Shown here piece by piece: positions 1-64,000 of a stretch of 64,000 nt of DNA. Both the position numbers and the translations under genes were made by a program. Below the pieces are notes generated by a model. The model searched no databases. It saw only the letters and a list, made by a program, of their open reading frames with translations, and was not told the DNA's origin. Source of the stretch: Pseudomonadales bacterium. GTDB taxonomy: Bacteria; Pseudomonadota; Gammaproteobacteria; Pseudomonadales; DC-out160. Position 1 is the stretch's first letter, and every line of letters begins with the position of its first letter. Where the stretch lies: positions 1-64,000 of the forward strand of contig JAHRWA010000035.1 in NCBI GenBank assembly GCA_019090455.1. Reading direction: 5' to 3'.

Positions 1-348
1 CCGCTAGGTTATTTCGTTACAGTTTATACGCGGAGTTAGACTAGCTACTTTAGGGTGGATAGGAAGACGGTTTATAATGATCGCTTACTTTGCTGTTGAG
101 AGAGTTCCTATGAATTGGGGTCTATGACGACTAGGATATTCTTTGCTTTAAGCATGTGGTTTCTCCATCAAAAATAGCTTTTAAGTGGGAACTAACGGAA
201 AGTGTGTAAGGAAAGCTGTACACAGGTTCGACTACCTTGTATTCAGTATAAAATGTCGCGAGCATTCTTAGATATGACTAATACACAATTACCTGATTCG
301 TGTCATTTTTTTCACTATTACTCACAACGAACTCAGCGCTGGCAGCTC
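1..348. other. Intergenic, nothing recognised
   Basis: No reading frame with protein-like composition, RNA gene or clear repeat is visible here. It lies downstream of the minus-strand SGNH hydrolase and may hold the end of a gene outside the window, but I see no sign of one. Confidence 0.4.
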
Positions 349-918
349 TTACGATTTAGCCGCTTCCTTGATTGCATTGGAAATAAAATCTCCAATTATA
401 CCATTACCTTTTTCATTAAAATGAATGCCATCGGCAAGAAAAATATCACTCATATCCAATTCAACAATCTTACTGAAAAGGTCATTAATCTCAAATCCAT
501 ATTGTTGAGACAAACTCACCGAAATTTTATTGTACTCCGCTATATCTTCGATATAACGTTTTGAAGCTTTGACCTCATTGTGAATATTCTCATCTACTGG
601 TGTGGAAGTTGCCCAAATAATTGTTGCGTCTAAAACAGATAACCGTTGGAATATAGAAATTAAATTTTTAGAGTATTGCTCTTTCGAGCTAAGAGGATAT
701 GTTGTTCCCGGATCGTAACGGACATCATGTAATCCGCAATTCACATGCACCAAGTTTGGCGATTCGTTGAATAACCAGTTGTCGAGTTTTTTTCTGACTT
801 CTTGTGATGACTCACAATTGAATCGCGGAGAAGAAATTTGAAAATCGCCATTTAGATTTTCAACTACAAAACGTTCGCTATTGATGCGTATCGAATCGCC
901 AATTAAAAAAACTCTCAA
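349..918 (-). CDS. SGNH/GDSL-family hydrolase
   Basis: Predicted serine esterase or lipase of the SGNH fold. Block I is the GDS of FLIGDSIR at the extreme N-terminus, the block III region reads VNCGLHDVRYD (usual GxND, here GLHD), and block V is DGIHFNEKG with the catalytic Asp-x-x-His pair. About 189 residues is normal for a single-domain member. No signal peptide is seen, so a cytoplasmic location is likely. I chose the TTG at 918 because GGGAG lies 7 nt upstream and the protein then begins MRVFLIGDS, as relatives do. An upstream TTG at 936 is the alternative. The substrate cannot be told from sequence; Gly-Leu-His-Asp in block III is a small departure from the consensus. Confidence 0.8.
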   Translation of the reverse strand: MRVFLIGDSIRINSERFVVENLNGDFQISSPRFNCESSQEVRKKLDNWLFNESPNLVHVNCGLHDVRYDPGTTYPLSSKEQYSKNLISIFQRLSVLDATIIWATSTPVDENIHNEVKASKRYIEDIAEYNKISVSLSQQYGFEINDLFSKIVELDMSDIFLADGIHFNEKGNGIIGDFISNAIKEAAKS

Positions 919-999
919 TTTAATGCTCCCACGCAATAAAGTCTATAGAGACTAAAGATCCTGTATTATTTTAGCGGGTGGTTTTCCCCGATGCATATG

Positions 1000-1581
1000 C
1001 TAGGTGCCATTGAGTCCCATCCACTTATCCACTGAGGGAGATTTATAACTTTCCATAGCATCTAACAGCTTAGATGATCTCTTTTCAACTAGTAGCATTT
1101 CACGATGATTAGGCTTAACAAATTGTTCGTCAACGGCATGATCGAGGAAGGAACATAAACTAGAATAATATTGCTTAACATTCAAAAGTGCACAGGGTTT
1201 TTTGTGCAAACCCAGCTGAGACCAAGTTAGCACTTCAAATAACTCCTCAATAGTACCAAGCCCTCCGGGGAGCGCTATAAATCCATCTGATATTTCGGCC
1301 ATTATCGCTTTTCGTTCATGCATTGACTTCACGACCCTTAATTCTGTAAGCCCGGAATGAGAAACTTCCTTATCGACTAACGACTGTGGAATCACTCCTA
1401 TGACTTCACCACCGCCAGCAAGAACAGTATCTGCAAGTTCCCCCATTATTCCAACGCTGGCACCGCCGTATACTAAACCAATATTACGGGTCACTAGCTC
1501 GTTCGCTAACTCCTTTGCAGAGGCGATATACTCAGGGCTTTTTCCTGGACTTGAACCACAATAGACACAGACTTTTTTCAT
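1000..1581 (-). CDS. LOG-family (TIGR00730) nucleotide 5'-monophosphate phosphoribohydrolase
   Basis: Rossmann-fold protein of the LOG family. It starts MKKVCVYCGSSPG, has the LVYGGASVGIMG segment and the family signature LPGGLGTIEELFEVLTW (PGGxGTxxE), which forms the nucleotide-binding and catalytic site. Family members hydrolyse the N-glycosidic bond of nucleoside 5'-monophosphates, releasing ribose 5-phosphate. Many bacterial ones are annotated as possible lysine decarboxylases, which is outdated. Length of about 193 residues is typical. The start at 1581 is supported by AAGGA 6 nt upstream; an upstream ATG six codons earlier has no such site. It is a lone cytoplasmic gene. The physiological substrate here is unknown. 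Confidence 0.9.
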   Translation of the reverse strand: MKKVCVYCGSSPGKSPEYIASAKELANELVTRNIGLVYGGASVGIMGELADTVLAGGGEVIGVIPQSLVDKEVSHSGLTELRVVKSMHERKAIMAEISDGFIALPGGLGTIEELFEVLTWSQLGLHKKPCALLNVKQYYSSLCSFLDHAVDEQFVKPNHREMLLVEKRSSKLLDAMESYKSPSVDKWMGLNGT

Positions 1582-1794
1582 GAGATTCCTTTCAAACACT
1601 AAAACCGTTTTTTGAATAGCGAGTTACACGGATAGGAAAACGTTTATTTTGACTAGAGCCGCGATCATCTAGCCGATCTACGTCAAATGACAACATTTAT
1701 AGCGAATCCGGTTTTCTGAAATTGCAGGGAATAATGGCAGTGGCTTTTTTATTGTCGATTGTGAGATTGACCGGGAGCTAGCAATAGAGCACAT

Positions 1795-2133
1795 TCAATC
1801 GCGTAAAAATGATCCCTCTGAAGCCTGAAAACGTGGGTATTTTGCCAAGATAGTTTCTATAACAAACACCTCAAAACTATTCCCCAATGCCGGGTGCCCT
1901 AATAAATCATTTTGCGATTCAATACCTAGTAGACAATGAATCAAACCCGAATCTCTGATATATATTTTTGAAGATTTTATTAAGCGCTTCTTGGTGTTGG
2001 TATAAAAAGGTTGTAAACGACGAGTAACAAAGGTGCCCTCCAGTATGTCCAGATGATTCTTAACTGTTGGCACGCTGACGCCCATCGAAGCCGCTAGAGT
2101 CGATTGGTTCAAAACAGAACCTTCTGTAGCCAA
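1795..2133 (-). pseudogene. Remnant of DUF4143 AAA-type ATPase (C-terminal part)
   Basis: About 112 codons resembling the C-terminal half of AAA ATPases with a DUF4143 domain. There is a winged-helix-like segment (LAASMGVSVPTVKNHLDILEG), then the DUF4143 IYIRDSGLIHCLLGI and FEVFVIETILAKYP motifs. The N-terminal Walker ATPase domain is missing: the frame is closed by a TAG just upstream, with only a TTG as possible start. The C-terminus also stops early (SEGSFLRD), where relatives continue into the nuclease-like WRDxxGxEVD region. I read it as a decayed gene rather than a small functional protein. Such ATPases are common in mobile, strain-variable regions. Confidence 0.7.
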
Positions 2134-2190
2134 AACGCTACGGGGCTAGGTGACGGTTATAGACGTTAGTTTGGATAAATCATTATTCCA

Positions 2191-2604
2191 CTAGCCCCTA
2201 TAAATTAAATATACGAACGGAAAATAAGTAACCCATGGAATGATCGGCATCGAAAACAAAGCTCCAACAGAGATATACTTTTCTCTTTTCCGATCAACGA
2301 ATAATAAATGGGCTACCAGCACAATGCTAATGGGAGTAATAAGCGTTAAGGCAAGCTGTATAACGCCGTGAATAAATTTTTTATCAAAAGCGGTATTGCG
2401 CGTAACGTCAATTATTGTGGGAACCAGCAAGATAAGAATCCAAGTCAATATTATCGCAATGATAAAACCCAATACTTTGTACATCAGCATGGCTTTATCA
2501 CTAAACCCAGATTTCACACTATTTCTGTGGACGACTATCGCTGCAACTATCGAGATTGTTGAAAAAAACAGATAGATAAGCAAATAAATAACCATGATTC
2601 CCAT
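2191..2604 (-). CDS. Small polytopic membrane protein, unknown
   Basis: Predicted inner-membrane protein of 137 residues with about four hydrophobic segments: an N-terminal one (MVIYLLIYLFFSTISIVAAI), a second around 45-65, a third around 85-105, and a C-terminal one (ALFSMPIIPWVTYFPFVYLIY). Charged loops separate them. I do not recognise the family. An AAAGGA sits upstream of the ATG at 2604 but about 12 nt away, so the internal ATG three codons later is possible. It stands alone between a decayed ATPase and a small membrane protein. Confidence 0.55.
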   Translation of the reverse strand: MGIMVIYLLIYLFFSTISIVAAIVVHRNSVKSGFSDKAMLMYKVLGFIIAIILTWILILLVPTIIDVTRNTAFDKKFIHGVIQLALTLITPISIVLVAHLLFVDRKREKYISVGALFSMPIIPWVTYFPFVYLIYRG

Positions 2605-2890
2605 ATTCTTTAACAGTCCTTTGTAAAAATGGTTAAGTAAAAAGTATTCGCTGACTTAGATACGAATTAAGCTAATGCCTTGCAGACCTAATTTAGATTC
2701 GTCAAACAAGGGGTTATTTCCCATCATAGAACAGGTCGAAGAAGATCGGTATTAATACTTGAACCGGCATCCATCAAGATATGCTAGCTGTTAATCCTGC
2801 CCCCACCCACAAAAAACTTACCACTAAGTTGTCATAAAAAAAGCGCCTGCCAAACAAAATTCGAGCACAAGGATAACAATAAATCCATTC

Positions 2891-3064
2891 CTATCTTTTT
2901 CTTCCAGATTCATCTAGCCATTCAGGATGAAAGGGCCAACGACCAGTCCAAACACTTCCTCGTTTTCCTTGTTTTAAACTGGCTACAATCCTTAAGTTGA
3001 AATACCCTCCTATGAATGACAGAAAAGTTACTAACACCATAATTACGATTTGAACACTAGCCAT
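2891..3064 (-). CDS. 57-residue single-span membrane protein
   Basis: Short frame with good protein character. It has one N-terminal hydrophobic segment (residues 4-23, VQIVIMVLVTFLSFIGGYF), then a basic linker and a Trp/Pro-rich tail with SVWTGRWPFHPEWLDE followed by GRKR. The tail motif (W-x-G-R-W-P-F-H-P-E-W) is too ordered for chance translation and suggests a conserved small protein. Start ATG is at 3064, with an AAGG-type site upstream. Function is unknown; an inner-membrane location is inferred. Confidence 0.5.
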   Translation of the reverse strand: MASVQIVIMVLVTFLSFIGGYFNLRIVASLKQGKRGSVWTGRWPFHPEWLDESGRKR

Positions 3065-3216
3065 TCTTTATCTTGCCTTATTATAAACCCCAAGTTGAAA
3101 CAGCTACGGTATAGGCGTGTACTAATGAAAACGATGCATCTCTTCCAAACCATACTGTTATCAAACCATCTCATCCACCCTTAACCTTAGCAAATACCGC
3201 TCTCGTCTATCTAGCA

Positions 3217-4164
3217 TTAGATTCCATAATCTACTCTCAACAATTTCCATTTCTCATTGTCATAAACCAAGTATCTACTTGAGACCCCTGACAATTCAGA
3301 ATACGCATTCATACGCGCAACCAATTTACCTTTAATACTACGAGGAAAGAATCTTGATGCACTATCCCCTAACGCCTCCATAGGCACTATGTTTAGTATA
3401 CTTGGAGGGAGACTAGTATATTTTTTAAAACTATTTTTCATCATTGAAAAGTTATCTCTAAAATGGCTGATTGCTTCTTCTTTATTAGGAGAGACAATTA
3501 CTGTCGAAGAAAAAAACTCATCTATGCTCCAATTAGACATATTATTTAATCTTTTTTCTGATTCAAGCAACTTATCAACTATACCGTTATCTCCGTATGC
3601 TTCTAGTTGAAGTTGATAAATATTCACCAGTTCTTTAGAAACCCAAAGATACTTATCAGAACCATCAACTATTAGCTGACTTAATAATTTTCTTTTTCGA
3701 TATATTGAGAAAGGATACGTTCTATGCTTCATTCTATGTGTAATTATCTGCCCATCACTAGACATTTTCTGATTTTTTAAAACCGCACTCCTAAATACAA
3801 CCTTCGTAAATCTTCGGCGAAGATCATTGGTAATGAACTCCTTTAGTTTTTCCGATGTGCCAGTTTTAAATCGCAGTTGCAATTTTTTTTCAATCTTTGA
3901 ATTTCTAGAAGGGGCCATGAGAATGGAGTCACTTCGATAACCACCCGCGTTACGTCCTGCTGTCGTCTGCTCGTTGCGTTTGTCACTCTCTGTTGCTAGA
4001 TCAACCGTATATTCCAGTGCAAACGGCTTCATACCATTTCGATTCATGGTGTCAAATTCATCTCCTGCATCAATTTCATCAGGATCTGAACCAATAAAAA
4101 ATAGAACCAGGCTTATCGCCAAGCCAAACAGCATAAACCAAACTAAATAATTTTTAGTACCCAT
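3217..4164 (-). CDS. Membrane-anchored orphan protein, unknown
   Basis: Protein of 315 residues with one N-terminal transmembrane segment (about residues 6-24, LVWFMLFGLAISLVLFFIG), followed by a soluble domain rich in Lys, Arg and Ser. The topology suggests either an uncleaved signal anchor with a periplasmic domain or a type II membrane protein. No recognisable motif is present. It lies alone; the 244 nt upstream to the DUF748 gene hold nothing obvious. Confidence 0.6.
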   Translation of the reverse strand: MGTKNYLVWFMLFGLAISLVLFFIGSDPDEIDAGDEFDTMNRNGMKPFALEYTVDLATESDKRNEQTTAGRNAGGYRSDSILMAPSRNSKIEKKLQLRFKTGTSEKLKEFITNDLRRRFTKVVFRSAVLKNQKMSSDGQIITHRMKHRTYPFSIYRKRKLLSQLIVDGSDKYLWVSKELVNIYQLQLEAYGDNGIVDKLLESEKRLNNMSNWSIDEFFSSTVIVSPNKEEAISHFRDNFSMMKNSFKKYTSLPPSILNIVPMEALGDSASRFFPRSIKGKLVARMNAYSELSGVSSRYLVYDNEKWKLLRVDYGI

Positions 4165-4408
4165 TGATCTTGTCTCGAATTACCATGCCGCTAGCCGAAG
4201 ATGTCCTATAGATTATTTTAAGAATAGAGCAAAATCGGATCTGTCGCATAACGGTAAGACTAACCAGTGAATATCGTCTTAAAATATATAAAAAACGGTG
4301 TCACTTAGTACCGAACAAACATCGAAGGTTTTCATTACGCGTAATTTTCATTAGAAAAAAAGTAATCTCTAATTGCGGCTTACCGTAACTGAATAATATA
4401 GCTGCAAA

Positions 4409-6658
4409 TTACATTAGCGAGCCTAAAAGATCTTGAACGACAGGTCTCGCTTGGCTACTAAATCGAGGTTCACTGATGATGCCATCGAGCATTACAGGTA
4501 ACACGAGCACCTTTTGGCCATTGGAGTTCATTGTCACATAGCGAGCCGCTTTCGGGTTCAACTCTACTAGAGTGTGGTAGCTTGCTTGAGGGAAAACCAT
4601 CTCTCCCTTTAAATCGATATCAAAGTCTGTCAGGCCCATGGTGCCCGCTAACACCAATGTCACCTGTTTCTGAGTGGCGCTGCGGATATCTAAAACCTCT
4701 AAGGATAGATCGACTTTTTCCAAATCGTTAAGCGTCAGGTTGCCGCTGCTTTTTTCAAAACGGATACTATGGGGATCAATATTAGCAAGATACTCTTTTG
4801 CTTTTGGGGTGAGAGAATTACCACCCAGTAGAAATTCAAGAGCGGAAATGTAGAGGGTCGCGTTATCCAATGCACCTTCTTTCATAACAAAAGAGCTTTT
4901 TACGTAAAAGTCAAAGCTCTCGTTTAAGCCAGCGGAAAATTCCACATCAAATGGACTGTTGTTTGTCTTCTTGGCAAATCCCGGCAACACAAAGTCCAAC
5001 TGACTAAAATCAAAAGCCCCCACTATATTGATACCATCCATTTTTCCGGTTGCATTGGCTTGCAAGGTAAAAACACCATCGTAACTCGCCGTGGGCGGAA
5101 TAAAGCGATCGAAGAAAGGAAAAAACTCTTGAATGGATCTCACATCAATGGCATCAGAACGAATCGTTGTGGTAAGCACTCGCTCAATTTGAGTGACGTT
5201 TTTGATGTGGCCGGACAACTGAATGGTATTGTTGGCGACTTTCAATTCAATATTGTCATAGTTGATTTCATTTTCATGAAAGTTGTAAGTAATGCCCTCA
5301 TTTAAATCGATAGAGACATCTAAAGCGCGGCCCTCAGTTTCACCATCTAGTGTGGCGACTTGAAATGAGTTTAAGCTTATATCGCCTTTCAGCTTGAACC
5401 CCTCTTTCATCGTGCCAGCTACAGTAAGGTCCATATCGGCGTGACCATCAACGGGTTTGAATTGGTTTCTTTGGCTGACAAAAGGGTAGATATCGTTAAG
5501 CTTTACCATATCCATATTACTGGATTGTATGCTTAAGTTTGCAGTAGCGTTTTCGGTAATATTGTCGACGTAACCCGTTACGGCGATTTCAGCGTCGTCT
5601 AAACGTATGGAATATTGTTTAATCTCTGCAAGTTGTTTTTCAAGGCTGTAATGATAGCTCAGATCGGTAATGACATCGAAAGGTACGCCCCTGACTTCCT
5701 TGTTTATAGTCGCTAATACCACGTCTCTGGCACTAACACTTCCATTGACGTCAAGACCCGTTCCGGTGCTGCCGATAATATCAAAACTCAAATCTCCCCT
5801 GCCACTCTCAGGCAACACTAAACTACGGCGGCTGATTTTATTTTTCATCAATTCATCGGGAAGTTTCGCTAATTCGAAATCCAATGGAGCATCAGATACG
5901 CTTAGATGAATATCCATCGGCGATTCTTCCATGCGAGTAATGGAAACAATAGGTCCAATAGCTCCGTAGACTTCCACATTGGGTTGCAGAGCACCGGGGG
6001 TTCTAGCCGTAATACTGATAGGTGCTACTTTTCGCTTAATTAAATTACGAATATCGACATTGATATCTTCAATATAATATTGAATGGGTTGAGACGACAG
6101 CAATTCGCTAATGATGGTCATTTGCATATTTTCAATGCCGATATGGTGAGTCCTAATCCAGTTTGAAAATTTGTTTTTCCTACGTTTCTGCACCATATCA
6201 TCGAAATTGGTTCGCCCTAATCTATCAATGGAGAATTGAACCTGAGGGTTGATCATGCCAATTTTACGGACGCTGATTCGCCCTATAAATAAGGCAAATG
6301 GGTTGTATTTTATATCGACTGAATCCGCTCTGACCGTCCAAGGCTTTAAGTAGGGGTGGTCTGCTAGATATTGCTCGTTCTCCGCAATTCTGAATTCATC
6401 CAGACGCATACCCGTTAATCCCAATAGGTATGAATGAAAATCAAATGAGATGTCTCGACCCAGGTTTTTTTTCGCAATACGCTCCATCCGACCTCTTTTT
6501 ACCTGGGCGGTTTTCGGGGGTGGATTCTGCTTTATCGTATTTTTAGCCTCCATACCGGCGTGGCCATAAACGGGAAACAATAATAAAAGGGAGGCAATAG
6601 CGGAAAGGGAAAAAGAATAATAATTTCGGATTGATCGTTTCATAGTTAAGTCATCCAC
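4409..6658 (-). CDS. DUF748 (AsmA-like) envelope protein
   Basis: Large envelope protein of 749 residues. It has an N-terminal hydrophobic segment (about residues 12-34, ending FPVYGHAG) and a long beta-rich body. The early motif ALFIGRISVRKIGMINPQV, followed by FSIDRLGRTNFDDM, is characteristic of DUF748 proteins, which are related to AsmA/TamB-type repeats thought to span the periplasm and help carry lipids or support outer-membrane assembly. The C-terminal part (LKGEMVFPQASYHTLVELNPKAARYV) resembles the end of AsmA-like domains. Two starts are possible, ATG 6658 or the ATG five codons in (6643, beginning MKRSIRNYY). The gene is monocistronic. Confidence 0.8.
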   Translation of the reverse strand: MDDLTMKRSIRNYYSFSLSAIASLLLLFPVYGHAGMEAKNTIKQNPPPKTAQVKRGRMERIAKKNLGRDISFDFHSYLLGLTGMRLDEFRIAENEQYLADHPYLKPWTVRADSVDIKYNPFALFIGRISVRKIGMINPQVQFSIDRLGRTNFDDMVQKRRKNKFSNWIRTHHIGIENMQMTIISELLSSQPIQYYIEDINVDIRNLIKRKVAPISITARTPGALQPNVEVYGAIGPIVSITRMEESPMDIHLSVSDAPLDFELAKLPDELMKNKISRRSLVLPESGRGDLSFDIIGSTGTGLDVNGSVSARDVVLATINKEVRGVPFDVITDLSYHYSLEKQLAEIKQYSIRLDDAEIAVTGYVDNITENATANLSIQSSNMDMVKLNDIYPFVSQRNQFKPVDGHADMDLTVAGTMKEGFKLKGDISLNSFQVATLDGETEGRALDVSIDLNEGITYNFHENEINYDNIELKVANNTIQLSGHIKNVTQIERVLTTTIRSDAIDVRSIQEFFPFFDRFIPPTASYDGVFTLQANATGKMDGINIVGAFDFSQLDFVLPGFAKKTNNSPFDVEFSAGLNESFDFYVKSSFVMKEGALDNATLYISALEFLLGGNSLTPKAKEYLANIDPHSIRFEKSSGNLTLNDLEKVDLSLEVLDIRSATQKQVTLVLAGTMGLTDFDIDLKGEMVFPQASYHTLVELNPKAARYVTMNSNGQKVLVLPVMLDGIISEPRFSSQARPVVQDLLGSLM

Positions 6659-7065
6659 TTTAGTTAATAAAACCGATAATGGCTGTGCCTTTAACCTGTC
6701 TGGTCTTGGTAACCCGTGTCCTTATAATTTGTTGTTGAACTAGTTTAGCATCACAATGGCTTTTCCGTTCAGTATATTGACTCCTTTGAAAAGTTCATCG
6801 GCATCTGTAGCCACAGGTATTTTCCCATGAAAAGAAATTTACTTTATCCTACTTTGGACGTTGAAAAAAGAAGAGAGTGATACGTCAATGCATTCATCAT
6901 CGGTATATCCATTCTGAAGTTCTAACAGTCTACTTTTTTTAGAACCTAATCGTTGAATTCGATTTATTACCCCAAGCACGCGAACAGCATCGGTCAGTTA
7001 CTCATCGTAACTATTCTGCACCGGTTAACGCATATTAATTACTCGCGTGGCGGTTTTTCAGTTCC
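6659..7065. other. Intergenic stretch between DUF748 and DUF4382 genes
   Basis: About 400 nt without a convincing gene. Both flanking genes are on the minus strand, so it should hold the promoter region of the DUF748 gene at its left end and the 3' region of the DUF4382 gene at its right end. I see no repeat or RNA gene apart from the terminator listed separately. Confidence 0.4.
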
Positions 7066-7100
7066 AAAAAAAAAGGCAGCCACGATATTCACGGGCTGCC
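7066..7100 (-). terminator. Rho-independent terminator of the DUF4382 gene
   Basis: Stem GGCAGCC (7075-7081) pairs with GGCTGCC (7094-7100). Read on the minus strand it is followed by nine U residues (A run 7066-7074). It lies about 60 nt after the stop codon of the DUF4382 lipoprotein gene. Confidence 0.8.
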
Positions 7101-7104
7101 CTAT

Positions 7105-7159
7105 TTATCTAAGAGATGACTCATTATTTAAGAGACGACTATTTCTCAAAAAGGAACTA
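7105..7159 (-). repeat. Tandem repeat starting at the DUF4382 stop codon
   Basis: On the minus strand, three degenerate units of 18, 18 and 19 nt follow each other (7159-7142, 7141-7124, 7123-7105). Each begins with a stop triplet (TAG, TAG, TGA); the first is the real stop codon of the gene. The last two units are clearly alike (AGTCGTCTCTTAAATAA and GAGTCATCTCTTAGATAA); the first is more diverged. Confidence 0.55.
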
Positions 7160-8638
7160 TTCCTCTTCTAATTCTCCCTCCTCTTCTTCCTCTTCCTCTT
7201 CCTCAGCAGCAAAGACGATAATCGTATTTGCCACAACACAACCCTCATCATTGACATCACCATAAACATCCACTGAAACATCATTCAGTAAATCTTCAGC
7301 CGTCATTTCATCAGAGCTATCGTCAGACACGAGGAAGATAGTGACGTCTTCGCCAAGAACAACACAGGTGCTTCCTTCTTCATTAGTGATATTGAAAGCA
7401 CCCGAATCAAAATCAGAAATAGATCCTGAATAACCTTCCTCACCGTCGTCTTCATGAACATAAATAATAGTCGCTTTCAGAACGCTGCTTTCATCTACCT
7501 CAGAAGAAATAAGAATTCCACTCACTTCTAACTCAGTCCCTTCAACGATAGCTTCAAGAGTTAATGCTTCACCGCTTTGAGTAAAGACTTGAACCCCTGC
7601 CTGCGGCTCAACGGAGACGCTCTCGTCATCGTAACTCATGCTAAACACATTGGTTTCGGCATCATAGGTAGTTGTTGCTTCACCAGTGACAGAAGAAAAT
7701 GACCCCTCTTCTCCAGCTTCACTAACTTCAACAACAGCAGCCAGCATCATGTATCCTTCTTCCGTACCATCTTGAATCCAACCATGAACGATAGCGTGAT
7801 GTTCGATGGGATCTGTCTCAGTTTCTGTTGTTTCAGTCTCGGAATCGGTCTCAGTACCGGCCAGATCTGCAAGTCCAATCAAGACAGGTTCATCGTTAAA
7901 TAAAGAAGTCTCCTCGTTCACTGATACGGTGTAGCACGTTTCAGAACCATTCACGTCACCACACACAATGAATGTAGACGCTTCTACATCCACATAATCC
8001 GCTAAGATCAGACCTTCAAATTTAATAAGACGTGCTCGCTCAACATCCGTTGTTTCAATGTCAACAAAGACGACCGGGCGGAACTTGTAATTGCCATTAC
8101 CTGTTTGATGAATCTTTATGGATTTTTCAGCATCAATATCAATCGTCACTAAAGTATGCGTATCATCTCCAATCGTGAAATCACCGCGTGGATTAAGATC
8201 AATTTTACCGTTTGCAGGCAGGTCAGCTTCGATAACGACATCGTCCTCCCCTTCTTCACCCAGGGTTATCAACTGAACCTTGCTAACCAATAAACGAATT
8301 TTGCTATACACGCCTACGGGAACGTCATTATTCTCGGCAAACACTTCAGAGAAATTACGCAGTTCAAGCAAGTCGAATTCCTGCTCTCCTTCGAACAAGG
8401 AAATTTGCCCGTCATCACCACCCAACAACTTAACACCAGTGACCGTGATCATTATTTTATCAAAATCCTCTGACGGCCCATCAGTCATTAATAACGTAAT
8501 CGATCCGGTTGAACCACTTGAATTACTGAAGCCATCGGAATTCGAATCAAGATCATTACCTGCTCCACCGCCACAGGCATACAACACAACAGCTAATACA
8601 GCCATTAGAAATACTTTGATTGGACGAAGGTTTTTCAT
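7157..8638 (-). CDS. DUF4382-domain lipoprotein with acidic tail
   Basis: Predicted lipoprotein. The signal peptide MKNLRPIKVFLMAVLAVVLYAC ends in the lipobox LYAC. A Gly/Ser linker leads to a DUF4382 domain (GSITLLMTDGPSEDFDKIMITVTGVKLL..., about residues 45-200), a beta-sandwich common in surface and exported proteins. A DUF5666-like stretch follows (two copies of a 'gxI...' unit around 205-450), and the end is a run of glutamates. The start at 8638 is preferred over 8680 because GGGAAAG lies about 8 nt upstream and the signal peptide then begins at once. The very acidic composition suggests a salt-adapted surface protein. It shares orientation with the DUF5666 and DUF6502 genes upstream. 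Confidence 0.8.
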   Translation of the reverse strand: MKNLRPIKVFLMAVLAVVLYACGGGAGNDLDSNSDGFSNSSGSTGSITLLMTDGPSEDFDKIMITVTGVKLLGGDDGQISLFEGEQEFDLLELRNFSEVFAENNDVPVGVYSKIRLLVSKVQLITLGEEGEDDVVIEADLPANGKIDLNPRGDFTIGDDTHTLVTIDIDAEKSIKIHQTGNGNYKFRPVVFVDIETTDVERARLIKFEGLILADYVDVEASTFIVCGDVNGSETCYTVSVNEETSLFNDEPVLIGLADLAGTETDSETETTETETDPIEHHAIVHGWIQDGTEEGYMMLAAVVEVSEAGEEGSFSSVTGEATTTYDAETNVFSMSYDDESVSVEPQAGVQVFTQSGEALTLEAIVEGTELEVSGILISSEVDESSVLKATIIYVHEDDGEEGYSGSISDFDSGAFNITNEEGSTCVVLGEDVTIFLVSDDSSDEMTAEDLLNDVSVDVYGDVNDEGCVVANTIIVFAAEEEEEEEEEGELEEE

Positions 8639-8944
8639 TCTACTTTCCCTTATGTGTTTGCTATGGATTATTCGAGACACGAATTATCTTGCTACTCTGA
8701 GTTAGGTTTATTCTTTATTCTTTTGTATTAATTGGACTATTTTCTATTAAAAAAAAGAATTCACCATTCTGAGTAACTGCCTATAAAGAAAGTATATAAA
8801 ACAATCCAAATCCTGAACGTGACTCATTGCACACTATTATCATTTAATTGGGACTTTTATCCCAAGCGGGAAATACGCGTCAAACGGTAAATAAAGTCTA
8901 GGAATATCGCAATCGTTCAGCGCTGCCATACCCTAGATATCGTC

Positions 8945-10381
8945 CTACTCGCCCCTTTCAACCTCAGCGACAAAAACCACATCTTCTGAAGACTCACCTG
9001 TCACACTGAGGCTATCGCCAACGGCAAGTTGCATTTGTTCTTCCATCGAAACAGCACTCATATCGAGACTGACGCCCAATACAACAGCTGAGTTAAGAGA
9101 GAGAGAATCGATAGGCCCTTTTATTGTGACCTGCTTTCTGTCTTGGATTCTAATTACCTTAGAGGCAACAATGTCCTCTCCGATACCCGTGGCGCGAATC
9201 GTTAACCAATCCCCCACTGCAATATCATTGGTATTAAAATACTTTAAATGATTAGAGCCTACATCCTGAAAGGCGGTTTGATTGTCGATGGTGATATCTA
9301 CTGTGATTAAGGTGATCACTCCCGTCTCTGAGTCAATGGCGGATACGGGCGCAGTCAGCCTGAGTTGGCTTTCTTGTTTAATCGTCACTTCTGACGCTAG
9401 TAATACTTCGTTGTCATCAATTAAACCCTCCACTTCAACTCGAAGACCAATGGCGAGGTCATTGATATTCCCTTTCTTAATCGTCGCATTTTCAGCATTA
9501 ACGGTAACTCCATGAAGACTAAACTCACTCACCGAGGTGAAGGAGGAGATAACACCTTCTAGCTCTAGCTTGCTCCCTTCCTCAATATTTAGCTTTTCGC
9601 CTTTATATTTCACTTTTTCAGCAACAAGGTGTCCCGACTCATTAATACTGGACCCCCTCACCTCAATGAAGTCCCCCACACTCGGCGCTTCATTTGAAAA
9701 CCGAACTAGATTCGCCTGACTATAATCAACAGTCAGAGAGCTGAGCGTCAAAATCTGTTGATCCAAATCCAATGTTGTAATGTGTGCTTCAACTTCTATT
9801 TCTTCACCTTCTTCAAAGGAGTCAGCTTGCTTTTGCAGCCACGTTGCCACTAGTTGATTGTCAGCGTTAGCAAAACCACTTACCTCGACGACTTCATTTT
9901 CCGTCAACGTCTCAAAACTGACCCCCTCAAATACGGTATCACTGCTAACTAAGACTTCTAACCCTAATATGAGAAGTTGTTTATGGCTGAAATCTATCGT
10001 TGTAATTGTTGCTATAGGTCCCTGGACATCACGGTCAAATACAATCAAATCGGCAGTGCCCGTACTACCGTCATCATTGATTTCTCCTTCCACGGTAACC
10101 ACCATTGCTAATTTAAGTGGGTCATCCGATCCGTCAACATGACTCATAACATCACCGTTAATAATGACCGTGCTTGAAGTGGTTTCAAATTCAACGCCAT
10201 TCACAAAAATACTGCCAAAGCCGCTGATACTGCCAATAGAAACATGAGGGGCATCATCCGTAATCCCGGTACCTTCAATTCCGCCTTCCGCTAAATGATT
10301 GCCATTTTCAGCCCCACAAGCCACAGTGAGTATTAAGAAAAACAAGATCGCAATCGATCTCAGTGCTGCGGTACTAGACAT
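8945..10381 (-). CDS. DUF5666-repeat lipoprotein
   Basis: Predicted outer-membrane or surface lipoprotein. The signal peptide has the lipobox TVACG (cysteine at about residue 22 from the start used), and the body is made of about five to six beta-rich DUF5666 units. The first is GSISGFGSIFVNGVEFET, and later ones carry 'VEVSGFANADNQLVATWLQ', 'VEVRGSSINESGHLVAEKV' and 'VEVEGLIDDNEVLLASEV'. These OB-like units recur in exported proteins of unknown role. I chose 10381 because the signal peptide starts there and GAGG lies 9 nt upstream; the frame stays open to an ATG at 10447 that would overlap the DUF6502 gene by 17 nt. It probably forms an operon with the DUF6502 gene. Confidence 0.8.
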   Translation of the reverse strand: MSSTAALRSIAILFFLILTVACGAENGNHLAEGGIEGTGITDDAPHVSIGSISGFGSIFVNGVEFETTSSTVIINGDVMSHVDGSDDPLKLAMVVTVEGEINDDGSTGTADLIVFDRDVQGPIATITTIDFSHKQLLILGLEVLVSSDTVFEGVSFETLTENEVVEVSGFANADNQLVATWLQKQADSFEEGEEIEVEAHITTLDLDQQILTLSSLTVDYSQANLVRFSNEAPSVGDFIEVRGSSINESGHLVAEKVKYKGEKLNIEEGSKLELEGVISSFTSVSEFSLHGVTVNAENATIKKGNINDLAIGLRVEVEGLIDDNEVLLASEVTIKQESQLRLTAPVSAIDSETGVITLITVDITIDNQTAFQDVGSNHLKYFNTNDIAVGDWLTIRATGIGEDIVASKVIRIQDRKQVTIKGPIDSLSLNSAVVLGVSLDMSAVSMEEQMQLAVGDSLSVTGESSEDVVFVAEVERGE

Positions 10382-10430
10382 TTTTATTAGCCTCGTATTA
10401 TTTTTTATAACTATTGAGCGGAGTCTATTT

Positions 10431-11357
10431 TTATATTTCATTATCATCGGCCACGTCAGGGGGGCTATTGTCCATAGAAGCTTTGTCCACAGAAGCGTTG
10501 TCCACAGAAGCTTTGTCCATAGCGCTTTTATCTATAGAACTATCATCAATCTCTTGAAAGTAATATATTCCGATCCCAGCCCGTGCCTTACCAGACCCCA
10601 CTAGGCTTGTATTATTATCTCGGTCATATTGAGCTAGCCATTTATTAACTTGTAATAGAAACGCAATCCCCTCCTCCTCGCTCAACTCTTGTATTTTCGC
10701 TAAACATTCAATGGGGATATTCGAGTAGGCAACGGTGCGTTGTAATCGAGTGGGATTGTCATTAACTGAAACATTATGATCTAGCGTATTTAAGAGATCG
10801 CTGGTGGCTCGCGAGAGGATACGCATTTGTTCATCAATGTTTTCAACAGGAATATAAGCATCGACTATCAACGATACCTTTTGTTTGTCTGAGATACTTA
10901 CAGCATTAATACGAGTAAGTTCGTCGAGTAGCGCCTTTACTGGAACATCCCCACTGTACCGTCTCACCAGTTCCGTAAAACTACTGCTATTAGCGTCTGC
11001 TTCAATGGACAGTTTTTTGGGTTTCCCTGTGGGCGTTAAAAAATCACTGTCCCTTAACCATCCATTAATCACCTTCGACGCTCGATTATCGGATTGATAT
11101 TCCGTTATGCTTTGGCTTTGTTGCTTCTTTATTTTTGCTATATCTTTTCTATTAATACCGGTGAGAACTGAAATACGCGAGAGAGAGGATTTTTTATTTT
11201 CAAGTTTAAATTCCTCTTCAGCAACGTCGATATAAACTCGGCGCGATACGGAGGCAAACGCGTTGTAGGGGACGCCATAGCGCAACAGTAGCTTGACCAG
11301 GGGTCTAAGCATTTTGTAGAGGGCGTTCAAAATAAAGGGTTTATGATCCTGTTTCAT
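10431..11357 (-). CDS. DUF6502-family protein with HTH and tandem-repeat tail
   Basis: Cytoplasmic protein of 308 residues. The N-terminus (NALYKMLRPLVKLLLRYGVPYNAFA) and the helix-turn-helix-like stretch SSLSRISVLTGINRKDIAKI are typical of DUF6502, a family usually next to DUF5666 and related lipoprotein genes. DNA binding is inferred from the HTH-like stretch and not proven. The C-terminal 30 residues are a degenerate five-residue repeat of the form (S/A)-x-D-K/N-A encoded by 15-nt DNA repeats. It is the first gene of the minus-strand group DUF6502-DUF5666-DUF4382 and may regulate it. Confidence 0.8.
   Translation of the reverse strand: MKQDHKPFILNALYKMLRPLVKLLLRYGVPYNAFASVSRRVYIDVAEEEFKLENKKSSLSRISVLTGINRKDIAKIKKQQSQSITEYQSDNRASKVINGWLRDSDFLTPTGKPKKLSIEADANSSSFTELVRRYSGDVPVKALLDELTRINAVSISDKQKVSLIVDAYIPVENIDEQMRILSRATSDLLNTLDHNVSVNDNPTRLQRTVAYSNIPIECLAKIQELSEEEGIAFLLQVNKWLAQYDRDNNTSLVGSGKARAGIGIYYFQEIDDSSIDKSAMDKASVDNASVDKASMDNSPPDVADDNEI
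10470..10544 (-). repeat. 15-nt tandem repeat in the DUF6502 coding end
   Basis: Five consecutive 15-nt units (10470, 10485, 10500, 10515 and 10530), of the plus-strand form GTCCACAGAAGCTTT with a few changes. They encode repeated five-residue blocks such as DKASV/DNASV/DKASM. The unit length is a multiple of three, so copy number can vary without a frameshift. Confidence 0.85.
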
Positions 11358-11597
11358 CTATGGGATTATAGCCCCAAATACGCCTACAACCTGTGACATA
11401 CATCACACCCCACCTCCTATGCCAGTATGCTATGATCCACAACGGGTTTTTTCTACATGACGCTTTTGCCCAATTTTCAATAACTTAATGAACAAAGCTG
11501 ATAACAATTATCGCTACTTGCGGAATTGTAATCAGCTCTAAAAGCACCCTTGCTAATATTAGCGTCCCCTCATCAGCACCTTAAAAGGATTTATGGA

Positions 11598-11681
11598 ATG
11601 TCAGTCAGCGGCCAAGCAATCAAGACTCATTATCGAAATTGTAATTTGTGTGAGGCCTTATGTGGACTGGGGTCACAATAA
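11598..11681 (+). pseudogene. 5' remnant of a molybdopterin oxidoreductase gene
   Basis: A 27-codon frame with a good ribosome site (AAAAGGA, 8 nt before the ATG at 11598) reads ...THYRNCNLCEALCGL and then hits a stop. The C-x2-C-x3-C spacing with HYR...N.C.LCEA.CGL is the standard opening of molybdopterin-dependent (bis-MGD) oxidoreductases with an N-terminal 4Fe-4S cluster. The rest of the enzyme, some 700 residues, is absent. A longer overlapping frame from 11593 has no protein-like character in this part. Confidence 0.65.
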
Positions 11682-11950
11682 AATCGGCGCGCAGTTGGGA
11701 GTGGCAGGGCAAGTAACCCAGACAATATACGCAAATATGCTTATGGGTGTAAGCTTGAATTATCGTCAATCGACCGATTACCCAGACACATGCAGCTGGT
11801 CCGGAAAAGTGGGTGCATACAACCTAAAATTAGATGCGGATACTGATGCTACCACACTAGTGTTAGAACTCTTAAGGATGCTCAGCCTGACAGCATCACT
11901 GAAAAGGATATCCAAACCGCACAAACTTGGCGACAAAACTTAGAGCTTTA
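11682..11950 (+). pseudogene. Degenerate coding debris after the molybdopterin remnant
   Basis: Two partial frames look coding here. One gives KIGAQLGVAGQV and VGAYNLKLDADTDATTLVLE, which looks like an exported beta-rich protein. Another, ending TAA at 11948-11950, gives LKDAQPDSITEKDIQTAQTW, which looks like a natural C-terminus. Neither is intact, so this is probably the scrambled end of one or two dead genes. I cannot name the family. Confidence 0.35.
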
Positions 11951-12141
11951 ATCTCAAGCCTTGATTGCCTTTATCTGACGAGACCGCCGTCCTTTTTGTT
12001 AAAGGTGGCAGCCTATACAAAATGGCTACACCCTCCTCCTGCCCAATGAAAAAAAACATCTTGTGATATAGTGCTGCCCCTATCAGCAAAGTTGTTTTTG
12101 CTCATATATAGGATAATTACCACATTACGGGTATACACGGA

Positions 12142-13140
12142 ATGACTGAATACATAAGAAATACAGCACGTTTCCAGACATTTAACTTACTTGCATGTGC
12201 TTGGCTGGTCATTGTACACAGTTCAACGGCGTTAGAATTTTTACCTCTTGATGCATATTTACAAGGGGAACATATCGCACCTTTTCAAACGCGAATTTTC
12301 GTTGTTTGGCTGGCTTTACCGATCATCGAAATTTTTGAATTTATAAATCTTGCTGATATTCTGAAATCTCGGCCCGCACCGTTTAACGACGCCAATCACG
12401 TGGCATTTATGATAATAAATTTTTTCTCCATCGCAATATTAGTCAATCTAATACGCCTTCACTTTACCTTGCTAAAAGCGCCCTTGCTTATACGACAGAT
12501 CGCCCCATTCGGTATTTTCTACATATTGCCATTTACCTTATTCAGTTATCCCAGTTCTAACTATTGGCTTCCCTATGACTTATCGGGTGTATTGTTTTTT
12601 TATTCACTTATATTGTTAATCGCATACAACAAAGATCATTATTTTCTCTTGTTGTTACCCCTTGCAATTCTCAATAGAGAAACGACTATTTTCACCGCAG
12701 GGATATTAATTTTGATTCGGCTTTTGGAAAAGCGATACCTCAGAGCGCTTGTCATATCTGCAGTCAGTGTAACTCTATTTATTGTATTGAAGGCCTGGCT
12801 ACACCAGCAATACAGTACAAACTCTGCTGGATCTGAAACCTATTTGGGATTATTGGAGTATCAATTTAGCTTTAACCTCAGCTACCTGTCTAACCCCATG
12901 TGGTGGCCATCGATTATGGCTATGTTTGGTTTTCTTTGGATTCCGGTTTTCCTATGTATTCGTGACATTGAGGACAACGTGATAAAAATCGCTACACTCT
13001 GTTTTCCACTCTATTTATTAATTATGTTGTTTGTTGGGCATATCGTAGAAATGCGAATATTTAATGAGTACTCCACCGTATTTCTAGTCGCCGCAGTTTT
13101 GGTGTTTTTAAACAAGATTCAGAAGAATACTCCCGTTTAA
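12142..13140 (+). CDS. Polytopic membrane protein, unknown (GT-C-like topology)
   Basis: Inner-membrane protein of 332 residues with about eight to nine hydrophobic segments across its length. Notable are the short conserved-looking loop ILNRETTIFTAG in the middle and a Trp-rich loop (NPMWWPSIMAMFGFLWIP). The overall pattern resembles EpsG- or GT-C-like membrane proteins of polysaccharide or glycolipid pathways, but no catalytic motif is clear, so I give no function. It ends where a hairpin is shared with the convergent anti-sigma gene. Confidence 0.65.
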   Translation: MTEYIRNTARFQTFNLLACAWLVIVHSSTALEFLPLDAYLQGEHIAPFQTRIFVVWLALPIIEIFEFINLADILKSRPAPFNDANHVAFMIINFFSIAILVNLIRLHFTLLKAPLLIRQIAPFGIFYILPFTLFSYPSSNYWLPYDLSGVLFFYSLILLIAYNKDHYFLLLLPLAILNRETTIFTAGILILIRLLEKRYLRALVISAVSVTLFIVLKAWLHQQYSTNSAGSETYLGLLEYQFSFNLSYLSNPMWWPSIMAMFGFLWIPVFLCIRDIEDNVIKIATLCFPLYLLIMLFVGHIVEMRIFNEYSTVFLVAAVLVFLNKIQKNTPV

Positions 13141-13164
13141 ATGATAAGTTGCCCTACTTATCAT
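13141..13164. terminator. Hairpin between convergent genes
   Basis: ATGATAAGT (13141-13149) and ACTTATCAT (13156-13164) form a perfect 9-bp stem with a 6-nt loop, placed between the stop codons of two convergent genes. There is no strong U run on either side, so it is at best a weak terminator. Confidence 0.4.
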
Positions 13165-13354
13165 CTTCCGTCGATTCATTTTTTCCTCCAGCAAAGTTCT
13201 GCATCGCTTTGTGCAGTACATCCATCTGAGATCCAAATCTTCGGCATCCCGTACAGATTGAGACATGCACACCAAGGACTAGACGCTCTGATACTTTTAA
13301 GGGACGCTCTCTTGCGTCTGACATCAAGCGAGTCGCTTCTTCACAGCTTAGCAT
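13154..13354 (-). CDS. Zinc-finger anti-sigma factor
   Basis: Small protein of about 66 residues with the anti-sigma zinc-finger (ZAS, zf-HC2) pattern: an early Cys (MLSCEEATRLMSDARERPL) and then HVSICTGCRRF, giving Cys plus H-x3-C-x2-C. Such proteins bind the sigma factor encoded next to them and respond to redox or metal stress. It follows the sigma gene and overlaps it by 14 nt. The start could also be the GTG two codons earlier (13360); AGGAG lies about 9 nt before the ATG used here. No membrane segment is present, so it acts in the cytoplasm. Confidence 0.8.
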   Translation of the reverse strand: MLSCEEATRLMSDARERPLKVSERLVLGVHVSICTGCRRFGSQMDVLHKAMQNFAGGKNESTEDDK

Positions 13355-13967
13355 TTTCACTCTCTCCTAAAAACCAACGGTTCTCTATGCACTCACGTAA
13401 ACGCAAACGGGCCCGATGCAACACGACATGTAAATTGCTGGTAGTGAGCCCTTCTAATTCGCAGATTTCATCTGCTGTTAGGTCCACAAATTCTCGCATC
13501 ATAAATATCTTCGCCTGTTTTGCGGGCAACCCGTTCAAACAGGTTTCAAATACGACCCAAAACTGATCTTGCTTAAATGTTTCTTCGGGCTGCCCCCAAG
13601 CCACAGGCTTTTCATCCTGATGCCAATGTCCCCGCTCATCAAAGAGCGCGGATAAATCTTGCTCATCATCTAAAGAGTCGGTTATCTTGCTGCCCTCGCC
13701 TAGCTTCGAGCGTTGCCTAAAATGATCTGCAATCTTATTTTTTAATATTGCAAATACCCAGGTCTTCAGAGCCGCCTTACCACTAAAAGACTTCACGCTT
13801 TTGAGAGCACCCAACAGTGCTTCTTGCACTGCATCCTCAGCGTGATCAGGATTCCCCAACTGAAGGGTGGCAAACTTTAACATCTGATCACGCAAACCCT
13901 CTAAATAGCGTCCATCGAATAAAGACCTTGCATCCGCATTCACTAACTCTAAAACACTCTCTTTCAT
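13341..13967 (-). CDS. ECF-type sigma-70 family RNA polymerase sigma factor
   Basis: Sigma factor of 208 residues. Region 2 is near residues 35-80 (HAEDAVQEALLGALKSVKSF, then KTWVFAILKNKIADHFR). Region 4 is near 145-195 (LPAKQAKIFMMREFVDLTADEICELEG, then NLHVVLHRARLRLRECIENRW). It recruits RNA polymerase to a small regulon. It starts with a good site (AGGGGAACGA before ATG 13967) and is translationally coupled to the downstream zinc-finger anti-sigma gene. The arrangement suggests a stress-responsive switch and autoregulation; the target genes are not evident here. Confidence 0.9.
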   Translation of the reverse strand: MKESVLELVNADARSLFDGRYLEGLRDQMLKFATLQLGNPDHAEDAVQEALLGALKSVKSFSGKAALKTWVFAILKNKIADHFRQRSKLGEGSKITDSLDDEQDLSALFDERGHWHQDEKPVAWGQPEETFKQDQFWVVFETCLNGLPAKQAKIFMMREFVDLTADEICELEGLTTSNLHVVLHRARLRLRECIENRWFLGESENAKL

Positions 13968-14396
13968 TCGTTCCCCTTACTCTCTATTTAGTGCCTCTTT
14001 CCCCGGCACTATAACTGTTGATGTAGAGGGAATTCAAATAAGGTGTTGCACGAGAATAAGGGAATGCTTCTAGTTTGAGCTTATTTCATACGCAAAATAC
14101 GTCTTGGCGTAAAACTCTCTCACTAACTGCTTCCTGCATACTGTCGGTCATAGCACTCATTTCTTACGGCTAATTAATGAAATGGTAGTACATACCTAAG
14201 GACAGCAACTCATTAGCTCACCAGCGTTGGTCGCTGACTAACGTGAAGAACAGTAAGAAACCCTGAAATAATAAGTGGATCCGTACATTCTTTAGTGTAT
14301 ATTTTTAGCCTTCTATCGCTATGTAACACGACGAGCTAATTCGTTCTAACCATCGATGCCTTTATCATAAGCGTATTGATAAGAGAGACAGTCACT
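13968..14396. other. Divergent intergenic region
   Basis: About 430 nt between the divergent sigma-factor and LLM oxidoreductase genes. It should contain both promoters. I see no convincing operator, RNA or repeat. Confidence 0.4.
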
Positions 14397-15263
14397 ATGA
14401 AATTTGGAATTTCTTTTGCTACCGCTGGACCCTATGCCACACCTGATTTGTTTGAGACATTAGTATTGACCGCCGAAGAAGTCGGCATCGAATCAATATG
14501 GGCAATTGAACATGTGGTTTTGCCACAAAATTTTAAATCTAAATACCCTTACAGCAAAGACGGCAGTTTTCCCGGCGGCGAAACGGCGTCTATGCCTGAT
14601 CCCGTAGTCGCTTTGTCTTACGCAGCAGGCATGACAAAAAATTTAAAGCTTGCAACTGGCATGATGATATTACCTCAGCGTAACCCTCTCTATGTTGCAA
14701 AAGAGTGGGCTTCACTTGATGTGCTGTCACGTGGCCGCGCCATTATGGGTGCGGGCATTGGATGGTTAGAAGAAGAATTCGATGCGGTGGGCGTTCCTTT
14801 TAAAGAGCGCGCAGGCAGAACAGAAGAATCGATAAAGGCGATCCGCTCTTTGTGGAAAAAAGAGCCTGAAGCGTTTGAAGGCAAGTACTATCAATGGCCG
14901 CCGTTGAATTCAAATCCCAAACCTGTCCAACAAGGCGGAGTCCCCATTATTATCGGCGGCAATGTAGAAGGCGCTGCTCGTCGGGCAGCCAGGGTCGGTG
15001 ATGGGTTTTATCCCGCCTCCGGCAGTATGAAAACCCTACCGGCACTGTTAGATACCATCAAAGATGAATGCAGCAAAATCAATCGTGACCCAAGTGAAAT
15101 AGAAATCACGCTGTCTGCTGGTAAACTCGATGTGGATAAAGTCGCAAGGTATAAGGAACTGGGTGTTTCGCGCATGTTGATTGCACCGCCTGCCTACGAT
15201 GCCGACGGACTTAAAAGAGCATTAGATGATTTTGCAGAAAATATAATAACGAAGGTGGGCTAA
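14397..15263 (+). CDS. LLM-class F420-dependent oxidoreductase (TIGR03619-like)
   Basis: Luciferase-like TIM-barrel oxidoreductase of 288 residues. It starts MKFGISFATAGPYATPD and has AEEVGIESIWAIEHVVLP, the nucleotide-binding loop region KLATGMMILPQRNPLYVAKEWASLDVLS, and GAGIGWLEEEFDAVGV. Members use F420 or FMN to oxidise or reduce small organic molecules; the cofactor cannot be fixed by eye. The ATG at 14397 has GAGAGA 9 nt upstream, better than the ATG at 14376. It opens a plus-strand catabolic stretch with a quinone reductase and an MBL hydrolase. Confidence 0.85.
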   Translation: MKFGISFATAGPYATPDLFETLVLTAEEVGIESIWAIEHVVLPQNFKSKYPYSKDGSFPGGETASMPDPVVALSYAAGMTKNLKLATGMMILPQRNPLYVAKEWASLDVLSRGRAIMGAGIGWLEEEFDAVGVPFKERAGRTEESIKAIRSLWKKEPEAFEGKYYQWPPLNSNPKPVQQGGVPIIIGGNVEGAARRAARVGDGFYPASGSMKTLPALLDTIKDECSKINRDPSEIEITLSAGKLDVDKVARYKELGVSRMLIAPPAYDADGLKRALDDFAENIITKVG

Positions 15264-15458
15264 GAAAAAGAGCGCGATAAAACATTAGCTTATACGTCAC
15301 AACTAGAATCACTCTTAGATGGGTAACACAAAGTTAAAACAAAAACTAGAATACACTTATAAGCTATTGTTTTTAATACCCTGTACATTATTTTTAAACG
15401 CATTTATTTCGCATTTATATTTAACATTTCACATACAACAATAAAGAGAGACAACCGC

Positions 15459-16451
15459 ATGCGCGCAATGGTCGTCAACGAAAACAGTGAAGATATATCA
15501 GTGATGCGCCTTCAGGAAATTGAACTCCCCGATCCCACAGGGCGTGAAGTACGAGTCAGAATACGCGCAGCCTCAGTACAATTTCCCGACATATTAATGA
15601 TTCAAAAAAAATACCAATACCAGCCGCCACTGCCCTACATTCCGGGAACGGAATTTTCCGGCGATGTGGTCGCTATTGGTCCAGAAGTCACTCAATGGAA
15701 AATTGGTGATGCTGTCATTACTGGACGAATGGGAAAAGGCGGCGGTTACGCCGAAGAAATTAATATTCCTGAGCAAGCCCTACAACCCAAGCCAACCCCT
15801 TTAAGCTACGGTCAAGCTTGCTCATTTCGGTCTGCCTATCTCACAGCACAAGTCTCCTTGATCAGACGTGGCAACTTGCAACCCGGTGAAACATTACTGG
15901 TTCACGGAGCAGCCGGTGGAGTGGGTTTGGCTGCAGTGGAAGTCGGTAAGATGCTTGGCGCTACGGTTATAGGAACCGGTAGTACGGACAAAAAGCTCGA
16001 CATCGTTACACAATACGGCGCGGACCACGTTATTAACTACGGCGCTGACTTTAAGAAGGGCTTTCGCTTGAAGGTAAAGGAGCTCACCGATCAACAAGGG
16101 GCTGACGTAATATACGACCCTGTTGGTGGTGATGTTTTTGACGAATCCATACGCTGCATAGCGTGGGGTGGGCGATTGTTGGTGATTGGTTTCACCTCAG
16201 GCAGAATTCCCCAAGCACCCGTGAATATGCCTTTGATAAAGGGTTTTTCTATCGTTGGAGTTCGAGCAGGTGAATACGGTGTTCGAGATCCAGAGAAGGG
16301 CCGAGAAAACATGAAGATGGTAGACGACTGGGCTGAACAAGGAAAGATCAACCCCTACGTCTGCGCAGAAGTCCCACTGAAGGATGCTCATCAAGCATTA
16401 AAGTTAATCCAAAATAGAGAAGTGATTGGACGTGTCGTTCTAGTGATGTAG
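15459..16451 (+). CDS. NADPH:quinone oxidoreductase-family protein (zinc-free MDR)
   Basis: Medium-chain reductase of 330 residues of the zinc-independent quinone oxidoreductase type. It has the N-terminal catalytic domain (IPGTEFSGDVVAIG) and a Rossmann domain with HGAAGGVGLAAVEVG, then IGTGSTDKKLDIVTQYGADHVINY and DVIYDPVGGDVF. Zinc-ligand cysteines are absent. It probably reduces a quinone or enoyl-type substrate with NADPH in the cytoplasm. A GAGAG site precedes the ATG. A three-unit 14-nt repeat overlaps its stop codon. Confidence 0.85.
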   Translation: MRAMVVNENSEDISVMRLQEIELPDPTGREVRVRIRAASVQFPDILMIQKKYQYQPPLPYIPGTEFSGDVVAIGPEVTQWKIGDAVITGRMGKGGGYAEEINIPEQALQPKPTPLSYGQACSFRSAYLTAQVSLIRRGNLQPGETLLVHGAAGGVGLAAVEVGKMLGATVIGTGSTDKKLDIVTQYGADHVINYGADFKKGFRLKVKELTDQQGADVIYDPVGGDVFDESIRCIAWGGRLLVIGFTSGRIPQAPVNMPLIKGFSIVGVRAGEYGVRDPEKGRENMKMVDDWAEQGKINPYVCAEVPLKDAHQALKLIQNREVIGRVVLVM

Positions 16452-16482
16452 CGGTAGTGATGCAGCTGTAGCGATACAGTTG
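16441..16482 (+). repeat. 14-nt tandem repeat over the quinone reductase stop codon
   Basis: Three adjacent 14-nt units at 16441, 16455 and 16469: TAGTGATGTAGCGG, TAGTGATGCAGCTG and TAGCGATACAGTTG. The first contains the stop codon TAG (16449-16451). Confidence 0.75.
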
Positions 16483-16581
16483 AAGATCGGTAGTAGTAAA
16501 TAGATGGGTAGTTATCAATAAGTACATTTCAATAAATAGCTAGCTTGCCAACAACCAATTAGATAAATAATGGAGAATCAT

Positions 16582-17451
16582 ATGAATACGGAAGGACCAC
16601 AGGAAGTTTGGAAAATCGGTGACGTTAAAATATCGAGAGTAGTAGAAAACGTCACTAACGTACCACCCACTTTGCTCTACCCAAACGCGTCACTTGAAAC
16701 TCTCTCCGGCGACTTGGAATGGTTACAACCTAACTTTCTCGACAATGAAGGCAACATGTTACTGAGCATTCATTCATTTCTAATCGAATCCAAAGGCAAA
16801 CGTATCATCGTTGATACCTGCGTCGGTAATGACAAAACGGTTCCCTTCCCTCAATGGACTGAACTTAAAACACAATTTTTATCACACCTAGCTGATGCAG
16901 GTTTCCCAAGAGAAAAGGTAGACCACGTATTATGCACGCACTTACACTTTGATCACGTAGGTTGGAATACCTTTTTAAAGGACGGGAAATGGATACCCAC
17001 GTTCCCCAATGCACGGTATCTAGTGGGCGCAACGGAATGGGATTTCTGGGGCGGTAAAGAAGACCCTTATGGTGCCAGCACCAATGAACAAGCCATACAA
17101 CCTTTATTGGACGCAGATCTCGTGGACTTAGTGGAAACTAATCACAAGATCACTGAGGAAGTGCGCTTAGTGCCGACACCGGGACATACACCGGGCCATG
17201 TTAGTGTTGAAATCGAATCCAAAGGAGAGCGCGCCGTTATTACTGGTGATCTATTTCATCACCCCTTGGGGTTTGCCCATCCTTCTTGGGAAGATACTGC
17301 GGATATCGATGGCGATATCGCTCATCAGACGCGGGTAAAATTTATGAAACAATACGGCGACGGACCTGCACTAATTCTCGGCACGCACTTCGCGTCACCG
17401 ACTAGCGGTAAAATTGTATCGGATGGTGATAGTTACCGATTTGAGGTTTAA
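16582..17451 (+). CDS. MBL-fold metallo-hydrolase
   Basis: Metallo-beta-lactamase-fold hydrolase of 289 residues. The metal site is CTHLHFDHVGWN (HxHxDH), then TPGHTPGHVS, ITGDLFHHPL and the final LGTHFASPT, so all expected ligands are present. The fold serves lactonases, esterases and glyoxalases; the long insert ARYLVGATEWDFWGG is typical of AHL-lactonase-like or related members, but the substrate cannot be told. I start at 16582 because GGAG lies 8 nt upstream. No signal peptide. It follows the quinone reductase in the same direction, in a likely catabolic unit. Confidence 0.85.
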   Translation: MNTEGPQEVWKIGDVKISRVVENVTNVPPTLLYPNASLETLSGDLEWLQPNFLDNEGNMLLSIHSFLIESKGKRIIVDTCVGNDKTVPFPQWTELKTQFLSHLADAGFPREKVDHVLCTHLHFDHVGWNTFLKDGKWIPTFPNARYLVGATEWDFWGGKEDPYGASTNEQAIQPLLDADLVDLVETNHKITEEVRLVPTPGHTPGHVSVEIESKGERAVITGDLFHHPLGFAHPSWEDTADIDGDIAHQTRVKFMKQYGDGPALILGTHFASPTSGKIVSDGDSYRFEV

Positions 17452-17460
17452 TTTAAACCG

Positions 17461-17491
17461 AAAAAAAAGTGCTACTCAATTCGAGTAGCAC
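17461..17491 (-). terminator. Rho-independent terminator of the DUF1993 gene
   Basis: GTGCTACTC (17469-17477) pairs with GAGTAGCAC (17483-17491) over a 5-nt loop. On the minus strand it is followed by eight U residues (A run 17461-17468). It lies just after the minus-strand DUF1993 stop and also separates the convergent MBL gene. Confidence 0.85.
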
Positions 17492-17517
17492 CTATCTCTA
17501 ATCGGTCCAGTTTATCC

Positions 17518-18039
17518 TTAAAAGGAAATAACACTTCCTAGGAAGTCCATCTTACCCAGCGCAACACCTTTCAACCTTAAAATATCGTAGGTCGTCGCTG
17601 CGTGAAAATAAAAGTTTGGCAGCGACATTTTTAGAATAAAGTCCTCCGACTTGAATGGCTTTCCAACCGCTTGCCCACCCATCTTAAATTGCACTTCGCC
17701 GCCTTCCAGCGCCTCAATAGACTCTACTGAATACGCTTTTAATTCAGCCGCTGTGTCCTCTATTAACTTTTGAAACCCTTCATAGTCAAGCTCTGGAATC
17801 ACGGGTGTTGAAAACACACTCGCTTCAGCCCCTTTAATTGCTCCTAATGAATGGTGTACAACACTGGTAATCTGAAATGTGAGCGGCAACATATCAGGAT
17901 GTATTTGAGCCTCTAAAAAAGTGTTAGGGTCCACATCATTTTTTTTACAGTGTGCTAAGCCCTTTTTAAGCACCACAGTAATACTATCTAATATTTGTAC
18001 GTACGTTCCTATACTGACTCGATGCAATGAAATCGACAT
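17518..18039 (-). CDS. DUF1993 family protein
   Basis: Cytoplasmic protein of 173 residues, typical for DUF1993. It has the MLPLTFQITSVVHHSLGAI segment and a C-terminal FYFHAATTYDILRLKGVALGKMDFLG, which are the conserved parts of the family. The fold is DinB-like, four-helical; no function is established. It is the downstream gene of a minus-strand pair with the Baeyer-Villiger enzyme, 61 nt after it, with AAGGA before ATG 18039. Confidence 0.85.
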   Translation of the reverse strand: MSISLHRVSIGTYVQILDSITVVLKKGLAHCKKNDVDPNTFLEAQIHPDMLPLTFQITSVVHHSLGAIKGAEASVFSTPVIPELDYEGFQKLIEDTAAELKAYSVESIEALEGGEVQFKMGGQAVGKPFKSEDFILKMSLPNFYFHAATTYDILRLKGVALGKMDFLGSVISF

Positions 18040-18060
18040 GTCTAGTTTCCTTAACAGTAT

Positions 18061-18094
18061 TTAAAATGTAGATGAATTTAAAAGTTAGATGAAT
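18061..18094 (-). repeat. 17-nt tandem repeat just after the BVMO stop codon
   Basis: Two adjacent 17-nt units (18061-18077 and 18078-18094) differ at 2 positions: TTAAAATGTAGATGAAT and TTAAAAGTTAGATGAAT on the plus strand. They begin 6 nt after the minus-strand stop codon (18101-18103). Confidence 0.7.
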
Positions 18095-18100
18095 CTAAAT

Positions 18101-19909
18101 TCAAGACAGCTCTAAGCCGGGCATTTTATCGTCTTTTCTAAAAGCCTTTAGTTTCGCGAAATAACTATTAGCCCCCATCATACCGCCATAGGGTTGATTA
18201 TAACGGGCTCGTGGATCGCGCTGCCCTTCCAAATTATAATACCCCGGTGTACAAGATGACCCCCCCATTACTGTCACTGCTTTAGTACCCACCACTTCGG
18301 CGGTCCAATCTTTTTCAACTTGCTCCTCTGTTTCAACACGTGTAATGCCATTGTCGAGAAAGTGCTTAACTAGGTAAGCCATATGTTTAGCGGCCTCATC
18401 TAAGGCATCGGGATAGTTAGCAGTAAAACCGGCTTGTCCATTCCCTATCAGCATGCAATTGGGAAAGCCTCGACTATGAATGCCTTGGTAAGAAGACATG
18501 CCCTTGCTCCACTTTTCATCAAGGCTAACACCATCAACACCTATGAGGTCGTAACCTGCTCGGCGAGTGTAATCAGTTCCCACTTCAAACCCCGTAGCGA
18601 AGATCAAACAATCTAGTTCGTATTCAACTCCATCTACCACAACGCCTTTCTCGGTAATGTAATCAACGCCTTTACCGTTAGTGTCCACCAGTTTTACATT
18701 GTCTCGATTAAAAGTCGGTAAATAGCGATCATCAAGGCAAGGTCTCTTACACATATAGGCATAATAAGGCTTGAGTGCTTCTGCAGTTTCTTTGTTTTCT
18801 ACAATGTCATCTACCAAGCTGCGCGTATCTTCCATCTTCTCAAAATTCGATAATTCATACATCTTTGAGAAATCTTCCATCTTAAAATCGGAACCCGCTT
18901 CTTGCATACGTCGACGAAATATTCGGCCTAAATCAACCCAAGCATCATCGAACTCATCCAGTTGAGCACCCTGCCCTGTTAACACAGCAGTAAAATCTTT
19001 TTGCCGTTTCTTTTGCCATCCCGGCTTTAAACTTGCTGCCCATTCAGGATCGGTTGGTCTGTCGTTTCTGGCATCTACCCCAGAAGGTGTACGCTGAAAC
19101 ACAAATAATTGCTTTGCGGTTTCACCGATATGAGAAACACATTGGATAGCCGTCGCACCGGTCCCTATAACCCCGACTCTCTTATCCTTAAGTCCAGTTA
19201 GATTGCCGTGAGAATTTCCACCGGTATAATCATAATCCCATCGGCTAGTATGAAACGTATGCCCTTTATAATCCGTAATACCTTTTATGGCAGGTAACTT
19301 AGGCCGATTGAGTGGACCATTAACCATTAACACAAATCGGGCTTTAATTTTATCGCCGCGATCAGTTAGGATCGTCCACCTTCGACTCTCTTCATTCCAA
19401 ACTAGTTTTTGAACCTCTGTTTGCAAACAGGCATTATCGTAAAGCCGATATTTTTTAGCGATGTTATTGCAGTGAGATAATATCTCAGGGGCATCCGCAA
19501 ATTTACGTGGTGGCACATAGTCTAATTCTTCTAACAAAGGTAAGTAGGTGTAAGCTTCAATATCACTGGCGGCGCCGGGATAGCGATTCCAATACCAGGT
19601 TCCACCAAAACCCGCACCTTTCTCTATAATCCGAATGTCTTCAATCCCTGACTCTCTTAAACGTGCTCCCGCTAACAAGCCACCTATACCACCGCCAATA
19701 ATGACCACATCCACTTCATCTTCTAAGGGTTCACGATTGATGGGCTCAACAACATGAGGGTCTTCAATAAAATGAGAAAAATCCCCCTTCATCTCTTGAT
19801 ACTGTTCATTACCGTCTGATCGCAGACGCTTATCCCGCTCTTGATCGTATCTTTTTCTTAAAGCAACGGGATCAAAATCAACTTCTTTTTTAGGGGCAAC
19901 GGTATTCAC
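18101..19909 (-). CDS. Baeyer-Villiger flavin monooxygenase
   Basis: FAD/NADPH-dependent monooxygenase of 602 residues that inserts oxygen next to a ketone, giving an ester or lactone. The FAD site is VVIIGGGIGGLLAGARL (about residues 68-84). The Baeyer-Villiger fingerprint is YKGHTFHTSRWDY (FxGxxxHxxxW/D type). The NADPH site is VGVIGTGATAIQC. A conserved FATGFE follows near 430. Start is a GTG at 19909 with GAAGGAG about 9 nt upstream. It precedes DUF1993 on the same strand. The ketone substrate is unknown; cyclic ketone, steroid-type and aryl ketone are all possible. Confidence 0.9.
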   Translation of the reverse strand: MNTVAPKKEVDFDPVALRKRYDQERDKRLRSDGNEQYQEMKGDFSHFIEDPHVVEPINREPLEDEVDVVIIGGGIGGLLAGARLRESGIEDIRIIEKGAGFGGTWYWNRYPGAASDIEAYTYLPLLEELDYVPPRKFADAPEILSHCNNIAKKYRLYDNACLQTEVQKLVWNEESRRWTILTDRGDKIKARFVLMVNGPLNRPKLPAIKGITDYKGHTFHTSRWDYDYTGGNSHGNLTGLKDKRVGVIGTGATAIQCVSHIGETAKQLFVFQRTPSGVDARNDRPTDPEWAASLKPGWQKKRQKDFTAVLTGQGAQLDEFDDAWVDLGRIFRRRMQEAGSDFKMEDFSKMYELSNFEKMEDTRSLVDDIVENKETAEALKPYYAYMCKRPCLDDRYLPTFNRDNVKLVDTNGKGVDYITEKGVVVDGVEYELDCLIFATGFEVGTDYTRRAGYDLIGVDGVSLDEKWSKGMSSYQGIHSRGFPNCMLIGNGQAGFTANYPDALDEAAKHMAYLVKHFLDNGITRVETEEQVEKDWTAEVVGTKAVTVMGGSSCTPGYYNLEGQRDPRARYNQPYGGMMGANSYFAKLKAFRKDDKMPGLELS

Positions 19910-20314
19910 TTTGCATTCTCCTTCGCAAAAGGGATATTTTGACTAAACACCTGTTTTATTAACACATTTTAGAATACGTGTACATGCACTTTTCGTTGGC
20001 CGTTAGATGGTGTCACTTTATAGAATTAGTAGTGAAAGTCGTGGCCTAGAAGGACAACAAACCATGCGAACAATAAATGTTCCTCCACCATTTTCCCGGA
20101 CAAAAATATAGGCGTTTTTTTGTCAGGGAAAATACATTCCTAATGTAGAGCATTCATTGTTACGATTTTGAAATCGTAAATCGAAAAAACTACGCAATCA
20201 CTTTCCAGGAATAGTGGCATCACCTCCCAATCCAATCTTTACATTATCAGACTCAACTTGCACAATGCCTGGGCACATACAGATAGATAAATATTCGCAA
20301 TGGAGAGTAGAAAT
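19910..20314. other. Intergenic region with an operator-like palindrome
   Basis: Divergent promoter region of about 400 nt between the Baeyer-Villiger and CMD-family genes. A palindrome TACGATTT-TG-AAATCGTA lies at 20161-20178. It may bind a regulator of either gene; nothing else is seen. Confidence 0.45.
20161..20178. promoter_or_regulatory. Palindrome, possible operator
   Basis: Eight-bp perfect arms TACGATTT and AAATCGTA with a 2-nt centre, about 140 nt upstream of the CMD-family start. The size and symmetry fit a dimeric repressor site, but no regulator gene is adjacent. Confidence 0.35.
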
Positions 20315-20698
20315 ATGAGTCTGAATGAAGAAGATAAATTAAAATTAGCAAGAGCCATCACTGACCAGCTTCCGGCACCTGACGAAATTCGTGATGACTG
20401 GGGAAAGATGATAATCGATACTGTTTTACCCGAAGGTGTCTGGTCTCGGGAAGGTCTTTCGCAAAGAGATCGTAGCTTTATCACCGTCGCCGCATTGACC
20501 GTACTTTACCGACCAAATGAGTTACGACTACACATCGGTCGTGCGCTCCACAACGGTGTGACTAAAGAAGAAATCAGTGAAATCATCATGCATTTAGCCA
20601 TATACGGTGGCTTTCCTACTTCGGTAGAAGGCATGCATATCGCGACTGAAGTGTTTGCAGAGCACGACAAGAAAAAGGAAGCGAAAGAAAAAGCCTAA
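20315..20698 (+). CDS. Carboxymuconolactone decarboxylase-family protein
   Basis: Small helical protein of 128 residues with the CMD-family core: SQRDRSFITVAALTVLYRPNELRLHIGRALHNGVTKEEISEIIMHLAIYGGFPT. The family includes 4-carboxymuconolactone decarboxylase and AhpD-like proteins. There is no CxxC, so it is not AhpD-like; a decarboxylase or structural role is possible but unproven. The ATG at 20315 has GGAGAG 8 nt upstream; the ATG at 20300 does not. It lies between the BVMO and a GST. Confidence 0.8.
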   Translation: MSLNEEDKLKLARAITDQLPAPDEIRDDWGKMIIDTVLPEGVWSREGLSQRDRSFITVAALTVLYRPNELRLHIGRALHNGVTKEEISEIIMHLAIYGGFPTSVEGMHIATEVFAEHDKKKEAKEKA

Positions 20699-20810
20699 TT
20701 TAATATCTATCTTGGACGACTCGTTTTTATTTGATTACCCGATCCAAACGAAAGCTAGCCGTCCCCTTTCATGCCGGTTCAACAAACTGAATTATTAAGC
20801 AGCCAAAACA

Positions 20811-21431
20811 ATGAAAAACGCAGAGCTTACATTATACGCCTATAACATCCGAACTCGCGCTGAACGGATTTTGTGGGGATTAAACGAGCTCAATTTTCAA
20901 TATAACGTAGTTCGACTAGATCCATTCAAGGGAGATACGAATACTAAAGAATTCCTTGAATTGAACCCGAATAAAAAGGTGCCTGTTCTTGTACATCAAG
21001 ACAGAGTTTATACGGAGTCTCTCGCTATTTTAGAGTACTTAGATGAACTGTCATCTGAAAAAAATATTATTCCTACCGAGTCACAAGAAAAATACCGGTT
21101 TCGTAATCTGATCTATTATCTCAATTCAGAAATTGAACCTCATTTGTGGATAGCAGACCAATGTACGAGATTAAAACGCATATACCATTGGCCTGAAGGG
21201 ACTTTGGATGAAGCTCTCCAGAGAGTGGAGAAAAGTATTCCTACTGTATTCTCTATCGTAGTAGAAAATGAATTTGCAATTGGTCCGAGCTTTTCCATTG
21301 CGGATATTTATGCTCATCACGTTATTACATGGGCGCGCTCTTATAACATCAGCATCCCCACTGATGTTGCACTGTATCTCGAAAAACTTGAAAACAGACC
21401 GTCTTTCCCAGCTGAAATGAAGAATGATTAA
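20811..21431 (+). CDS. Glutathione S-transferase family protein
   Basis: Cytoplasmic protein of 206 residues with the thioredoxin-like N-terminal domain (LTLYAYNIRTRAERILWGLNEL, then NPNKKVPVLVHQDRVYTESLAILEYLDE) and an all-helical C-terminal domain with FSIADIYAHH. It probably conjugates glutathione to an electrophile or acts as an isomerase in a degradation route. The N-terminal catalytic Ser/Cys/Tyr position is not clearly canonical, so the activity is uncertain. Confidence 0.85.
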   Translation: MKNAELTLYAYNIRTRAERILWGLNELNFQYNVVRLDPFKGDTNTKEFLELNPNKKVPVLVHQDRVYTESLAILEYLDELSSEKNIIPTESQEKYRFRNLIYYLNSEIEPHLWIADQCTRLKRIYHWPEGTLDEALQRVEKSIPTVFSIVVENEFAIGPSFSIADIYAHHVITWARSYNISIPTDVALYLEKLENRPSFPAEMKND

Positions 21432-21491
21432 CATAAGCGATATCTTTGAATTCAATCTCTCTTATAAAAGACTGATTTATAATAGGCTGCC

Positions 21492-22703
21492 CTATAAAAG
21501 AGACTCATCAACTATTTCAATCCAGTGTTTAACCGGGTTTTTAGTCCCTCTTTGTAAATGTGTCTGACAGCCAATATTGGATGTAGCGATGAGTTTGGCT
21601 CCGCCTTTCTCTAACGCGCTGATTTTATCCGTTCGTAATTCCCCTGCAATTTTGGGTTCGAAGATTGAGTTTGTTCCAGCCGCACCGCAACATATGTGAC
21701 TGTTAGCAACGGGGGTTAAATCAAACCCAAACCGACGTAGCAAATTTTCTGTCGTCTCCTTCAATCCTTGTCCATGCTGTAAGGTGCAGGGATTATGAAA
21801 CGCGATTTTTTGTTCTGCCTTAATATACAATTTTTCTAGTTTTTCATCTCGTAGTACTTCGCTAATATCTTTTGTCATTTCAGAAATTCGTTTCGCTTTA
21901 TCACAATACTCAGGATCATCGACTAACATTTCTGCATATTCTTTAACAAACGTTCCGCAACCACTAGCACTCATTACAATCGCTTCTACGCCGCTTTCAA
22001 TATGTTGCCACCATTTATCTATATTCCTCTTCGCAAACGCTAAACCTTCCTCTTGTGCATTGAGATGAAAGCTGAGCGCGCCACAGCAATTATCATTAAC
22101 ACGCAACAAATCAATACCCAGACGATCTAACACTCTGGCGGCCGCTTGATTGGTATTAGGTGAAATACCAGGTTGGACGCATCCCTGCATAATTAGCATT
22201 TTTCTTTCATGTTTTTGAACAGGCCAGCTAAGTTCGACTTGCCGTTGAGGAATGAAGGTTTGCATTGAAGTCGGCATTAACCATCGAAACGCTTGCCCTA
22301 ACCTCAGCGAGAAGGTAAAGAGATTTCGTTTCGTTAAAAACCACCTAAGTGCAAATCTCGCCAATTGATTACCAGACGCTCTAGGCACTTTTTTCTCGAT
22401 AGTTTTACGGCCTATGGTTAACAGCTTATGATAATCAACCCCTGACGGGCAGGTTGTTTCACAGGACTGACAAGAAAGGCAACGATCAAGATGGAGTTGT
22501 GTTTTCTCGGTAACGGGGCCGCCTTCGAACATCTCCTTCATGAGATATATCCGTCCTCGAGGACTGTCCAATTCATTCTTTTCAACTTGGTAAGTAGGAC
22601 AGGTGGGCAGACAAAACCCACAGTGTACGCAGGAACGTAATATACGATCGGCTTCGGCTTTATCAGCGGGACTTAAACTAGAGTTCGTGAGTGAAGTTTG
22701 CAT
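21492..22703 (-). CDS. glcF: Glycolate oxidase iron-sulfur subunit
   Basis: Iron-sulfur subunit of glycolate dehydrogenase, 403 residues. Two 4Fe-4S motifs are CVHCGFCLPTCPTYQ and CLSCQSCETTCPSGVDY. Two CCG domains follow (DNCCGALSFH and HICCGAAGTN). It passes electrons from the FAD subunit to the respiratory chain at the inner membrane. It is the last gene of the minus-strand glcDEF set; its start lies 3 nt after the glcE stop. The glyoxylate formed would feed the glyoxylate cycle. Confidence 0.95.
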   Translation of the reverse strand: MQTSLTNSSLSPADKAEADRILRSCVHCGFCLPTCPTYQVEKNELDSPRGRIYLMKEMFEGGPVTEKTQLHLDRCLSCQSCETTCPSGVDYHKLLTIGRKTIEKKVPRASGNQLARFALRWFLTKRNLFTFSLRLGQAFRWLMPTSMQTFIPQRQVELSWPVQKHERKMLIMQGCVQPGISPNTNQAAARVLDRLGIDLLRVNDNCCGALSFHLNAQEEGLAFAKRNIDKWWQHIESGVEAIVMSASGCGTFVKEYAEMLVDDPEYCDKAKRISEMTKDISEVLRDEKLEKLYIKAEQKIAFHNPCTLQHGQGLKETTENLLRRFGFDLTPVANSHICCGAAGTNSIFEPKIAGELRTDKISALEKGGAKLIATSNIGCQTHLQRGTKNPVKHWIEIVDESLL

Positions 22704-22706
22704 AAG

Positions 22707-23777
22707 TTACAGTCCCCGGTACAGCCGACCGGGGTTGAATACGCCCATCGGATCCATTGCTTGTTTTAAATTGGTGTGTAATTGTTTAGTCACTCCTTCT
22801 AGAGGCTCAAATAAATGCTCGCCTTTGTAAACACGGTTAAATTGCGTGGCATGACCTTTACAAGACTTGGCGGCCTTAACTATCTCAGCGCTATCAGCAT
22901 CGCTCACTAACCACCTTAAACCGCCGGACCAATCCACCAACCACTCGCCTTCTATCTGCATTGGGGGAGTAGCAGGTGGTACGGCGATTCGCCATAAGGG
23001 TTTTTGGGTTAGAAAAAAATGCAACCGATGCTCGTTAAGATCATTCCAAAAAGACGCTTCGATTATTTCCCCACCATCCGTCGTCATTCTATTTTTAATC
23101 ACATTATTGACAACAGATTCTCCGCCAGAAAACCGGATGTATAGCTGTTCGTTATAGTAGGCCGCACCGGATAAGGGTAACCACTCGCTAGATAACCTAG
23201 TCATTTCTTCTAGTGCCTGCTGCAGGGACATAGATTTAACGATGGTCTGTTCACATTCGGGTTTCGGTAAGACCTTCATTGAGATCTCTAATAACACGCC
23301 CAAGCAACCTAAAGAGCCCGCCATCAAACGAGATAAATCATAGCCCGCAACATTCTTCATGACCTCGCCACCGAACTTAACCACTTCTGCTCGGCCATTA
23401 ATAATTTTAGTGCCGAGAACGAAATCTCGCACCGATCCAGTAAAGGGTCGGCGGGAACCTGATAAACCCGTAGCCACCATTCCACCCCAGGTAGCACCTG
23501 CGCCAAAATGAGGCGGATCACAAGCTAACATCTGATTCTCTTTTTCTAACATCGCCTCGATTTCTACTAGAGGAGTACCAGCACGTGCGGTAACCACGAG
23601 TTCAGTGGGTTCGTAACTCACGATTCCACGATAATCCTTGAGACAAAGGCGTTCGCCTTCTACGGGATGGCCGTAAAATAATTTGGTATTACCACCCTCT
23701 ATACGCAATGGCAGTTTTTTGGCAACCGCATGTTGCACTTTTTCTTGGATCGCCTCTTCTGAATCTAGCTTACTCAT
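22707..23777 (-). CDS. glcE: Glycolate oxidase FAD-binding subunit
   Basis: FAD-linked subunit of 356 residues. It has the FAD-binding 4 segment (LPLRIEGGNTKLFYG, VVTARAGTPLVEIEAMLEKE, PHFGAGATWGGMVATGLSGSRRPF and GEVMKNVAGYDLSRLMAGSLG). It is shorter than GlcD, as usual for GlcE. The start is taken as the ATG at 23777; a TTG four codons upstream is possible. It lies 78 nt after glcD and 3 nt before glcF. Confidence 0.93.
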   Translation of the reverse strand: MSKLDSEEAIQEKVQHAVAKKLPLRIEGGNTKLFYGHPVEGERLCLKDYRGIVSYEPTELVVTARAGTPLVEIEAMLEKENQMLACDPPHFGAGATWGGMVATGLSGSRRPFTGSVRDFVLGTKIINGRAEVVKFGGEVMKNVAGYDLSRLMAGSLGCLGVLLEISMKVLPKPECEQTIVKSMSLQQALEEMTRLSSEWLPLSGAAYYNEQLYIRFSGGESVVNNVIKNRMTTDGGEIIEASFWNDLNEHRLHFFLTQKPLWRIAVPPATPPMQIEGEWLVDWSGGLRWLVSDADSAEIVKAAKSCKGHATQFNRVYKGEHLFEPLEGVTKQLHTNLKQAMDPMGVFNPGRLYRGL

Positions 23778-23855
23778 AGTTGACTTCAATTATATTCGAG
23801 GAAATAGTGACTGTATTGATTGCCTGTACTGACTGGCGGGAATTAAGGATCTTTG

Positions 23856-25337
23856 CTATCCATCGAGATCGACTCGTCTCGATTTCAAAACACGGTATTC
23901 GCGACAACGCGCTAATGTCGGTATTCCCTTTCCTGGATTCAATAAACCATTTGTATCAAACGCATTTTTTATTGAGTGAAACTGAACAATTTCAACATCA
24001 CTAAATTGAACTGCCATTTGATTGAGCTTTTCACGACCCACTCCGTGCTCTCCGGTAATCGTGCCGCCAACGGCTATACACAATTCAAGGATACGCGCGC
24101 CCATTTCTTCAACTCGATCAAACTCGCCAGGGATATTGGCATCAAACAGAATAAGAGGATGTAGATTTCCGTCCCCCGCATGAAACACGTTGGCCACGGC
24201 CAATTGATAATGCTCGGAGTAGTCCTGCATTTTTTGTAGCACATTCGCCAGCTCTCGTCGGGGAATGGTGCCGTCGATACAATAGTAATCAGGAGAGATA
24301 CGTCCTACAGCGGGAAATGCACTTTTTCTCCCAGCCCAAAAAAGTAATCTCTCTGCTTCATCTTTGGCGACCCGTACCTCGATAGCACCGGATCGTTTTA
24401 AAACAGCGGTCACCGTTTCCAACTCGGCGGCAACAGTAGCATCGTCACCGTCAAGCTCACACAATAAGATTGCAGCAGCATCCTTGGGGTAACCGGCATG
24501 GATAAAATCTTCGACCGCCTGTATCGCGATCTTATCCATCATTTCCAAACCACCGGGAATCACTCCCGCCGCGATAATCGCTGCTACCGCCTCCCCGCCC
24601 TTTTTAACATCATCAAACGCAGCCAATAGCGCTTTTGCTTGCGGCGGCTTAGGGAGTAGCTTTACTGTTATTTCGACAACAATGCCCAGCATTCCTTCCG
24701 ATCCAATTAACAATGCCAGCAGATCAAATCCGGGTGCATCTAACGCGTCAGTACCTACCGTATATCGCTCTCCACTGACGGATAACACTTCCATGGATAA
24801 AACATTGTGTACCGTCAAACCATACTTGAGGCAATGCACGCCTCCGGCATTTTCAGAAACATTCCCACCGATTGAGCAGGCTATTTGAGATGAGGGATCG
24901 GGTGCATAATAGAAACCGTACTCAGCAACGGCTTCCGATACCGCCAAATTGGCAATACCCGGTTCCACTCTCGCGATCCTGTTATTGATATCAATTTCAA
25001 TGATCCGATTGAGCTTTGTCATGACTAGCAAGACACCTTGCTCAAAAGGTAACGCCCCGCTAGATAGCCCAGTCCCGGAACCTCTCGTCACTACCGGGAC
25101 TCTCATCTCATAACAGGTTCGCAACACACTTTGCACCTGTGATACGGTTTCAGGAATAACGACGATTAACGGAACCGTGCAATAAGCGGATAATCCGTCA
25201 CACTCGAAAGGCTTTTTATCTTCTAATACCGTTAAAACGAGATCAGTAGACATATATTGATGAAGCCGGCTCACTAGCAAGTCCTTATCGACTACCGTGA
25301 CATCCCCATCCAAATTCGGATCATATAGCTGCGACAC
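23856..25337 (-). CDS. glcD: Glycolate oxidase subunit D (FAD-linked oxidase)
   Basis: Catalytic flavoprotein of 493 residues that oxidises glycolate to glyoxylate. The FAD domain contains PVVTRGSGTGLSSGALP, SIGGNVSENAGGVHCLKYGLT and GSEGMLGIVVEITV. The C-terminal FAD-oxidase domain ends with NVFHAGDGNLHPLILFD and ITGEHGVGREK. Start is GTG at 25337 with AAGGA upstream. It opens the glcDEF operon. No glcC regulator or glcB malate synthase is in the window. Relatives include D-lactate dehydrogenase; the glcE-glcF company makes glycolate the best call. Confidence 0.95.
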   Translation of the reverse strand: MSQLYDPNLDGDVTVVDKDLLVSRLHQYMSTDLVLTVLEDKKPFECDGLSAYCTVPLIVVIPETVSQVQSVLRTCYEMRVPVVTRGSGTGLSSGALPFEQGVLLVMTKLNRIIEIDINNRIARVEPGIANLAVSEAVAEYGFYYAPDPSSQIACSIGGNVSENAGGVHCLKYGLTVHNVLSMEVLSVSGERYTVGTDALDAPGFDLLALLIGSEGMLGIVVEITVKLLPKPPQAKALLAAFDDVKKGGEAVAAIIAAGVIPGGLEMMDKIAIQAVEDFIHAGYPKDAAAILLCELDGDDATVAAELETVTAVLKRSGAIEVRVAKDEAERLLFWAGRKSAFPAVGRISPDYYCIDGTIPRRELANVLQKMQDYSEHYQLAVANVFHAGDGNLHPLILFDANIPGEFDRVEEMGARILELCIAVGGTITGEHGVGREKLNQMAVQFSDVEIVQFHSIKNAFDTNGLLNPGKGIPTLARCREYRVLKSRRVDLDG

Positions 25338-25449
25338 TGGGTTTCCTTGCTAAGCGTATGTATTATTTTGAGCGGAATCCTAGCGCTATCCCTCTCTGGT
25401 TTCAAGTTTCAGTCAACTCTCTATTCCAGCCACAATATCTGTCATTGTC

Positions 25450-25479
25450 CGAATTGATTTTCTCCTAATTGATTTTCTC
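25450..25479 (-). repeat. 15-nt tandem repeat over the GST stop codon
   Basis: On the minus strand GAGAAAATCAATTAG (25479-25465, ending in the stop codon) is followed by GAGAAAATCAATTCG (25464-25450). The two 15-nt units differ only at two of the last three bases. Confidence 0.85.
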
Positions 25480-26079
25480 CGCTCTTTTAAAGGCAGGTCT
25501 CTCTTTCATGCGTTCCAAATAATCTAATAGCTCAGCAGAATAGCGGTCAGTCACTCCCAGCACGCCTCCTAAATAGAGCGCATAAACTATGGAGATATCA
25601 ACGATGGTGAACTTGTTTCCACAGACAAACTCTTTCCCCTTAATTTTCTCCTCCAGCAGCCTGAGTCGTGCAATATACCAATCAAGATAACTCTTACCGA
25701 CTTCAGGATATTTACCCGGTTCGAGTATCTGATAACGCATAGCGACCGTTTGGGGAAAAGTGAGAGTGGCTTCTGAATGGTATAACCAGTTGAGAAACTC
25801 TCCATATTCGGGCTCTTCGACACCAATCCCCAGTCCGCCGCCCGCAGTCTTTATTCCGTATTTTTCGACTAGATATTGGCAAATGGCAACAGACTCGGTC
25901 ATATGAGCCGCCCCATCGACAAAATACGGGACGGTACCCAAGGGGTTTATTTCAAGATATTCTTTTTGGAACATTCTAGGAGGGAACCTGACGACTTCAA
26001 TCTCGCAATCCAGCTCCATTTCTTCCAACGTCCACAATACGCGAAAGGAACGAGATCCAAGACAATGCCAAAGTTTCAT
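25465..26079 (-). CDS. Glutathione S-transferase family protein
   Basis: Protein of 204 residues with a thioredoxin-like N-terminal domain (KLWHCLGSRSFRVLWTLEEMELD, NPLGTVPYFVDGAAHMTESVAICQYLVEKYG) and a C-terminal helical domain with FTIVDISIVYALYLGG. The early CLGSRS holds a candidate Ser (beta-, zeta- or nu-like members use Ser or Cys). It is cytoplasmic, with GGAGAATAAGTA before ATG 26079. It follows glcD on the same strand but is separated by 127 nt, so probably a separate unit. Confidence 0.9.
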   Translation of the reverse strand: MKLWHCLGSRSFRVLWTLEEMELDCEIEVVRFPPRMFQKEYLEINPLGTVPYFVDGAAHMTESVAICQYLVEKYGIKTAGGGLGIGVEEPEYGEFLNWLYHSEATLTFPQTVAMRYQILEPGKYPEVGKSYLDWYIARLRLLEEKIKGKEFVCGNKFTIVDISIVYALYLGGVLGVTDRYSAELLDYLERMKERPAFKRAEKIN

Positions 26080-26195
26080 TACTTATTCTCCATGAAGATG
26101 AATTTATGCAGAGAATAATGACGGGAGCCCGAGTCGATTGCAAGATAATTGAAATCGGGGATAGCTAACTTATTATATGAATTCGCAGAGTTGAT

Positions 26196-28319
26196 TTACA
26201 CATCATCGTTGGATTGTAATACGAAGGGTACTGAGAATTGTACCTTGGTGCCCTGCCCGATCTTTGACTCTATTTCCAGTTGTGCATTCATCACTTCAGC
26301 AGTTCGTTTACAGAGAGATAAACCAACACCGTCATTTAATCGCCGAAACTCCTCATTGGTCAGGTCTCCAGACTTAAATACGAGATCAATTTTCTCTTTC
26401 CGCATTCCCACCCCTGTATCAGAAATAACAAATAAAACGATTATATTATTGCTATCTGTGATGTCAGCTAGAAGACTTACTGACAAACAGACACGTCCTT
26501 TATCCGTGAACTTCACTGCATTATCTAACAAATGATTGAGGATACTGCGTAACCTTGAAGGGGCACCAATCAAATGAATTGGCACATTAGACGCGATATC
26601 ATATTCGAACAATAATCCTTTGGTATGACATCGAGCCATAAATCTTAGACGAATATTATCCAGTCTCTCACTGAGATCAAAAGGTGTTTGTACAAGATTA
26701 CCGCTATCCGATTTCTCCATAAATCCTAGCATGTGATCAACTAATTGCATCATTTTGTCCGCATACTTAGCCGCCGTATGAATACTCGATTCTTGTTTCT
26801 TTTCAAGATCAGAGTGAGAAATAAGATCCAGGGCCCCTACCACTCCATTCATAGGCGTTCTCAATTCGTGGCTAACCATAGCAAATAAATCTGACTTTAG
26901 CTGATGGCTACTATCGAGGTTAATTAGGCTCTCTTCAAGTTTCACCTTAGCTTGTCTATCGCTTGCCAGTTTTTCCATCGCAGACGTATTAATTCTATCG
27001 GCAAGAAAGAAAGAAAAAAGCGCGGCTTCCAATGCCGATCCCAAGTGTACAATATGGCCTGTAAATGAATTATGCGGAACAAGGCCCGCATAAACGAGTA
27101 TGAGAGTGACAACGGAAATACAAAGAATACCCCAAGCACAACAAAAAAACTTTCCTTCTCGATACCCTTGATATGAACTGACCACTCCTACAACAATGAG
27201 TGTTACTGCAATTATGGCTGCAAAAATAATAACGAGCATTGCTCCAGCCATAGAATAATGCAACATCACTGAAATGCCCGCAACAACCACAAGAAGAACT
27301 TCTATTAAAAGCACCTTATCTAAAACCACGTGTCGAGCAGAGGTATTTAACACGACTCGTGCAAATAGCGCCGCTGAAGCTGCCACTAGACTATCCGCAA
27401 AATAGAGTAGCTGTGTGTAGGGTAAACCTTCGGAAAAAGAAAAATAATTATTAAACAGACCATCATTCATCGATAGCGCTAAGCCAACAAAACCGATATA
27501 AAGTATGTAGTAGAAATAAGGTTTTGAGCGCATCCAAATATACAAGAATACATTGTAAAAAAACATCGCGACGATTAAACCGTAATATGCGCCAAACAAA
27601 AAAAGCTGTATTCTTTGGTCTTGAAACCGACTATTGGGTTTCCATAAATAGGCGGGCAAAATCAGTGGGCCTTTACTCTCGACCTTTAGAAAAATCCATT
27701 TCGTTTCCCCTTTTTTGAAATGTAGTGACGACACGAAGTACCTTGACTGAATCGCGGCACTCGCTTTGGCTCGTGACAAACCACTCTGTTCTAAATGATA
27801 TTCGCCCGACTCATTCAACACATATATATCTAACAACGCCAATTGAGGAAACTGAATATCCAGGTCCCGAATAGTCACTTTCTCACTACCTTTATACCGC
27901 ATTGCCACTCGGAACCAATAAGGCGTCGATTGAGGACCAAAATTGGGAACTTCTGCGTTGGCATCCCGATACTTATCTGCAACATTACGACTCAATGCCT
28001 CTTTGAGCGATTTGATATCACCATTATCGGTAGCATATTGCAAATAAGGTCCTATGCTGATCCGCTCTTCCTCATCCGAAAATTCAAGAGTTCGTATCTT
28101 AGTATCTTTTGATAAAGGGGTCTGACTCACATCTTCAATCAGCAAATCAGAATTGATTGCTTCGGTTGCGCTTAATTTAGAAGAGATAGAGTTATAGGAG
28201 ATAGTATTAGAAGAAACAGGAAATGCTGTAAATAGAAAAACACCAATAACAGCAAGTTGCCAGAATACGATCGGTAAACTATGGATATAAATTCGAGTAA
28301 ATCGTAAATTCACCTTCAT
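26196..28319 (-). CDS. 7TM-DISM sensor histidine kinase without receiver
   Basis: Membrane sensor kinase of 707 residues. In order: signal/TM segment (14-34), 7TMR-DISM extracellular domain (about 85-215, ISIGPYLQYATDNGD), seven-TM block (about 235-430, GAYYGLIVAMFFYNVFLYIW...), then HisKA with His484 (SHELRTPMNGVVG), N-box LLDNAVKFTD, ISDTGVGMRKE and GVGLSLCK. All catalytic motifs are present, but there is no receiver domain. It begins 1 nt after the stop of the upstream paralogue, so the two are cotranscribed and translationally coupled. It probably phosphorylates a receiver elsewhere, plausibly that of the neighbour. The sensed ligand is unknown. Confidence 0.9.
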   Translation of the reverse strand: MKVNLRFTRIYIHSLPIVFWQLAVIGVFLFTAFPVSSNTISYNSISSKLSATEAINSDLLIEDVSQTPLSKDTKIRTLEFSDEEERISIGPYLQYATDNGDIKSLKEALSRNVADKYRDANAEVPNFGPQSTPYWFRVAMRYKGSEKVTIRDLDIQFPQLALLDIYVLNESGEYHLEQSGLSRAKASAAIQSRYFVSSLHFKKGETKWIFLKVESKGPLILPAYLWKPNSRFQDQRIQLFLFGAYYGLIVAMFFYNVFLYIWMRSKPYFYYILYIGFVGLALSMNDGLFNNYFSFSEGLPYTQLLYFADSLVAASAALFARVVLNTSARHVVLDKVLLIEVLLVVVAGISVMLHYSMAGAMLVIIFAAIIAVTLIVVGVVSSYQGYREGKFFCCAWGILCISVVTLILVYAGLVPHNSFTGHIVHLGSALEAALFSFFLADRINTSAMEKLASDRQAKVKLEESLINLDSSHQLKSDLFAMVSHELRTPMNGVVGALDLISHSDLEKKQESSIHTAAKYADKMMQLVDHMLGFMEKSDSGNLVQTPFDLSERLDNIRLRFMARCHTKGLLFEYDIASNVPIHLIGAPSRLRSILNHLLDNAVKFTDKGRVCLSVSLLADITDSNNIIVLFVISDTGVGMRKEKIDLVFKSGDLTNEEFRRLNDGVGLSLCKRTAEVMNAQLEIESKIGQGTKVQFSVPFVLQSNDDV

Positions 28320-28320
28320 A

Positions 28321-31035
28321 TCATGCCGATTCCGAAGGTTCGCTAGCGATTAAATAATTTTTCAATACGGCTTTAATAGCAGCGAGTTTTACCGGCTTTT
28401 TTACATAATCATCCATACCCGACTCAAGACATCGCGCTTTATCTCCAGACATTACGTTTGCCGTCACAGCGATTATGGGGACATTAAACCCATCAGCTTC
28501 GTGACACCGTATGTCGCGAGTGGCCTCATAGCCATCTTTAATCGGCATCTGGCAATCCATAAAGACCAGATCGACTTGATTTTGTTTCAAGTAGTCGACG
28601 GCTTCTTGCCCGTTATTTGAAATATTGGCTACGCACCCTAATTTTTCGACAATCGATTTCATTACAGTTTGATTAACTACGTTGTCTTCTACAATGAGTA
28701 CCCTTTTACTCTTAAATTCTAAAGCCTCAAACTCAAATGCCTCAGATTTAGAAGTCTTAAGTTTAGAGCTCACATCTTCGGAAAAATTATTAGAGCTTGG
28801 TGAGAGAGTGTTTTTGTGGCTCTTTTCAAATGGGTTCTTATTTTCCAAAGACTCCTCTGTCATAAGTAATGGAAAAGAACCCAACCCTGCATTAACGGGG
28901 TTTTCTTCATCTCTATGATCCGTTTGACTCGAAGAGTCAAAGTCGATTTCAAAGTCCACGGTAAACGTCACTTCAGTACCCTTATCGACGACTGACGATA
29001 ATACAATCGCACCTTTCATGATATCTGCAGTTTTCTTACAAAGCGCTAGTCCTAACCCCAGTCCATCTTCAGCCCTATTCGTACTCGCATCGACTAGCGA
29101 GAACGGACTAAAAATACTTTGCTGTTGTTCTTGTGGAATTCCCTTTCCGGTATCAGAAATTGAAAAAATCAAAGTCACTTTATTCTTTTCGTTGTCCTTA
29201 AGCTGACTTCTAACCGCAAAGTTCACACTGCCATCCTGAGTAAATTTGACGGCATTATCCAGCAATCCGTACAAGACAACGTGCAATCTTACTCCATCAC
29301 CTTTTAAACGGTCTGGTATTGATTCGTCAACATTGTAGTGGAATAACAAACCTTGTCTTTGGCATTTAGCCCAATAGCGTAAACGAATATATTCAAAGCT
29401 ACCTCTGAGGCTAAAAGGTTTTGAAACATGTATGACGTTTTCCGAATTCTCCGTAAATCGAATTAAGTCGTTTACTAGAAACATCATAGAACGTGCCGAA
29501 TTGATCGCGGTATTCAAAAATCCGATTTGATCTTGAGACAATCGACTACCTGACAACTCTAACGCGTGACGAACGACACCATTGATAGGTACTATCAGTT
29601 CCTGACCAATACTCCCTAAAAAATCATCCTTTAGTCGATGACTCGCCCGCAATTGTTGATGACTATTGTGTAGCTCAGCTCTGGCCAACTTTTCTATCGA
29701 TAGTTTTTCTGATACGAGTGTATTTATTCTATCTGCGAGAACAAAAGAAAGTAGAAGCACTTCAATAGCGGAACCAAAGTGAACGGCATGCAGGGTATAG
29801 ATGTTGACAGGAATCAGCCCAAGATAAGTCAACATTAAAACCGTTGCACCTATCAATACGATTGACCAAGCCATCATAAAAAACTTAGCCTCTCGATATC
29901 CCTTATAGAGGCTAATCGCGCCACCTATTAATAAGCATGATGTACAGGAAATGGTGGCAACAATAATGATATAATTACTAAAGATTGAATAGTCTAAAAA
30001 CGAGAGAAAAAGACCACTGAGATAGAGCCCAATGATAAGACGCAAAACTCTGTCTAAATTAGGATGGCGAATTTTAATATGTAAAAACTGACGAAAAAAC
30101 AGTATCGCTGTTAAGCCAGTTGTACTCATTAACGTCCAAAAACCGTGTATATTTATCCACTGATTATTACCCACGATATACTCTCTAATTAGCCCATCGT
30201 TTGTTAGCATGAATAAGCCAAGTGAAAGGATATAACATAGATAGTAAAAGTAGCTGATGAATTTCATCGATAAAAATAAAAAAAGGTTATACAAAAACAT
30301 CACGATTATGATCCCGTAATAAACACCAAAGACGAGCATCTGTGTTTGATCCCATTGCCGGCGAGCCGAAATATCCCATAAATAATACGGCAGATTTAGC
30401 ATTGCTTGGCCCGCGACCTTAATCATAATCTTCTTCGTCTCCCCTCTTTTTAAATGTATTCTTACGACGAAACTACGGGATTTGATATCGGGACCCATAA
30501 GGTCTCGATTTTTACCCCCCAATACGTTTCGATTTACGCCCTCGTGATTGATTTCGTAGTAGTCTATAAATTCTAATAATGGGTAAGCGAGTTCAAGCTC
30601 TTTTGTCACTTCTTCCAGCTCACCCTCATATTTCAAGACCAATCGAAACCAATGAGGCTTATCGGTGAATCCAAAGCTGGGGATTGGGTCTAACACATTA
30701 GTAAAATGAGAATCATTTTCAATATCGAGAACATCGTCCAGACTCCATAACCCACTCCTATCCACGGCATACTGAAGATGGGAACCTAAAATAATACTGG
30801 GGTTACTGTCATCGAATGCGACAGTTCGAATACTGGAAATGGGCTTATCGTCGGAAGAGTGTTCGTAGGAAGAACGTTCGTCTGAAGTGTTTTCGCGTGA
30901 GGAGACTGACGCTTCACCTTTAGTGATCGGGATCACGATAAGAAAAACAGATATTAGAACCCATCTGCAAAAGAGATTGATTACCCATTTTAGCTGCTCC
31001 CGAGCCATTGTAGGATGAATGATTATTCTCATCAT
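28321..31035 (-). CDS. 7TM-DISM hybrid kinase lacking the H-box histidine
   Basis: Hybrid sensor protein of 904 residues, paralogous to the downstream kinase. It has signal/TM (about 18-40), DISM extracellular domain (IILGSHLQYAVDRSGLWSLDD), seven-TM block (about 235-430), a HisKA-like region, HATPase (LLDNAVKFTQDG, ISDTGKGIPQE, GLGLGLALCK) and a C-terminal receiver (VLIVEDNVVNQT, D827 in MDCQMPIKDGYEA, KKP near the end). The H-box reads IGQELIVPINGVV: where relatives have SHELRTP, position 478 is Gln (codon CAG at 29604-29602). It thus cannot autophosphorylate in the usual way, although ATP binding and the receiver look intact. A partner kinase could phosphorylate D827. First gene of the pair. 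Confidence 0.9.
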   Translation of the reverse strand: MMRIIIHPTMAREQLKWVINLFCRWVLISVFLIVIPITKGEASVSSRENTSDERSSYEHSSDDKPISSIRTVAFDDSNPSIILGSHLQYAVDRSGLWSLDDVLDIENDSHFTNVLDPIPSFGFTDKPHWFRLVLKYEGELEEVTKELELAYPLLEFIDYYEINHEGVNRNVLGGKNRDLMGPDIKSRSFVVRIHLKRGETKKIMIKVAGQAMLNLPYYLWDISARRQWDQTQMLVFGVYYGIIIVMFLYNLFLFLSMKFISYFYYLCYILSLGLFMLTNDGLIREYIVGNNQWINIHGFWTLMSTTGLTAILFFRQFLHIKIRHPNLDRVLRLIIGLYLSGLFLSFLDYSIFSNYIIIVATISCTSCLLIGGAISLYKGYREAKFFMMAWSIVLIGATVLMLTYLGLIPVNIYTLHAVHFGSAIEVLLLSFVLADRINTLVSEKLSIEKLARAELHNSHQQLRASHRLKDDFLGSIGQELIVPINGVVRHALELSGSRLSQDQIGFLNTAINSARSMMFLVNDLIRFTENSENVIHVSKPFSLRGSFEYIRLRYWAKCQRQGLLFHYNVDESIPDRLKGDGVRLHVVLYGLLDNAVKFTQDGSVNFAVRSQLKDNEKNKVTLIFSISDTGKGIPQEQQQSIFSPFSLVDASTNRAEDGLGLGLALCKKTADIMKGAIVLSSVVDKGTEVTFTVDFEIDFDSSSQTDHRDEENPVNAGLGSFPLLMTEESLENKNPFEKSHKNTLSPSSNNFSEDVSSKLKTSKSEAFEFEALEFKSKRVLIVEDNVVNQTVMKSIVEKLGCVANISNNGQEAVDYLKQNQVDLVFMDCQMPIKDGYEATRDIRCHEADGFNVPIIAVTANVMSGDKARCLESGMDDYVKKPVKLAAIKAVLKNYLIASEPSESA

Positions 31036-31446
31036 TTTTTCACAATCTAAATCAACATTGATAGTATCAATATTAGTCTATCGCGGTTGTATGTGCTTAA
31101 TCACAGAGCCTCGTAGGCAATAATAATGAGCGACTTTATATTGATTACGACCGGTTTCCTATCGATAGCCACTGACTCTAGCTAGTTTGCACATTACAGC
31201 TTTTGTATCGGCATAAATCAGGCGGATTAATCTTGGCGCATTACACTTCACTGACGAATACCATTATACCTTCATGAAAGTAAAATTTATTTGTAAACAC
31301 GACGCATTCCACTTCTTTTATTTCGATCTGTTCTGACACTTATTATTAATTAGGCTTAGACTTTAAATGTATCGACGGCATCGAAACATAATGCCATCAG
31401 CGTCTCTAGGTTTTATTTTTATCTATCGACTTGTCTACTTTGATTT
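31036..31446. other. Divergent intergenic region with a palindrome
   Basis: About 410 nt between the divergent hybrid kinase and the lipoprotein gene. A perfect odd palindrome ATTGATAGTATCAAT lies at 31057-31071, just upstream of the kinase start. It could be an operator. No other feature is seen. Confidence 0.4.
31057..31071. promoter_or_regulatory. Palindrome near the hybrid kinase start
   Basis: ATTGATA-G-TATCAAT, 22 nt before the ATG at 31035. Seven-bp arms around a single base. The resemblance to an FNR box is imperfect, since the spacer is 3 rather than 4 nt, so I leave the regulator open. Confidence 0.3.
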
Positions 31447-32721
31447 ATGAGTGAATTGGCAATGAACAAAAACTATTCCTTCAAATTTCTATTTCTACTT
31501 TACCTTGGCTTACAACTCAATTTGACAGGCTGTGTCAGTGATAGTCATCAGCTAATGATGAAAACGGAAAAGCAGATTGATGAACAAGCCATAGTCACCA
31601 ATGTCGCAACAAAACTCGACCTGCTGGAAACTCGAGTTGCCAAAGCGCGTGCTAGCGGTATATCCCTCCTAGGAAATGATGATATGAATGAAGCATTGGA
31701 TGCTTTAGCGGAGGCTCGCCGATATCACAGTCGCTTTTTGAGAAACAGCACTGGAGTGAAATCATCGACTTCATTACTTTTCGGGCAACCAACGGGTGAA
31801 AAGGCACTATCACTTATTGCACAAGCTAACACCGCATTATTAAGAGCCGAAAACAACAAACGAGATTCAGATGCGATATTAAAGGAATTTACCGAAAACA
31901 TGGAGTGGTTGAAAAAATTTGAGGCGCCTTTCTATTTTCCTTCAGAGTATTCTGAAATTGAAAAAGCCCACAGCAAGCTTCTCGCTCAAATTGCAAAAGG
32001 TCGAACCGACAAAGCAGTAAAACAATTACCCCTATTTTTAAGAGAGCAAAAAGCCTTAGAGATTGTTTCGGCTCAACAACATTATCTTAAAGTCATGAGT
32101 CGAAAAATAGAGGAAGCCAGTAATGGTAATATCAGTCGCTATGCAGAACAGTCCTTTCACAAATGTGTTGCCGCTTACAATCGAGCCTCGCTCACCATCG
32201 CCATCAACCCTCGTGATGATAAGGCGATAGCAGATGCGACTCAAGATATCGAGCAAGCACTCTCTATTGCACATTCTATCGCACAGGATATGCAGCGTTT
32301 AGCGGGAATGGATCAGCTGCAAATGGAACGTTGGTTGTTACTTCTCACAACGCAGCTCCAATTAGCGGGTATAGAATTAGGTGGTGCTGATCTGAGCCAA
32401 CTTTCAGTGCTTGAGCAAGCAGAGACATTAGCGAATCTAGCACGAGAGGGTCATGTAGTTGCTGCCACTCCAAAACAAGATGTAGATCTAAACACTAATC
32501 AAAAAGAGGAATTAGCGGATAAGGCAACCACTGAAGCAGAAAAACCAACACACTTATCTAAGACGGAAATTTCCTTAATTGAAAAAATGGATAACTTAAA
32601 CGCACAACTTCAGGCAATGAAAGTTCAAAATCAAACTGCCTCGGCCGAACTACCTTTAGATTTAAATTTTAAGACTAAAAGTAAAACTAATGGTAAACGA
32701 CGCAGTCTCTTTGTCCGCTAA
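31447..32721 (+). CDS. Helical lipoprotein, unknown
   Basis: Predicted lipoprotein of 424 residues. The signal peptide (FLFLLYLGLQLNLTGCVSD) ends in the lipobox LTGC. The rest is almost entirely helical with Ala/Gln/Leu/Glu-rich heptad-like stretches (LDLLETRVAKARASG, DMNEALDALAEARRYHSRF, AIADATQDIEQALSIAHSI), as in DUF4398-like or OmpA-linked periplasmic helical proteins. No catalytic motif. The C-terminus is basic (KTKSKTNGKRRSLFVR). Start may be 31447 or the ATG five codons later (31462). It is probably anchored in the outer membrane, facing the periplasm. Confidence 0.65.
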   Translation: MSELAMNKNYSFKFLFLLYLGLQLNLTGCVSDSHQLMMKTEKQIDEQAIVTNVATKLDLLETRVAKARASGISLLGNDDMNEALDALAEARRYHSRFLRNSTGVKSSTSLLFGQPTGEKALSLIAQANTALLRAENNKRDSDAILKEFTENMEWLKKFEAPFYFPSEYSEIEKAHSKLLAQIAKGRTDKAVKQLPLFLREQKALEIVSAQQHYLKVMSRKIEEASNGNISRYAEQSFHKCVAAYNRASLTIAINPRDDKAIADATQDIEQALSIAHSIAQDMQRLAGMDQLQMERWLLLLTTQLQLAGIELGGADLSQLSVLEQAETLANLAREGHVVAATPKQDVDLNTNQKEELADKATTEAEKPTHLSKTEISLIEKMDNLNAQLQAMKVQNQTASAELPLDLNFKTKSKTNGKRRSLFVR

Positions 32722-32744
32722 ATAAACTGTCTGCTAATCAAATT
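32713..32744 (+). repeat. 16-nt imperfect tandem repeat over the lipoprotein stop codon
   Basis: GTCCGCTAAATAAACT (32713-32728), containing the stop TAA, is followed by GTCTGCTAATCAAATT (32729-32744); 12 of 16 positions agree. This is the weakest case of the stop-codon repeats. Confidence 0.4.
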
Positions 32745-32749
32745 CTACA

Positions 32750-33685
32750 TTAACCAAAAGAAAGTAAGGGTTTCACCTCTTTAGCAAATCGCGTCAGCTG
32801 TTCGTCTTTTTGTGAAAGAGGCCCTACCAGATCCAAAACGATATGCCTTACACCGGCATCATAATAAGCGGAAATAGTTTCTGCCACATCTTCAGGCTTT
32901 CCTAAGGCGCAATACTTCTTCGTTGCTTTCGAAAAATCCATCGCGTATCGACGAGTCAGATGTTTGTTTGCATGTTCAAAGGCCGTTTCATAGTCGTCAT
33001 CAATGCGCATAAATAGCAAATGACCGGTGCCAAAAGCAACTTCTCTTTTCTGGCGTTCTAGTTCGTCATCAATAAACTTCAATGCATCAGCAAACATATC
33101 AGCAGTGATGGAATAAGAAATATAGCCATCCGCAATGCGTGCCGCTCTCGTCAATGCTGCTTTTGCCCGCCCCCCACACCAGACAGGTGGCCCCCCTGCC
33201 GTGGGTGGCGCGGGTAACATCGTTACGTTCTCGAAGGGATAAAACCGATCATCATAAGATACCTTTTCACCAGTCCATAATTGCTTAAGTGCAGGAATAG
33301 ACGACGTTAACCTAGCGCCTCGCTCATGGACATCGACTCCGCAAGCTGCGTATTCGTTAGGGAATTCCCCTCCGATACCCACGCCAAATATTACTTTATC
33401 GCCACCGGTCATAAAATCTAACGTAGCAACCTGCTTCGCCACTACCGTTGGATGTCGTAGCGGCAATAAGTACACGCCAGTGCCCAACATCAATTTCGTA
33501 GTGTACGCAGAGGCCAAGGACAATTGCATTAATGGGTCCAATATAGGAACGGGGAAAGCCACGTGATCACCGACCCATAGCGAGTCGAATTCCAAATCTT
33601 CTGCCAGATTGACCGTCGCTTTCGCCTCTGCGGGCGTTGGGCAGCCCGACATAAAACCAAATTTCATTTCGTCTTTGAGAATCAT
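32750..33685 (-). CDS. LLM-class F420-dependent oxidoreductase
   Basis: Luciferase-like oxidoreductase of 311 residues. It carries MKFGFMSGCPTPAEAKATVNLAEDLEFDSLWVGDHVAFP, KLMLGTGVYLLPLRHPTVVAKQVATLDFMTGG, GVGIGGEFPNEYAACGV and VWCGGRAKAALTRAARIADGY, which fit the F420-dependent LLM family. AAGGAAAGGA precedes the ATG at 33685. It lies just downstream of a thioesterase on the same strand, a combination seen in catabolic islands. The substrate is unknown; the cofactor assignment rests on family only. Confidence 0.85.
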   Translation of the reverse strand: MILKDEMKFGFMSGCPTPAEAKATVNLAEDLEFDSLWVGDHVAFPVPILDPLMQLSLASAYTTKLMLGTGVYLLPLRHPTVVAKQVATLDFMTGGDKVIFGVGIGGEFPNEYAACGVDVHERGARLTSSIPALKQLWTGEKVSYDDRFYPFENVTMLPAPPTAGGPPVWCGGRAKAALTRAARIADGYISYSITADMFADALKFIDDELERQKREVAFGTGHLLFMRIDDDYETAFEHANKHLTRRYAMDFSKATKKYCALGKPEDVAETISAYYDAGVRHIVLDLVGPLSQKDEQLTRFAKEVKPLLSFG

Positions 33686-33696
33686 GATTCCTTTCC

Positions 33697-33756
33697 TTAT
33701 TGTTTCTTAGGTTTAACTAGTGTTTCTTAGACTTAATTATTTTTTCTTAGGCTTAA
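33697..33756 (-). repeat. 20-nt tandem repeat at the thioesterase stop codon
   Basis: Three adjacent 20-nt units on the plus strand: TTATTGTTTCTTAGGTTTAA (33697), CTAGTGTTTCTTAGACTTAA (33717) and TTATTTTTTCTTAGGCTTAA (33737). On the minus strand each ends in a stop triplet (TAA, TAG, TAA). The unit containing the real stop is the one at 33737-33756. Confidence 0.85.
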
Positions 33757-34690
33757 TATCGCGTTTCACTATTCGATAAATAGTAGAGCCACCAGCCACT
33801 AGCTCGCCTTCTGCTGTTTCAATGGAGACTTCAGAATTAATCAATGTACCGCTTCCCCCCGCTGCTCTTGCTCTAACGATAACATCTCGATTTATCTTGG
33901 GAGCGAAAACTTGCAGCTTGGTATTCACAGTAGAACCAAATAAGTCACGTCTACCCAGTTCACTAGTCATCCAAGCCGCAACAGAACCTGCATGATCCAC
34001 TCCCGACAACAGTGCACCACTGGCCAAGCCACCATCATCACCTAAAGAATGTTCTTTATAAGGTAATAGAAACTCAACGTAACCGTAGCTGCCCTTAATA
34101 AATTTCCAATTAATTTGATTCATATAAGGAATGAATCCATCACTCTTGGCAATCATCGCGACACTTTTAGCGGTGATCTCCTCGACTACCGTATCGAAAC
34201 CCCCTATTCCTCCTATGGATCTGCCCGTTACCCAGTCTTGCTTATTTTCATCGGAAGGCCGCGGCACTTCGTTTTTTTCAGGAACACCGATATGGTATAT
34301 GTGGTTTCCTGATGCCAGCACTTTCCCGCTACCATCTACCGCTCTAACGGAAGAGTAAATTATCTCTTTGCCTCGACGTAACACTTCAGCTTCACCGTAG
34401 ATATCGAATCCCAGTGCTCCTGCAATATAACTAACGTCGCAGCTTAGGGTACGGCCTAAGAGACCTGAATTTGTTTCCGAACACCACGCCGCGAGACAGC
34501 CTGCAGCATCCATTGTTGCCGCAATAGCCCCACCATGTAATGCCGTTGCTGCGGTGGTATTGCCTTCGTCATAGGGTAAACAAATACGTACTTTTCCTTC
34601 ACTACTCGTTTCAACCTTAAAGCCGACGCGGCTCCAAAAGGCTGATTGTGCTAATTTTTCAGTCAAATGTTTATCGAAGTTATCACTCAT
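33737..34690 (-). CDS. Double-hotdog PaaI-like thioesterase
   Basis: Acyl-CoA thioesterase-like protein of about 317 residues with two hotdog-fold halves. The first has TALHGGAIAATMDAAGCLAAW, the second SGALLSGVDHAGSVAAWMTSELG. The conserved HGG appears in the first half only, so the second may be catalytically weaker or structural. It is cytoplasmic. I chose the ATG at 34690 (AAGGA upstream) over a GTG at 34762. It precedes an LLM oxidoreductase on the minus strand, and together they may degrade an acyl-CoA compound. Family and fold are inferred from motifs; the substrate is unknown. Confidence 0.8.
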   Translation of the reverse strand: MSDNFDKHLTEKLAQSAFWSRVGFKVETSSEGKVRICLPYDEGNTTAATALHGGAIAATMDAAGCLAAWCSETNSGLLGRTLSCDVSYIAGALGFDIYGEAEVLRRGKEIIYSSVRAVDGSGKVLASGNHIYHIGVPEKNEVPRPSDENKQDWVTGRSIGGIGGFDTVVEEITAKSVAMIAKSDGFIPYMNQINWKFIKGSYGYVEFLLPYKEHSLGDDGGLASGALLSGVDHAGSVAAWMTSELGRRDLFGSTVNTKLQVFAPKINRDVIVRARAAGGSGTLINSEVSIETAEGELVAGGSTIYRIVKRDIKPKKK

Positions 34691-35161
34691 TTCCTTTGTA
34701 TTCCTTAGTCTGAATTCGGCTCTAGTTTGCCGAACATTATCATTGAAAACAATACGACTCACTATCTATTCGAAGGCGATGATGAGTTTAAAAATCCACG
34801 ATATGTGAGATGATATTTCAGAAAATATTTGATTCTTGCTTAACCCTATTTTTAGTTAAGATCAAAATTATTGGTCAATTTCAGGTATAACGCATTGATC
34901 TTTTAGAACATCAGAATGTCGAAATAATTTACACGTTTCTTAGTTTGGGATTATTATCCCAATAGATTATTTTGCTCTATCGGAAGCTGTAGTGTTATAG
35001 ATCTACACATCAGATCAGAAAATATCAACTTAGGTTATTGATACTTAGAAGGTTTAATTGATCCTTTTGCATAAGCCTAAGCAACCGCAAAGCAACACGG
35101 CATGGTTAAAGTAGAATATTAGGGGTTTGTTTATTTTACACCCCCTTACCTCTGAACTTAG
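34691..35161. other. Intergenic, no gene seen
   Basis: About 470 nt between a thioesterase and the truncated VCBS protein. No frame or repeat stands out. It is AT-rich, and the right part is where the missing 5' end of the VCBS gene would be expected. Confidence 0.4.
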
Positions 35162-36832
35162 CTTCCGACCATAAAGCTCGCCATATTACTGACAGCAAAT
35201 TCCTCCTCTGGCAGAGGAGAACTAACTCTTTACGACCTGACGACGGGAACCCTAGAATTATCAGTAGCGCTGGCAAAAGCAGGCTCAGATATCGTCATCG
35301 GAAACGTGGACACAGACCCTGCACTTGAAATCATCACGGGTAGTGGCTACGTATTCGACGGCATCAGCGGAAACAATGAATGGTATTTCAGCCCTGAATT
35401 TGGACGCACCTTAGCGGTAGGTGATTTTGATGGTAATGGCGTTGATGAAATAATTGGGGGCACACGCTTGAGCAACCCAGTTATCTACAGCGCCATCTTA
35501 AAATCTGAATTATGGCAAATCAATAATACGGATGTTTGCACCATAAACACCGCTAATATCGATGAGGACCCACAGGACGAGATCCTGATCGGCAACTGCC
35601 AAAATCGAGAGATTCACATCTACGATGGCAGCACTGGCAGCGCCACGGAGCAATACACGTTTAGCACAATACAACACTCATCGATTAGCCTAACCACTGG
35701 CGATGTTGACTCCGACAGTGATCTTGAATTAATTTGGGCAAGCGGCATCGGCTCCTCAGGTGAAGATATACTCGCTGTCGCTGAACTCGGAGATGAGCCA
35801 GCTATAGCGTGGTACAACCAAGACCCAGCACAATTAGACAGCTTCGTTGCAGCCGGTTGGGCATCATCATCTTCCCTCGAAGACCAAGCAATCTTTATCG
35901 TACCCGAAACCGATAGCGACTATGGCGGTCAGCGTATTGTACAAATGAACGAACTGGAAGATATTCGTGTTAGCGAAGAAATCAATCATAGTTGGGAGCT
36001 GGCCGATCAGGGGGTCATCACTGACTACAATAATGACGGAGTACAAGAGCTTTTTTTAAGTACAGCGTACCTATACGATAGCGCCTTTATTGTGCTTGAT
36101 CTTGATTCTTATGATGTGATTTGGGGAGATAAAAAAGCAGGGGATGATGAAGACAACATTACAACTGTCATCGCCGGCGATGTAAATGGTGACGGCTTTT
36201 CTGATTCAGTTATTGTCAACAGCGATCGTATTCAGGCAATCGACATTCAAAATCAAGTTTCTCTTTGGCTCAGCACTCGATTTAGTGGGATAATTCATGA
36301 TGTCGCCATCCACGATCTAGACAATGATGACACGGTTGAATTTATAGTAGCAACCGAAGAGGGTCTAACTACCTGGAAAAAGAGTCGTCGCAGTTACACA
36401 CGCACAGCATCCGTGACACAAAACTGTAACCGGATCGAAGTTGGAGAACTGATAGATGGGAAAACAAATATTATTTGCATCGACGCTGGAGGCTATACTA
36501 GAGATCAATCTCACATTATTATTTTCAATAACCAGCTCATTGAAGAAAATAGAAATTCAGTTGACGACATCATCACCGATTTTATTTTTGAAGATACATC
36601 AGCGTCCAAAAAGAACCTGATAATTGCACTCCATCACAACCCCAGATACAACTATCAAGCGAACCGAACTTCTACAATACAGAGCATTGACCCCTTCACA
36701 GGTAAAACAATTTGGGTTAGCCCGAAACTGTTAGGTAACGTCCCTCGCCATAGCCTATATTATGCACCAACCAGCAACGGAAAGAAGAGACTAACCTTTG
36801 CGACTAATGACGCAATGTATATGACGAGATAG
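35162..36832 (+). pseudogene. VCBS/FG-GAP repeat protein, 5'-truncated
   Basis: Open frame of 557 codons with repeated FG-GAP/VCBS-like calcium-binding blades: GDFDGNGVDEIIGG, NIDEDPQDEILIGN, GDVDSDSDLELIWASG and GDVNGDGFSDSVIVN. It ends in LTFATNDAMYMTR. The protein-like frame extends upstream of the first possible start (GTG 35306) to a TAG at 35159-35161 and encodes ANSSSGRGELTLYD, typical for the family. No ATG, GTG or TTG opens the extra part and no signal peptide remains, although such proteins are normally exported. I read it as having lost its 5' end. A functional start at 35306 is possible but unlikely. Confidence 0.65.
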
Positions 36833-36847
36833 GCAAATACGTTAATT

Positions 36848-37146
36848 GTGGAATCGAGTCGTTTCTTGTAATGGCGCTCGACCCACTTTCGCTGAATTCG
36901 CTAAGTCCTCGGTATATTCATACCCAAAGAAGAGCATCTGTGCAGTTTTTCTACCGCCTGACCACTAACCACGTGGTCTTGCCAAGGCTGTGCATTACAG
37001 TTGTAGGGGCATGCTGTGCTAACGTAAATATTTTATTAAGAAAATAGCCATGCGGATGCTGAGTTGAGACTAGATGGGATCGTTACGCCCACTCTCAGAA
37101 ATAGGATGAATGACTCCCTTCAAGACCAAATATGAAAAAAATAGAT
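36848..37146. pseudogene. Collapsed duplicate of the nitroreductase/ferritin-like locus
   Basis: Three segments here match, in order and orientation, pieces of the locus at 38.9-40.4 kb. 36848-36931 resembles 38892-38977 (3' end of the nitroreductase). 36942-37044 resembles 39372-39477 (internal nitroreductase). 37055-37146 resembles 40345-40437 (internal part of the ferritin-like gene). The parts between, about 0.4 kb and 0.9 kb, have been deleted, and stop codons and indels break every frame. The copy is decayed and not expressed. Confidence 0.85.
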
Positions 37147-37341
37147 GCGGGATATTTACGACAATAATGATAATAGTGAAGTACCTCATCCCTGACGCCA
37201 TTAAGCTAAAATGCAGACAAATGTCAGAATTTTGTTCTGCGAGCAGCATAATGGCAATGGAAGATTAACTGACAAATCACAGGGATTGAATATCTACTTA
37301 TTGATGGGGGAATGAATTTTATAGCCTTTCCACTAACACGA

Positions 37342-37698
37342 TCATCCAGTGGAATTTGAGTTTATTCTCAAATCCCGACTTGAAAAAGCAGCTTTCCGTA
37401 GTAACCAAGATGAACTTGCCCAAAAAAACAGATTAAAACCTAACATGATCAATCCAGGCGGGGAAAAATCAAGAGTGAGAAGGTGGCTGAATGAAAATAT
37501 GCCGATTCCGCACACTCCATAAAAAGGGTTCAACGAACCCTTTCGAGAGAATAAAGTTGCTATCAGGCTCACTACAACAGCAAATGCCACTATGTAACTG
37601 GTCGCTTGCCCCTGATCAAGCCCAAAAACTCTGACTACACCCATTGTAGTAAAAACGAAGAAAAGTATTGTTGAGACATAACTGAGGCTATATAGCAT
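37342..37698 (-). CDS. Small polytopic membrane protein, unknown
   Basis: Membrane protein of 118 residues with about four hydrophobic segments (LSYVSTILFFVFTTMGVV, TSYIVAFAVVVSLIATLF, FYGVCGIGIFSFSHLLTL, PPGLIMLGFNLFFWASSSWL). Its C-terminus is charged and soluble. No family recognised. It lies between the collapsed duplicate and an orphan gene, in a decayed region. Confidence 0.55.
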   Translation of the reverse strand: MLYSLSYVSTILFFVFTTMGVVRVFGLDQGQATSYIVAFAVVVSLIATLFSRKGSLNPFYGVCGIGIFSFSHLLTLDFSPPGLIMLGFNLFFWASSSWLLRKAAFSSRDLRINSNSTG

Positions 37699-37796
37699 TT
37701 TGAATCACTGTTCGTTAAGTGAATTGATGCGGATACTATTCAGGAAAAATCGATTCATATTTAAAGACTTTTACCTTTCTATGAATTTAAACATTT

Positions 37797-38621
37797 CTAG
37801 CTTTCTAATTTAACTAAATAGAAAGTAATGCTCTTAATATTTCCATCAAAAGCACTCGAAAAGAAGGAAAGTCCTGCTGCGAAAGAATCCCTTAAGGTTT
37901 TGACCATTCCCTGTGTGACAACGTTCTTAGGAAGTCTTTTAGTTTGGGAACTAACACCCAGTGCCTGTTTTAATTCCTTCGCAGTAGCGCCAGGTCTATT
38001 CACTTTTAGAGTAGCCTTAGCAAGCTGCTTGCGCCCCGCCCTATTTACAGCGCCAGTTGTTGCCGAACGAATACTCACTCCAGCCTGCTTTAATATTTTC
38101 ATCACTTTGACCGTAGCAGCCACAGACGCTCCCACACCCAGCAGAGACACACCGTCAATGATAGTCATACTAGTTTGGTATGCAGTTGAATTGTCCCATA
38201 CCTCGTTGATTTCTGGATTGGTCAAAGAGTTTATTGTTCTGATTGCAGAAACAGCACATGCCGTACCCGTCGCAATAGTGGCCGAATAAGAGACTGCTGT
38301 TAGAGCAAGGCTGGTTCCACCAGTGAAGGGAGATGCTGCGCCGGACCCAAAAGTAACGACACCAGCAACAACTGCAGCAGTACAATTTATCCCAGCCAAA
38401 CCTAATTCATCCCACATATTCGTATAGTCAATACTACTTTCTTTTTCTTCGTTTACCTGTACAACAACAACGATATAATTGGTATCTGAAAAACAGGCAC
38501 TCGGCTCCCTAATGATTTGAGATACACCATTCACATCGACAACAACCCCCATACTGGGAAAAACAGCCTTATTAACCGATGATAGGATAGTACTTTTTGC
38601 CGAGGCTGGAAGTGTTGCCAT
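37797..38621 (-). CDS. Unknown protein with Gly/Ala hydrophobic core
   Basis: Protein of 274 residues. Its N-terminal region has a possible small domain (VVDVNGVSQIIREPSACFSDTNYIVVVVQV). The middle is hydrophobic and Gly/Ala/Thr-rich (GINCTAAVVAGVVTFGSG, FTGGTSLALTAVSYSATIATGT), which could be membrane-inserting. A basic segment follows, with a helix-turn-helix-like LKQALGVSSQ. No signal peptide. Such layouts occur in pore-forming toxins and phage- or secretion-associated proteins, but I cannot name one. TAGGG lies 8 nt before ATG 38621. Confidence 0.55.
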   Translation of the reverse strand: MATLPASAKSTILSSVNKAVFPSMGVVVDVNGVSQIIREPSACFSDTNYIVVVVQVNEEKESSIDYTNMWDELGLAGINCTAAVVAGVVTFGSGAASPFTGGTSLALTAVSYSATIATGTACAVSAIRTINSLTNPEINEVWDNSTAYQTSMTIIDGVSLLGVGASVAATVKVMKILKQAGVSIRSATTGAVNRAGRKQLAKATLKVNRPGATAKELKQALGVSSQTKRLPKNVVTQGMVKTLRDSFAAGLSFFSSAFDGNIKSITFYLVKLES

Positions 38622-38712
38622 GATGAACCCTATGGTAAAAAATTATTTAGCCGTTATTTTGTGGCGATAAACTAGCAAGACTTTTGATGAGAGTCTGTAA
38701 AATACTTCACAT

Positions 38713-38835
38713 TCAATCTAGATCATAAAATACAACCAAAGTTTCAGGTACGGCCTGAGATACATTTACAGTAGCCCAGGAAAACCCCACTAATATCATC
38801 TTCAAAGCTCTCGCAGGATAGGTTCGATTAGCCAT
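38713..38835 (-). pseudogene. Signal-peptide stub, truncated exported protein
   Basis: A 40-codon frame (ATG at 38835) encodes a classic signal peptide (RALKMILVGFSWATVNVSQA) followed by VPETLVVFYDLD and then a stop. The mature part is too short to be a protein, so this looks like the start of a lost periplasmic protein, perhaps a solute-binding one. It lies just upstream of an orphan gene on the same strand. Confidence 0.35.
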
Positions 38836-38886
38836 ATAACTGGTTTTCCCTGTAAAAGCTAAATATCCCTGAAACCAAAGATAGCC

Positions 38887-39561
38887 TTACCTGTGAAATC
38901 GCGTCGTTTCTTCCAACGGAGCTCGACCCACTCTTGCCGAGTTCGCTAAATCATCCGTATCTTCATACCCAAAGGAAAGCCCAAATAATAATTTATTACT
39001 CGGATCAATATCGAGTTCCTCTCTAATGATATCTGCAAAAAAACTTAACGATGTCTGCGGACAACTCGCCAAACCGAATGCCTCCAACGTCAGCATTAAA
39101 GACTGAGCGTACATCCCTAAATCAGCAGCTTCACGAATACCAAATGAGTCAGGTAGAAAAAGGAAGGCTACGTGTGGAGCCCCAAAGAAAGAATAGTTCT
39201 TCATAAACCATTTAGTGCGTTCGGCTTTCTGTTCTCTTGTTATATTCAGAGCGGTATATAACACGCTGGCCGAGTCATTTTGACGTTCTTTATAAACGCC
39301 GTTATATTTACCGTCAAAGGGGAAATCAACACTCATTTTTCCTTTACTCATTGCTTCAGGCAAGCTAGCACGCAGTTTCTCTACAGCCTCACCACTAACA
39401 ACATGGACTTGCCAAGGTTGGGTATTACAGTTGGAAGGTGCATGCTGAGCCAAGGTAAATATTTTTTTAAGAAAATTCGGTTCCACTGTTTTGTCAGTAA
39501 ACGCGCGCACTGATTTGCGGCTGGTAATGATGGATTCAAAGGTCTCTATTGTATCTGTCAT
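38887..39561 (-). CDS. Nitroreductase family protein
   Basis: FMN-dependent nitroreductase-like protein of 224 residues. It has ESIITSRKSVRAFTDKTV at the N-terminus, QHAPSNCNTQPWQVHVVSG, LMLTLEAFGLASCPQTSLSFF and KLLFGLSFGYED. Members reduce nitro groups, quinones or enones, usually as homodimers. I begin at the ATG at 39561 (MTDTIETF); the frame stays open to 39666, but that part has no family match. It is divergent from a ferritin-like gene, and a decayed copy of this region lies 2 kb upstream. Confidence 0.85.
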   Translation of the reverse strand: MTDTIETFESIITSRKSVRAFTDKTVEPNFLKKIFTLAQHAPSNCNTQPWQVHVVSGEAVEKLRASLPEAMSKGKMSVDFPFDGKYNGVYKERQNDSASVLYTALNITREQKAERTKWFMKNYSFFGAPHVAFLFLPDSFGIREAADLGMYAQSLMLTLEAFGLASCPQTSLSFFADIIREELDIDPSNKLLFGLSFGYEDTDDLANSARVGRAPLEETTRFHR

Positions 39562-39930
39562 AGTGTCAACTCGATGGTTAATTAAAATAGCTAGATAGAA
39601 AAATATGGCTGTATAAGGGCAAATATTGAGGAATTCAGAGTAACGAAATATATCAGTATTTACCATAAATCGCTTTCATTTCAATACGACATAAGGCTTA
39701 AAAAGAACACGTTTAGTTTAAGTCAGCTATTGGTCATACAGGCGTTTTATCCATAACAAGGCTCAACGATAAAACCGATCTGAAACCTATATGCTATATT
39801 AATAACTTATTGATTAGTTTCAGGTACCGATACCTAGCTACAGGATTCGCGTACCCGAATGCCAGAACAACGCCAAACCTAACTTTGACGAATCCATTTT
39901 TTAATTCAGATTATGAGGCGCTAGAAAATC

Positions 39931-40851
39931 ATGAATATTCAAAATATATTGGACTCGTCAATTCGTCAAAAATGGTCTGTCTCCGATTTCGATTGGGATA
40001 GCCCAGTAGAAATGGACGACGTCAGCTTAAAGCAACAAAAGAACCTAGGACGTGTATTACTGTTTATATCCGGCATTGAAAGAGTAGGAGCGGAGTTCTT
40101 TAGAATTCATGCCGATTACGTCGACGATCCTGTGGCCAGTCAGTTATTTAATGTCTTCGCTGAAGATGAAGAACGACATGCAGATGCTGAATTGGAAATG
40201 GCCAAACGTCTTGGCGTTAAGTGGATGGACCTTCCGTGGATAACGCGATTAACTTTTAAAGTCATCCAAAGAGACTTAAATAACATTCGTAACAGTAAGT
40301 ACGGCTCTAGCGTCCACCGATTAGGCAGCACTATGATTTTATTCGCTGAGCTAGGATTAGATGGGATCGTTATGCCCACACTCAGAAATGGAATGAATGA
40401 GCCACTTCAAGACCAAGTATGGAAAAGAATAGATCAAGATGAACGACGTCATATCGCAATGGATTATTGGCTTATTGAAAATCGCTACGAAAGAAATGTC
40501 GCTCATATAATTCAAAATGCGGGGAACTCACGCAAACTCCCTTCAATAAAAAACCTAAGGATTCCGTTTTCACTCCTAAGTTCGGTCGTGACTCCCATCA
40601 TAGTGATACCTGGCTTCCTCATGGTAGGAGGTCCCGCAGCAACGATGCCTGTACAGGCCAAGTTCTTCAAGAACTATTGGGAGCTGGTCAAAAACGTTCC
40701 AAAAAGAGCGCCTCACGCCCCGCAAGTTGCATCCTATAGTGCACCGACTGCTTTTATAAAAAACATTTCTCGATTCATCCAAAAGAGCACTTTAATTAAC
40801 TTCGCGTGGAAGCGCATATCATCAACTAACAATATGACACACAGTTACTGA
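39931..40851 (+). CDS. Ferritin-like diiron protein
   Basis: Protein of 306 residues with a ferritin-like four-helix domain at about residues 40-200. Candidate diiron ligands appear in pairs: an early Glu in SGIERVGAEFFRIH, the Glu-x2-His motif EDEERHAD, a Glu in LFAELGLDG, and the second Glu-x2-His motif DQDERRHIAM. A hydrophobic segment (VVTPIIVIPGFLMVGG) lies C-terminal and may associate with the membrane. The arrangement suits a diiron oxidase or hydroxylase or a metal-storage role; I cannot tell which. It is divergent from the nitroreductase, and both were duplicated together. Confidence 0.7.
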   Translation: MNIQNILDSSIRQKWSVSDFDWDSPVEMDDVSLKQQKNLGRVLLFISGIERVGAEFFRIHADYVDDPVASQLFNVFAEDEERHADAELEMAKRLGVKWMDLPWITRLTFKVIQRDLNNIRNSKYGSSVHRLGSTMILFAELGLDGIVMPTLRNGMNEPLQDQVWKRIDQDERRHIAMDYWLIENRYERNVAHIIQNAGNSRKLPSIKNLRIPFSLLSSVVTPIIVIPGFLMVGGPAATMPVQAKFFKNYWELVKNVPKRAPHAPQVASYSAPTAFIKNISRFIQKSTLINFAWKRISSTNNMTHSY

Positions 40852-41180
40852 AATTCGATAATGAATGACAGCTGCAATCAAAAGCGCTACAAACTCACTC
40901 TTAGAAAGTTTCTGTCACTCACCATCTCTATTAATGGTATTTTTTTGGAGGTCGTGTGAACAACGAAGGCTTTTTTTGACTCTGTAATTTCTAAAACTCT
41001 TTTCTCTCTATTACTAATTTCAATCTATTCCTATTTCCTATCTAGAACTGCACCGTATCTACATTCACTTAACTATACAGTTTAAACCATTACATTAAGT
41101 GTTCTCAAATTTGTCACAGCTAGCAAGAACTTGTTAGCATTAGATTCGACAACACAACCCAATAGTAAGGAGAAACTAAA
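40852..41180. other. Intergenic region upstream of the tyrosinase pair
   Basis: About 330 nt, AT-rich, presumably holding the promoter of the 71-residue protein/tyrosinase operon. No inverted repeat or RNA is obvious. Confidence 0.4.
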
Positions 41181-41396
41181 ATGGCATCAGTTAAGGAAGA
41201 CTATGAAGGATGCGCCATTGAGATAGAAGTTGAAAACACCCTAACGCTTAATGGCAAGAAAATCGAATTCACTCACGACAATACCAACCAAACATGGCAC
41301 TCCGACTATCTGCCCTACTCACAATACAACTCGCTAATAGAATTGGCCCGCGCGATTGTCCATGAGTCAGGTGAATTTACTAAAGCACAAAACTAA
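41181..41396 (+). CDS. 71-residue protein upstream of tyrosinase, unknown
   Basis: Small acidic soluble protein with a very good ribosome site (AAGGAG 9 nt before the ATG). The N-terminal half is beta-like (GCAIEIEVENTLTLNGKKIEF) and the C-terminal half has a helix (SLIELARAIVHESGEF). It carries three histidines and one cysteine. There is no signal peptide. It lies 17 nt before the tyrosinase gene and is surely cotranscribed. It could be a copper chaperone, a caddie-like helper as MelC1 is for Streptomyces tyrosinase, or a cofactor protein; the sequence does not resemble MelC1. Function unknown. Confidence 0.7.
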   Translation: MASVKEDYEGCAIEIEVENTLTLNGKKIEFTHDNTNQTWHSDYLPYSQYNSLIELARAIVHESGEFTKAQN

Positions 41397-41413
41397 CCAA
41401 ACGGAATTGAATC

Positions 41414-42880
41414 ATGGCTATTAGAAAGGATGCAAATACCCTCACCTCCTCTGAGCGAGCTGAATTTGTTGCTGCTGTGTTGGAGATTAAAAGACTCGGA
41501 ATCTACGACCAATTTGTCTTACGTCACGCCCGTGCCAATATGACGGCGATCCATCGCTGTCCGGCATTTTTACCATGGCATCGACGTTTCATTTATGATT
41601 TTGAAATTGAACTACAACGTGCCTCAGGTAACCCAAATCTCGGATTACCCTATTGGAACTGGCCAGATGGTGGTGAAACCGCCTCTTTATGGGATGATGA
41701 TCTATTAGGGGGTAACGGGGATACCAATGGAGTGGTTCGTACGGGTCCGTTTAGATCAGGCCGATGGACAATAGTCAATCGTAACGGTCAAGCAAATGGC
41801 GCACTGAGAAGAGAGATGAGACAAAATGCTTCATCGCTTCCTACTATCTCAGAGATTACGGGAGTTGTCGCTCAAACACCCTATGACACCGCACCCTGGG
41901 ATGCCTCTGCGTCTGGTTTTCGCAATCAGCTAGAAGGATTTATCGGCGCAAATCTTCACAATAGAGGTCACATGTGGGTTGGTGGTTCAATGCTCCCTAT
42001 GACGTCGCCTAATGATCCTGTGTTTTTTATGCATCACTGTATGGTTGATAAAATATGGCATGACTGGCAAGTGGCTCACCCATCTCAAGGTTATCAACCA
42101 ACAGGAAATGCTCCTTTTGGACAAAACTTAACAGATCCGATGGACAGCACCCCTACTCCAAATAACCGACCAATTGATGTATTGGATAGCAGTTCCCTTG
42201 GCATTGAATATCAGCAATCTGGTGAGATTATCGTACCTCCCATAGCAACGCCCCAGTTACTCCCGCTGGACGAAAGCTTTATCAATGCGAGCATCAATAT
42301 TCCAGGTGAAGTGATTCGGTTTCAAATCGATGCACCCGAGTTCGCCAGCTACCGGCTAGAAACCAGCGGTAATTCTGATACGGTCATGTCCTTGTTTGGA
42401 CCCAACGATGCTAGAGCTCTAGTCACAGTCAATGATGATGGAGGGGAAAACCTAAACTCTAGAATAGTACAATCACTTTCCGCTGGGTCTTATATCCTGG
42501 AAATACGACTGTACAATCCCAATTCATTGGGCAGCTTTTCCATCTCAGGTCAACCTATCGGTACGAGTGCGATCCCAACATTAGCGGTCAACGGGGTTCA
42601 AACGAATGCCGCAATTTCTTTCTCTAATGAAAGTGACTTGTATCGATTTACCGTAACCAATCCGGGGGCACATAACATCGAGACAGAGGGACAAACAGAT
42701 ACCTTCATTTCTCTGTATGGTCCCAACAGTCAAACTGCGCTACTAGACAACGATGACGATAGCGGGAGTGGCTTAAATTCAAGGTTACGTTGGAACCTTC
42801 CTAACGGAGAATATTTTGTTAGAGTTCGACATTATTCCCCTGTTAGTACGGGTTCCTATAGTATCCGGGTTAATCGCTGA
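41414..42880 (+). CDS. Tyrosinase fused to two PPC-like domains
   Basis: Type-3 copper oxidase of 488 residues. Tyrosinase domain about 1-250: CuA ligands are H38, H47 and H56 (LRHAR, AIHRCPAFLPWHRRF); CuB ligands lie in LHNRGHMWVGG and FFMHHCMVDKIWHDW. It would oxidise phenols to catechols or quinones. From about residue 285 two beta-sandwich units follow, each with DTxxSLFGPN..., a DDGG or DDDSGS turn and LNSR (pre-peptidase C-terminal, PPC, type), normally found in secreted enzymes. There is no signal peptide, so export would need another route or helper. It is the second gene after a 71-residue protein. The stop lies in a tandem repeat. Confidence 0.9.
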   Translation: MAIRKDANTLTSSERAEFVAAVLEIKRLGIYDQFVLRHARANMTAIHRCPAFLPWHRRFIYDFEIELQRASGNPNLGLPYWNWPDGGETASLWDDDLLGGNGDTNGVVRTGPFRSGRWTIVNRNGQANGALRREMRQNASSLPTISEITGVVAQTPYDTAPWDASASGFRNQLEGFIGANLHNRGHMWVGGSMLPMTSPNDPVFFMHHCMVDKIWHDWQVAHPSQGYQPTGNAPFGQNLTDPMDSTPTPNNRPIDVLDSSSLGIEYQQSGEIIVPPIATPQLLPLDESFINASINIPGEVIRFQIDAPEFASYRLETSGNSDTVMSLFGPNDARALVTVNDDGGENLNSRIVQSLSAGSYILEIRLYNPNSLGSFSISGQPIGTSAIPTLAVNGVQTNAAISFSNESDLYRFTVTNPGAHNIETEGQTDTFISLYGPNSQTALLDNDDDSGSGLNSRLRWNLPNGEYFVRVRHYSPVSTGSYSIRVNR

Positions 42881-42897
42881 GAGTATCCGGTTAATCG
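42860..42897 (+). repeat. Tandem repeat over the tyrosinase stop codon
   Basis: The first unit at 42860-42881 (22 nt, AGTATCCGGG...GCTGAG) contains the stop TGA, and a shorter second unit, AGTATCCGGTTAATCG, follows at 42882-42897. A third partial TATCCGAG comes after. Confidence 0.75.
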
Positions 42898-42917
42898 TAT
42901 CCGAGAACCCCTGACGT

Positions 42918-42961
42918 AAAAAAGTAAACCCTGTGTTACTCGTATCTAAGGCAGGGTTTAC
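42918..42961 (-). terminator. Rho-independent terminator of the minus-strand gene
   Basis: GTAAACCCTG (42924-42933) pairs with CAGGGTTTAC (42952-42961). On the minus strand it is followed by six U (A run 42918-42923). It lies between the convergent tyrosinase and PLC-like genes. Confidence 0.7.
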
Positions 42962-42971
42962 CTAGAAAAAA

Positions 42972-43007
42972 AAGTCTATACAGTTAATAAAGTCTATACC
43001 GTTAATA
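42972..43007 (-). repeat. 18-nt tandem repeat after the PLC-like gene
   Basis: Two adjacent units at 42972-42989 and 42990-43007, AAGTCTATACAGTTAATA and AAGTCTATACCGTTAATA, differ at a single base. They lie about 22 nt downstream of the minus-strand stop (43029). Confidence 0.85.
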
Positions 43008-43028
43008 AAAAAGAAGAGTCATCATTCC

Positions 43029-44717
43029 CTACAACCAACGCTTTAAGCTGCCGCCGCCAGTCACGCCAAAGGAATAACCAATCATAAGTCGAACTTGCGG
43101 CTCCACCTCTTGTATTGACCTATGCGGAAAGAAACCACCCACTCCCAATGCAATTTTAAGCTTCAAAATATCGAGATAGGTATTCACTCCTAAATAGACA
43201 CCTGCTTCCGTTGCCTTACCTTCCATTGAATTACGAGATTGCGCCCATGCGATTTCCAAATTATGTGACAACGGTGTACCTTGATAAAAATTCGGTAGGG
43301 ATAAATTCAATCCAACTTCATGATAGCGATTATCACCTGACATCACTTCGTCCAATTTCCGAAAACTCAAGTGTACATACAAATTAGCACTGGCAGGTAA
43401 ATTGCTTTTAATCGCCGCTAGGCCATAGGCCAGATGTAAACCACCGTATTGGTCGTCATTCTCCAGGCTCGCCGAATAGCTCCCCATAATGGACAATGCC
43501 GAATATACTTTTTCATGAATAATATCCATTGGCATCCAATATTTATTATCATCGAAATTGGATTGCGACAATAACTTCTCATCTCCTGTCGCTTCGTATT
43601 CACTTGATTTTTGATAGGATTCCTCAGAGAGCATGATGCTCCTAGGTTTCGTTTTATTCGGGCGGAAGGCTTGAGAGCGCAAGGGGAAACCCTCCTCCAC
43701 CAACTTTGAATACGCTAAATCTTCCCCTTTTACGAAAGCGAGTATAACGGCCGTTACGGACCGCGTATTGGTCCGATGTAATCGAAGGTGATTGGTTCTG
43801 TTGTCACACAGGTCATCACTACCGGAATTTAAATTTCCATCACCGCAAGCATTCCAATACACATAGGATTGAGCTGTCACCTTATCGGTTTCTGGTGAAT
43901 CCATCTCCTGTCGAATACTGAGATTTCGTTTCTTTAACCAAACACTTTCTTTAATTTTGGCAAGCTCGCGACCCTCTTCTTCTAAAAGGTTTTCTCGTAT
44001 AAAGAGTTCGCCTTTACTCAGTTTGACACCTGCAAATGCACGCCCGTATTCATTCCAATGATCATGAAATGTTTGACTAGGGTTTTGTAAAGAATGCACT
44101 CGAGAAAACCCTGAATGACCAATAGCAAAAGTATCCTGTAAAAAATGATCGCCGAAGGAGGAATAAACCAAAGCTCGATTAAAAGTCTCGATTGCTTCCG
44201 AGTAATTAGCTCGATCAAATATCTCCCGAGCCAATACCGCCAGTTGTATGGCTTCAATATGATTTGATCTCCACTCTTGTTTCGAATAGGGCGCAAAATG
44301 GCTGAAATTATTTAACGCCAATTTTCCGTAAACCGTCCAGCTTAAAGCCTGTGATTCTGCTTCGATGGATTCAAAATCCTTAGGGTCTGATACGTGATCA
44401 CCGGATAAAGATGACCGTAATCCATAAGCATCAGAACGCCCGCCAATATCATGACAAGGAATATTCCCTAGCAAAGCTCTCTCTTGCTTCAGTTCATTGT
44501 ATTTTTCAGTGTTCCGACGGCCCATTGAGTTGCCTAGTGCTGGGTTAGCTAGTGCATCATCGTATTCCTCCATTAGATTATCACAGGCCGATCTAAAGGC
44601 TTCTTTTCCTAACTGGTAATGCTCCTTGTAGTTCCAAGCAAAGGATTGCTGGCAAAATAATAATGGAGCGACAAAAAGCAATGAACAAAAGAATCCGTTC
44701 CGATGAGTGCGTAGCAT
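43029..44717 (-). CDS. Zn-dependent phospholipase C/P1 nuclease-like protein with C-terminal barrel-like region
   Basis: Exported protein of about 562 residues. The signal peptide ends LLFCQQSFA and the mature protein begins with Trp (WNYKEHYQLG), as in Bacillus-type phospholipase C and P1 nuclease, where the N-terminal Trp binds zinc. Further likely zinc ligands lie in NFSHFAPYSKQEWRSNH and SFGDHFLQDTFAIGHSG. From about residue 400 the sequence turns beta-rich with alternating hydrophobic strands ending in an aromatic-Gly (LMIGYSFG), like a small outer-membrane barrel. It could be a surface phospholipase or nuclease. Start at ATG 44717 has AGGAA 7 nt upstream; a TTG at 44738 lies seven codons earlier. 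Confidence 0.75.
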   Translation of the reverse strand: MLRTHRNGFFCSLLFVAPLLFCQQSFAWNYKEHYQLGKEAFRSACDNLMEEYDDALANPALGNSMGRRNTEKYNELKQERALLGNIPCHDIGGRSDAYGLRSSLSGDHVSDPKDFESIEAESQALSWTVYGKLALNNFSHFAPYSKQEWRSNHIEAIQLAVLAREIFDRANYSEAIETFNRALVYSSFGDHFLQDTFAIGHSGFSRVHSLQNPSQTFHDHWNEYGRAFAGVKLSKGELFIRENLLEEEGRELAKIKESVWLKKRNLSIRQEMDSPETDKVTAQSYVYWNACGDGNLNSGSDDLCDNRTNHLRLHRTNTRSVTAVILAFVKGEDLAYSKLVEEGFPLRSQAFRPNKTKPRSIMLSEESYQKSSEYEATGDEKLLSQSNFDDNKYWMPMDIIHEKVYSALSIMGSYSASLENDDQYGGLHLAYGLAAIKSNLPASANLYVHLSFRKLDEVMSGDNRYHEVGLNLSLPNFYQGTPLSHNLEIAWAQSRNSMEGKATEAGVYLGVNTYLDILKLKIALGVGGFFPHRSIQEVEPQVRLMIGYSFGVTGGGSLKRWL

Positions 44718-44805
44718 AAAAATGTTCCTAAATTTCAAACACTAATTTGTAGTGGGATTGGGGTTGAAAAAGCAGTGATTCCAATATTCGAAAACTCACA
44801 TTCAA

Positions 44806-44843
44806 TAAAAAGGCCCTAAAACAGATTTAACGTCTTAGGGCCT
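44806..44843 (-). terminator. Rho-independent terminator of the SDR gene
   Basis: AGGCCCTAA (44811-44819) pairs with TTAGGGCCT (44835-44843) around a 15-nt loop. On the minus strand it is followed by an A-to-U run. It lies 33 nt after the SDR stop codon. Confidence 0.8.
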
Positions 44844-44875
44844 AGGTATTTAATTTAATGGATTCGTTTTCAGCG

Positions 44876-45700
44876 TTATCTAAATAACTTGTACACTTCT
44901 CCAATTCCACGAGCATAAGAAGCTGGTGCTAACCGCTTTACTCTCCACCAAACTTTCGCGTCCACTTGCGGCATCATATACAGTTGTCCCTTATCTAATG
45001 CAGTCAAAGTTTGTCGAGCGACTTTATCGCTGTTAGTAAAAGAAAGTTTATCCATGGCTAACGAGCCTCTTTCTTTGTCTTCATCTGATATCCGGCTATT
45101 TTCAATAATATTGGTCGGAATCATTGTAGGACATAACGCGGTGACATTAACGCCGGTACCTACCATCTCTGCCGCAAGCGTCTCGGAAAGCGATAACACA
45201 CCAGCCTTGGTTACATTATAGGCTCCCATCTCAGGAGCAGCGGCGAAGGCGGCTGCTGAAGCGACATTAATAATACCGCCATAACCTAGTTCTTTTAACT
45301 TAGGAGCAAAAAAGTGGCAGCCATGAATAACTCCCCACAAATTAACTTTCATTATCCATTGCCAATCTTTCATGGACATTTCACCGATAATCCCACCTGC
45401 TCCAACACCAGCATTATTCACCACTAGTGTTATGGGTCTTTCTAGTATCTCTTCGGCTTCTATCGACAACTTTTCCATTGCGCTTTCGCTACCGACATCA
45501 CACTTGTAGGCTATGGCTTTTGTTCCTAATTCTTGCAACATTGTCGCTGTTTTTTGCGCCGCTTTTAGATCGATATCGGCACAGATGACTTGACCACCCC
45601 TACGGGCAATTTCGTAGGCAAAACTCTTACCAATACCACTACCAGCACCGGTAACAACAGCAGCTGATTTTTGGGATACTTTTAAAGCGGTTATACTCAT
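44876..45700 (-). CDS. Short-chain dehydrogenase/reductase
   Basis: SDR of 274 residues. It has TGAGSGIGKSFAYEIARRG (cofactor site), NNAGVGAGGIIGEM, a catalytic YNVTK (Tyr-x3-Lys), and CADID downstream of beta-2. The acidic end of beta-2 suggests NAD(H). It oxidises or reduces an alcohol or keto group in the cytoplasm. A good site (AAAGGAT) precedes the ATG at 45700. It lies next to a P450 on the same strand; the 325 nt between them suggest separate promoters. Confidence 0.9.
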   Translation of the reverse strand: MSITALKVSQKSAAVVTGAGSGIGKSFAYEIARRGGQVICADIDLKAAQKTATMLQELGTKAIAYKCDVGSESAMEKLSIEAEEILERPITLVVNNAGVGAGGIIGEMSMKDWQWIMKVNLWGVIHGCHFFAPKLKELGYGGIINVASAAAFAAAPEMGAYNVTKAGVLSLSETLAAEMVGTGVNVTALCPTMIPTNIIENSRISDEDKERGSLAMDKLSFTNSDKVARQTLTALDKGQLYMMPQVDAKVWWRVKRLAPASYARGIGEVYKLFR

Positions 45701-46025
45701 GGTCTTAATATCCTTTCGTTGTTGGACTTAGTTACTGCACTCTAATCAATAGTCTTAGCTTCTGGACTTTTTCCTAGCAGTAAATTTTTTGCAAGTTGTC
45801 GATAAATTAAGAAGGGGCAGTCTCTTTCCATTAAAGTTGTAGATTGCGCGCTAAGTCTAGCGTAAATCATTGTAGTTTTCATAAATTAATTAAGGCTTGA
45901 TTTAAGTCAATTGGAAATTGCGCACTCCTTTTTACCTTTTTCCTGAGAATACTATCAAGGTATCTATACTCGGCCTCCAACATAAACTGCCAGTTGGGAA
46001 AGCATTCTAAACTTACCCTATTTTA
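45701..46025. other. Intergenic between SDR and P450 genes
   Basis: About 325 nt with no gene or clear repeat. Both flanking genes are on the minus strand, so it holds the SDR promoter and the 3' end of the P450 gene. Confidence 0.4.
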
Positions 46026-47252
46026 TTAGCTCTGCGAGAGGGTCCTAATATTCATTTGGCGTAATCCCAACAATCTATTATTTGGCATCCATACAGGGTC
46101 GCCTACTAGCTCGAATCCATCGAAACGTTTAATGAGTTCATTTAGAGTCGCCGATATCTCAAGACGAGCTAGGCTGGCCCCCAAGCAGAAGTGGACGCCT
46201 GCGCCGAGACCAGCATGCTTATTGGGCCAGCGCGTAATATCAAATTCAAAGGGCTTATCAAAAAAACGCTCGTCACGATTCGCTGACATTTCCCAAAAAG
46301 TGACCTTATCACCTAACTTAATCGTCTCACCTTGTAAAATAATGTCCTCAGTCGCAGTTCGGCGTTTGTAGATTGAGGGGGTCGTCCATCGAATTATCTC
46401 CTCAACAGCAGAACGCATCAGTGACGGGTCATCCTTTAAAAGTTGAAATTGCTCAGGGAAATCTATGAACGCCTTTATCGTTCCCCCTAAAGCGCTACGG
46501 GTCGTTTCCGCACCAGCAGGAAATAATAAAGTAAAAAACGATAACAATTCATGATCATTCAGTTTCGTACCGTCTTCTTCAAATTCGGCTTGGACGATAG
46601 TCGACAAAATATCCTTAGCTGGATTCAAGCGTTTATCAGCAATGATAGTTTTCGCTTCATTGCGAATTTTTATCATATATTCTTTATCGAGTATCGAAGA
46701 CGATGTCGAAGCCAATCCCAAATCAACCCATTCTATCAACTGATCCCTTTTATCCAGCGGTACCCCCAGTACATTGCAAATGGTTTGCAGTGGAACTTCT
46801 CTGGCAACTTTTTTGACAAAATCAAACGAATCCTGATCTGCCACGCTATCGAGTAATTCACCGATCAATTTGGTAAGCCCCGCCTCAAGTTCTTGAACTG
46901 CTTTGGGTGTAAAGCCCTTATTCACAAGGGAGCGCAATCTCCGATGCAAAGGATCATCGGTCATATTTAATGCCACACCGGCACTGCGCTCGTCCTTTAT
47001 TCCTGTTCCTCCGCCTGTTCTGTCACCGGCTTTATCAGATGAAAACCGAATCGGGTCACGCTGAATGGCGGTCACATCACTATACCGACTGATCACCCAA
47101 AACCCTTCACCATCCGGTGTTACCGTGGTCGGCTCATGCCAAAAAACAGGCGCATTATCTCGTAGCCAATTGAAGGAGTTGTGTGGGAAACCCTCTGCAA
47201 AACTCGCATCATTGGAAAGATCAACAACTGAAGAGTCAGAATTTGTTGTCAT
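46026..47252 (-). CDS. Cytochrome P450
   Basis: Bacterial class I-type P450 of about 408 residues. It has the I-helix FPAGAETTRS, the ExxR motif in EEIIRW, and the heme-thiolate segment GAGVHFCLGASLARLE with the Cys ligand. It needs ferredoxin and reductase partners, which are not in the window. I chose the ATG at 47252 (MTTNSDSS) because the frame upstream to 47363 is basic and not protein-like. It hydroxylates or epoxidises an unknown substrate. It faces the DUF2238-like membrane gene divergently. Confidence 0.9.
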   Translation of the reverse strand: MTTNSDSSVVDLSNDASFAEGFPHNSFNWLRDNAPVFWHEPTTVTPDGEGFWVISRYSDVTAIQRDPIRFSSDKAGDRTGGGTGIKDERSAGVALNMTDDPLHRRLRSLVNKGFTPKAVQELEAGLTKLIGELLDSVADQDSFDFVKKVAREVPLQTICNVLGVPLDKRDQLIEWVDLGLASTSSSILDKEYMIKIRNEAKTIIADKRLNPAKDILSTIVQAEFEEDGTKLNDHELLSFFTLLFPAGAETTRSALGGTIKAFIDFPEQFQLLKDDPSLMRSAVEEIIRWTTPSIYKRRTATEDIILQGETIKLGDKVTFWEMSANRDERFFDKPFEFDITRWPNKHAGLGAGVHFCLGASLARLEISATLNELIKRFDGFELVGDPVWMPNNRLLGLRQMNIRTLSQS

Positions 47253-47460
47253 AATTAAATTTGCCGCCGAGTGAATAAGGAAATAAGAGTGAACTCTATT
47301 CTTTTTGCGACACTTTACGTTAATAATATGAAAAGTACGAGGACAGTGACTGTGAGAGGGCACGAAACAATGAGTGATATGTTCGTCTTATTTATTTTCA
47401 ACATATAGACTATTCTACACGATTGAGCACATAGCCCACCTCTCGAGACTAAAAATGAGC

Positions 47461-47472
47461 TGATTTAAATCA
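47461..47472 (+). promoter_or_regulatory. FNR/Anr-like box before the membrane gene
   Basis: TGATTTAAATCA matches the inner part of the FNR/Anr box (TTGAT-N4-ATCAA), lacking the outer T/A pair. It is centred about 45 nt upstream of a plausible start if TATAAT at 47499-47504 is the -10. This is suggestive only. Confidence 0.3.
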
Positions 47473-47537
47473 CATGGCTCTGCTCATTTCGTGATACTTA
47501 TAATACTCAAACTAACTAAACATACAGGGTAATAGTA

Positions 47538-48206
47538 GTGGGTAGTGACTTCATAGGATATTTCAAAAATAACCTCTATCTTTGGGTCAAATTATTCATG
47601 CAGATGAGTCTGCTAGTGAGTTTGTGCTTAGCGATCTATCGATTGGAGTGGCTAACTGTCTTTCTCGTCAGCATGATTATGCTTCTGACCCTAATTCCTC
47701 TTAGACTCAATACTCAACTTAATATCGTTATTCCTTTAGAGATCGAAATATTATCTCTCGCCATTATCTATGCATCCTTATATTTAGGCGAAATCGGCAA
47801 TTATTATGAAAAATATTGGTGGTGGGATATTCTTTTACACAGCGGCTCGGGATTTCTTTTCGGCGTCTTAGGCTTCTTGCTCATATGGATACTGAACGAC
47901 AAACCAAAATCCTATTTAGGCTTATCTCCATTTTTCATGGCTTTGGTCTCTTTCTCCTTTTCAATCACTATGGGTGTTGCCTGGGAGGTATTCGAATTTA
48001 CTCTTGACCAAAGCTTTGGTTTAAATATGCAAAAAAGCGGTTTGGTCGATACTATGTGGGATCTGATCGTTGTGTGTATTGGCGCATTATGTGTATCGGG
48101 CTTTGGTTACTCTTACCTAAAATTTGGTTACCGTTCTTTTGCAAGCCAGTGGTTTGAAGATTTCGTCGAAAACAATCCTCATATTTTCAACGAAAATAAA
48201 ACATAA
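47538..48206 (+). CDS. DUF2238-like (YjdF-type) membrane protein
   Basis: Inner-membrane protein of 222 residues with about six hydrophobic segments. The conserved stretch WWDILLHSGSGFLFGVLGF, then VAWEVFEFTLDQSFGLNMQKSGLVDTMWDL, matches the DUF2238 family. Function is unknown. Start is GTG at 47538, with AGGG 8 nt upstream. It is divergent from the P450. A weak FNR-like box lies before it. Confidence 0.8.
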   Translation: MGSDFIGYFKNNLYLWVKLFMQMSLLVSLCLAIYRLEWLTVFLVSMIMLLTLIPLRLNTQLNIVIPLEIEILSLAIIYASLYLGEIGNYYEKYWWWDILLHSGSGFLFGVLGFLLIWILNDKPKSYLGLSPFFMALVSFSFSITMGVAWEVFEFTLDQSFGLNMQKSGLVDTMWDLIVVCIGALCVSGFGYSYLKFGYRSFASQWFEDFVENNPHIFNENKT

Positions 48207-48252
48207 ATACCTCGCACCTACAGACAACCTAACAAATTATCTAACAATGATT

Positions 48253-48292
48253 AAATCTATAAAGTAAGCGCTATAATTATGAAGTAAGTACT
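48253..48292 (-). repeat. 20-nt tandem repeat over the orphan-gene stop codon
   Basis: On the minus strand AGTACTTACTTCATAATTAT (48292-48273, containing the stop TAA) is followed by AGCGCTTACTTTATAGATTT (48272-48253); 14 of 20 positions agree. Confidence 0.5.
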
Positions 48293-49047
48293 AAACTTGG
48301 CGTCATTTTTTGTAAAAAAAGATCAAAGCTATCATCGTTTTCTAAAAAACAGGATGAAGTGCTGCAATAAAATATATCGGTTTTAAGCTGTTTAAGAAGA
48401 TCAACGAGTTCCATAACACTCATATCATTTTTAATAATGATAAGCGTATGATCTATCGGATCAACTGCTAGTAGTTCCTGTAGCTCTGACACGTAACTTT
48501 GCTGGGCAATAATATTCAACTTTTGCTTCAGCTTTTTAGCTTTTTTGGTAGCAAGAATAAAGGCATTTTTTGAGCCAGGTGTGCTTTCAAACAATAAGCA
48601 GCCATTCCTTCTGTCTCTAGCATTAGCGGTAATATTTGTCGCCATCAAAGACCCTTTATGTTTCGGGCCAATGACAAGGATTTTTGACTGCCTAGCATCA
48701 AAACACATTTTATGATCAGGGTCGCAAATAAGCCTAAACTGCGGGACCACCTTGGCTCGCTGTGCTTTCGTCGCTACTTTTTGTTTTAATCTATTCGTAT
48801 TGCGCTTAATTGAAACCGCCATATCGGTATCGTCTGAAGCATAAAAACTTTTACCATGCGCTGTAAGTTCACGAGTAAAAGGCAAAGCAAACATTTTGAC
48901 TAGGTCTGGGTTTTGTATCAGAAGTGTTAACAATTCTTCATTGAATTGGAATGCAATTTCCATTGCGATCTCAATATTGCTATCCGTTAAATGACTTCGT
49001 TGCCCCGAAGAGGCATCGAGTGCCAAAACGATTTTATGCGTATTCAT
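48277..49047 (-). CDS. Unknown protein in the Lon-like operon
   Basis: Cytoplasmic protein of 256 residues. The N-terminal VLALDASSGQRSHL and later SKILVIGPKHKGS are reminiscent of universal-stress-type or nucleotide-binding loops, but the resemblance is weak. It is basic in the middle and ends in FLQKMTPSLVLTS. Its start directly abuts the stop of the Lon-like gene, so translation is coupled. It may be a regulator or substrate adaptor of the protease. No family identified. Confidence 0.6.
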   Translation of the reverse strand: MNTHKIVLALDASSGQRSHLTDSNIEIAMEIAFQFNEELLTLLIQNPDLVKMFALPFTRELTAHGKSFYASDDTDMAVSIKRNTNRLKQKVATKAQRAKVVPQFRLICDPDHKMCFDARQSKILVIGPKHKGSLMATNITANARDRRNGCLLFESTPGSKNAFILATKKAKKLKQKLNIIAQQSYVSELQELLAVDPIDHTLIIIKNDMSVMELVDLLKQLKTDIFYCSTSSCFLENDDSFDLFLQKMTPSLVLTS

Positions 49048-51513
49048 TTATGAACCTTTGAGTTTCTTAAGCTTATCACTTAGCGCATTGATACTAGATT
49101 GCACTTTGCCATTAACGCTTTCTACCGGATATATACCTTGATCATTTTTGTGCCCTGCGTTTATACCTGTTAGTAAACTCAGCATTTGATCAATATTTTC
49201 CACAGCATATATTTTAAACTCTTGCTTCTTTGCCGCCGTGACAATTTCTTTATTCAACATTAAGTGTTTTACATTGGCTTGAGGAATGATGACTGCCTTG
49301 TCTTTTGCTCCCCCTTTCACTTTGCAGGCTTCGTAGAAACCTTCAATTTTTTCATTGACAGCGCCTATGGCTTGTACTCTACCGTTTTGATCAACGGAAC
49401 CCGTAACAGCAAAGCACTGTTTTATTGGGATATCTGAGATAGCAGATAACAATGCACATAACTCAATCGCTGAGGCGCTATCGCCATCGATAAAACCATA
49501 TGATTGCTCGAATACGAGGGTCGCAGTTAGCGCCAAAGGAATATCTTTACTGTAGCGGTTAGCAATAAACGCACTGAGAATCATCACGCCTTTCGAATGT
49601 AAAGAACCTGCCATATCAGCTTCACGTTCGATATCAATCACGTTGCCATTACCTATTCTTGCAGTCGCACTTATACGTGTTGGTCGACCAAAATAAAAAT
49701 CACCTAATCCTATCACTGACAATGCATTCGCTTCACCCACTTGGTCGCCGGTATTGTTAAAAACAATATCGCCTCGGGCTATATTTTCGCAAAACAAATC
49801 GGGATATTGAGATTGTCGCAACAAACGGCCTGACAGCGCGTCTTCGACACAAGCCACATTCACCACCTTAATTTTCTTTTGCTTTGCGTAATAATTCGTT
49901 TCCTGTATTAAGTCAGAGATCTGTTCGATGTTTAAACTTAGTTTTTCGCTGTCAGATGCGTAGCGTGAGCTGTGCTCTATTAGCCGAGCAATCGCTGCGC
50001 GGTTAAAGGGTAGCAAACCCGCGCTTTTGATTTTATTAGCGATCAATTTCGCATATAACAAGGTGTTATCGATATCGCGGGCAATATCGTAAGACATGTC
50101 TGCGGTCACTTTGAATAAGGAAGAAAATTCAGGGTCTTGTGATTTAAGCAACTGATGAATAGTAGGATCACCAATTAACACAACTTTTATATCCAGAGGA
50201 ATAAGATCTGGTGTGAGACTTTGTCCCGCACTGGGAGAAAACACATAGTCAACCGGTTCAATACTAAGCTGATTAGTATGCAGTACTCTTTTCAATGATT
50301 CCCATACAAACGGTTTACTGAGAACCTTTCGCGCATCAAGCACTAAGTAACCACCATTGGCTCGATGAACTGCGCCAGATTGCATCAGAGTGAAATTGGT
50401 ACTGAGTGAATTTTTATAACTTGTATATTCTATTTGACCGAATAAATTCTGATGAATAGGGTTCTCTTCAAAAATAATCGGTGCTTGTTGATTGTCGGCG
50501 TTATCAACAAATATATTAATATGGTAGGGCAAGTATTCAGCTTCATGAATAAACTTGCTATTCGAAATATTGGTATTATCTTTGTCTTGTCTGAAAAATA
50601 TTCCCACATTGTCGACAATATCTTCTTGAGCCGATTCAAAGAACATTTTTACCGAATCTTCTTCATTCCACTCCTTTTTTAAATCGTCAAAAAAAGGCTG
50701 TATACATAGCAGTGTAAACCAGGTGTTGAGATCTTTGACCTTTTTATGAGCGTCGACCTTAATTATTGGCAATTTTTCAACTATGTCTTTCAATCTATGA
50801 TTATATTTCTCTACCTTATCTTTTATCGTGTCTTGTTCTTTTGCAGGCAGCTCATTGAATTCTTCAGACCCTATAAGTTGCGTGCCATTACTGGGCCCCA
50901 TGGTGTAACCCTTTGGGGTAGGAATTAGAAGAACATTCTCAGCTTTTGCTTCTTCTGCCAGCTTCTCGAAAAGCTCTTGCTCAATGGATTGGAATTCATC
51001 GTTAATTTCTCTAACGGCATCAAGGTATTCTTCGCTTTGAAACGTTGATGGGACAGCACCTAGCAATTCTTCGATTAGCTGAAGCATCGCCTTTTGTAGT
51101 TTTCGCGCACTACCTGCAGGTAGCTTTAATAAAGTCGGCTGATTGTTTCGAGCAAAGTTATTCACGTAACACCAATCGCAAGGAGGATTCCTGTCAACGC
51201 GTTTACTTTCGATTAGAGCCTTTATGATTTCATTTTTGCCAACGCCGCTAGGCCCTGACACAAAAAGATTATAGCCTTGTTGCTCCATACCTAAGGAAAA
51301 ATTGATAGCCTCCATAGCTCGACTTTGTCCAAGCCCGAGATCAATACTTTCTAGATCTTTAGAACTTTTAAAACCAGAGCTGGGAAAGGTGCACTTGGTG
51401 AACAGCTGTGATGCCTTAAGGGGTTTGGGCGTATTGTCGTATCCCTTCTGGCTCTTTATATCTTGTTTCTTAACACCTGTTTTTTTAAGTACTGTTTTTG
51501 TGGCTCTTTTCAT
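49048..51513 (-). CDS. Lon-like ATP-dependent protease (AAA plus Lon-C domain)
   Basis: AAA-type ATP-binding protein with a Lon protease domain, 821 residues. The Walker A region reads SGPSGVGKNE (about residues 85-95). Middle ATPase segments include DARKVLSKPFVWESLKRVLH. The Lon proteolytic domain (about 570-775) has the catalytic dyad S679 in IDGDSASAIE and K722 in VNEKIEGF. The Ser-Lys spacing of 43 is as in E. coli Lon. The N-terminal region lacks the classical Lon N-domain, so it belongs to the LonB-like or LonC-type group seen in gammaproteobacteria. Cytoplasmic. It precedes a coupled orphan gene. Confidence 0.92.
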   Translation of the reverse strand: MKRATKTVLKKTGVKKQDIKSQKGYDNTPKPLKASQLFTKCTFPSSGFKSSKDLESIDLGLGQSRAMEAINFSLGMEQQGYNLFVSGPSGVGKNEIIKALIESKRVDRNPPCDWCYVNNFARNNQPTLLKLPAGSARKLQKAMLQLIEELLGAVPSTFQSEEYLDAVREINDEFQSIEQELFEKLAEEAKAENVLLIPTPKGYTMGPSNGTQLIGSEEFNELPAKEQDTIKDKVEKYNHRLKDIVEKLPIIKVDAHKKVKDLNTWFTLLCIQPFFDDLKKEWNEEDSVKMFFESAQEDIVDNVGIFFRQDKDNTNISNSKFIHEAEYLPYHINIFVDNADNQQAPIIFEENPIHQNLFGQIEYTSYKNSLSTNFTLMQSGAVHRANGGYLVLDARKVLSKPFVWESLKRVLHTNQLSIEPVDYVFSPSAGQSLTPDLIPLDIKVVLIGDPTIHQLLKSQDPEFSSLFKVTADMSYDIARDIDNTLLYAKLIANKIKSAGLLPFNRAAIARLIEHSSRYASDSEKLSLNIEQISDLIQETNYYAKQKKIKVVNVACVEDALSGRLLRQSQYPDLFCENIARGDIVFNNTGDQVGEANALSVIGLGDFYFGRPTRISATARIGNGNVIDIEREADMAGSLHSKGVMILSAFIANRYSKDIPLALTATLVFEQSYGFIDGDSASAIELCALLSAISDIPIKQCFAVTGSVDQNGRVQAIGAVNEKIEGFYEACKVKGGAKDKAVIIPQANVKHLMLNKEIVTAAKKQEFKIYAVENIDQMLSLLTGINAGHKNDQGIYPVESVNGKVQSSINALSDKLKKLKGS

Positions 51514-51584
51514 GATGCGCTCTGTAAGCTAACCCATTTTATTTTTAGTCGTATTTATTAACAACAATCACTAAAAAGTTAGAA

Positions 51585-51884
51585 TCAAATACCGAGCCCC
51601 GTGAGAGTGTTCGCTAGATCATTGAGTAAAGCTGACAATTTGGGGTTTGCTCCCTCAAAGTTTGTCACAACATCTAACAGTGCATTGTCAGATGTAGATT
51701 TATCAGACGGGGATTTGTCAGACTGAGAACTGTCGTTGCTCATCTCTGCCTCGATATTATTTAGGGCGGTTTTAACATGTTGCTCTAAGGTGTTTAGTGC
51801 GGCTATATTGTTGGGATCTTTCCCTATCGCTTTAAGCTCAACGCTAATGCTATTGAGTAGTTTTTGTAGCGATGCACTATCCAT
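51585..51884 (-). CDS. DUF4404 family protein
   Basis: Small helical protein of 99 residues with SLQKLLNSISVELKAIGKD, EQHVKTALNNIEAEM and a C-terminal PKLSALLNDLANTLTGLGI, matching DUF4404. A Ser/Asp/Lys-rich linker (SSQSDKSPSDKSTSDN) joins two helical parts and appears repetitive. AGAGGA precedes the ATG at 51884. It lies upstream of the Lon-like gene on the same strand with a 71-nt gap and may be cotranscribed. Confidence 0.8.
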   Translation of the reverse strand: MDSASLQKLLNSISVELKAIGKDPNNIAALNTLEQHVKTALNNIEAEMSNDSSQSDKSPSDKSTSDNALLDVVTNFEGANPKLSALLNDLANTLTGLGI

Positions 51885-52245
51885 AATGTCCTCTTAAACT
51901 AATATCTTATAACTAATATGGGTGGTAAGAGCTGCCTTTAAAGTATTAAAAATGGAAAAAAAGGTAATACCATTGATCCACGTCATTCTTGTTAGCACTT
52001 TGGTAGAATCAAATTGAGGTAAACAGATGGGTATAAGCAGGAACCGTAGATGAAAACCGCAACCGCTTGGATCTGCCGGATCGGTTTCCCAACAGAAGTT
52101 TATATAAAGTAGCTTACATTAGGAGAGGGGGAACACCTAGTAGGCGTAGTAGGCGCTAAGGATACTCATCAGACCATCCTTAGCAATTCAAAACAAATAC
52201 CTCGAGTTCTATACTTTATCATGAAAGTGTTTTTCCATACTGTAG
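51885..52245. other. Intergenic with a hairpin
   Basis: About 360 nt between two minus-strand genes. GCTAAGGAT (52155-52163) and ATCCTTAGC (52176-52184) form a 9-bp hairpin, without a U run on either strand, and a TAGTAGGCG 9-nt unit is repeated just before it. No gene or RNA seen. Confidence 0.4.
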
Positions 52246-53175
52246 CTAGCCATTTGTGGCATCTACATTAATGAGAAACTCTGCTGTTTTCTCAGTTCTT
52301 TCCATGGGTAGCAGATGCCCCCCCTCCATTTCAATTAACTGGCCATTCGGCACCTGTTTAATGAATCCCTTATACAATTCGATAGGAAACATACCCCCCG
52401 TCGCTTTGACTAACTGAAGTGGGCATTTGATATTGCACGCAAGCTCAAAGACATCAACACTACCCGTATATTCAAATATTGAAGCCTCCACTTCGGGTGG
52501 ACAACTCAACTCTACCTCACCATCAGCCCTATCTTGCATACCGTATTTTAAATAAAGCGCATAAGATTCATCGCTCCAGTTTTTAAAAACCGGTTTTTCA
52601 CGCCACGCTTTCCCAGCGGTTTCTCTATCCGGCCAAACACTACGACGACGCCTCGCTATATTTGCGATCATGGAGCCTGGGCTAGCACCTCCAGGCCAAT
52701 TGAGACCCATTTCTTTCATCATTTTATCACTCGGACGTAAAGGTGGATCGAGCATTACCACCCTTTCAAATAGATCCGATGTTCCAGCCGCTGCGGCCGC
52801 AATAACGCCACCGAGAGAATTTCCTGCTAAGAGAGCCACCTTCTTCTCGCCTTTTTCTTCTAAAATCTGGCGCGTCATTTCGAGCAAATCATTCATGAGA
52901 TGATGCCAATCATAGCCTTCGGGTGGAGCGGGTTTTGTTGATTGACCATGACCACGAGAATCATAGGAAATAACGTGGTAATGCGGTAAAAGCAACGCCG
53001 CCACAGGAGCCCAGGTTGCGGCACAAAATCCATTGGCGTGAGCCAATATTGCTAAGGGTTTATCGTTCTTCCATTCCAGCCCAGTAATTTCAGTATCTGA
53101 GTTGATCTTCCATGTTTTAAAAGTGGGCTGAGGGTTCATTAGTTTACAAGCAAAGGTGTCAGAATTAGATGTCAT
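52246..53175 (-). CDS. Alpha/beta hydrolase
   Basis: Alpha/beta hydrolase-fold esterase of 309 residues. The nucleophile elbow is AGNSLGGVIAAAAAG (GxSxG with Asn before Ser). A likely acid Asp is in the GSVDVFELACNIKCP/ATGG region, and the catalytic His is EGGHLLPMERTEK. The early LAHANGFCAATW (HGxG-like oxyanion strand) and SYDSRGHGQS are typical. Cytoplasmic; ester or lactone substrate unknown. Start at 53175 or the ATG 12 codons on (53139). It is divergent from the enoyl-CoA hydratase gene and may act with it. Confidence 0.88.
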   Translation of the reverse strand: MTSNSDTFACKLMNPQPTFKTWKINSDTEITGLEWKNDKPLAILAHANGFCAATWAPVAALLLPHYHVISYDSRGHGQSTKPAPPEGYDWHHLMNDLLEMTRQILEEKGEKKVALLAGNSLGGVIAAAAAGTSDLFERVVMLDPPLRPSDKMMKEMGLNWPGGASPGSMIANIARRRRSVWPDRETAGKAWREKPVFKNWSDESYALYLKYGMQDRADGEVELSCPPEVEASIFEYTGSVDVFELACNIKCPLQLVKATGGMFPIELYKGFIKQVPNGQLIEMEGGHLLPMERTEKTAEFLINVDATNG

Positions 53176-53672
53176 AAAATCTACTACTTTATATAGGCCT
53201 GCGATAACGAGGCCGTATTTGATGAGTGGAAGTCTACGTAAAAATAGTCGACCGCATTATACTGACGGAACTAGACCCTTAATAGAGGCGATCAGTAACC
53301 TTATGGGACAAAAAGGAAACAGACCGAGAAGAATACCTTCATTTGTTGGAATTACGTTTCAATCAGACCATTTAGTCAAAAAATGGTCATCAATCAAAAT
53401 AAAGATTTGCTAGAGAAGGTTGTTCACGCTCAGCCAAATTATTTTCCCTCCTGTGTTTTTCTCCATATGAAATGGCTACCGTTCGCCCTTTAAAAACTAA
53501 CATGGTATATTGATTTTATTCCTTATTTTGGCATTCGGATGGTTTGCAAGTACCTCGTGCCTGCACCCGTCAAATGAAAAGCCGAAGGTCATCAGGATTC
53601 GTACTACCCAGATCCACCTAAATCTACCAACACAACTCAAACACTAATAAAATAAAAAGGGAGTGACTTCGT
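53176..53672. other. Divergent intergenic region
   Basis: About 500 nt between the alpha/beta hydrolase and enoyl-CoA hydratase genes, holding both promoters. No gene with protein-like composition, no clear inverted repeat. Confidence 0.4.
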
Positions 53673-54461
53673 ATGTCTCAATTTGGAGAATATCTAAACA
53701 TAAATGTAACCATTAACGACTATATCGCGACGGTAGAAATGAACAATGGTCCGTCCAATTTCTTCGATATCGAAATGTTAGGATCACTAGCAGACTGTTT
53801 TGAAGACCTAGACAAGGAAGAGAGCTGTCGAGTGTTACTGCTAACCTCCACAGGTAAAGCCTTCTCAGCGGGTGCCAATTTTCAAAAAGGAACGACCAAT
53901 GCCAAAGGGCTGGATAAATCCGGTAGAGGCCACCTTTACGATCAAGCTGTTCGCCTTTTTTCCAATCGTAAGCCTATTGTTGCCATCATAAACGGAGCCG
54001 CAGTGGGGGGCGGGTTAGGTTTATCCTTAGTACCAGACTTTCGCGTCGGCTGTGGTGACTCTCGGTTTGCCGCCAACTTCACTCGCCTCGGTATTCATCC
54101 TGGATTTGGCCTGTCCTATTCCTTGCCTAAACTAATTGGGCAACAAAATGCAAACGACATGTTTTACACAGGCCGCAGGGTTAAGGGCGAAGAAGCGAAA
54201 GAGATGGGATTGTTGGACAGATTAGTGGCAAAAGAAGACCTATTAAAGGTCGCCACTGAAGTAGCAAGGGAACTGGCAATCAGCGCTCCTCTTGCCGTTA
54301 TGTCTATTCGCGAAACTCAACGCATGGGATTACCTGAAGCCATTAAAGCGGCTACTGATCGTGAATTGTCAGAGCAAAACTGGTTATTTAAAACCGATGA
54401 CACGAAAGAAGGTGTTAAAGCCATGGGCGAAAGACGTGAGCCCGTCTTCACCGGTAAATAG
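53673..54461 (+). CDS. Enoyl-CoA hydratase/isomerase family protein
   Basis: Crotonase-fold protein of 262 residues. The first oxyanion-hole segment is LTSTGKAFSAGANFQKG; the second is IINGAAVGGGLGLSLVPDFRVG. NFTRLGIHPGFGLSYSLPKLIG contains the region that varies with catalytic Glu; the first Glu is not obvious and the second is replaced by His/Pro-Gly, so the reaction may be isomerase or lyase rather than hydratase. AGGGAG precedes the ATG. A CitE-like gene follows on the same strand, indicating an acyl-CoA route. Confidence 0.88.
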   Translation: MSQFGEYLNINVTINDYIATVEMNNGPSNFFDIEMLGSLADCFEDLDKEESCRVLLLTSTGKAFSAGANFQKGTTNAKGLDKSGRGHLYDQAVRLFSNRKPIVAIINGAAVGGGLGLSLVPDFRVGCGDSRFAANFTRLGIHPGFGLSYSLPKLIGQQNANDMFYTGRRVKGEEAKEMGLLDRLVAKEDLLKVATEVARELAISAPLAVMSIRETQRMGLPEAIKAATDRELSEQNWLFKTDDTKEGVKAMGERREPVFTGK

Positions 54462-54502
54462 AAGAAATAAAAATAGTCGCTATCCCGCGATTATGAAAAT
54501 CT

Positions 54503-54554
54503 AAAGTGACTGACTTTGTGAATTCAATTGCTTCAATCCAAAGTCAGTCACTTT
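54503..54554. terminator. Perfect 16-bp hairpin between the two acyl-CoA genes
   Basis: AAAGTGACTGACTTTG (54503-54518) and CAAAGTCAGTCACTTT (54539-54554) are exact complements with a 20-nt loop. No U run follows on either strand, so it may be a terminator-like or processing hairpin rather than a normal intrinsic terminator. Confidence 0.5.
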
Positions 54555-54630
54555 ACATAAAATAAAATTCATCTGATTATTCTAAACCATCCCGCAACTC
54601 ATTCTCTTTCTTAACTGTGATGTACCGATT

Positions 54631-55509
54631 ATGTCTTCCCAAACACCACTACGACGCTCCCTACTTTTCGTTCCCGGTGGAGAAGATCGCCGCCTAGAAA
54701 AAGCCAAGCAAACCAATGCCGATACGCTCATCTTCGATTTAGAAGATTCCGTCCCTTACGATAAAAAAGAACAGGCAAGAGACAAAGTCACACAAGCGTT
54801 ACAACAAAAAGCCTTCGGCGAATCGGAACCCACGGTTCGTGTCAATGGGCCACAATCTCCTTTTTTTGAAGACGACGTTATCGCGGTAGTACAAGCCGGT
54901 GCCAGGGCAATTATGTTACCCAAATCGGAAAATTTAGAAACACTAAAATCGCTATGTGCATTGATAGAAAAATGGGAAGCAACGCCTCAATCTGTCCAGA
55001 TTCTCGCACTGGTCGAAACGCCATTAGGAACACTCAAAGCCAACGAACTTTGTTCCGACATTGATAGAATAACCGCCCTTTGTTTTGGTCACGCCGATTT
55101 TGCGCTGGAGATGGGACTTGCCGAAGCGGATGCAGCTCAAGGTGCAATCCTTCATGCCAGATGCCAAATCGCCATAACCGGCAAATCCTACCAAGTCACT
55201 CCCGTCGACAACGTATGCCTTTTCGTCAAAGACGAAACCACATTTCGTCAGGATGTGGCTTTAGGGATACAACTGGGTTTTGAAGGAAAAATGTGTATCC
55301 ACCCAATGCAGGTGGAAATCGCCAACGCCATGTACACCCCCTCCTCTGAACAAATTGAATATGCGAATAGAGTGATACGAGGTTGGGATGAAGCTCAGAA
55401 AAGCGGATTAGCTGTCTTCACGCTTGATGGTCAAATGTTAGATTATCCGTTAGTGGCCGCGCAGCAAAAAATCTTACACCGTGCTACGAAAGCGGGGTTG
55501 GACTGCTAA
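54631..55509 (+). CDS. HpcH/HpaI aldolase/citrate lyase family protein (CitE-like)
   Basis: CoA ester lyase of 292 residues. It begins with RRSLLFVPGGEDRRLEKAKQ and has TLIFDLEDSVP (metal and substrate loop), RVNGPQSPFFEDD, ALVETPLGT and FEGKMCIHPMQVEIAN. Members cleave malyl-, citramalyl- or citryl-CoA-type thioesters with Mg2+. With the preceding enoyl-CoA hydratase it may belong to branched-chain acid or itaconate-type breakdown; the substrate cannot be proven. Probably the second gene of a plus-strand unit. Confidence 0.9.
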   Translation: MSSQTPLRRSLLFVPGGEDRRLEKAKQTNADTLIFDLEDSVPYDKKEQARDKVTQALQQKAFGESEPTVRVNGPQSPFFEDDVIAVVQAGARAIMLPKSENLETLKSLCALIEKWEATPQSVQILALVETPLGTLKANELCSDIDRITALCFGHADFALEMGLAEADAAQGAILHARCQIAITGKSYQVTPVDNVCLFVKDETTFRQDVALGIQLGFEGKMCIHPMQVEIANAMYTPSSEQIEYANRVIRGWDEAQKSGLAVFTLDGQMLDYPLVAAQQKILHRATKAGLDC

Positions 55510-55681
55510 GGTACCGGCGAAAGAGTATATGCTTCCCAATATCCAGCAATAAGGCCTGCAATGGCACTCATTGTTAGCCTTCAGAACTATGGTTAACTCA
55601 ACTTCTATAATTCTACATCTACGTCGGGATACTAGAAACTCAACACTAAACAAACTCTTGGTATGGTGTTGGGTAATGACC

Positions 55682-56539
55682 TCAGGGAATAGTAAGCTCG
55701 ACGCCCTCTAACAGACGATCTGGATTCCCACCGATTACACCAAAATTACTCTCATAGATTGTGTCCCAAAATCCGACTGACCCGTAATACTTCTTGGAGA
55801 GTTTGGACAAGGTATCGCCTTTAATGACCGTATGAGAAATATCCCCTACGGGCATCCAGCCTTGTAACTGTGCTCTGCCTTCGCCACCAAACGTTTGAAC
55901 TAGAGCTGCATCTCCCAGCATCTTAGAAAAATTCTGACTCGTCGGAAATTGTCGAAACGCCTTTTCCGATTTGGCATGGCGTTTTTGACCCGCGCATAAC
56001 AGTTCGCCAAAGGCACTCCGGCTCGCACCTTTGTTCGGGTCAGCGCCAAGAAGTTGCGCATCTGCAAGGGCATCCATGACATTCTTAATGTTAACGGCAC
56101 TTGGGTGAGCCTTCATCAACGTTAAAGTTTGTCCCAGAATATGGTCTGCCAATTGTTGAGCCTCTGCCATTTTCTCGGTATCCACTGTAACGCCGTTGAC
56201 CATTTCCTTAATACTTTTCTTCAAATTTCGCTGAGCCGATGAGATGTCTTCTCTAAAAATTTGTCTGCGCACACCGTGCTTGCCTGATTTCAATTCTTTA
56301 AGTTGATTGCGCAATATTGTCAGGTCGTGACGCAGGTGTGCTTGAAGATTTTTATGGGGGCTGCGTAAATTATTAATATCCCCACCTGAAGACAATCGTG
56401 CTAGATTGACGTAGGGATGATTCGGAGATATCTCACCTCTGTCTATCATCGTGAGCCAATCTTTCGCTTTTTTCATGAGTTCCTTGATTTTGGACTCTTC
56501 AAACCGCAGTAACCGCAACGTATCGGTAGCATTTGTCAT
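55682..56539 (-). CDS. Helical protein with C-terminal LysM domain
   Basis: Protein of 285 residues. The N-terminal 230 residues are helical, basic and soluble (TLRLLRFEESKIKELMKKAKDWLTMI...) with no recognised family. The C-terminal LysM domain (about 233-283) reads ISHTVIKGDTLSKLSKKYYGS and LLEGVELTIP; it normally binds peptidoglycan. No signal peptide is evident, so the protein may be cytoplasmic or exported by a contractile system, as LysM proteins of phage or type VI systems are. A strong site (AAGGAG) precedes ATG 56539. A short inverted sequence lies at 56610. Confidence 0.75.
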   Translation of the reverse strand: MTNATDTLRLLRFEESKIKELMKKAKDWLTMIDRGEISPNHPYVNLARLSSGGDINNLRSPHKNLQAHLRHDLTILRNQLKELKSGKHGVRRQIFREDISSAQRNLKKSIKEMVNGVTVDTEKMAEAQQLADHILGQTLTLMKAHPSAVNIKNVMDALADAQLLGADPNKGASRSAFGELLCAGQKRHAKSEKAFRQFPTSQNFSKMLGDAALVQTFGGEGRAQLQGWMPVGDISHTVIKGDTLSKLSKKYYGSVGFWDTIYESNFGVIGGNPDRLLEGVELTIP

Positions 56540-56727
56540 GGTGATCTCCTTGATATAATGGGTTCCCTTTATTATCGATTTTATATTAACTAAATAAGGT
56601 TCCTCTGGACCATACCAAAAACTGGGTATAGACGAATGTCCACAAGTGATCTCAAAATCGCTGCGTAACGACAGACTTATCTCACCGTCTCTTCCAACCC
56701 CTCACTCAACAGGTTTTCTACGACTAG

Positions 56728-57080
56728 AGGCAAATCTCCTTCAAGAGGTAAAGCCAATCTCACCATTGTCCCTCCCCCCCCCCGGAATTAGCAACAAGAT
56801 GAAAATGAGCTTTTCTATGACCGGCTCGATAATGCATATTTTCAATGCCTCTCCCATCCCGAATTCATATAATATGCGGTTACTGTTGGACTCGTATTGA
56901 TAGGCTTCTTCTATCCATTGTCCGTTGGCCACTCGTTGGTAGTTTATTCGGTTGCCTACAGCATCATAACTGATTTACTCTTTGATTTGTTGAGCCCCTG
57001 TGCCTATGGCGGAAACGGTCAAGCGGTTGAGTGCAGCGTAGTGGTAGCGTTTGCTGCGGCGATGTCGGTGAGACGATAAT
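56728..57080 (-). pseudogene. Rhs/YD-repeat remnant fused to a kinase-tail duplicate
   Basis: Two decayed pieces on the minus strand. First, from about 57048 to 56858, YD/Rhs-repeat coding (RYHYAALNRLTVSA; SYDAVGNRINYQRV) interrupted by a TAA. Second, from 56857 to 56728, a copy of the last 40 or so codons of the sensor kinase at 58284, GRGIENMHYRAGH, with a C run of ten (56774-56783) where the kinase gene has six, causing a frameshift. Neither piece is functional. The junction lies around 56857. Confidence 0.8.
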
Positions 57081-57291
57081 CATCGTCCCTTATCCCCTAT
57101 TTAATTTCTCAGCATCCTAAAATATTTCCTGACGCGTCGTGATTTTTGAAACCCCCTTTTTAAATTCCGTGATATAGTCTTTCTTCGTTTACTTTGTCAT
57201 TGACTACTCCTCAATTCCTCTACATTTAACTATATAAGTGGGTGCCCTGGTTAACGTAACCGGATCAATTCATTAAGAGTATTAGTCACCC

Positions 57292-58287
57292 ATGATAATG
57301 CCACACCACTACATCAACCAATCACAACTCAAAGTATCATTGCTTGAACGAGTTAAGTATTTTTTCGCCTCTACAAAATGTTTAATCATAACTCGGTTCC
57401 TTGAACGAACTCGTAGGTTGGATATGATGTGTCAATTTATTAACGGCGATAAAAACGGACATTTGCACCACAAATATCATTTTGTGAAGACCTTACGAGA
57501 ATTGGGTTACCGAGTACCTGAGCAACGCTTGTATGATTATAAGGAATCGAGTGATCTCACCCCTATTCTCGATTTTCAATCTCAACAGGGAATGGTTTTT
57601 TGCAAACCGCTAGAAGGCAGTAAAGGGATTGGAGTTTATACTGCGCCTGACGAAGAGGCACTGAAGGAATTTATTGGCAACCAAAAAGAACCTTATATCA
57701 TTCAGGAATTTTTACCACCCGTTAAAGATTGTCGCTATCTCTACCACGTTGGCCCTGAAAAAACATTTCGCGCTTGTTATGAAAAACACAAACCTATTGT
57801 GATAGGTGATGGTAAGACGACCTTGGCTGATTTAATCGAGAAGGAAGCTTCGATCCCCGCGCCGAGCCGGAAAAAAATTAAGGCTAACCATAAACGGAAA
57901 CTTAAACTATGCCCTTCTGAAGGTGAGGTAATTGCACTGGTAGCGAGCGGCAACATATCTCAGGGGGCTTATGGGATTATCCTAAATGATGAGGAGCATG
58001 AGGCCATCGATGCGGTGATACTGCCGCTCATTAAAGATCTTGAGGAAAAACGCGGAATAAAAATGACTACCTATTGTTTTGATATTGGATTGTTACGAGA
58101 AGTTTCTGGCATAACGCCTTTCACTAAAAATGATATTGTTTTTTATGAGTTTCAGATGCCCTTTGACATGATCGGTTATTTTAGAGCATCGGATTTAACT
58201 GCGGTTCGAAAAGAAACTCAAAAAATGCTGGAGACTTCGTTTATACGGGAGTGGCTAGACAGGCCTCGGGATATCCCAAGCTCTTAA
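57292..58287 (+). CDS. ATP-grasp-like ligase domain protein
   Basis: Cytoplasmic protein of 331 residues with an ATP-grasp-like core. KPLEGSKGIGVYTAPDEEALK (phosphate-binding loop) and YIIQEFLPPVKDCRYLYHVG precede PIVIGDGKTTLADLIEKEA, which resembles the CphA/GshAB-type ATP-grasp GDGKxTxxxLI motif, and later FDIGLLREVSG and DIVFYEFQMP. It probably joins an amine or amino acid to a carboxylate. It may make a small peptide-like metabolite; no clear partner biosynthetic gene is near. It is convergent with the sensor kinase and overlaps its stop by 4 nt. Confidence 0.7.
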   Translation: MIMPHHYINQSQLKVSLLERVKYFFASTKCLIITRFLERTRRLDMMCQFINGDKNGHLHHKYHFVKTLRELGYRVPEQRLYDYKESSDLTPILDFQSQQGMVFCKPLEGSKGIGVYTAPDEEALKEFIGNQKEPYIIQEFLPPVKDCRYLYHVGPEKTFRACYEKHKPIVIGDGKTTLADLIEKEASIPAPSRKKIKANHKRKLKLCPSEGEVIALVASGNISQGAYGIILNDEEHEAIDAVILPLIKDLEEKRGIKMTTYCFDIGLLREVSGITPFTKNDIVFYEFQMPFDMIGYFRASDLTAVRKETQKMLETSFIREWLDRPRDIPSS

Positions 58288-60236
58288 CACTCAACTTTTG
58301 TTTCAACTTCATCAATCGGTAAATCCCGCAAAGGCAACCCCCCTTCAAGAGGTAAAACCAATCTCGCCATCGTCCCTCTCCCCCCGGAATTAGCAACAAG
58401 ATGAAAATGAGCTTTAATATGACCTGCTCGATAATGCATATTCTCAATGCCTCTTCCCATCATTGCACCTGCCTCTAAACCTTTACCATAGTCACTGATC
58501 ATAATAAAAATACACTCAACATCCAGATAGCTATCAACCTTCGTTGAAAGCGTCAAACGATCCGTCTCACTATGCTTAATACAGTTAGCAATTGATTCCT
58601 GAATAATACGCATAATGTGTAACGTTTTTTCTGGACTGAAATCTTTTAACCTTGGTAAGTCCGTCACCTGCCAATCCAATGTAATCCCCGCAATTTCAAG
58701 TTGATCCATCATGCGCACTCGCATCATACCCAACAAGGTCGATGTGTCTTGTAGTGTAGGGTCTAATGAATCGATGACTAATCTCAAGTCATTAATAGAA
58801 TCCCGAAGGGCCTCTCTAGCTTGTCGGAACAATTTTCCGGGTGAATTAAAGCTTGCCATCAAACTCACCAATTGCCCGCCAATACCATCGTGCATATCTC
58901 GCATGATTCGCTCACGTTCTTGCATCAATAGCTTTTGATCTTCTAGCGTTTTCACTTGTTGAAATTGATCGCGCAATTCATTTTCTCTATCTTTCAAACG
59001 CTGCTCTAGCAAAGTAGTAAACTCTTCAGCTTCATTGAGGGATTGTATAAAGCGCCAAAATACAAACCAACAATAAAGGACAAATGACGGCATTAAACCG
59101 TACTGTATCAGCAGGCCATCTCGACGATCACCTAAATCATTGAACATAAGAAGATCGTGGCTGGATGCCACGAGAATGGGGGTACCGACAAAAATGAGTA
59201 GACCGATATCCGGCCTTGGGTCTTTCCAATAAGAGAACGCTAAATAGCAAATGGTGTAGGTGCCCATTATAGCGCATACATTTAACCAAAGGTTACCCCC
59301 CCAGACCAATACCATTTTCGCATCTGGCAGAAAAAACAGGCTGAGACTACAAGTAGCGATTATTAATAATAGTCGCTCAACGTTTTTAGGTTGTACCCCC
59401 ACGAAACGATGGCATAAAAAAGTATTAGCCACCACGGCCCACACCAGCAAAGAAAAATTCATCGCTTCCCAATTTTTTGCACTAAAGGGCGGTTCATTGA
59501 CGAACACATCCAGTGTATGAATAGCCCAAACAAATGAAGTAACAGCGTAGTAGGCATAATTGACTTCTTGTTTGCGCAACAGCCAAATGGAAAACAAGAC
59601 AAAGGAAGAGACACAGAAAAAAACGACAAACCATTTTACCATCGTTATACGAACAAAATATTTAAAGTCATATCCCTCTTGAACAACAGCCGCCGGTGCG
59701 ACAAACACTTCCCCCATTAATCCCTGCTGATCTACCTGGGTTTGTAATCGCACATACATCGTATTAGTACCGGTTTTTAATAATTGACCGGAAAACGTAT
59801 ACATCAGCGGCTCATAACCGTGGCGTGAAACAGTCCGACCAAAGGGGCCACTCTGCCCTACCCAAGTGCCATTGATAAACACAGCGACGTTGTGCGTTAC
59901 CGAAGGCAGATAAACGCCCCATGCGGTGCTATTAGTGGATTCATTCAAATCAAATTCAAATTGATACCAGGCGTTTTCTATATCCCGGTGATTGCGATAC
60001 CAGTCATCGGGTAACGCCTGATTTTGCCAACCTTCCGATTTTGCTAAACGTTCCTGATCGATTACAGGCGTAAATTTAGTGTTAGGGATAGCCAAAAAGT
60101 TAGCTTGATCTAATTTCAAAGCTTGTTCAGGCGAGGCAAAAACAGTAAAGGGAGGGTTATGCATTAACGCACCAAGAAACATCCAAAAACCAAAAAAAAA
60201 TGCGAGGTTTCGCACCCTATGATTATTAACATCCAT
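58284..60236 (-). CDS. 7TM sensor histidine kinase (NarX-type, HisKA_3)
   Basis: Sensor kinase of 650 residues. It has an N-terminal hydrophobic signal, a galactose-binding-like sensor domain (WYQFEFDLNESTNSTAWGVYLP... GTNTMYVRLQ, about 90-190), a seven-TM block (about 205-395), a coiled segment, then HisKA_3 with RIMRDMHDGIGGQLVSLMAS (His in the MHDGIGGQL motif) and HATPase (SIANCIKHSE, DYGKGLEAGAMMGRGIENM). It should phosphorylate a NarL/LuxR-type regulator, which is not seen in the window. The 3' end was duplicated at 56728. A site (AGGAAG) precedes the ATG at 60236. Confidence 0.9.
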   Translation of the reverse strand: MDVNNHRVRNLAFFFGFWMFLGALMHNPPFTVFASPEQALKLDQANFLAIPNTKFTPVIDQERLAKSEGWQNQALPDDWYRNHRDIENAWYQFEFDLNESTNSTAWGVYLPSVTHNVAVFINGTWVGQSGPFGRTVSRHGYEPLMYTFSGQLLKTGTNTMYVRLQTQVDQQGLMGEVFVAPAAVVQEGYDFKYFVRITMVKWFVVFFCVSSFVLFSIWLLRKQEVNYAYYAVTSFVWAIHTLDVFVNEPPFSAKNWEAMNFSLLVWAVVANTFLCHRFVGVQPKNVERLLLIIATCSLSLFFLPDAKMVLVWGGNLWLNVCAIMGTYTICYLAFSYWKDPRPDIGLLIFVGTPILVASSHDLLMFNDLGDRRDGLLIQYGLMPSFVLYCWFVFWRFIQSLNEAEEFTTLLEQRLKDRENELRDQFQQVKTLEDQKLLMQERERIMRDMHDGIGGQLVSLMASFNSPGKLFRQAREALRDSINDLRLVIDSLDPTLQDTSTLLGMMRVRMMDQLEIAGITLDWQVTDLPRLKDFSPEKTLHIMRIIQESIANCIKHSETDRLTLSTKVDSYLDVECIFIMISDYGKGLEAGAMMGRGIENMHYRAGHIKAHFHLVANSGGRGTMARLVLPLEGGLPLRDLPIDEVETKVEC

Positions 60237-60490
60237 TGTTGACTACTTCCTATTGTTTCACTTTTTCGTCTGCGGGCTTATGAATTACTAAGCAAATCAC
60301 CTGTCGACACCCGTTCTTAGTACGGAGATCTACGAGCACAGGTTACGAAAAAATTAACAGCCTAACAAGGGTGCACAACTCTCGGAGGTTTCATATTGCA
60401 TCAGGATACTAGAACCTATATGACATTGTTTATCTGCCTGTTATTTCGAGCAAGGCTAAATAAGGCATCACCGCCTTTGACTGTATTTAG

Positions 60491-61921
60491 TTATGAATTT
60501 TCATAAGTGTCATGGCAACTAAATCCAACAAGGTATTTGCCCATCTCGGCAAATCTCGCAGCCTCATCCGGCTTGTTTAGTTGCTCCGCAGCGTAAGTCG
60601 CATAGTCGATAGCTAAGGTGACATCCTCAAGTTCATGATCCTGACTCCCATTAGTAGCCGAGGCATCAGCGAGTGCGACACCGATATTGACGGCTTCGCC
60701 ATTGGCGGCAAGCGATCCTTCCCAACTCGAGCTTTGGTGGTACACACGACCTAATTCACGGGACAGTAGCAGACGTAATCTCGGATTTTTATCCTTGGGC
60801 ACGTTTTTCAACGCTTCGACTAACGCGGAACTGGATTCTTCCAAAAGCTCCTGGCTATCGTCTTCAATAGCGATGTTGCCAACGAGCTTCGCATACCCAC
60901 CAACCCATTCGGCCCAAAGTAGAGGAAAGCGATCGCGGGAAATCCTATTGATATTCGTAGAGTGACTAGCAATCTCCTGGTCCAACTGGATGCGATGATT
61001 TAAGCCTGTGACTAAATCATCTCGAAACAGCGCCGAACGAACCACTTCAGCCAGCGTCCGCCCTGCCTTGTCACGCATGGCATCTGAAGCAGGCGTGACA
61101 TCTGAGGCTAGTGCATCTGCCTGTTCGTTGGCCTCCTCCGCCAATTGGTAAGCATGAGCCGTTGAGGTGGCACCGGTCCATTCGGGAAGCATAATAGCAA
61201 GAGCGCGAAGCACATCTATTTCACCGGAAGGGTCTCCTACAGGCACGGGGAACAACAAGGAAAAGTGAAGCGCATCGACAGCTTCATTAATATTCAACGT
61301 GCGTGCATGCGGCTCCTCAGTTTGCTTGTATAATGCAGCCGCTAAATTATAGAGATCGCGCCTGTACTGTAGCGGATCAAAGAATTCCCCGCGAGCCTGC
61401 TGAGTGGAAGCACTCAGATTCTCCCTGTACAACATGATTGCCTTTTGGAAATTCTCGTAACGATCACCATGGACAGCCTTCATCAACATGTCGGCATAGC
61501 TCGCCCGATTAGAAAGCGCGTCATCAGACATGCCAACGCTATCGTATATTTGGATCAACTCCTTGAAGATTCGTTCTGCGTTCAATAAGTCTTCCGGATT
61601 TCGCTCCAACTCATATTGCTTGACCAGGCAACTTGCACCTCCTGAACTACCAAGCGCCAACCAACCCGCGTTGCCGTGTTCCTGCGCCAAAGAAACGATC
61701 TTCCAAAAACAAACTCTGGCTTGGGCTAGAGACTCCTGCTGATCCAATTTTTTATTCTCTAAATAGAAGCTTGCAAGTCGCGCTAACAAATTAACGTTAA
61801 GGAGTGTGTCATGTTGAGATATTCGATCAAGCAGACGTCGACCACGCTCGATATCCATCGCATTCGCGCAGTGCGGTTGCGTTGCCTCGAAGAGGGTCAG
61901 TTCTTCTTCTAAAGTAGCCAT
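60491..61921 (-). CDS. TPR-like helical protein, unknown
   Basis: Protein of 476 residues made of helical pairs resembling tetratricopeptide repeats throughout (LLNVNLLARLASFYLENKKLDQQESLAQARVCFWKI; NPEDLLNAERIFKELIQIYDSVG; LASDVTPASDAMRDKAGRTLAEVVRSALF). No catalytic motif or signal peptide. Probably a cytoplasmic scaffold. I start at ATG 61921 because GAGGAG lies 7 nt upstream; the frame extends to 62002. A 62-nt palindrome lies 177 nt upstream. Confidence 0.65.
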   Translation of the reverse strand: MATLEEELTLFEATQPHCANAMDIERGRRLLDRISQHDTLLNVNLLARLASFYLENKKLDQQESLAQARVCFWKIVSLAQEHGNAGWLALGSSGGASCLVKQYELERNPEDLLNAERIFKELIQIYDSVGMSDDALSNRASYADMLMKAVHGDRYENFQKAIMLYRENLSASTQQARGEFFDPLQYRRDLYNLAAALYKQTEEPHARTLNINEAVDALHFSLLFPVPVGDPSGEIDVLRALAIMLPEWTGATSTAHAYQLAEEANEQADALASDVTPASDAMRDKAGRTLAEVVRSALFRDDLVTGLNHRIQLDQEIASHSTNINRISRDRFPLLWAEWVGGYAKLVGNIAIEDDSQELLEESSSALVEALKNVPKDKNPRLRLLLSRELGRVYHQSSSWEGSLAANGEAVNIGVALADASATNGSQDHELEDVTLAIDYATYAAEQLNKPDEAARFAEMGKYLVGFSCHDTYENS

Positions 61922-62399
61922 CGTCGTACTCCTCGAGTTGCGATTGCTTGCCTCTCGCAAGGGCTTACGTATCGGGCCGGTACTCGTCAAGTTATACATC
62001 ATAGTTCAGGGTCCGATAGAGAGATAAATTGATTGATTAATTGAATGAATGATCAAATAACCCATTCGAAATATCATCTATATATCTACAGAATTTTATA
62101 GGAGCCGATATCAAACTCCATACCCAGTTTTGGGTATGGAGTTTGATATCGGCTCCTATTCGATCGCTCTTTTATTGACGCGCTCTTAAAACGAACAAAT
62201 TCTGTCAATTTATCCGTTAAACTTCAATTAGACGTATGTCCATAACGACTAAACGATCGTCTAAATGTGCTTGACCACATTCACTCTTTCGGCCTATTGA
62301 TTTCATTGGAAGGATGTAGAGAATAGATTACAGTTTGTTGCTAGCAAAAATCACTTGACCAGGATGAATCTTCCATTGACGGATTCGACAGAAGTCATC
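61922..62399. other. Intergenic with a perfect 62-nt palindrome
   Basis: Divergent region between the TPR-like protein and the hybrid kinase, about 480 nt. It holds the perfect inverted repeat at 62098-62159 described separately. It should contain both promoters. Confidence 0.5.
62098..62159. repeat. Perfect 29-bp-arm inverted repeat
   Basis: Left arm 62098-62126 (begins ATAGGAGCCGATATC), 4-nt loop GTTT (62127-62130), right arm 62131-62159, all 29 positions complementary. Its core CCATACCCA...TGGGTATGG resembles a sequence at 56610-56631 (CCATACC, A-rich spacer, GGGTATAG) that lies 71 nt upstream of the LysM gene. The length and perfection suggest an active hairpin, terminator-like or mobile (MITE/REP-type) element, or an operator. 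Confidence 0.8.
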
Positions 62400-64000
62400 A
62401 TGAAATTTAAACTCACTAGAATTGATAAAGGGATTGCAGAGGAGTTATTACAACTACTCGCGAACCAAGCTCGTCGCGCCCCTATTCCTGTTTTCTTTGC
62501 TGCGCTGACTCTGATCGCATTTGCAGCAAATAAACTCTCTCCTTTTTTATGGGGAAGCTGGTTCGTCCTCGCTATTATCATGTTAGGCGTTCGATGGCGA
62601 CTGATTGGTCGATTGCCCGAGCTGGTAGAGTTATCGACTAAACAACGTTTACAACTCGTCTTCCTATTAAATGCAATTCACGGTCTTCTTTATGCCGCAA
62701 CACTCTATGCTTTTCCCTATTATTCAGAAATCGAAAGAGCCATTCAGTCCGTTATTCTCTTGGCTTTGTGTACTGCGAGCATTTCCACAACAGCGGGATA
62801 TCTCCCTTTATTAGCGGCTTACGCCGTACCCATATTCTTCTGCCTTAGTGCTGCCTGGGCTTTCACAGTAGGCTATAGCGACAATCAAGTAATTGAATAT
62901 ATGGGAGCGATCCTGGTTCTCCTATATTCCAGCGTACTCATTTCCTTTTCTAAAGATACCTTTAAGCTGTTCAAGGAATCTTATGAAATTCGACTACAGC
63001 AAAAAGAAACCAACAAGTTACTACAGCAAGCCCTCAAGGATGCAGAAGCGGCTAATCAATCAAAAACCCGCTTTTTCGCCTCTGCTAGCCACGATTTAAG
63101 ACAACCATTACATAGCCTCTCTCTATTTGGTGCCGCTTTAGAATTACAAAAACACAATAGTCAAAGTCAAGAAATCATCAAGCACCTCAACATCGCCCTA
63201 AAATCCCTAGCGGCCCAGCTAGACGCCCTACTCGACATTTCTAAACTGGATGCCAATGTTATCGATGTTGACTTGAGACCCATCAATATTAAAACGTTAC
63301 TGTCACGCATAAGCCTTGAAATGGAACCACTAGCCCAAGAGAAAAAACTAGATCTCCAGCTCAGCTGTCACCACGAATATTTTGTGGAAACCGATATCAT
63401 GTTATTCGAAAGAATTATCCGAAATTTGGTTTCCAATGCCATTAAATATACGGATACGGGTAACGTGACCATCCAGGTCAAAGAAATAAATAATCCCGCA
63501 AAGGAAAAAGCCAAACGCTTAATCATCGATATCATCGATAGTGGACGAGGGATCAGTTCAGATAAACATAAAGAAATATTCGACGAATTTTTTCAGGTGG
63601 GAAATACTGAGCGTAGCCAGGCTCAAGGTCTGGGTCTAGGTCTCTCCATTGTGAAGCGTCTGACGAACCTACTCAACATAGAGCTATCAATGACTTCAAT
63701 CCTGAATGAGGGCTCGGTCTTTAGTTTAGATTTACCCGTAGTGCTCACCGCGGAGACTCAACAAATATCCATTTTTAATGACGAACAGCCTTGGCATAAG
63801 CTATCGGTCTTAGTCATTGATGACGAAATAGAAATCGGCATCGGCATGGAAATGTTGCTGAAAAGTTTAGGTTGCAAGCCGATGGTGTGTGATTCTACGG
63901 CTAGTGCTTTAGCTATTGCAAAGCAAAAGACACCGGATATCGTCTTAGCTGATTTTCGCTTGCGAGGTAATGATACAGGCATTTTATCGATAGAAAAGTT
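62400..64000 (+). CDS. Hybrid sensor histidine kinase, truncated by window end
   Basis: Frame open to the window end, at least 533 residues. The N-terminal region has about six TM segments (VFFAALTLIAFAAN; LFLLNAIHGLLYAATLYAFPYY; VILLALCTASISTTAGYLPLL; IPIFFCLSAAWAFTVG region). HisKA follows: RFFASASHDLRQPLHSLSLF with the His. HATPase: FERIIRNLVSNAIKYTDTG, DSGRGISSDK and GLGLGLSIVKRL. A receiver then starts (LSVLVIDDEIEIG, with Asp in VLADFRLRGND). ATG 62400 has AGAAG 5 nt upstream; an in-frame ATG at 62364 is possible. C-terminal end and output unknown. Confidence 0.88.
   Translation, partial: MKFKLTRIDKGIAEELLQLLANQARRAPIPVFFAALTLIAFAANKLSPFLWGSWFVLAIIMLGVRWRLIGRLPELVELSTKQRLQLVFLLNAIHGLLYAATLYAFPYYSEIERAIQSVILLALCTASISTTAGYLPLLAAYAVPIFFCLSAAWAFTVGYSDNQVIEYMGAILVLLYSSVLISFSKDTFKLFKESYEIRLQQKETNKLLQQALKDAEAANQSKTRFFASASHDLRQPLHSLSLFGAALELQKHNSQSQEIIKHLNIALKSLAAQLDALLDISKLDANVIDVDLRPINIKTLLSRISLEMEPLAQEKKLDLQLSCHHEYFVETDIMLFERIIRNLVSNAIKYTDTGNVTIQVKEINNPAKEKAKRLIIDIIDSGRGISSDKHKEIFDEFFQVGNTERSQAQGLGLGLSIVKRLTNLLNIELSMTSILNEGSVFSLDLPVVLTAETQQISIFNDEQPWHKLSVLVIDDEIEIGIGMEMLLKSLGCKPMVCDSTASALAIAKQKTPDIVLADFRLRGNDTGILSIEK

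Follow-up and report, generated by a model that had tools for sequence, protein, structure and literature searches.

Two adjacent, paralogous genes in the 64,000-nucleotide stretch of DNA analysed here (the window) encode sensor kinases of the 7TMR-DISM type, neither of which is a catalytically complete HisKA hybrid: the upstream protein lacks the phospho-acceptor histidine, and the downstream protein lacks a receiver domain and has an altered G2 region in its ATPase domain. This arrangement is real, conserved and unusual. The best explanation, to which we give slightly better than even chances, is a heterodimeric split hybrid kinase that would have arisen from a duplicated hybrid kinase. The retention of the complementary pair in four genomes from two families suggests that each protein functions solely in combination with the other.

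Both genes lie on the minus strand, with the gene for the 904-residue protein transcribed first and that for the 707-residue protein second. The upstream gene (31035-28321; open reading frame, Pfam and AlphaFold2 model) encodes the His-less 7TMR-DISM hybrid kinase, the downstream gene (28319-26196; open reading frame and Pfam) a 7TMR-DISM histidine kinase without receiver, and a lone intergenic base (28320) separates the TGA of the first from the ATG of the second. The two proteins share 36% identity over 687 residues, which bears out the paralogy claimed in a preliminary description of this DNA; its open reading frame positions, one-nucleotide spacing, residue numbers and glutamine codon were likewise correct when the sequence was read again. 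Both proteins match PF07695 and PF07696 above the cut-offs and so belong to the 7TMR-DISM histidine kinases.

The upstream protein possesses an extracellular 7TMR-DISMED2 sensor (residues 84-221; 30373-30786, minus strand as all features here; PF07696, 71.9 bits), a 7TMR-DISM_7TM membrane domain (residues 233-436; 29728-30339; PF07695, 156.9 bits) and a degenerate HisKA/DHp helical hairpin (29431-29679), which is recognised from modelled helices and from a Pfam HisKA match of 14.9 bits (E=0.029) that falls below the cut-off of 26.9. Its H-box reads GQELIVP (29607-29587), with codon 478 (CAG, 29604-29602) placing a glutamine at the site of the phospho-acceptor histidine. The AlphaFold2 model, built from an alignment of 39 sequences (mean pLDDT 82.9), contains the DHp hairpin, CA and receiver folds, and Gln478 is located in the first of the two DHp helices (412-495 and 501-533). 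Further downstream follow the HATPase (CA) domain (28945-29328; PF02518, 77 bits), in which the N, G1, F and G2 boxes are intact as judged from conserved columns, and the receiver (28357-28710; PF00072, 89 bits) with D827, T858 and K879, the latter within a KKP motif. Sequence and Pfam thus agree with the earlier reading of a glutamine in place of the histidine beside an intact ATPase and receiver.

The downstream protein carries the same sensor and membrane domains (7TMR-DISMED2, 27639-28052, PF07696, 73.6 bits; 7TMR-DISM_7TM, 26994-27602, PF07695, 124 bits), followed by an intact H-box, SHELRTP, with His484 (26853-26873; HisKA 43.1 bits). A HATPase domain is present, and no receiver was found in this protein by Pfam search. 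Within the HATPase domain, N and G1 are undamaged, but when the protein was aligned with 163 outgroup kinases, the comparison revealed an altered G2 region (LNDGVGLSL, 26313-26339), in which the first glycine of GxGxG is absent, and an ATP lid without FxPF box (FKSGDL). The preliminary description was therefore right about the H-box and the missing receiver of this protein but not about a fully intact ATPase.

The pair was searched for in 390 and 389 genomes of the order (overlapping draws) and in 369 genomes of the class, and under strict cut-offs was found only in the window genome and in three others (G001, G118 and G058). These are all four of the genomes in which the family was detected, and each has the pair in the same order and on the same strand, with 1 to about 90 nt between the genes. 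The window genome and G001, the only other genome of its genus compared, represent one genus, and G118 and G058 belong to another GTDB family; the assemblies of G001, G118 and G058 are in fragments, with a completeness of 74-89%. At the upstream histidine site the four orthologues have Gln, Gln, Glu and Glu (codons CAG, CAA, GAA and GAA), each with an intact receiver in the same protein, and the downstream partner reads SHELRTP without receiver in every case; in G118 and G058 the upstream H-box is SEEFIVP or SEEFVVP. The supposition that a change from His to Gln would be fixed wherever the two genes are adjacent thus stands for the loss of the histidine, which is replaced in all four pairs, though by Gln or Glu rather than by Gln alone. 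No further pair was detected in other genomes of the family of G118 and G058, the contig search elsewhere returned relatives at most about 32% identical over most of the protein, and for lone REC-less or His-less relatives (G004, G047, G008 and G270) no paired partner was found.

The upstream orthologues share about 48-58% identity, with open reading frames and ATPase and receiver motifs intact, and within the upstream clade no domain is as well conserved as the receiver (60-73% between genomes versus 44-62% for the 7TM region). A sequencing error at codon 478, named beforehand as an observation that would overturn the proposal, is ruled out by Gln or Glu in orthologues this divergent, and recent decay of the upstream gene by the same residues together with the intact motifs. 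A second such observation, a pairing not conserved among relatives, was likewise not made, the pair being kept in all four genomes and both GTDB families. Chance adjacency is ruled out by the retention of the pair in two families with different neighbours; since the neighbours differ, it is the pair that is kept. In the window (25465-26079) and in G058 (L182, 11147-11779) a glutathione S-transferase gene lies after the pair in the same orientation, but none was seen in G001, and its position is probably a coincidence. In both genomes of the genus a divergent gene for a putative lipoprotein, which had no Pfam match, lies beside the kinase locus (31447-32721 in the window; 1194-2441 of L033 in G001).

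In G001 an expanded array occupies the same place, beside this same divergent gene and a luciferase-like gene. At least four such kinases (G001a to G001d) are broken over three contigs (L031, L032 and L033), whose succession is deduced from the order of their genes and from their broken ends; contig ends interrupt genes a and c. Genes c (SQDFIVP, with receiver) and d (SHELRTP, without receiver), about 80 nt apart, correspond to the window pair, and the additional genes a (SHDFFAP) and b (SQDLIVP) both lack a receiver. The DHp hairpin modelled for the window protein and the replaced histidine (Q/Q/E/E) of the four upstream orthologues make them candidate pseudo-histidine kinases of the DivL kind, with G001a, a His-bearing paralogue of the upstream clade, as the exception. 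Replacement is accordingly not fixed throughout that clade, and G001b, which has no receiver, and G001a, which groups with the upstream genes, show that the two roles are not strictly divided.

Two maximum-likelihood trees, one of the kinase core and one of the whole region from sensor to ATPase, agree in topology. The upstream genes form one clade (support 100/98 and 100/99 in the two trees), the downstream genes another (100/98 or better in both), the two clades group together as sisters (100/99 and 100/100), and hybrids with histidine and receiver are closest to both. A single tandem duplication followed by reciprocal loss is what this topology implies, and the duplicates have diverged, with the histidine lost from one copy and the receiver from the other. 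The duplication would either be older than the split of the two families, or the whole pair may have been transferred once between them. G001a is nested beside G001b (99/96), with which it shares the other H-box losses, so that a return of the histidine would be the shorter explanation for its presence, the alternative being repeated loss elsewhere.

The complementarity extends beyond histidine and receiver. We aligned the ten members of the cluster with 163 His-bearing relatives and considered the 38 columns conserved in at least 85% of the latter. The upstream clade has lost H478 (except in G001a), R481, T482 and G489, the lost H-box threonine being what we take to be the phosphatase residue of the ExxT motif; the clade is unchanged at the catalytic positions in the N, G1 and F boxes and, again except in G001a, in G2. 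The downstream clade has kept the whole H-box and lost the first G2 glycine in all four sequences; the window copy also lacks D580, a conserved aspartate before the N box, and F645 of the FxPF box. In G001a it is the third G2 glycine that has changed (Gly662 to Ser), while the His-less G001b has an intact G2. As a result, G2 is damaged in all five His-bearing members of the cluster, in none of the five His-less ones and in 3 of the 163 outgroup sequences, and a histidine never occurs together with an intact G2 box in one protein of the cluster (n=10; Fisher p = 0.008 for His versus damaged G2 within the cluster, with shared descent ignored). We regard this reciprocal G2 damage, which had escaped the preliminary description, as moderate evidence, since at least two independent changes underlie it; the events behind the motif losses are few, namely one on the downstream stem and one in G001a. 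Moreover, ATP may still be bound when the first G2 glycine is missing, as it is in 3 of the 163 otherwise normal homologues, and the downstream ATPase could still work.

How uncommon such a replacement is can be seen from 199 distinct homologous HisKA domains, 185 of which have histidine at the phospho-acceptor site, eight another residue and six an unreadable one. Five of the eight belong to the upstream clade (Q, Q, Q, E and E), and the remaining three have R, R and Y. Nearly all full-length relatives combine histidine and receiver in one protein, including tandem 7TMR-DISM kinases elsewhere. Elsewhere in the order, four tandem arrays (L151, L186, L187 and L189) serve as a natural control, and their retention of histidine and receiver in each copy rules out a general habit of tandem 7TMR-DISM kinases.

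Other 7TMR-DISM kinases with unusual domain content also occur. A second His-less hybrid is encoded in the window genome itself (L118, 3071-5260, contig C104); it has a truncated HisKA (SRELNPP, with Arg), no HATPase domain and a receiver, and adjoins NtrB/NtrC-like genes. Its apparent counterpart in G001 (L137) reads SYELHTP, with Tyr. A lone kinase of G008 (L007, 1504-3543) has SRELKKP, with Arg for His, and keeps its ATPase in a protein with neither receiver nor partner, and in two genomes of one family (G004 and G047; L190 and L036) a lone kinase with histidine and without receiver adjoins acyl-CoA dehydrogenase-like genes.

Under the split hybrid kinase that we favour, a gene for a hybrid 7TMR-DISM kinase would have been duplicated in tandem, after which each copy would have lost what the other kept, and only the two proteins together would make up a functional phosphorelay. 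These are envisaged to pair in the membrane via their homologous 7TM and DHp regions. In E. coli BarA, autophosphorylation and transfer to the receiver both take place in trans within the dimer (trans-trans-trans; PMC4734776), and if this working of the core is shared, the heterodimer would have exactly one complete route: the upstream ATPase domain would phosphorylate His484 of the downstream protein in trans, and the phosphate would then pass to Asp827 of the upstream receiver. From there it may move on to an Hpt protein or domain encoded elsewhere, or else the receiver may itself signal once phosphorylated. Both transfers within the heterodimer have a published counterpart, the first in FasB/FasC (PMC12675982) and the second in the passage from GacS to RetS (PMC5992135). 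Joint inheritance and complementary motif loss, as expected of a split kinase, are observed, and the motif by itself suggests that the downstream ATPase is lost; the heterodimer, the direction of phosphorylation, the transfer to the receiver and the output are what we infer from them. A split phosphorelay or heterodimer had been proposed at the outset, and the conservation of the pair supports that proposal, although its mechanistic steps stay putative and a role like that of RetS or DivL would fit most facts. The accompanying idea that the first protein provides the ATPase in trans gains from the reciprocal G2 damage in the His-bearing partners and is still to be read as a prediction. A stricter version, to which we assign somewhat less than even chances, holds that reciprocal degeneration has made the heterodimer obligate and that the same principle evolved a second time in G001 (genes a and b).

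The main rival, which we consider rather doubtful but well ahead of the others, is that the downstream kinase is self-sufficient and the upstream protein a regulatory pseudokinase with a purely structural ATPase domain, acting either through a blocking heterodimer and the draining of phosphate to its receiver, as RetS does, or by sensing a partner, as in DivL. Both routes have precedents: RetS of Pseudomonas aeruginosa blocks GacS and accepts, on a receiver of its own, the phosphate of the GacS histidine (PMC5992135), and DivL has kept all kinase boxes except the histidine, yet its ATPase domain is dispensable (PMC4211667), so that intact boxes are no proof of a working ATPase. The intact N and G1 boxes of the downstream protein and the F-box kept in the downstream copies of G118, G058 and G001 would also suit a self-sufficient kinase. 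However, a structural ATPase should drift, as in RetS, where the G-boxes are gone (PMC5992135), whereas N and G1 are kept in six of six upstream-clade sequences and G2 in five of five His-less ones, across 48-58% identity, and it is the His-bearing members that lose part of G2.

We find it improbable that the two proteins have no mutual action, the downstream kinase acting on a response regulator of its own and the upstream receiver drawing its phosphate from another kinase or Hpt protein. No Hpt or output regulator gene adjoins the pair, and the host genome, with 23 Hpt matches and about a dozen further related hybrid kinases, would offer other partners, but tight linkage in two families despite differing neighbours speaks against such independence, which leaves the reciprocal losses unexplained. 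That the upstream gene is merely a degenerating duplicate is very improbable and largely refuted, for although other 7TMR-DISM proteins of these genomes have lost the histidine (L118, L137 and L007), the reading frames and the ATPase and receiver motifs are intact in all four genomes and no domain is better conserved than the receiver.

Among sensor histidine kinases, homodimers are the rule with few exceptions. Trans-phosphorylation is classically demonstrated in the laboratory by combining a mutant of the ATP site with a mutant of the histidine, and the locus looks as though evolution had made that experiment permanent and divided the receiver too. Whether duplicated paralogues can become obligate heterodimers is a standing question that bears on the insulation of signalling pathways. 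If the heterodimer is obligate, signalling would require both sensors and none would come from homodimers, each copy having kept its full membrane sensor; the locus would then be a small testable system for joining two sensors into one signal.

Among the known systems with which the pair may be compared, RetS shares the 7TMR-DISM sensor; to our knowledge, the RetS and GacS genes are not adjacent paralogues, and DivL is not a duplicate beside its partner. RetS and GacS resemble the present pair in that a 7TMR-DISM hybrid acts on another kinase, with transfer from His to receiver between proteins and a proposed heterodimer, but RetS is inhibitory and its degenerate ATPase without G-boxes is the reverse of the upstream protein (PMC5992135). 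The upstream protein itself is not RetS, as it has intact G-boxes and one receiver instead of degenerate G-boxes and two receivers. DivL of Caulobacter likewise has its HisKA histidine replaced (by Tyr), keeps the other boxes and regulates another kinase, but has PAS sensors, no receiver and weak ATP binding (PMC4211667). Of the named families, BarA scores highest against the upstream kinase core, and its trans relay was shown by mixing ATP-site and phosphorylation-site mutants that resemble the natural pair, but its homodimer consists of a single, complete protein that includes an Hpt domain (PMC4734776); membership of the BarA/GacS family is ruled out by a score of 256 bits against the BarA cut-off of 890 and by the lack of Hpt. 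In CheA3/CheA4 of Rhodobacter sphaeroides the ATP-binding part and the phospho-acceptor histidine are on separate proteins, but these are cytoplasmic, of CheA type with a P1 (Hpt) domain, and lack whole domains rather than a single residue, with no receiver divided (PMC3591291); Hik36/Hik43 is a similar split kinase (PMC7656254). In FasB/FasC of group A Streptococcus, two sensor-kinase-like proteins of one locus with evidence for a heterodimer, the FasB ATPase phosphorylates the FasC histidine, one ATPase and the phospho-acceptor histidine of the other protein being needed and the second ATPase dispensable (PMC12675982). The differences lie in other sensors, the lack of a receiver in either kinase, the DHp histidines kept in FasB and an output through a DNA-binding regulator in the same locus (PMC12675982). 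Split and pseudo-histidine-kinase systems are known already, and the arrangement described here is a new version of them.
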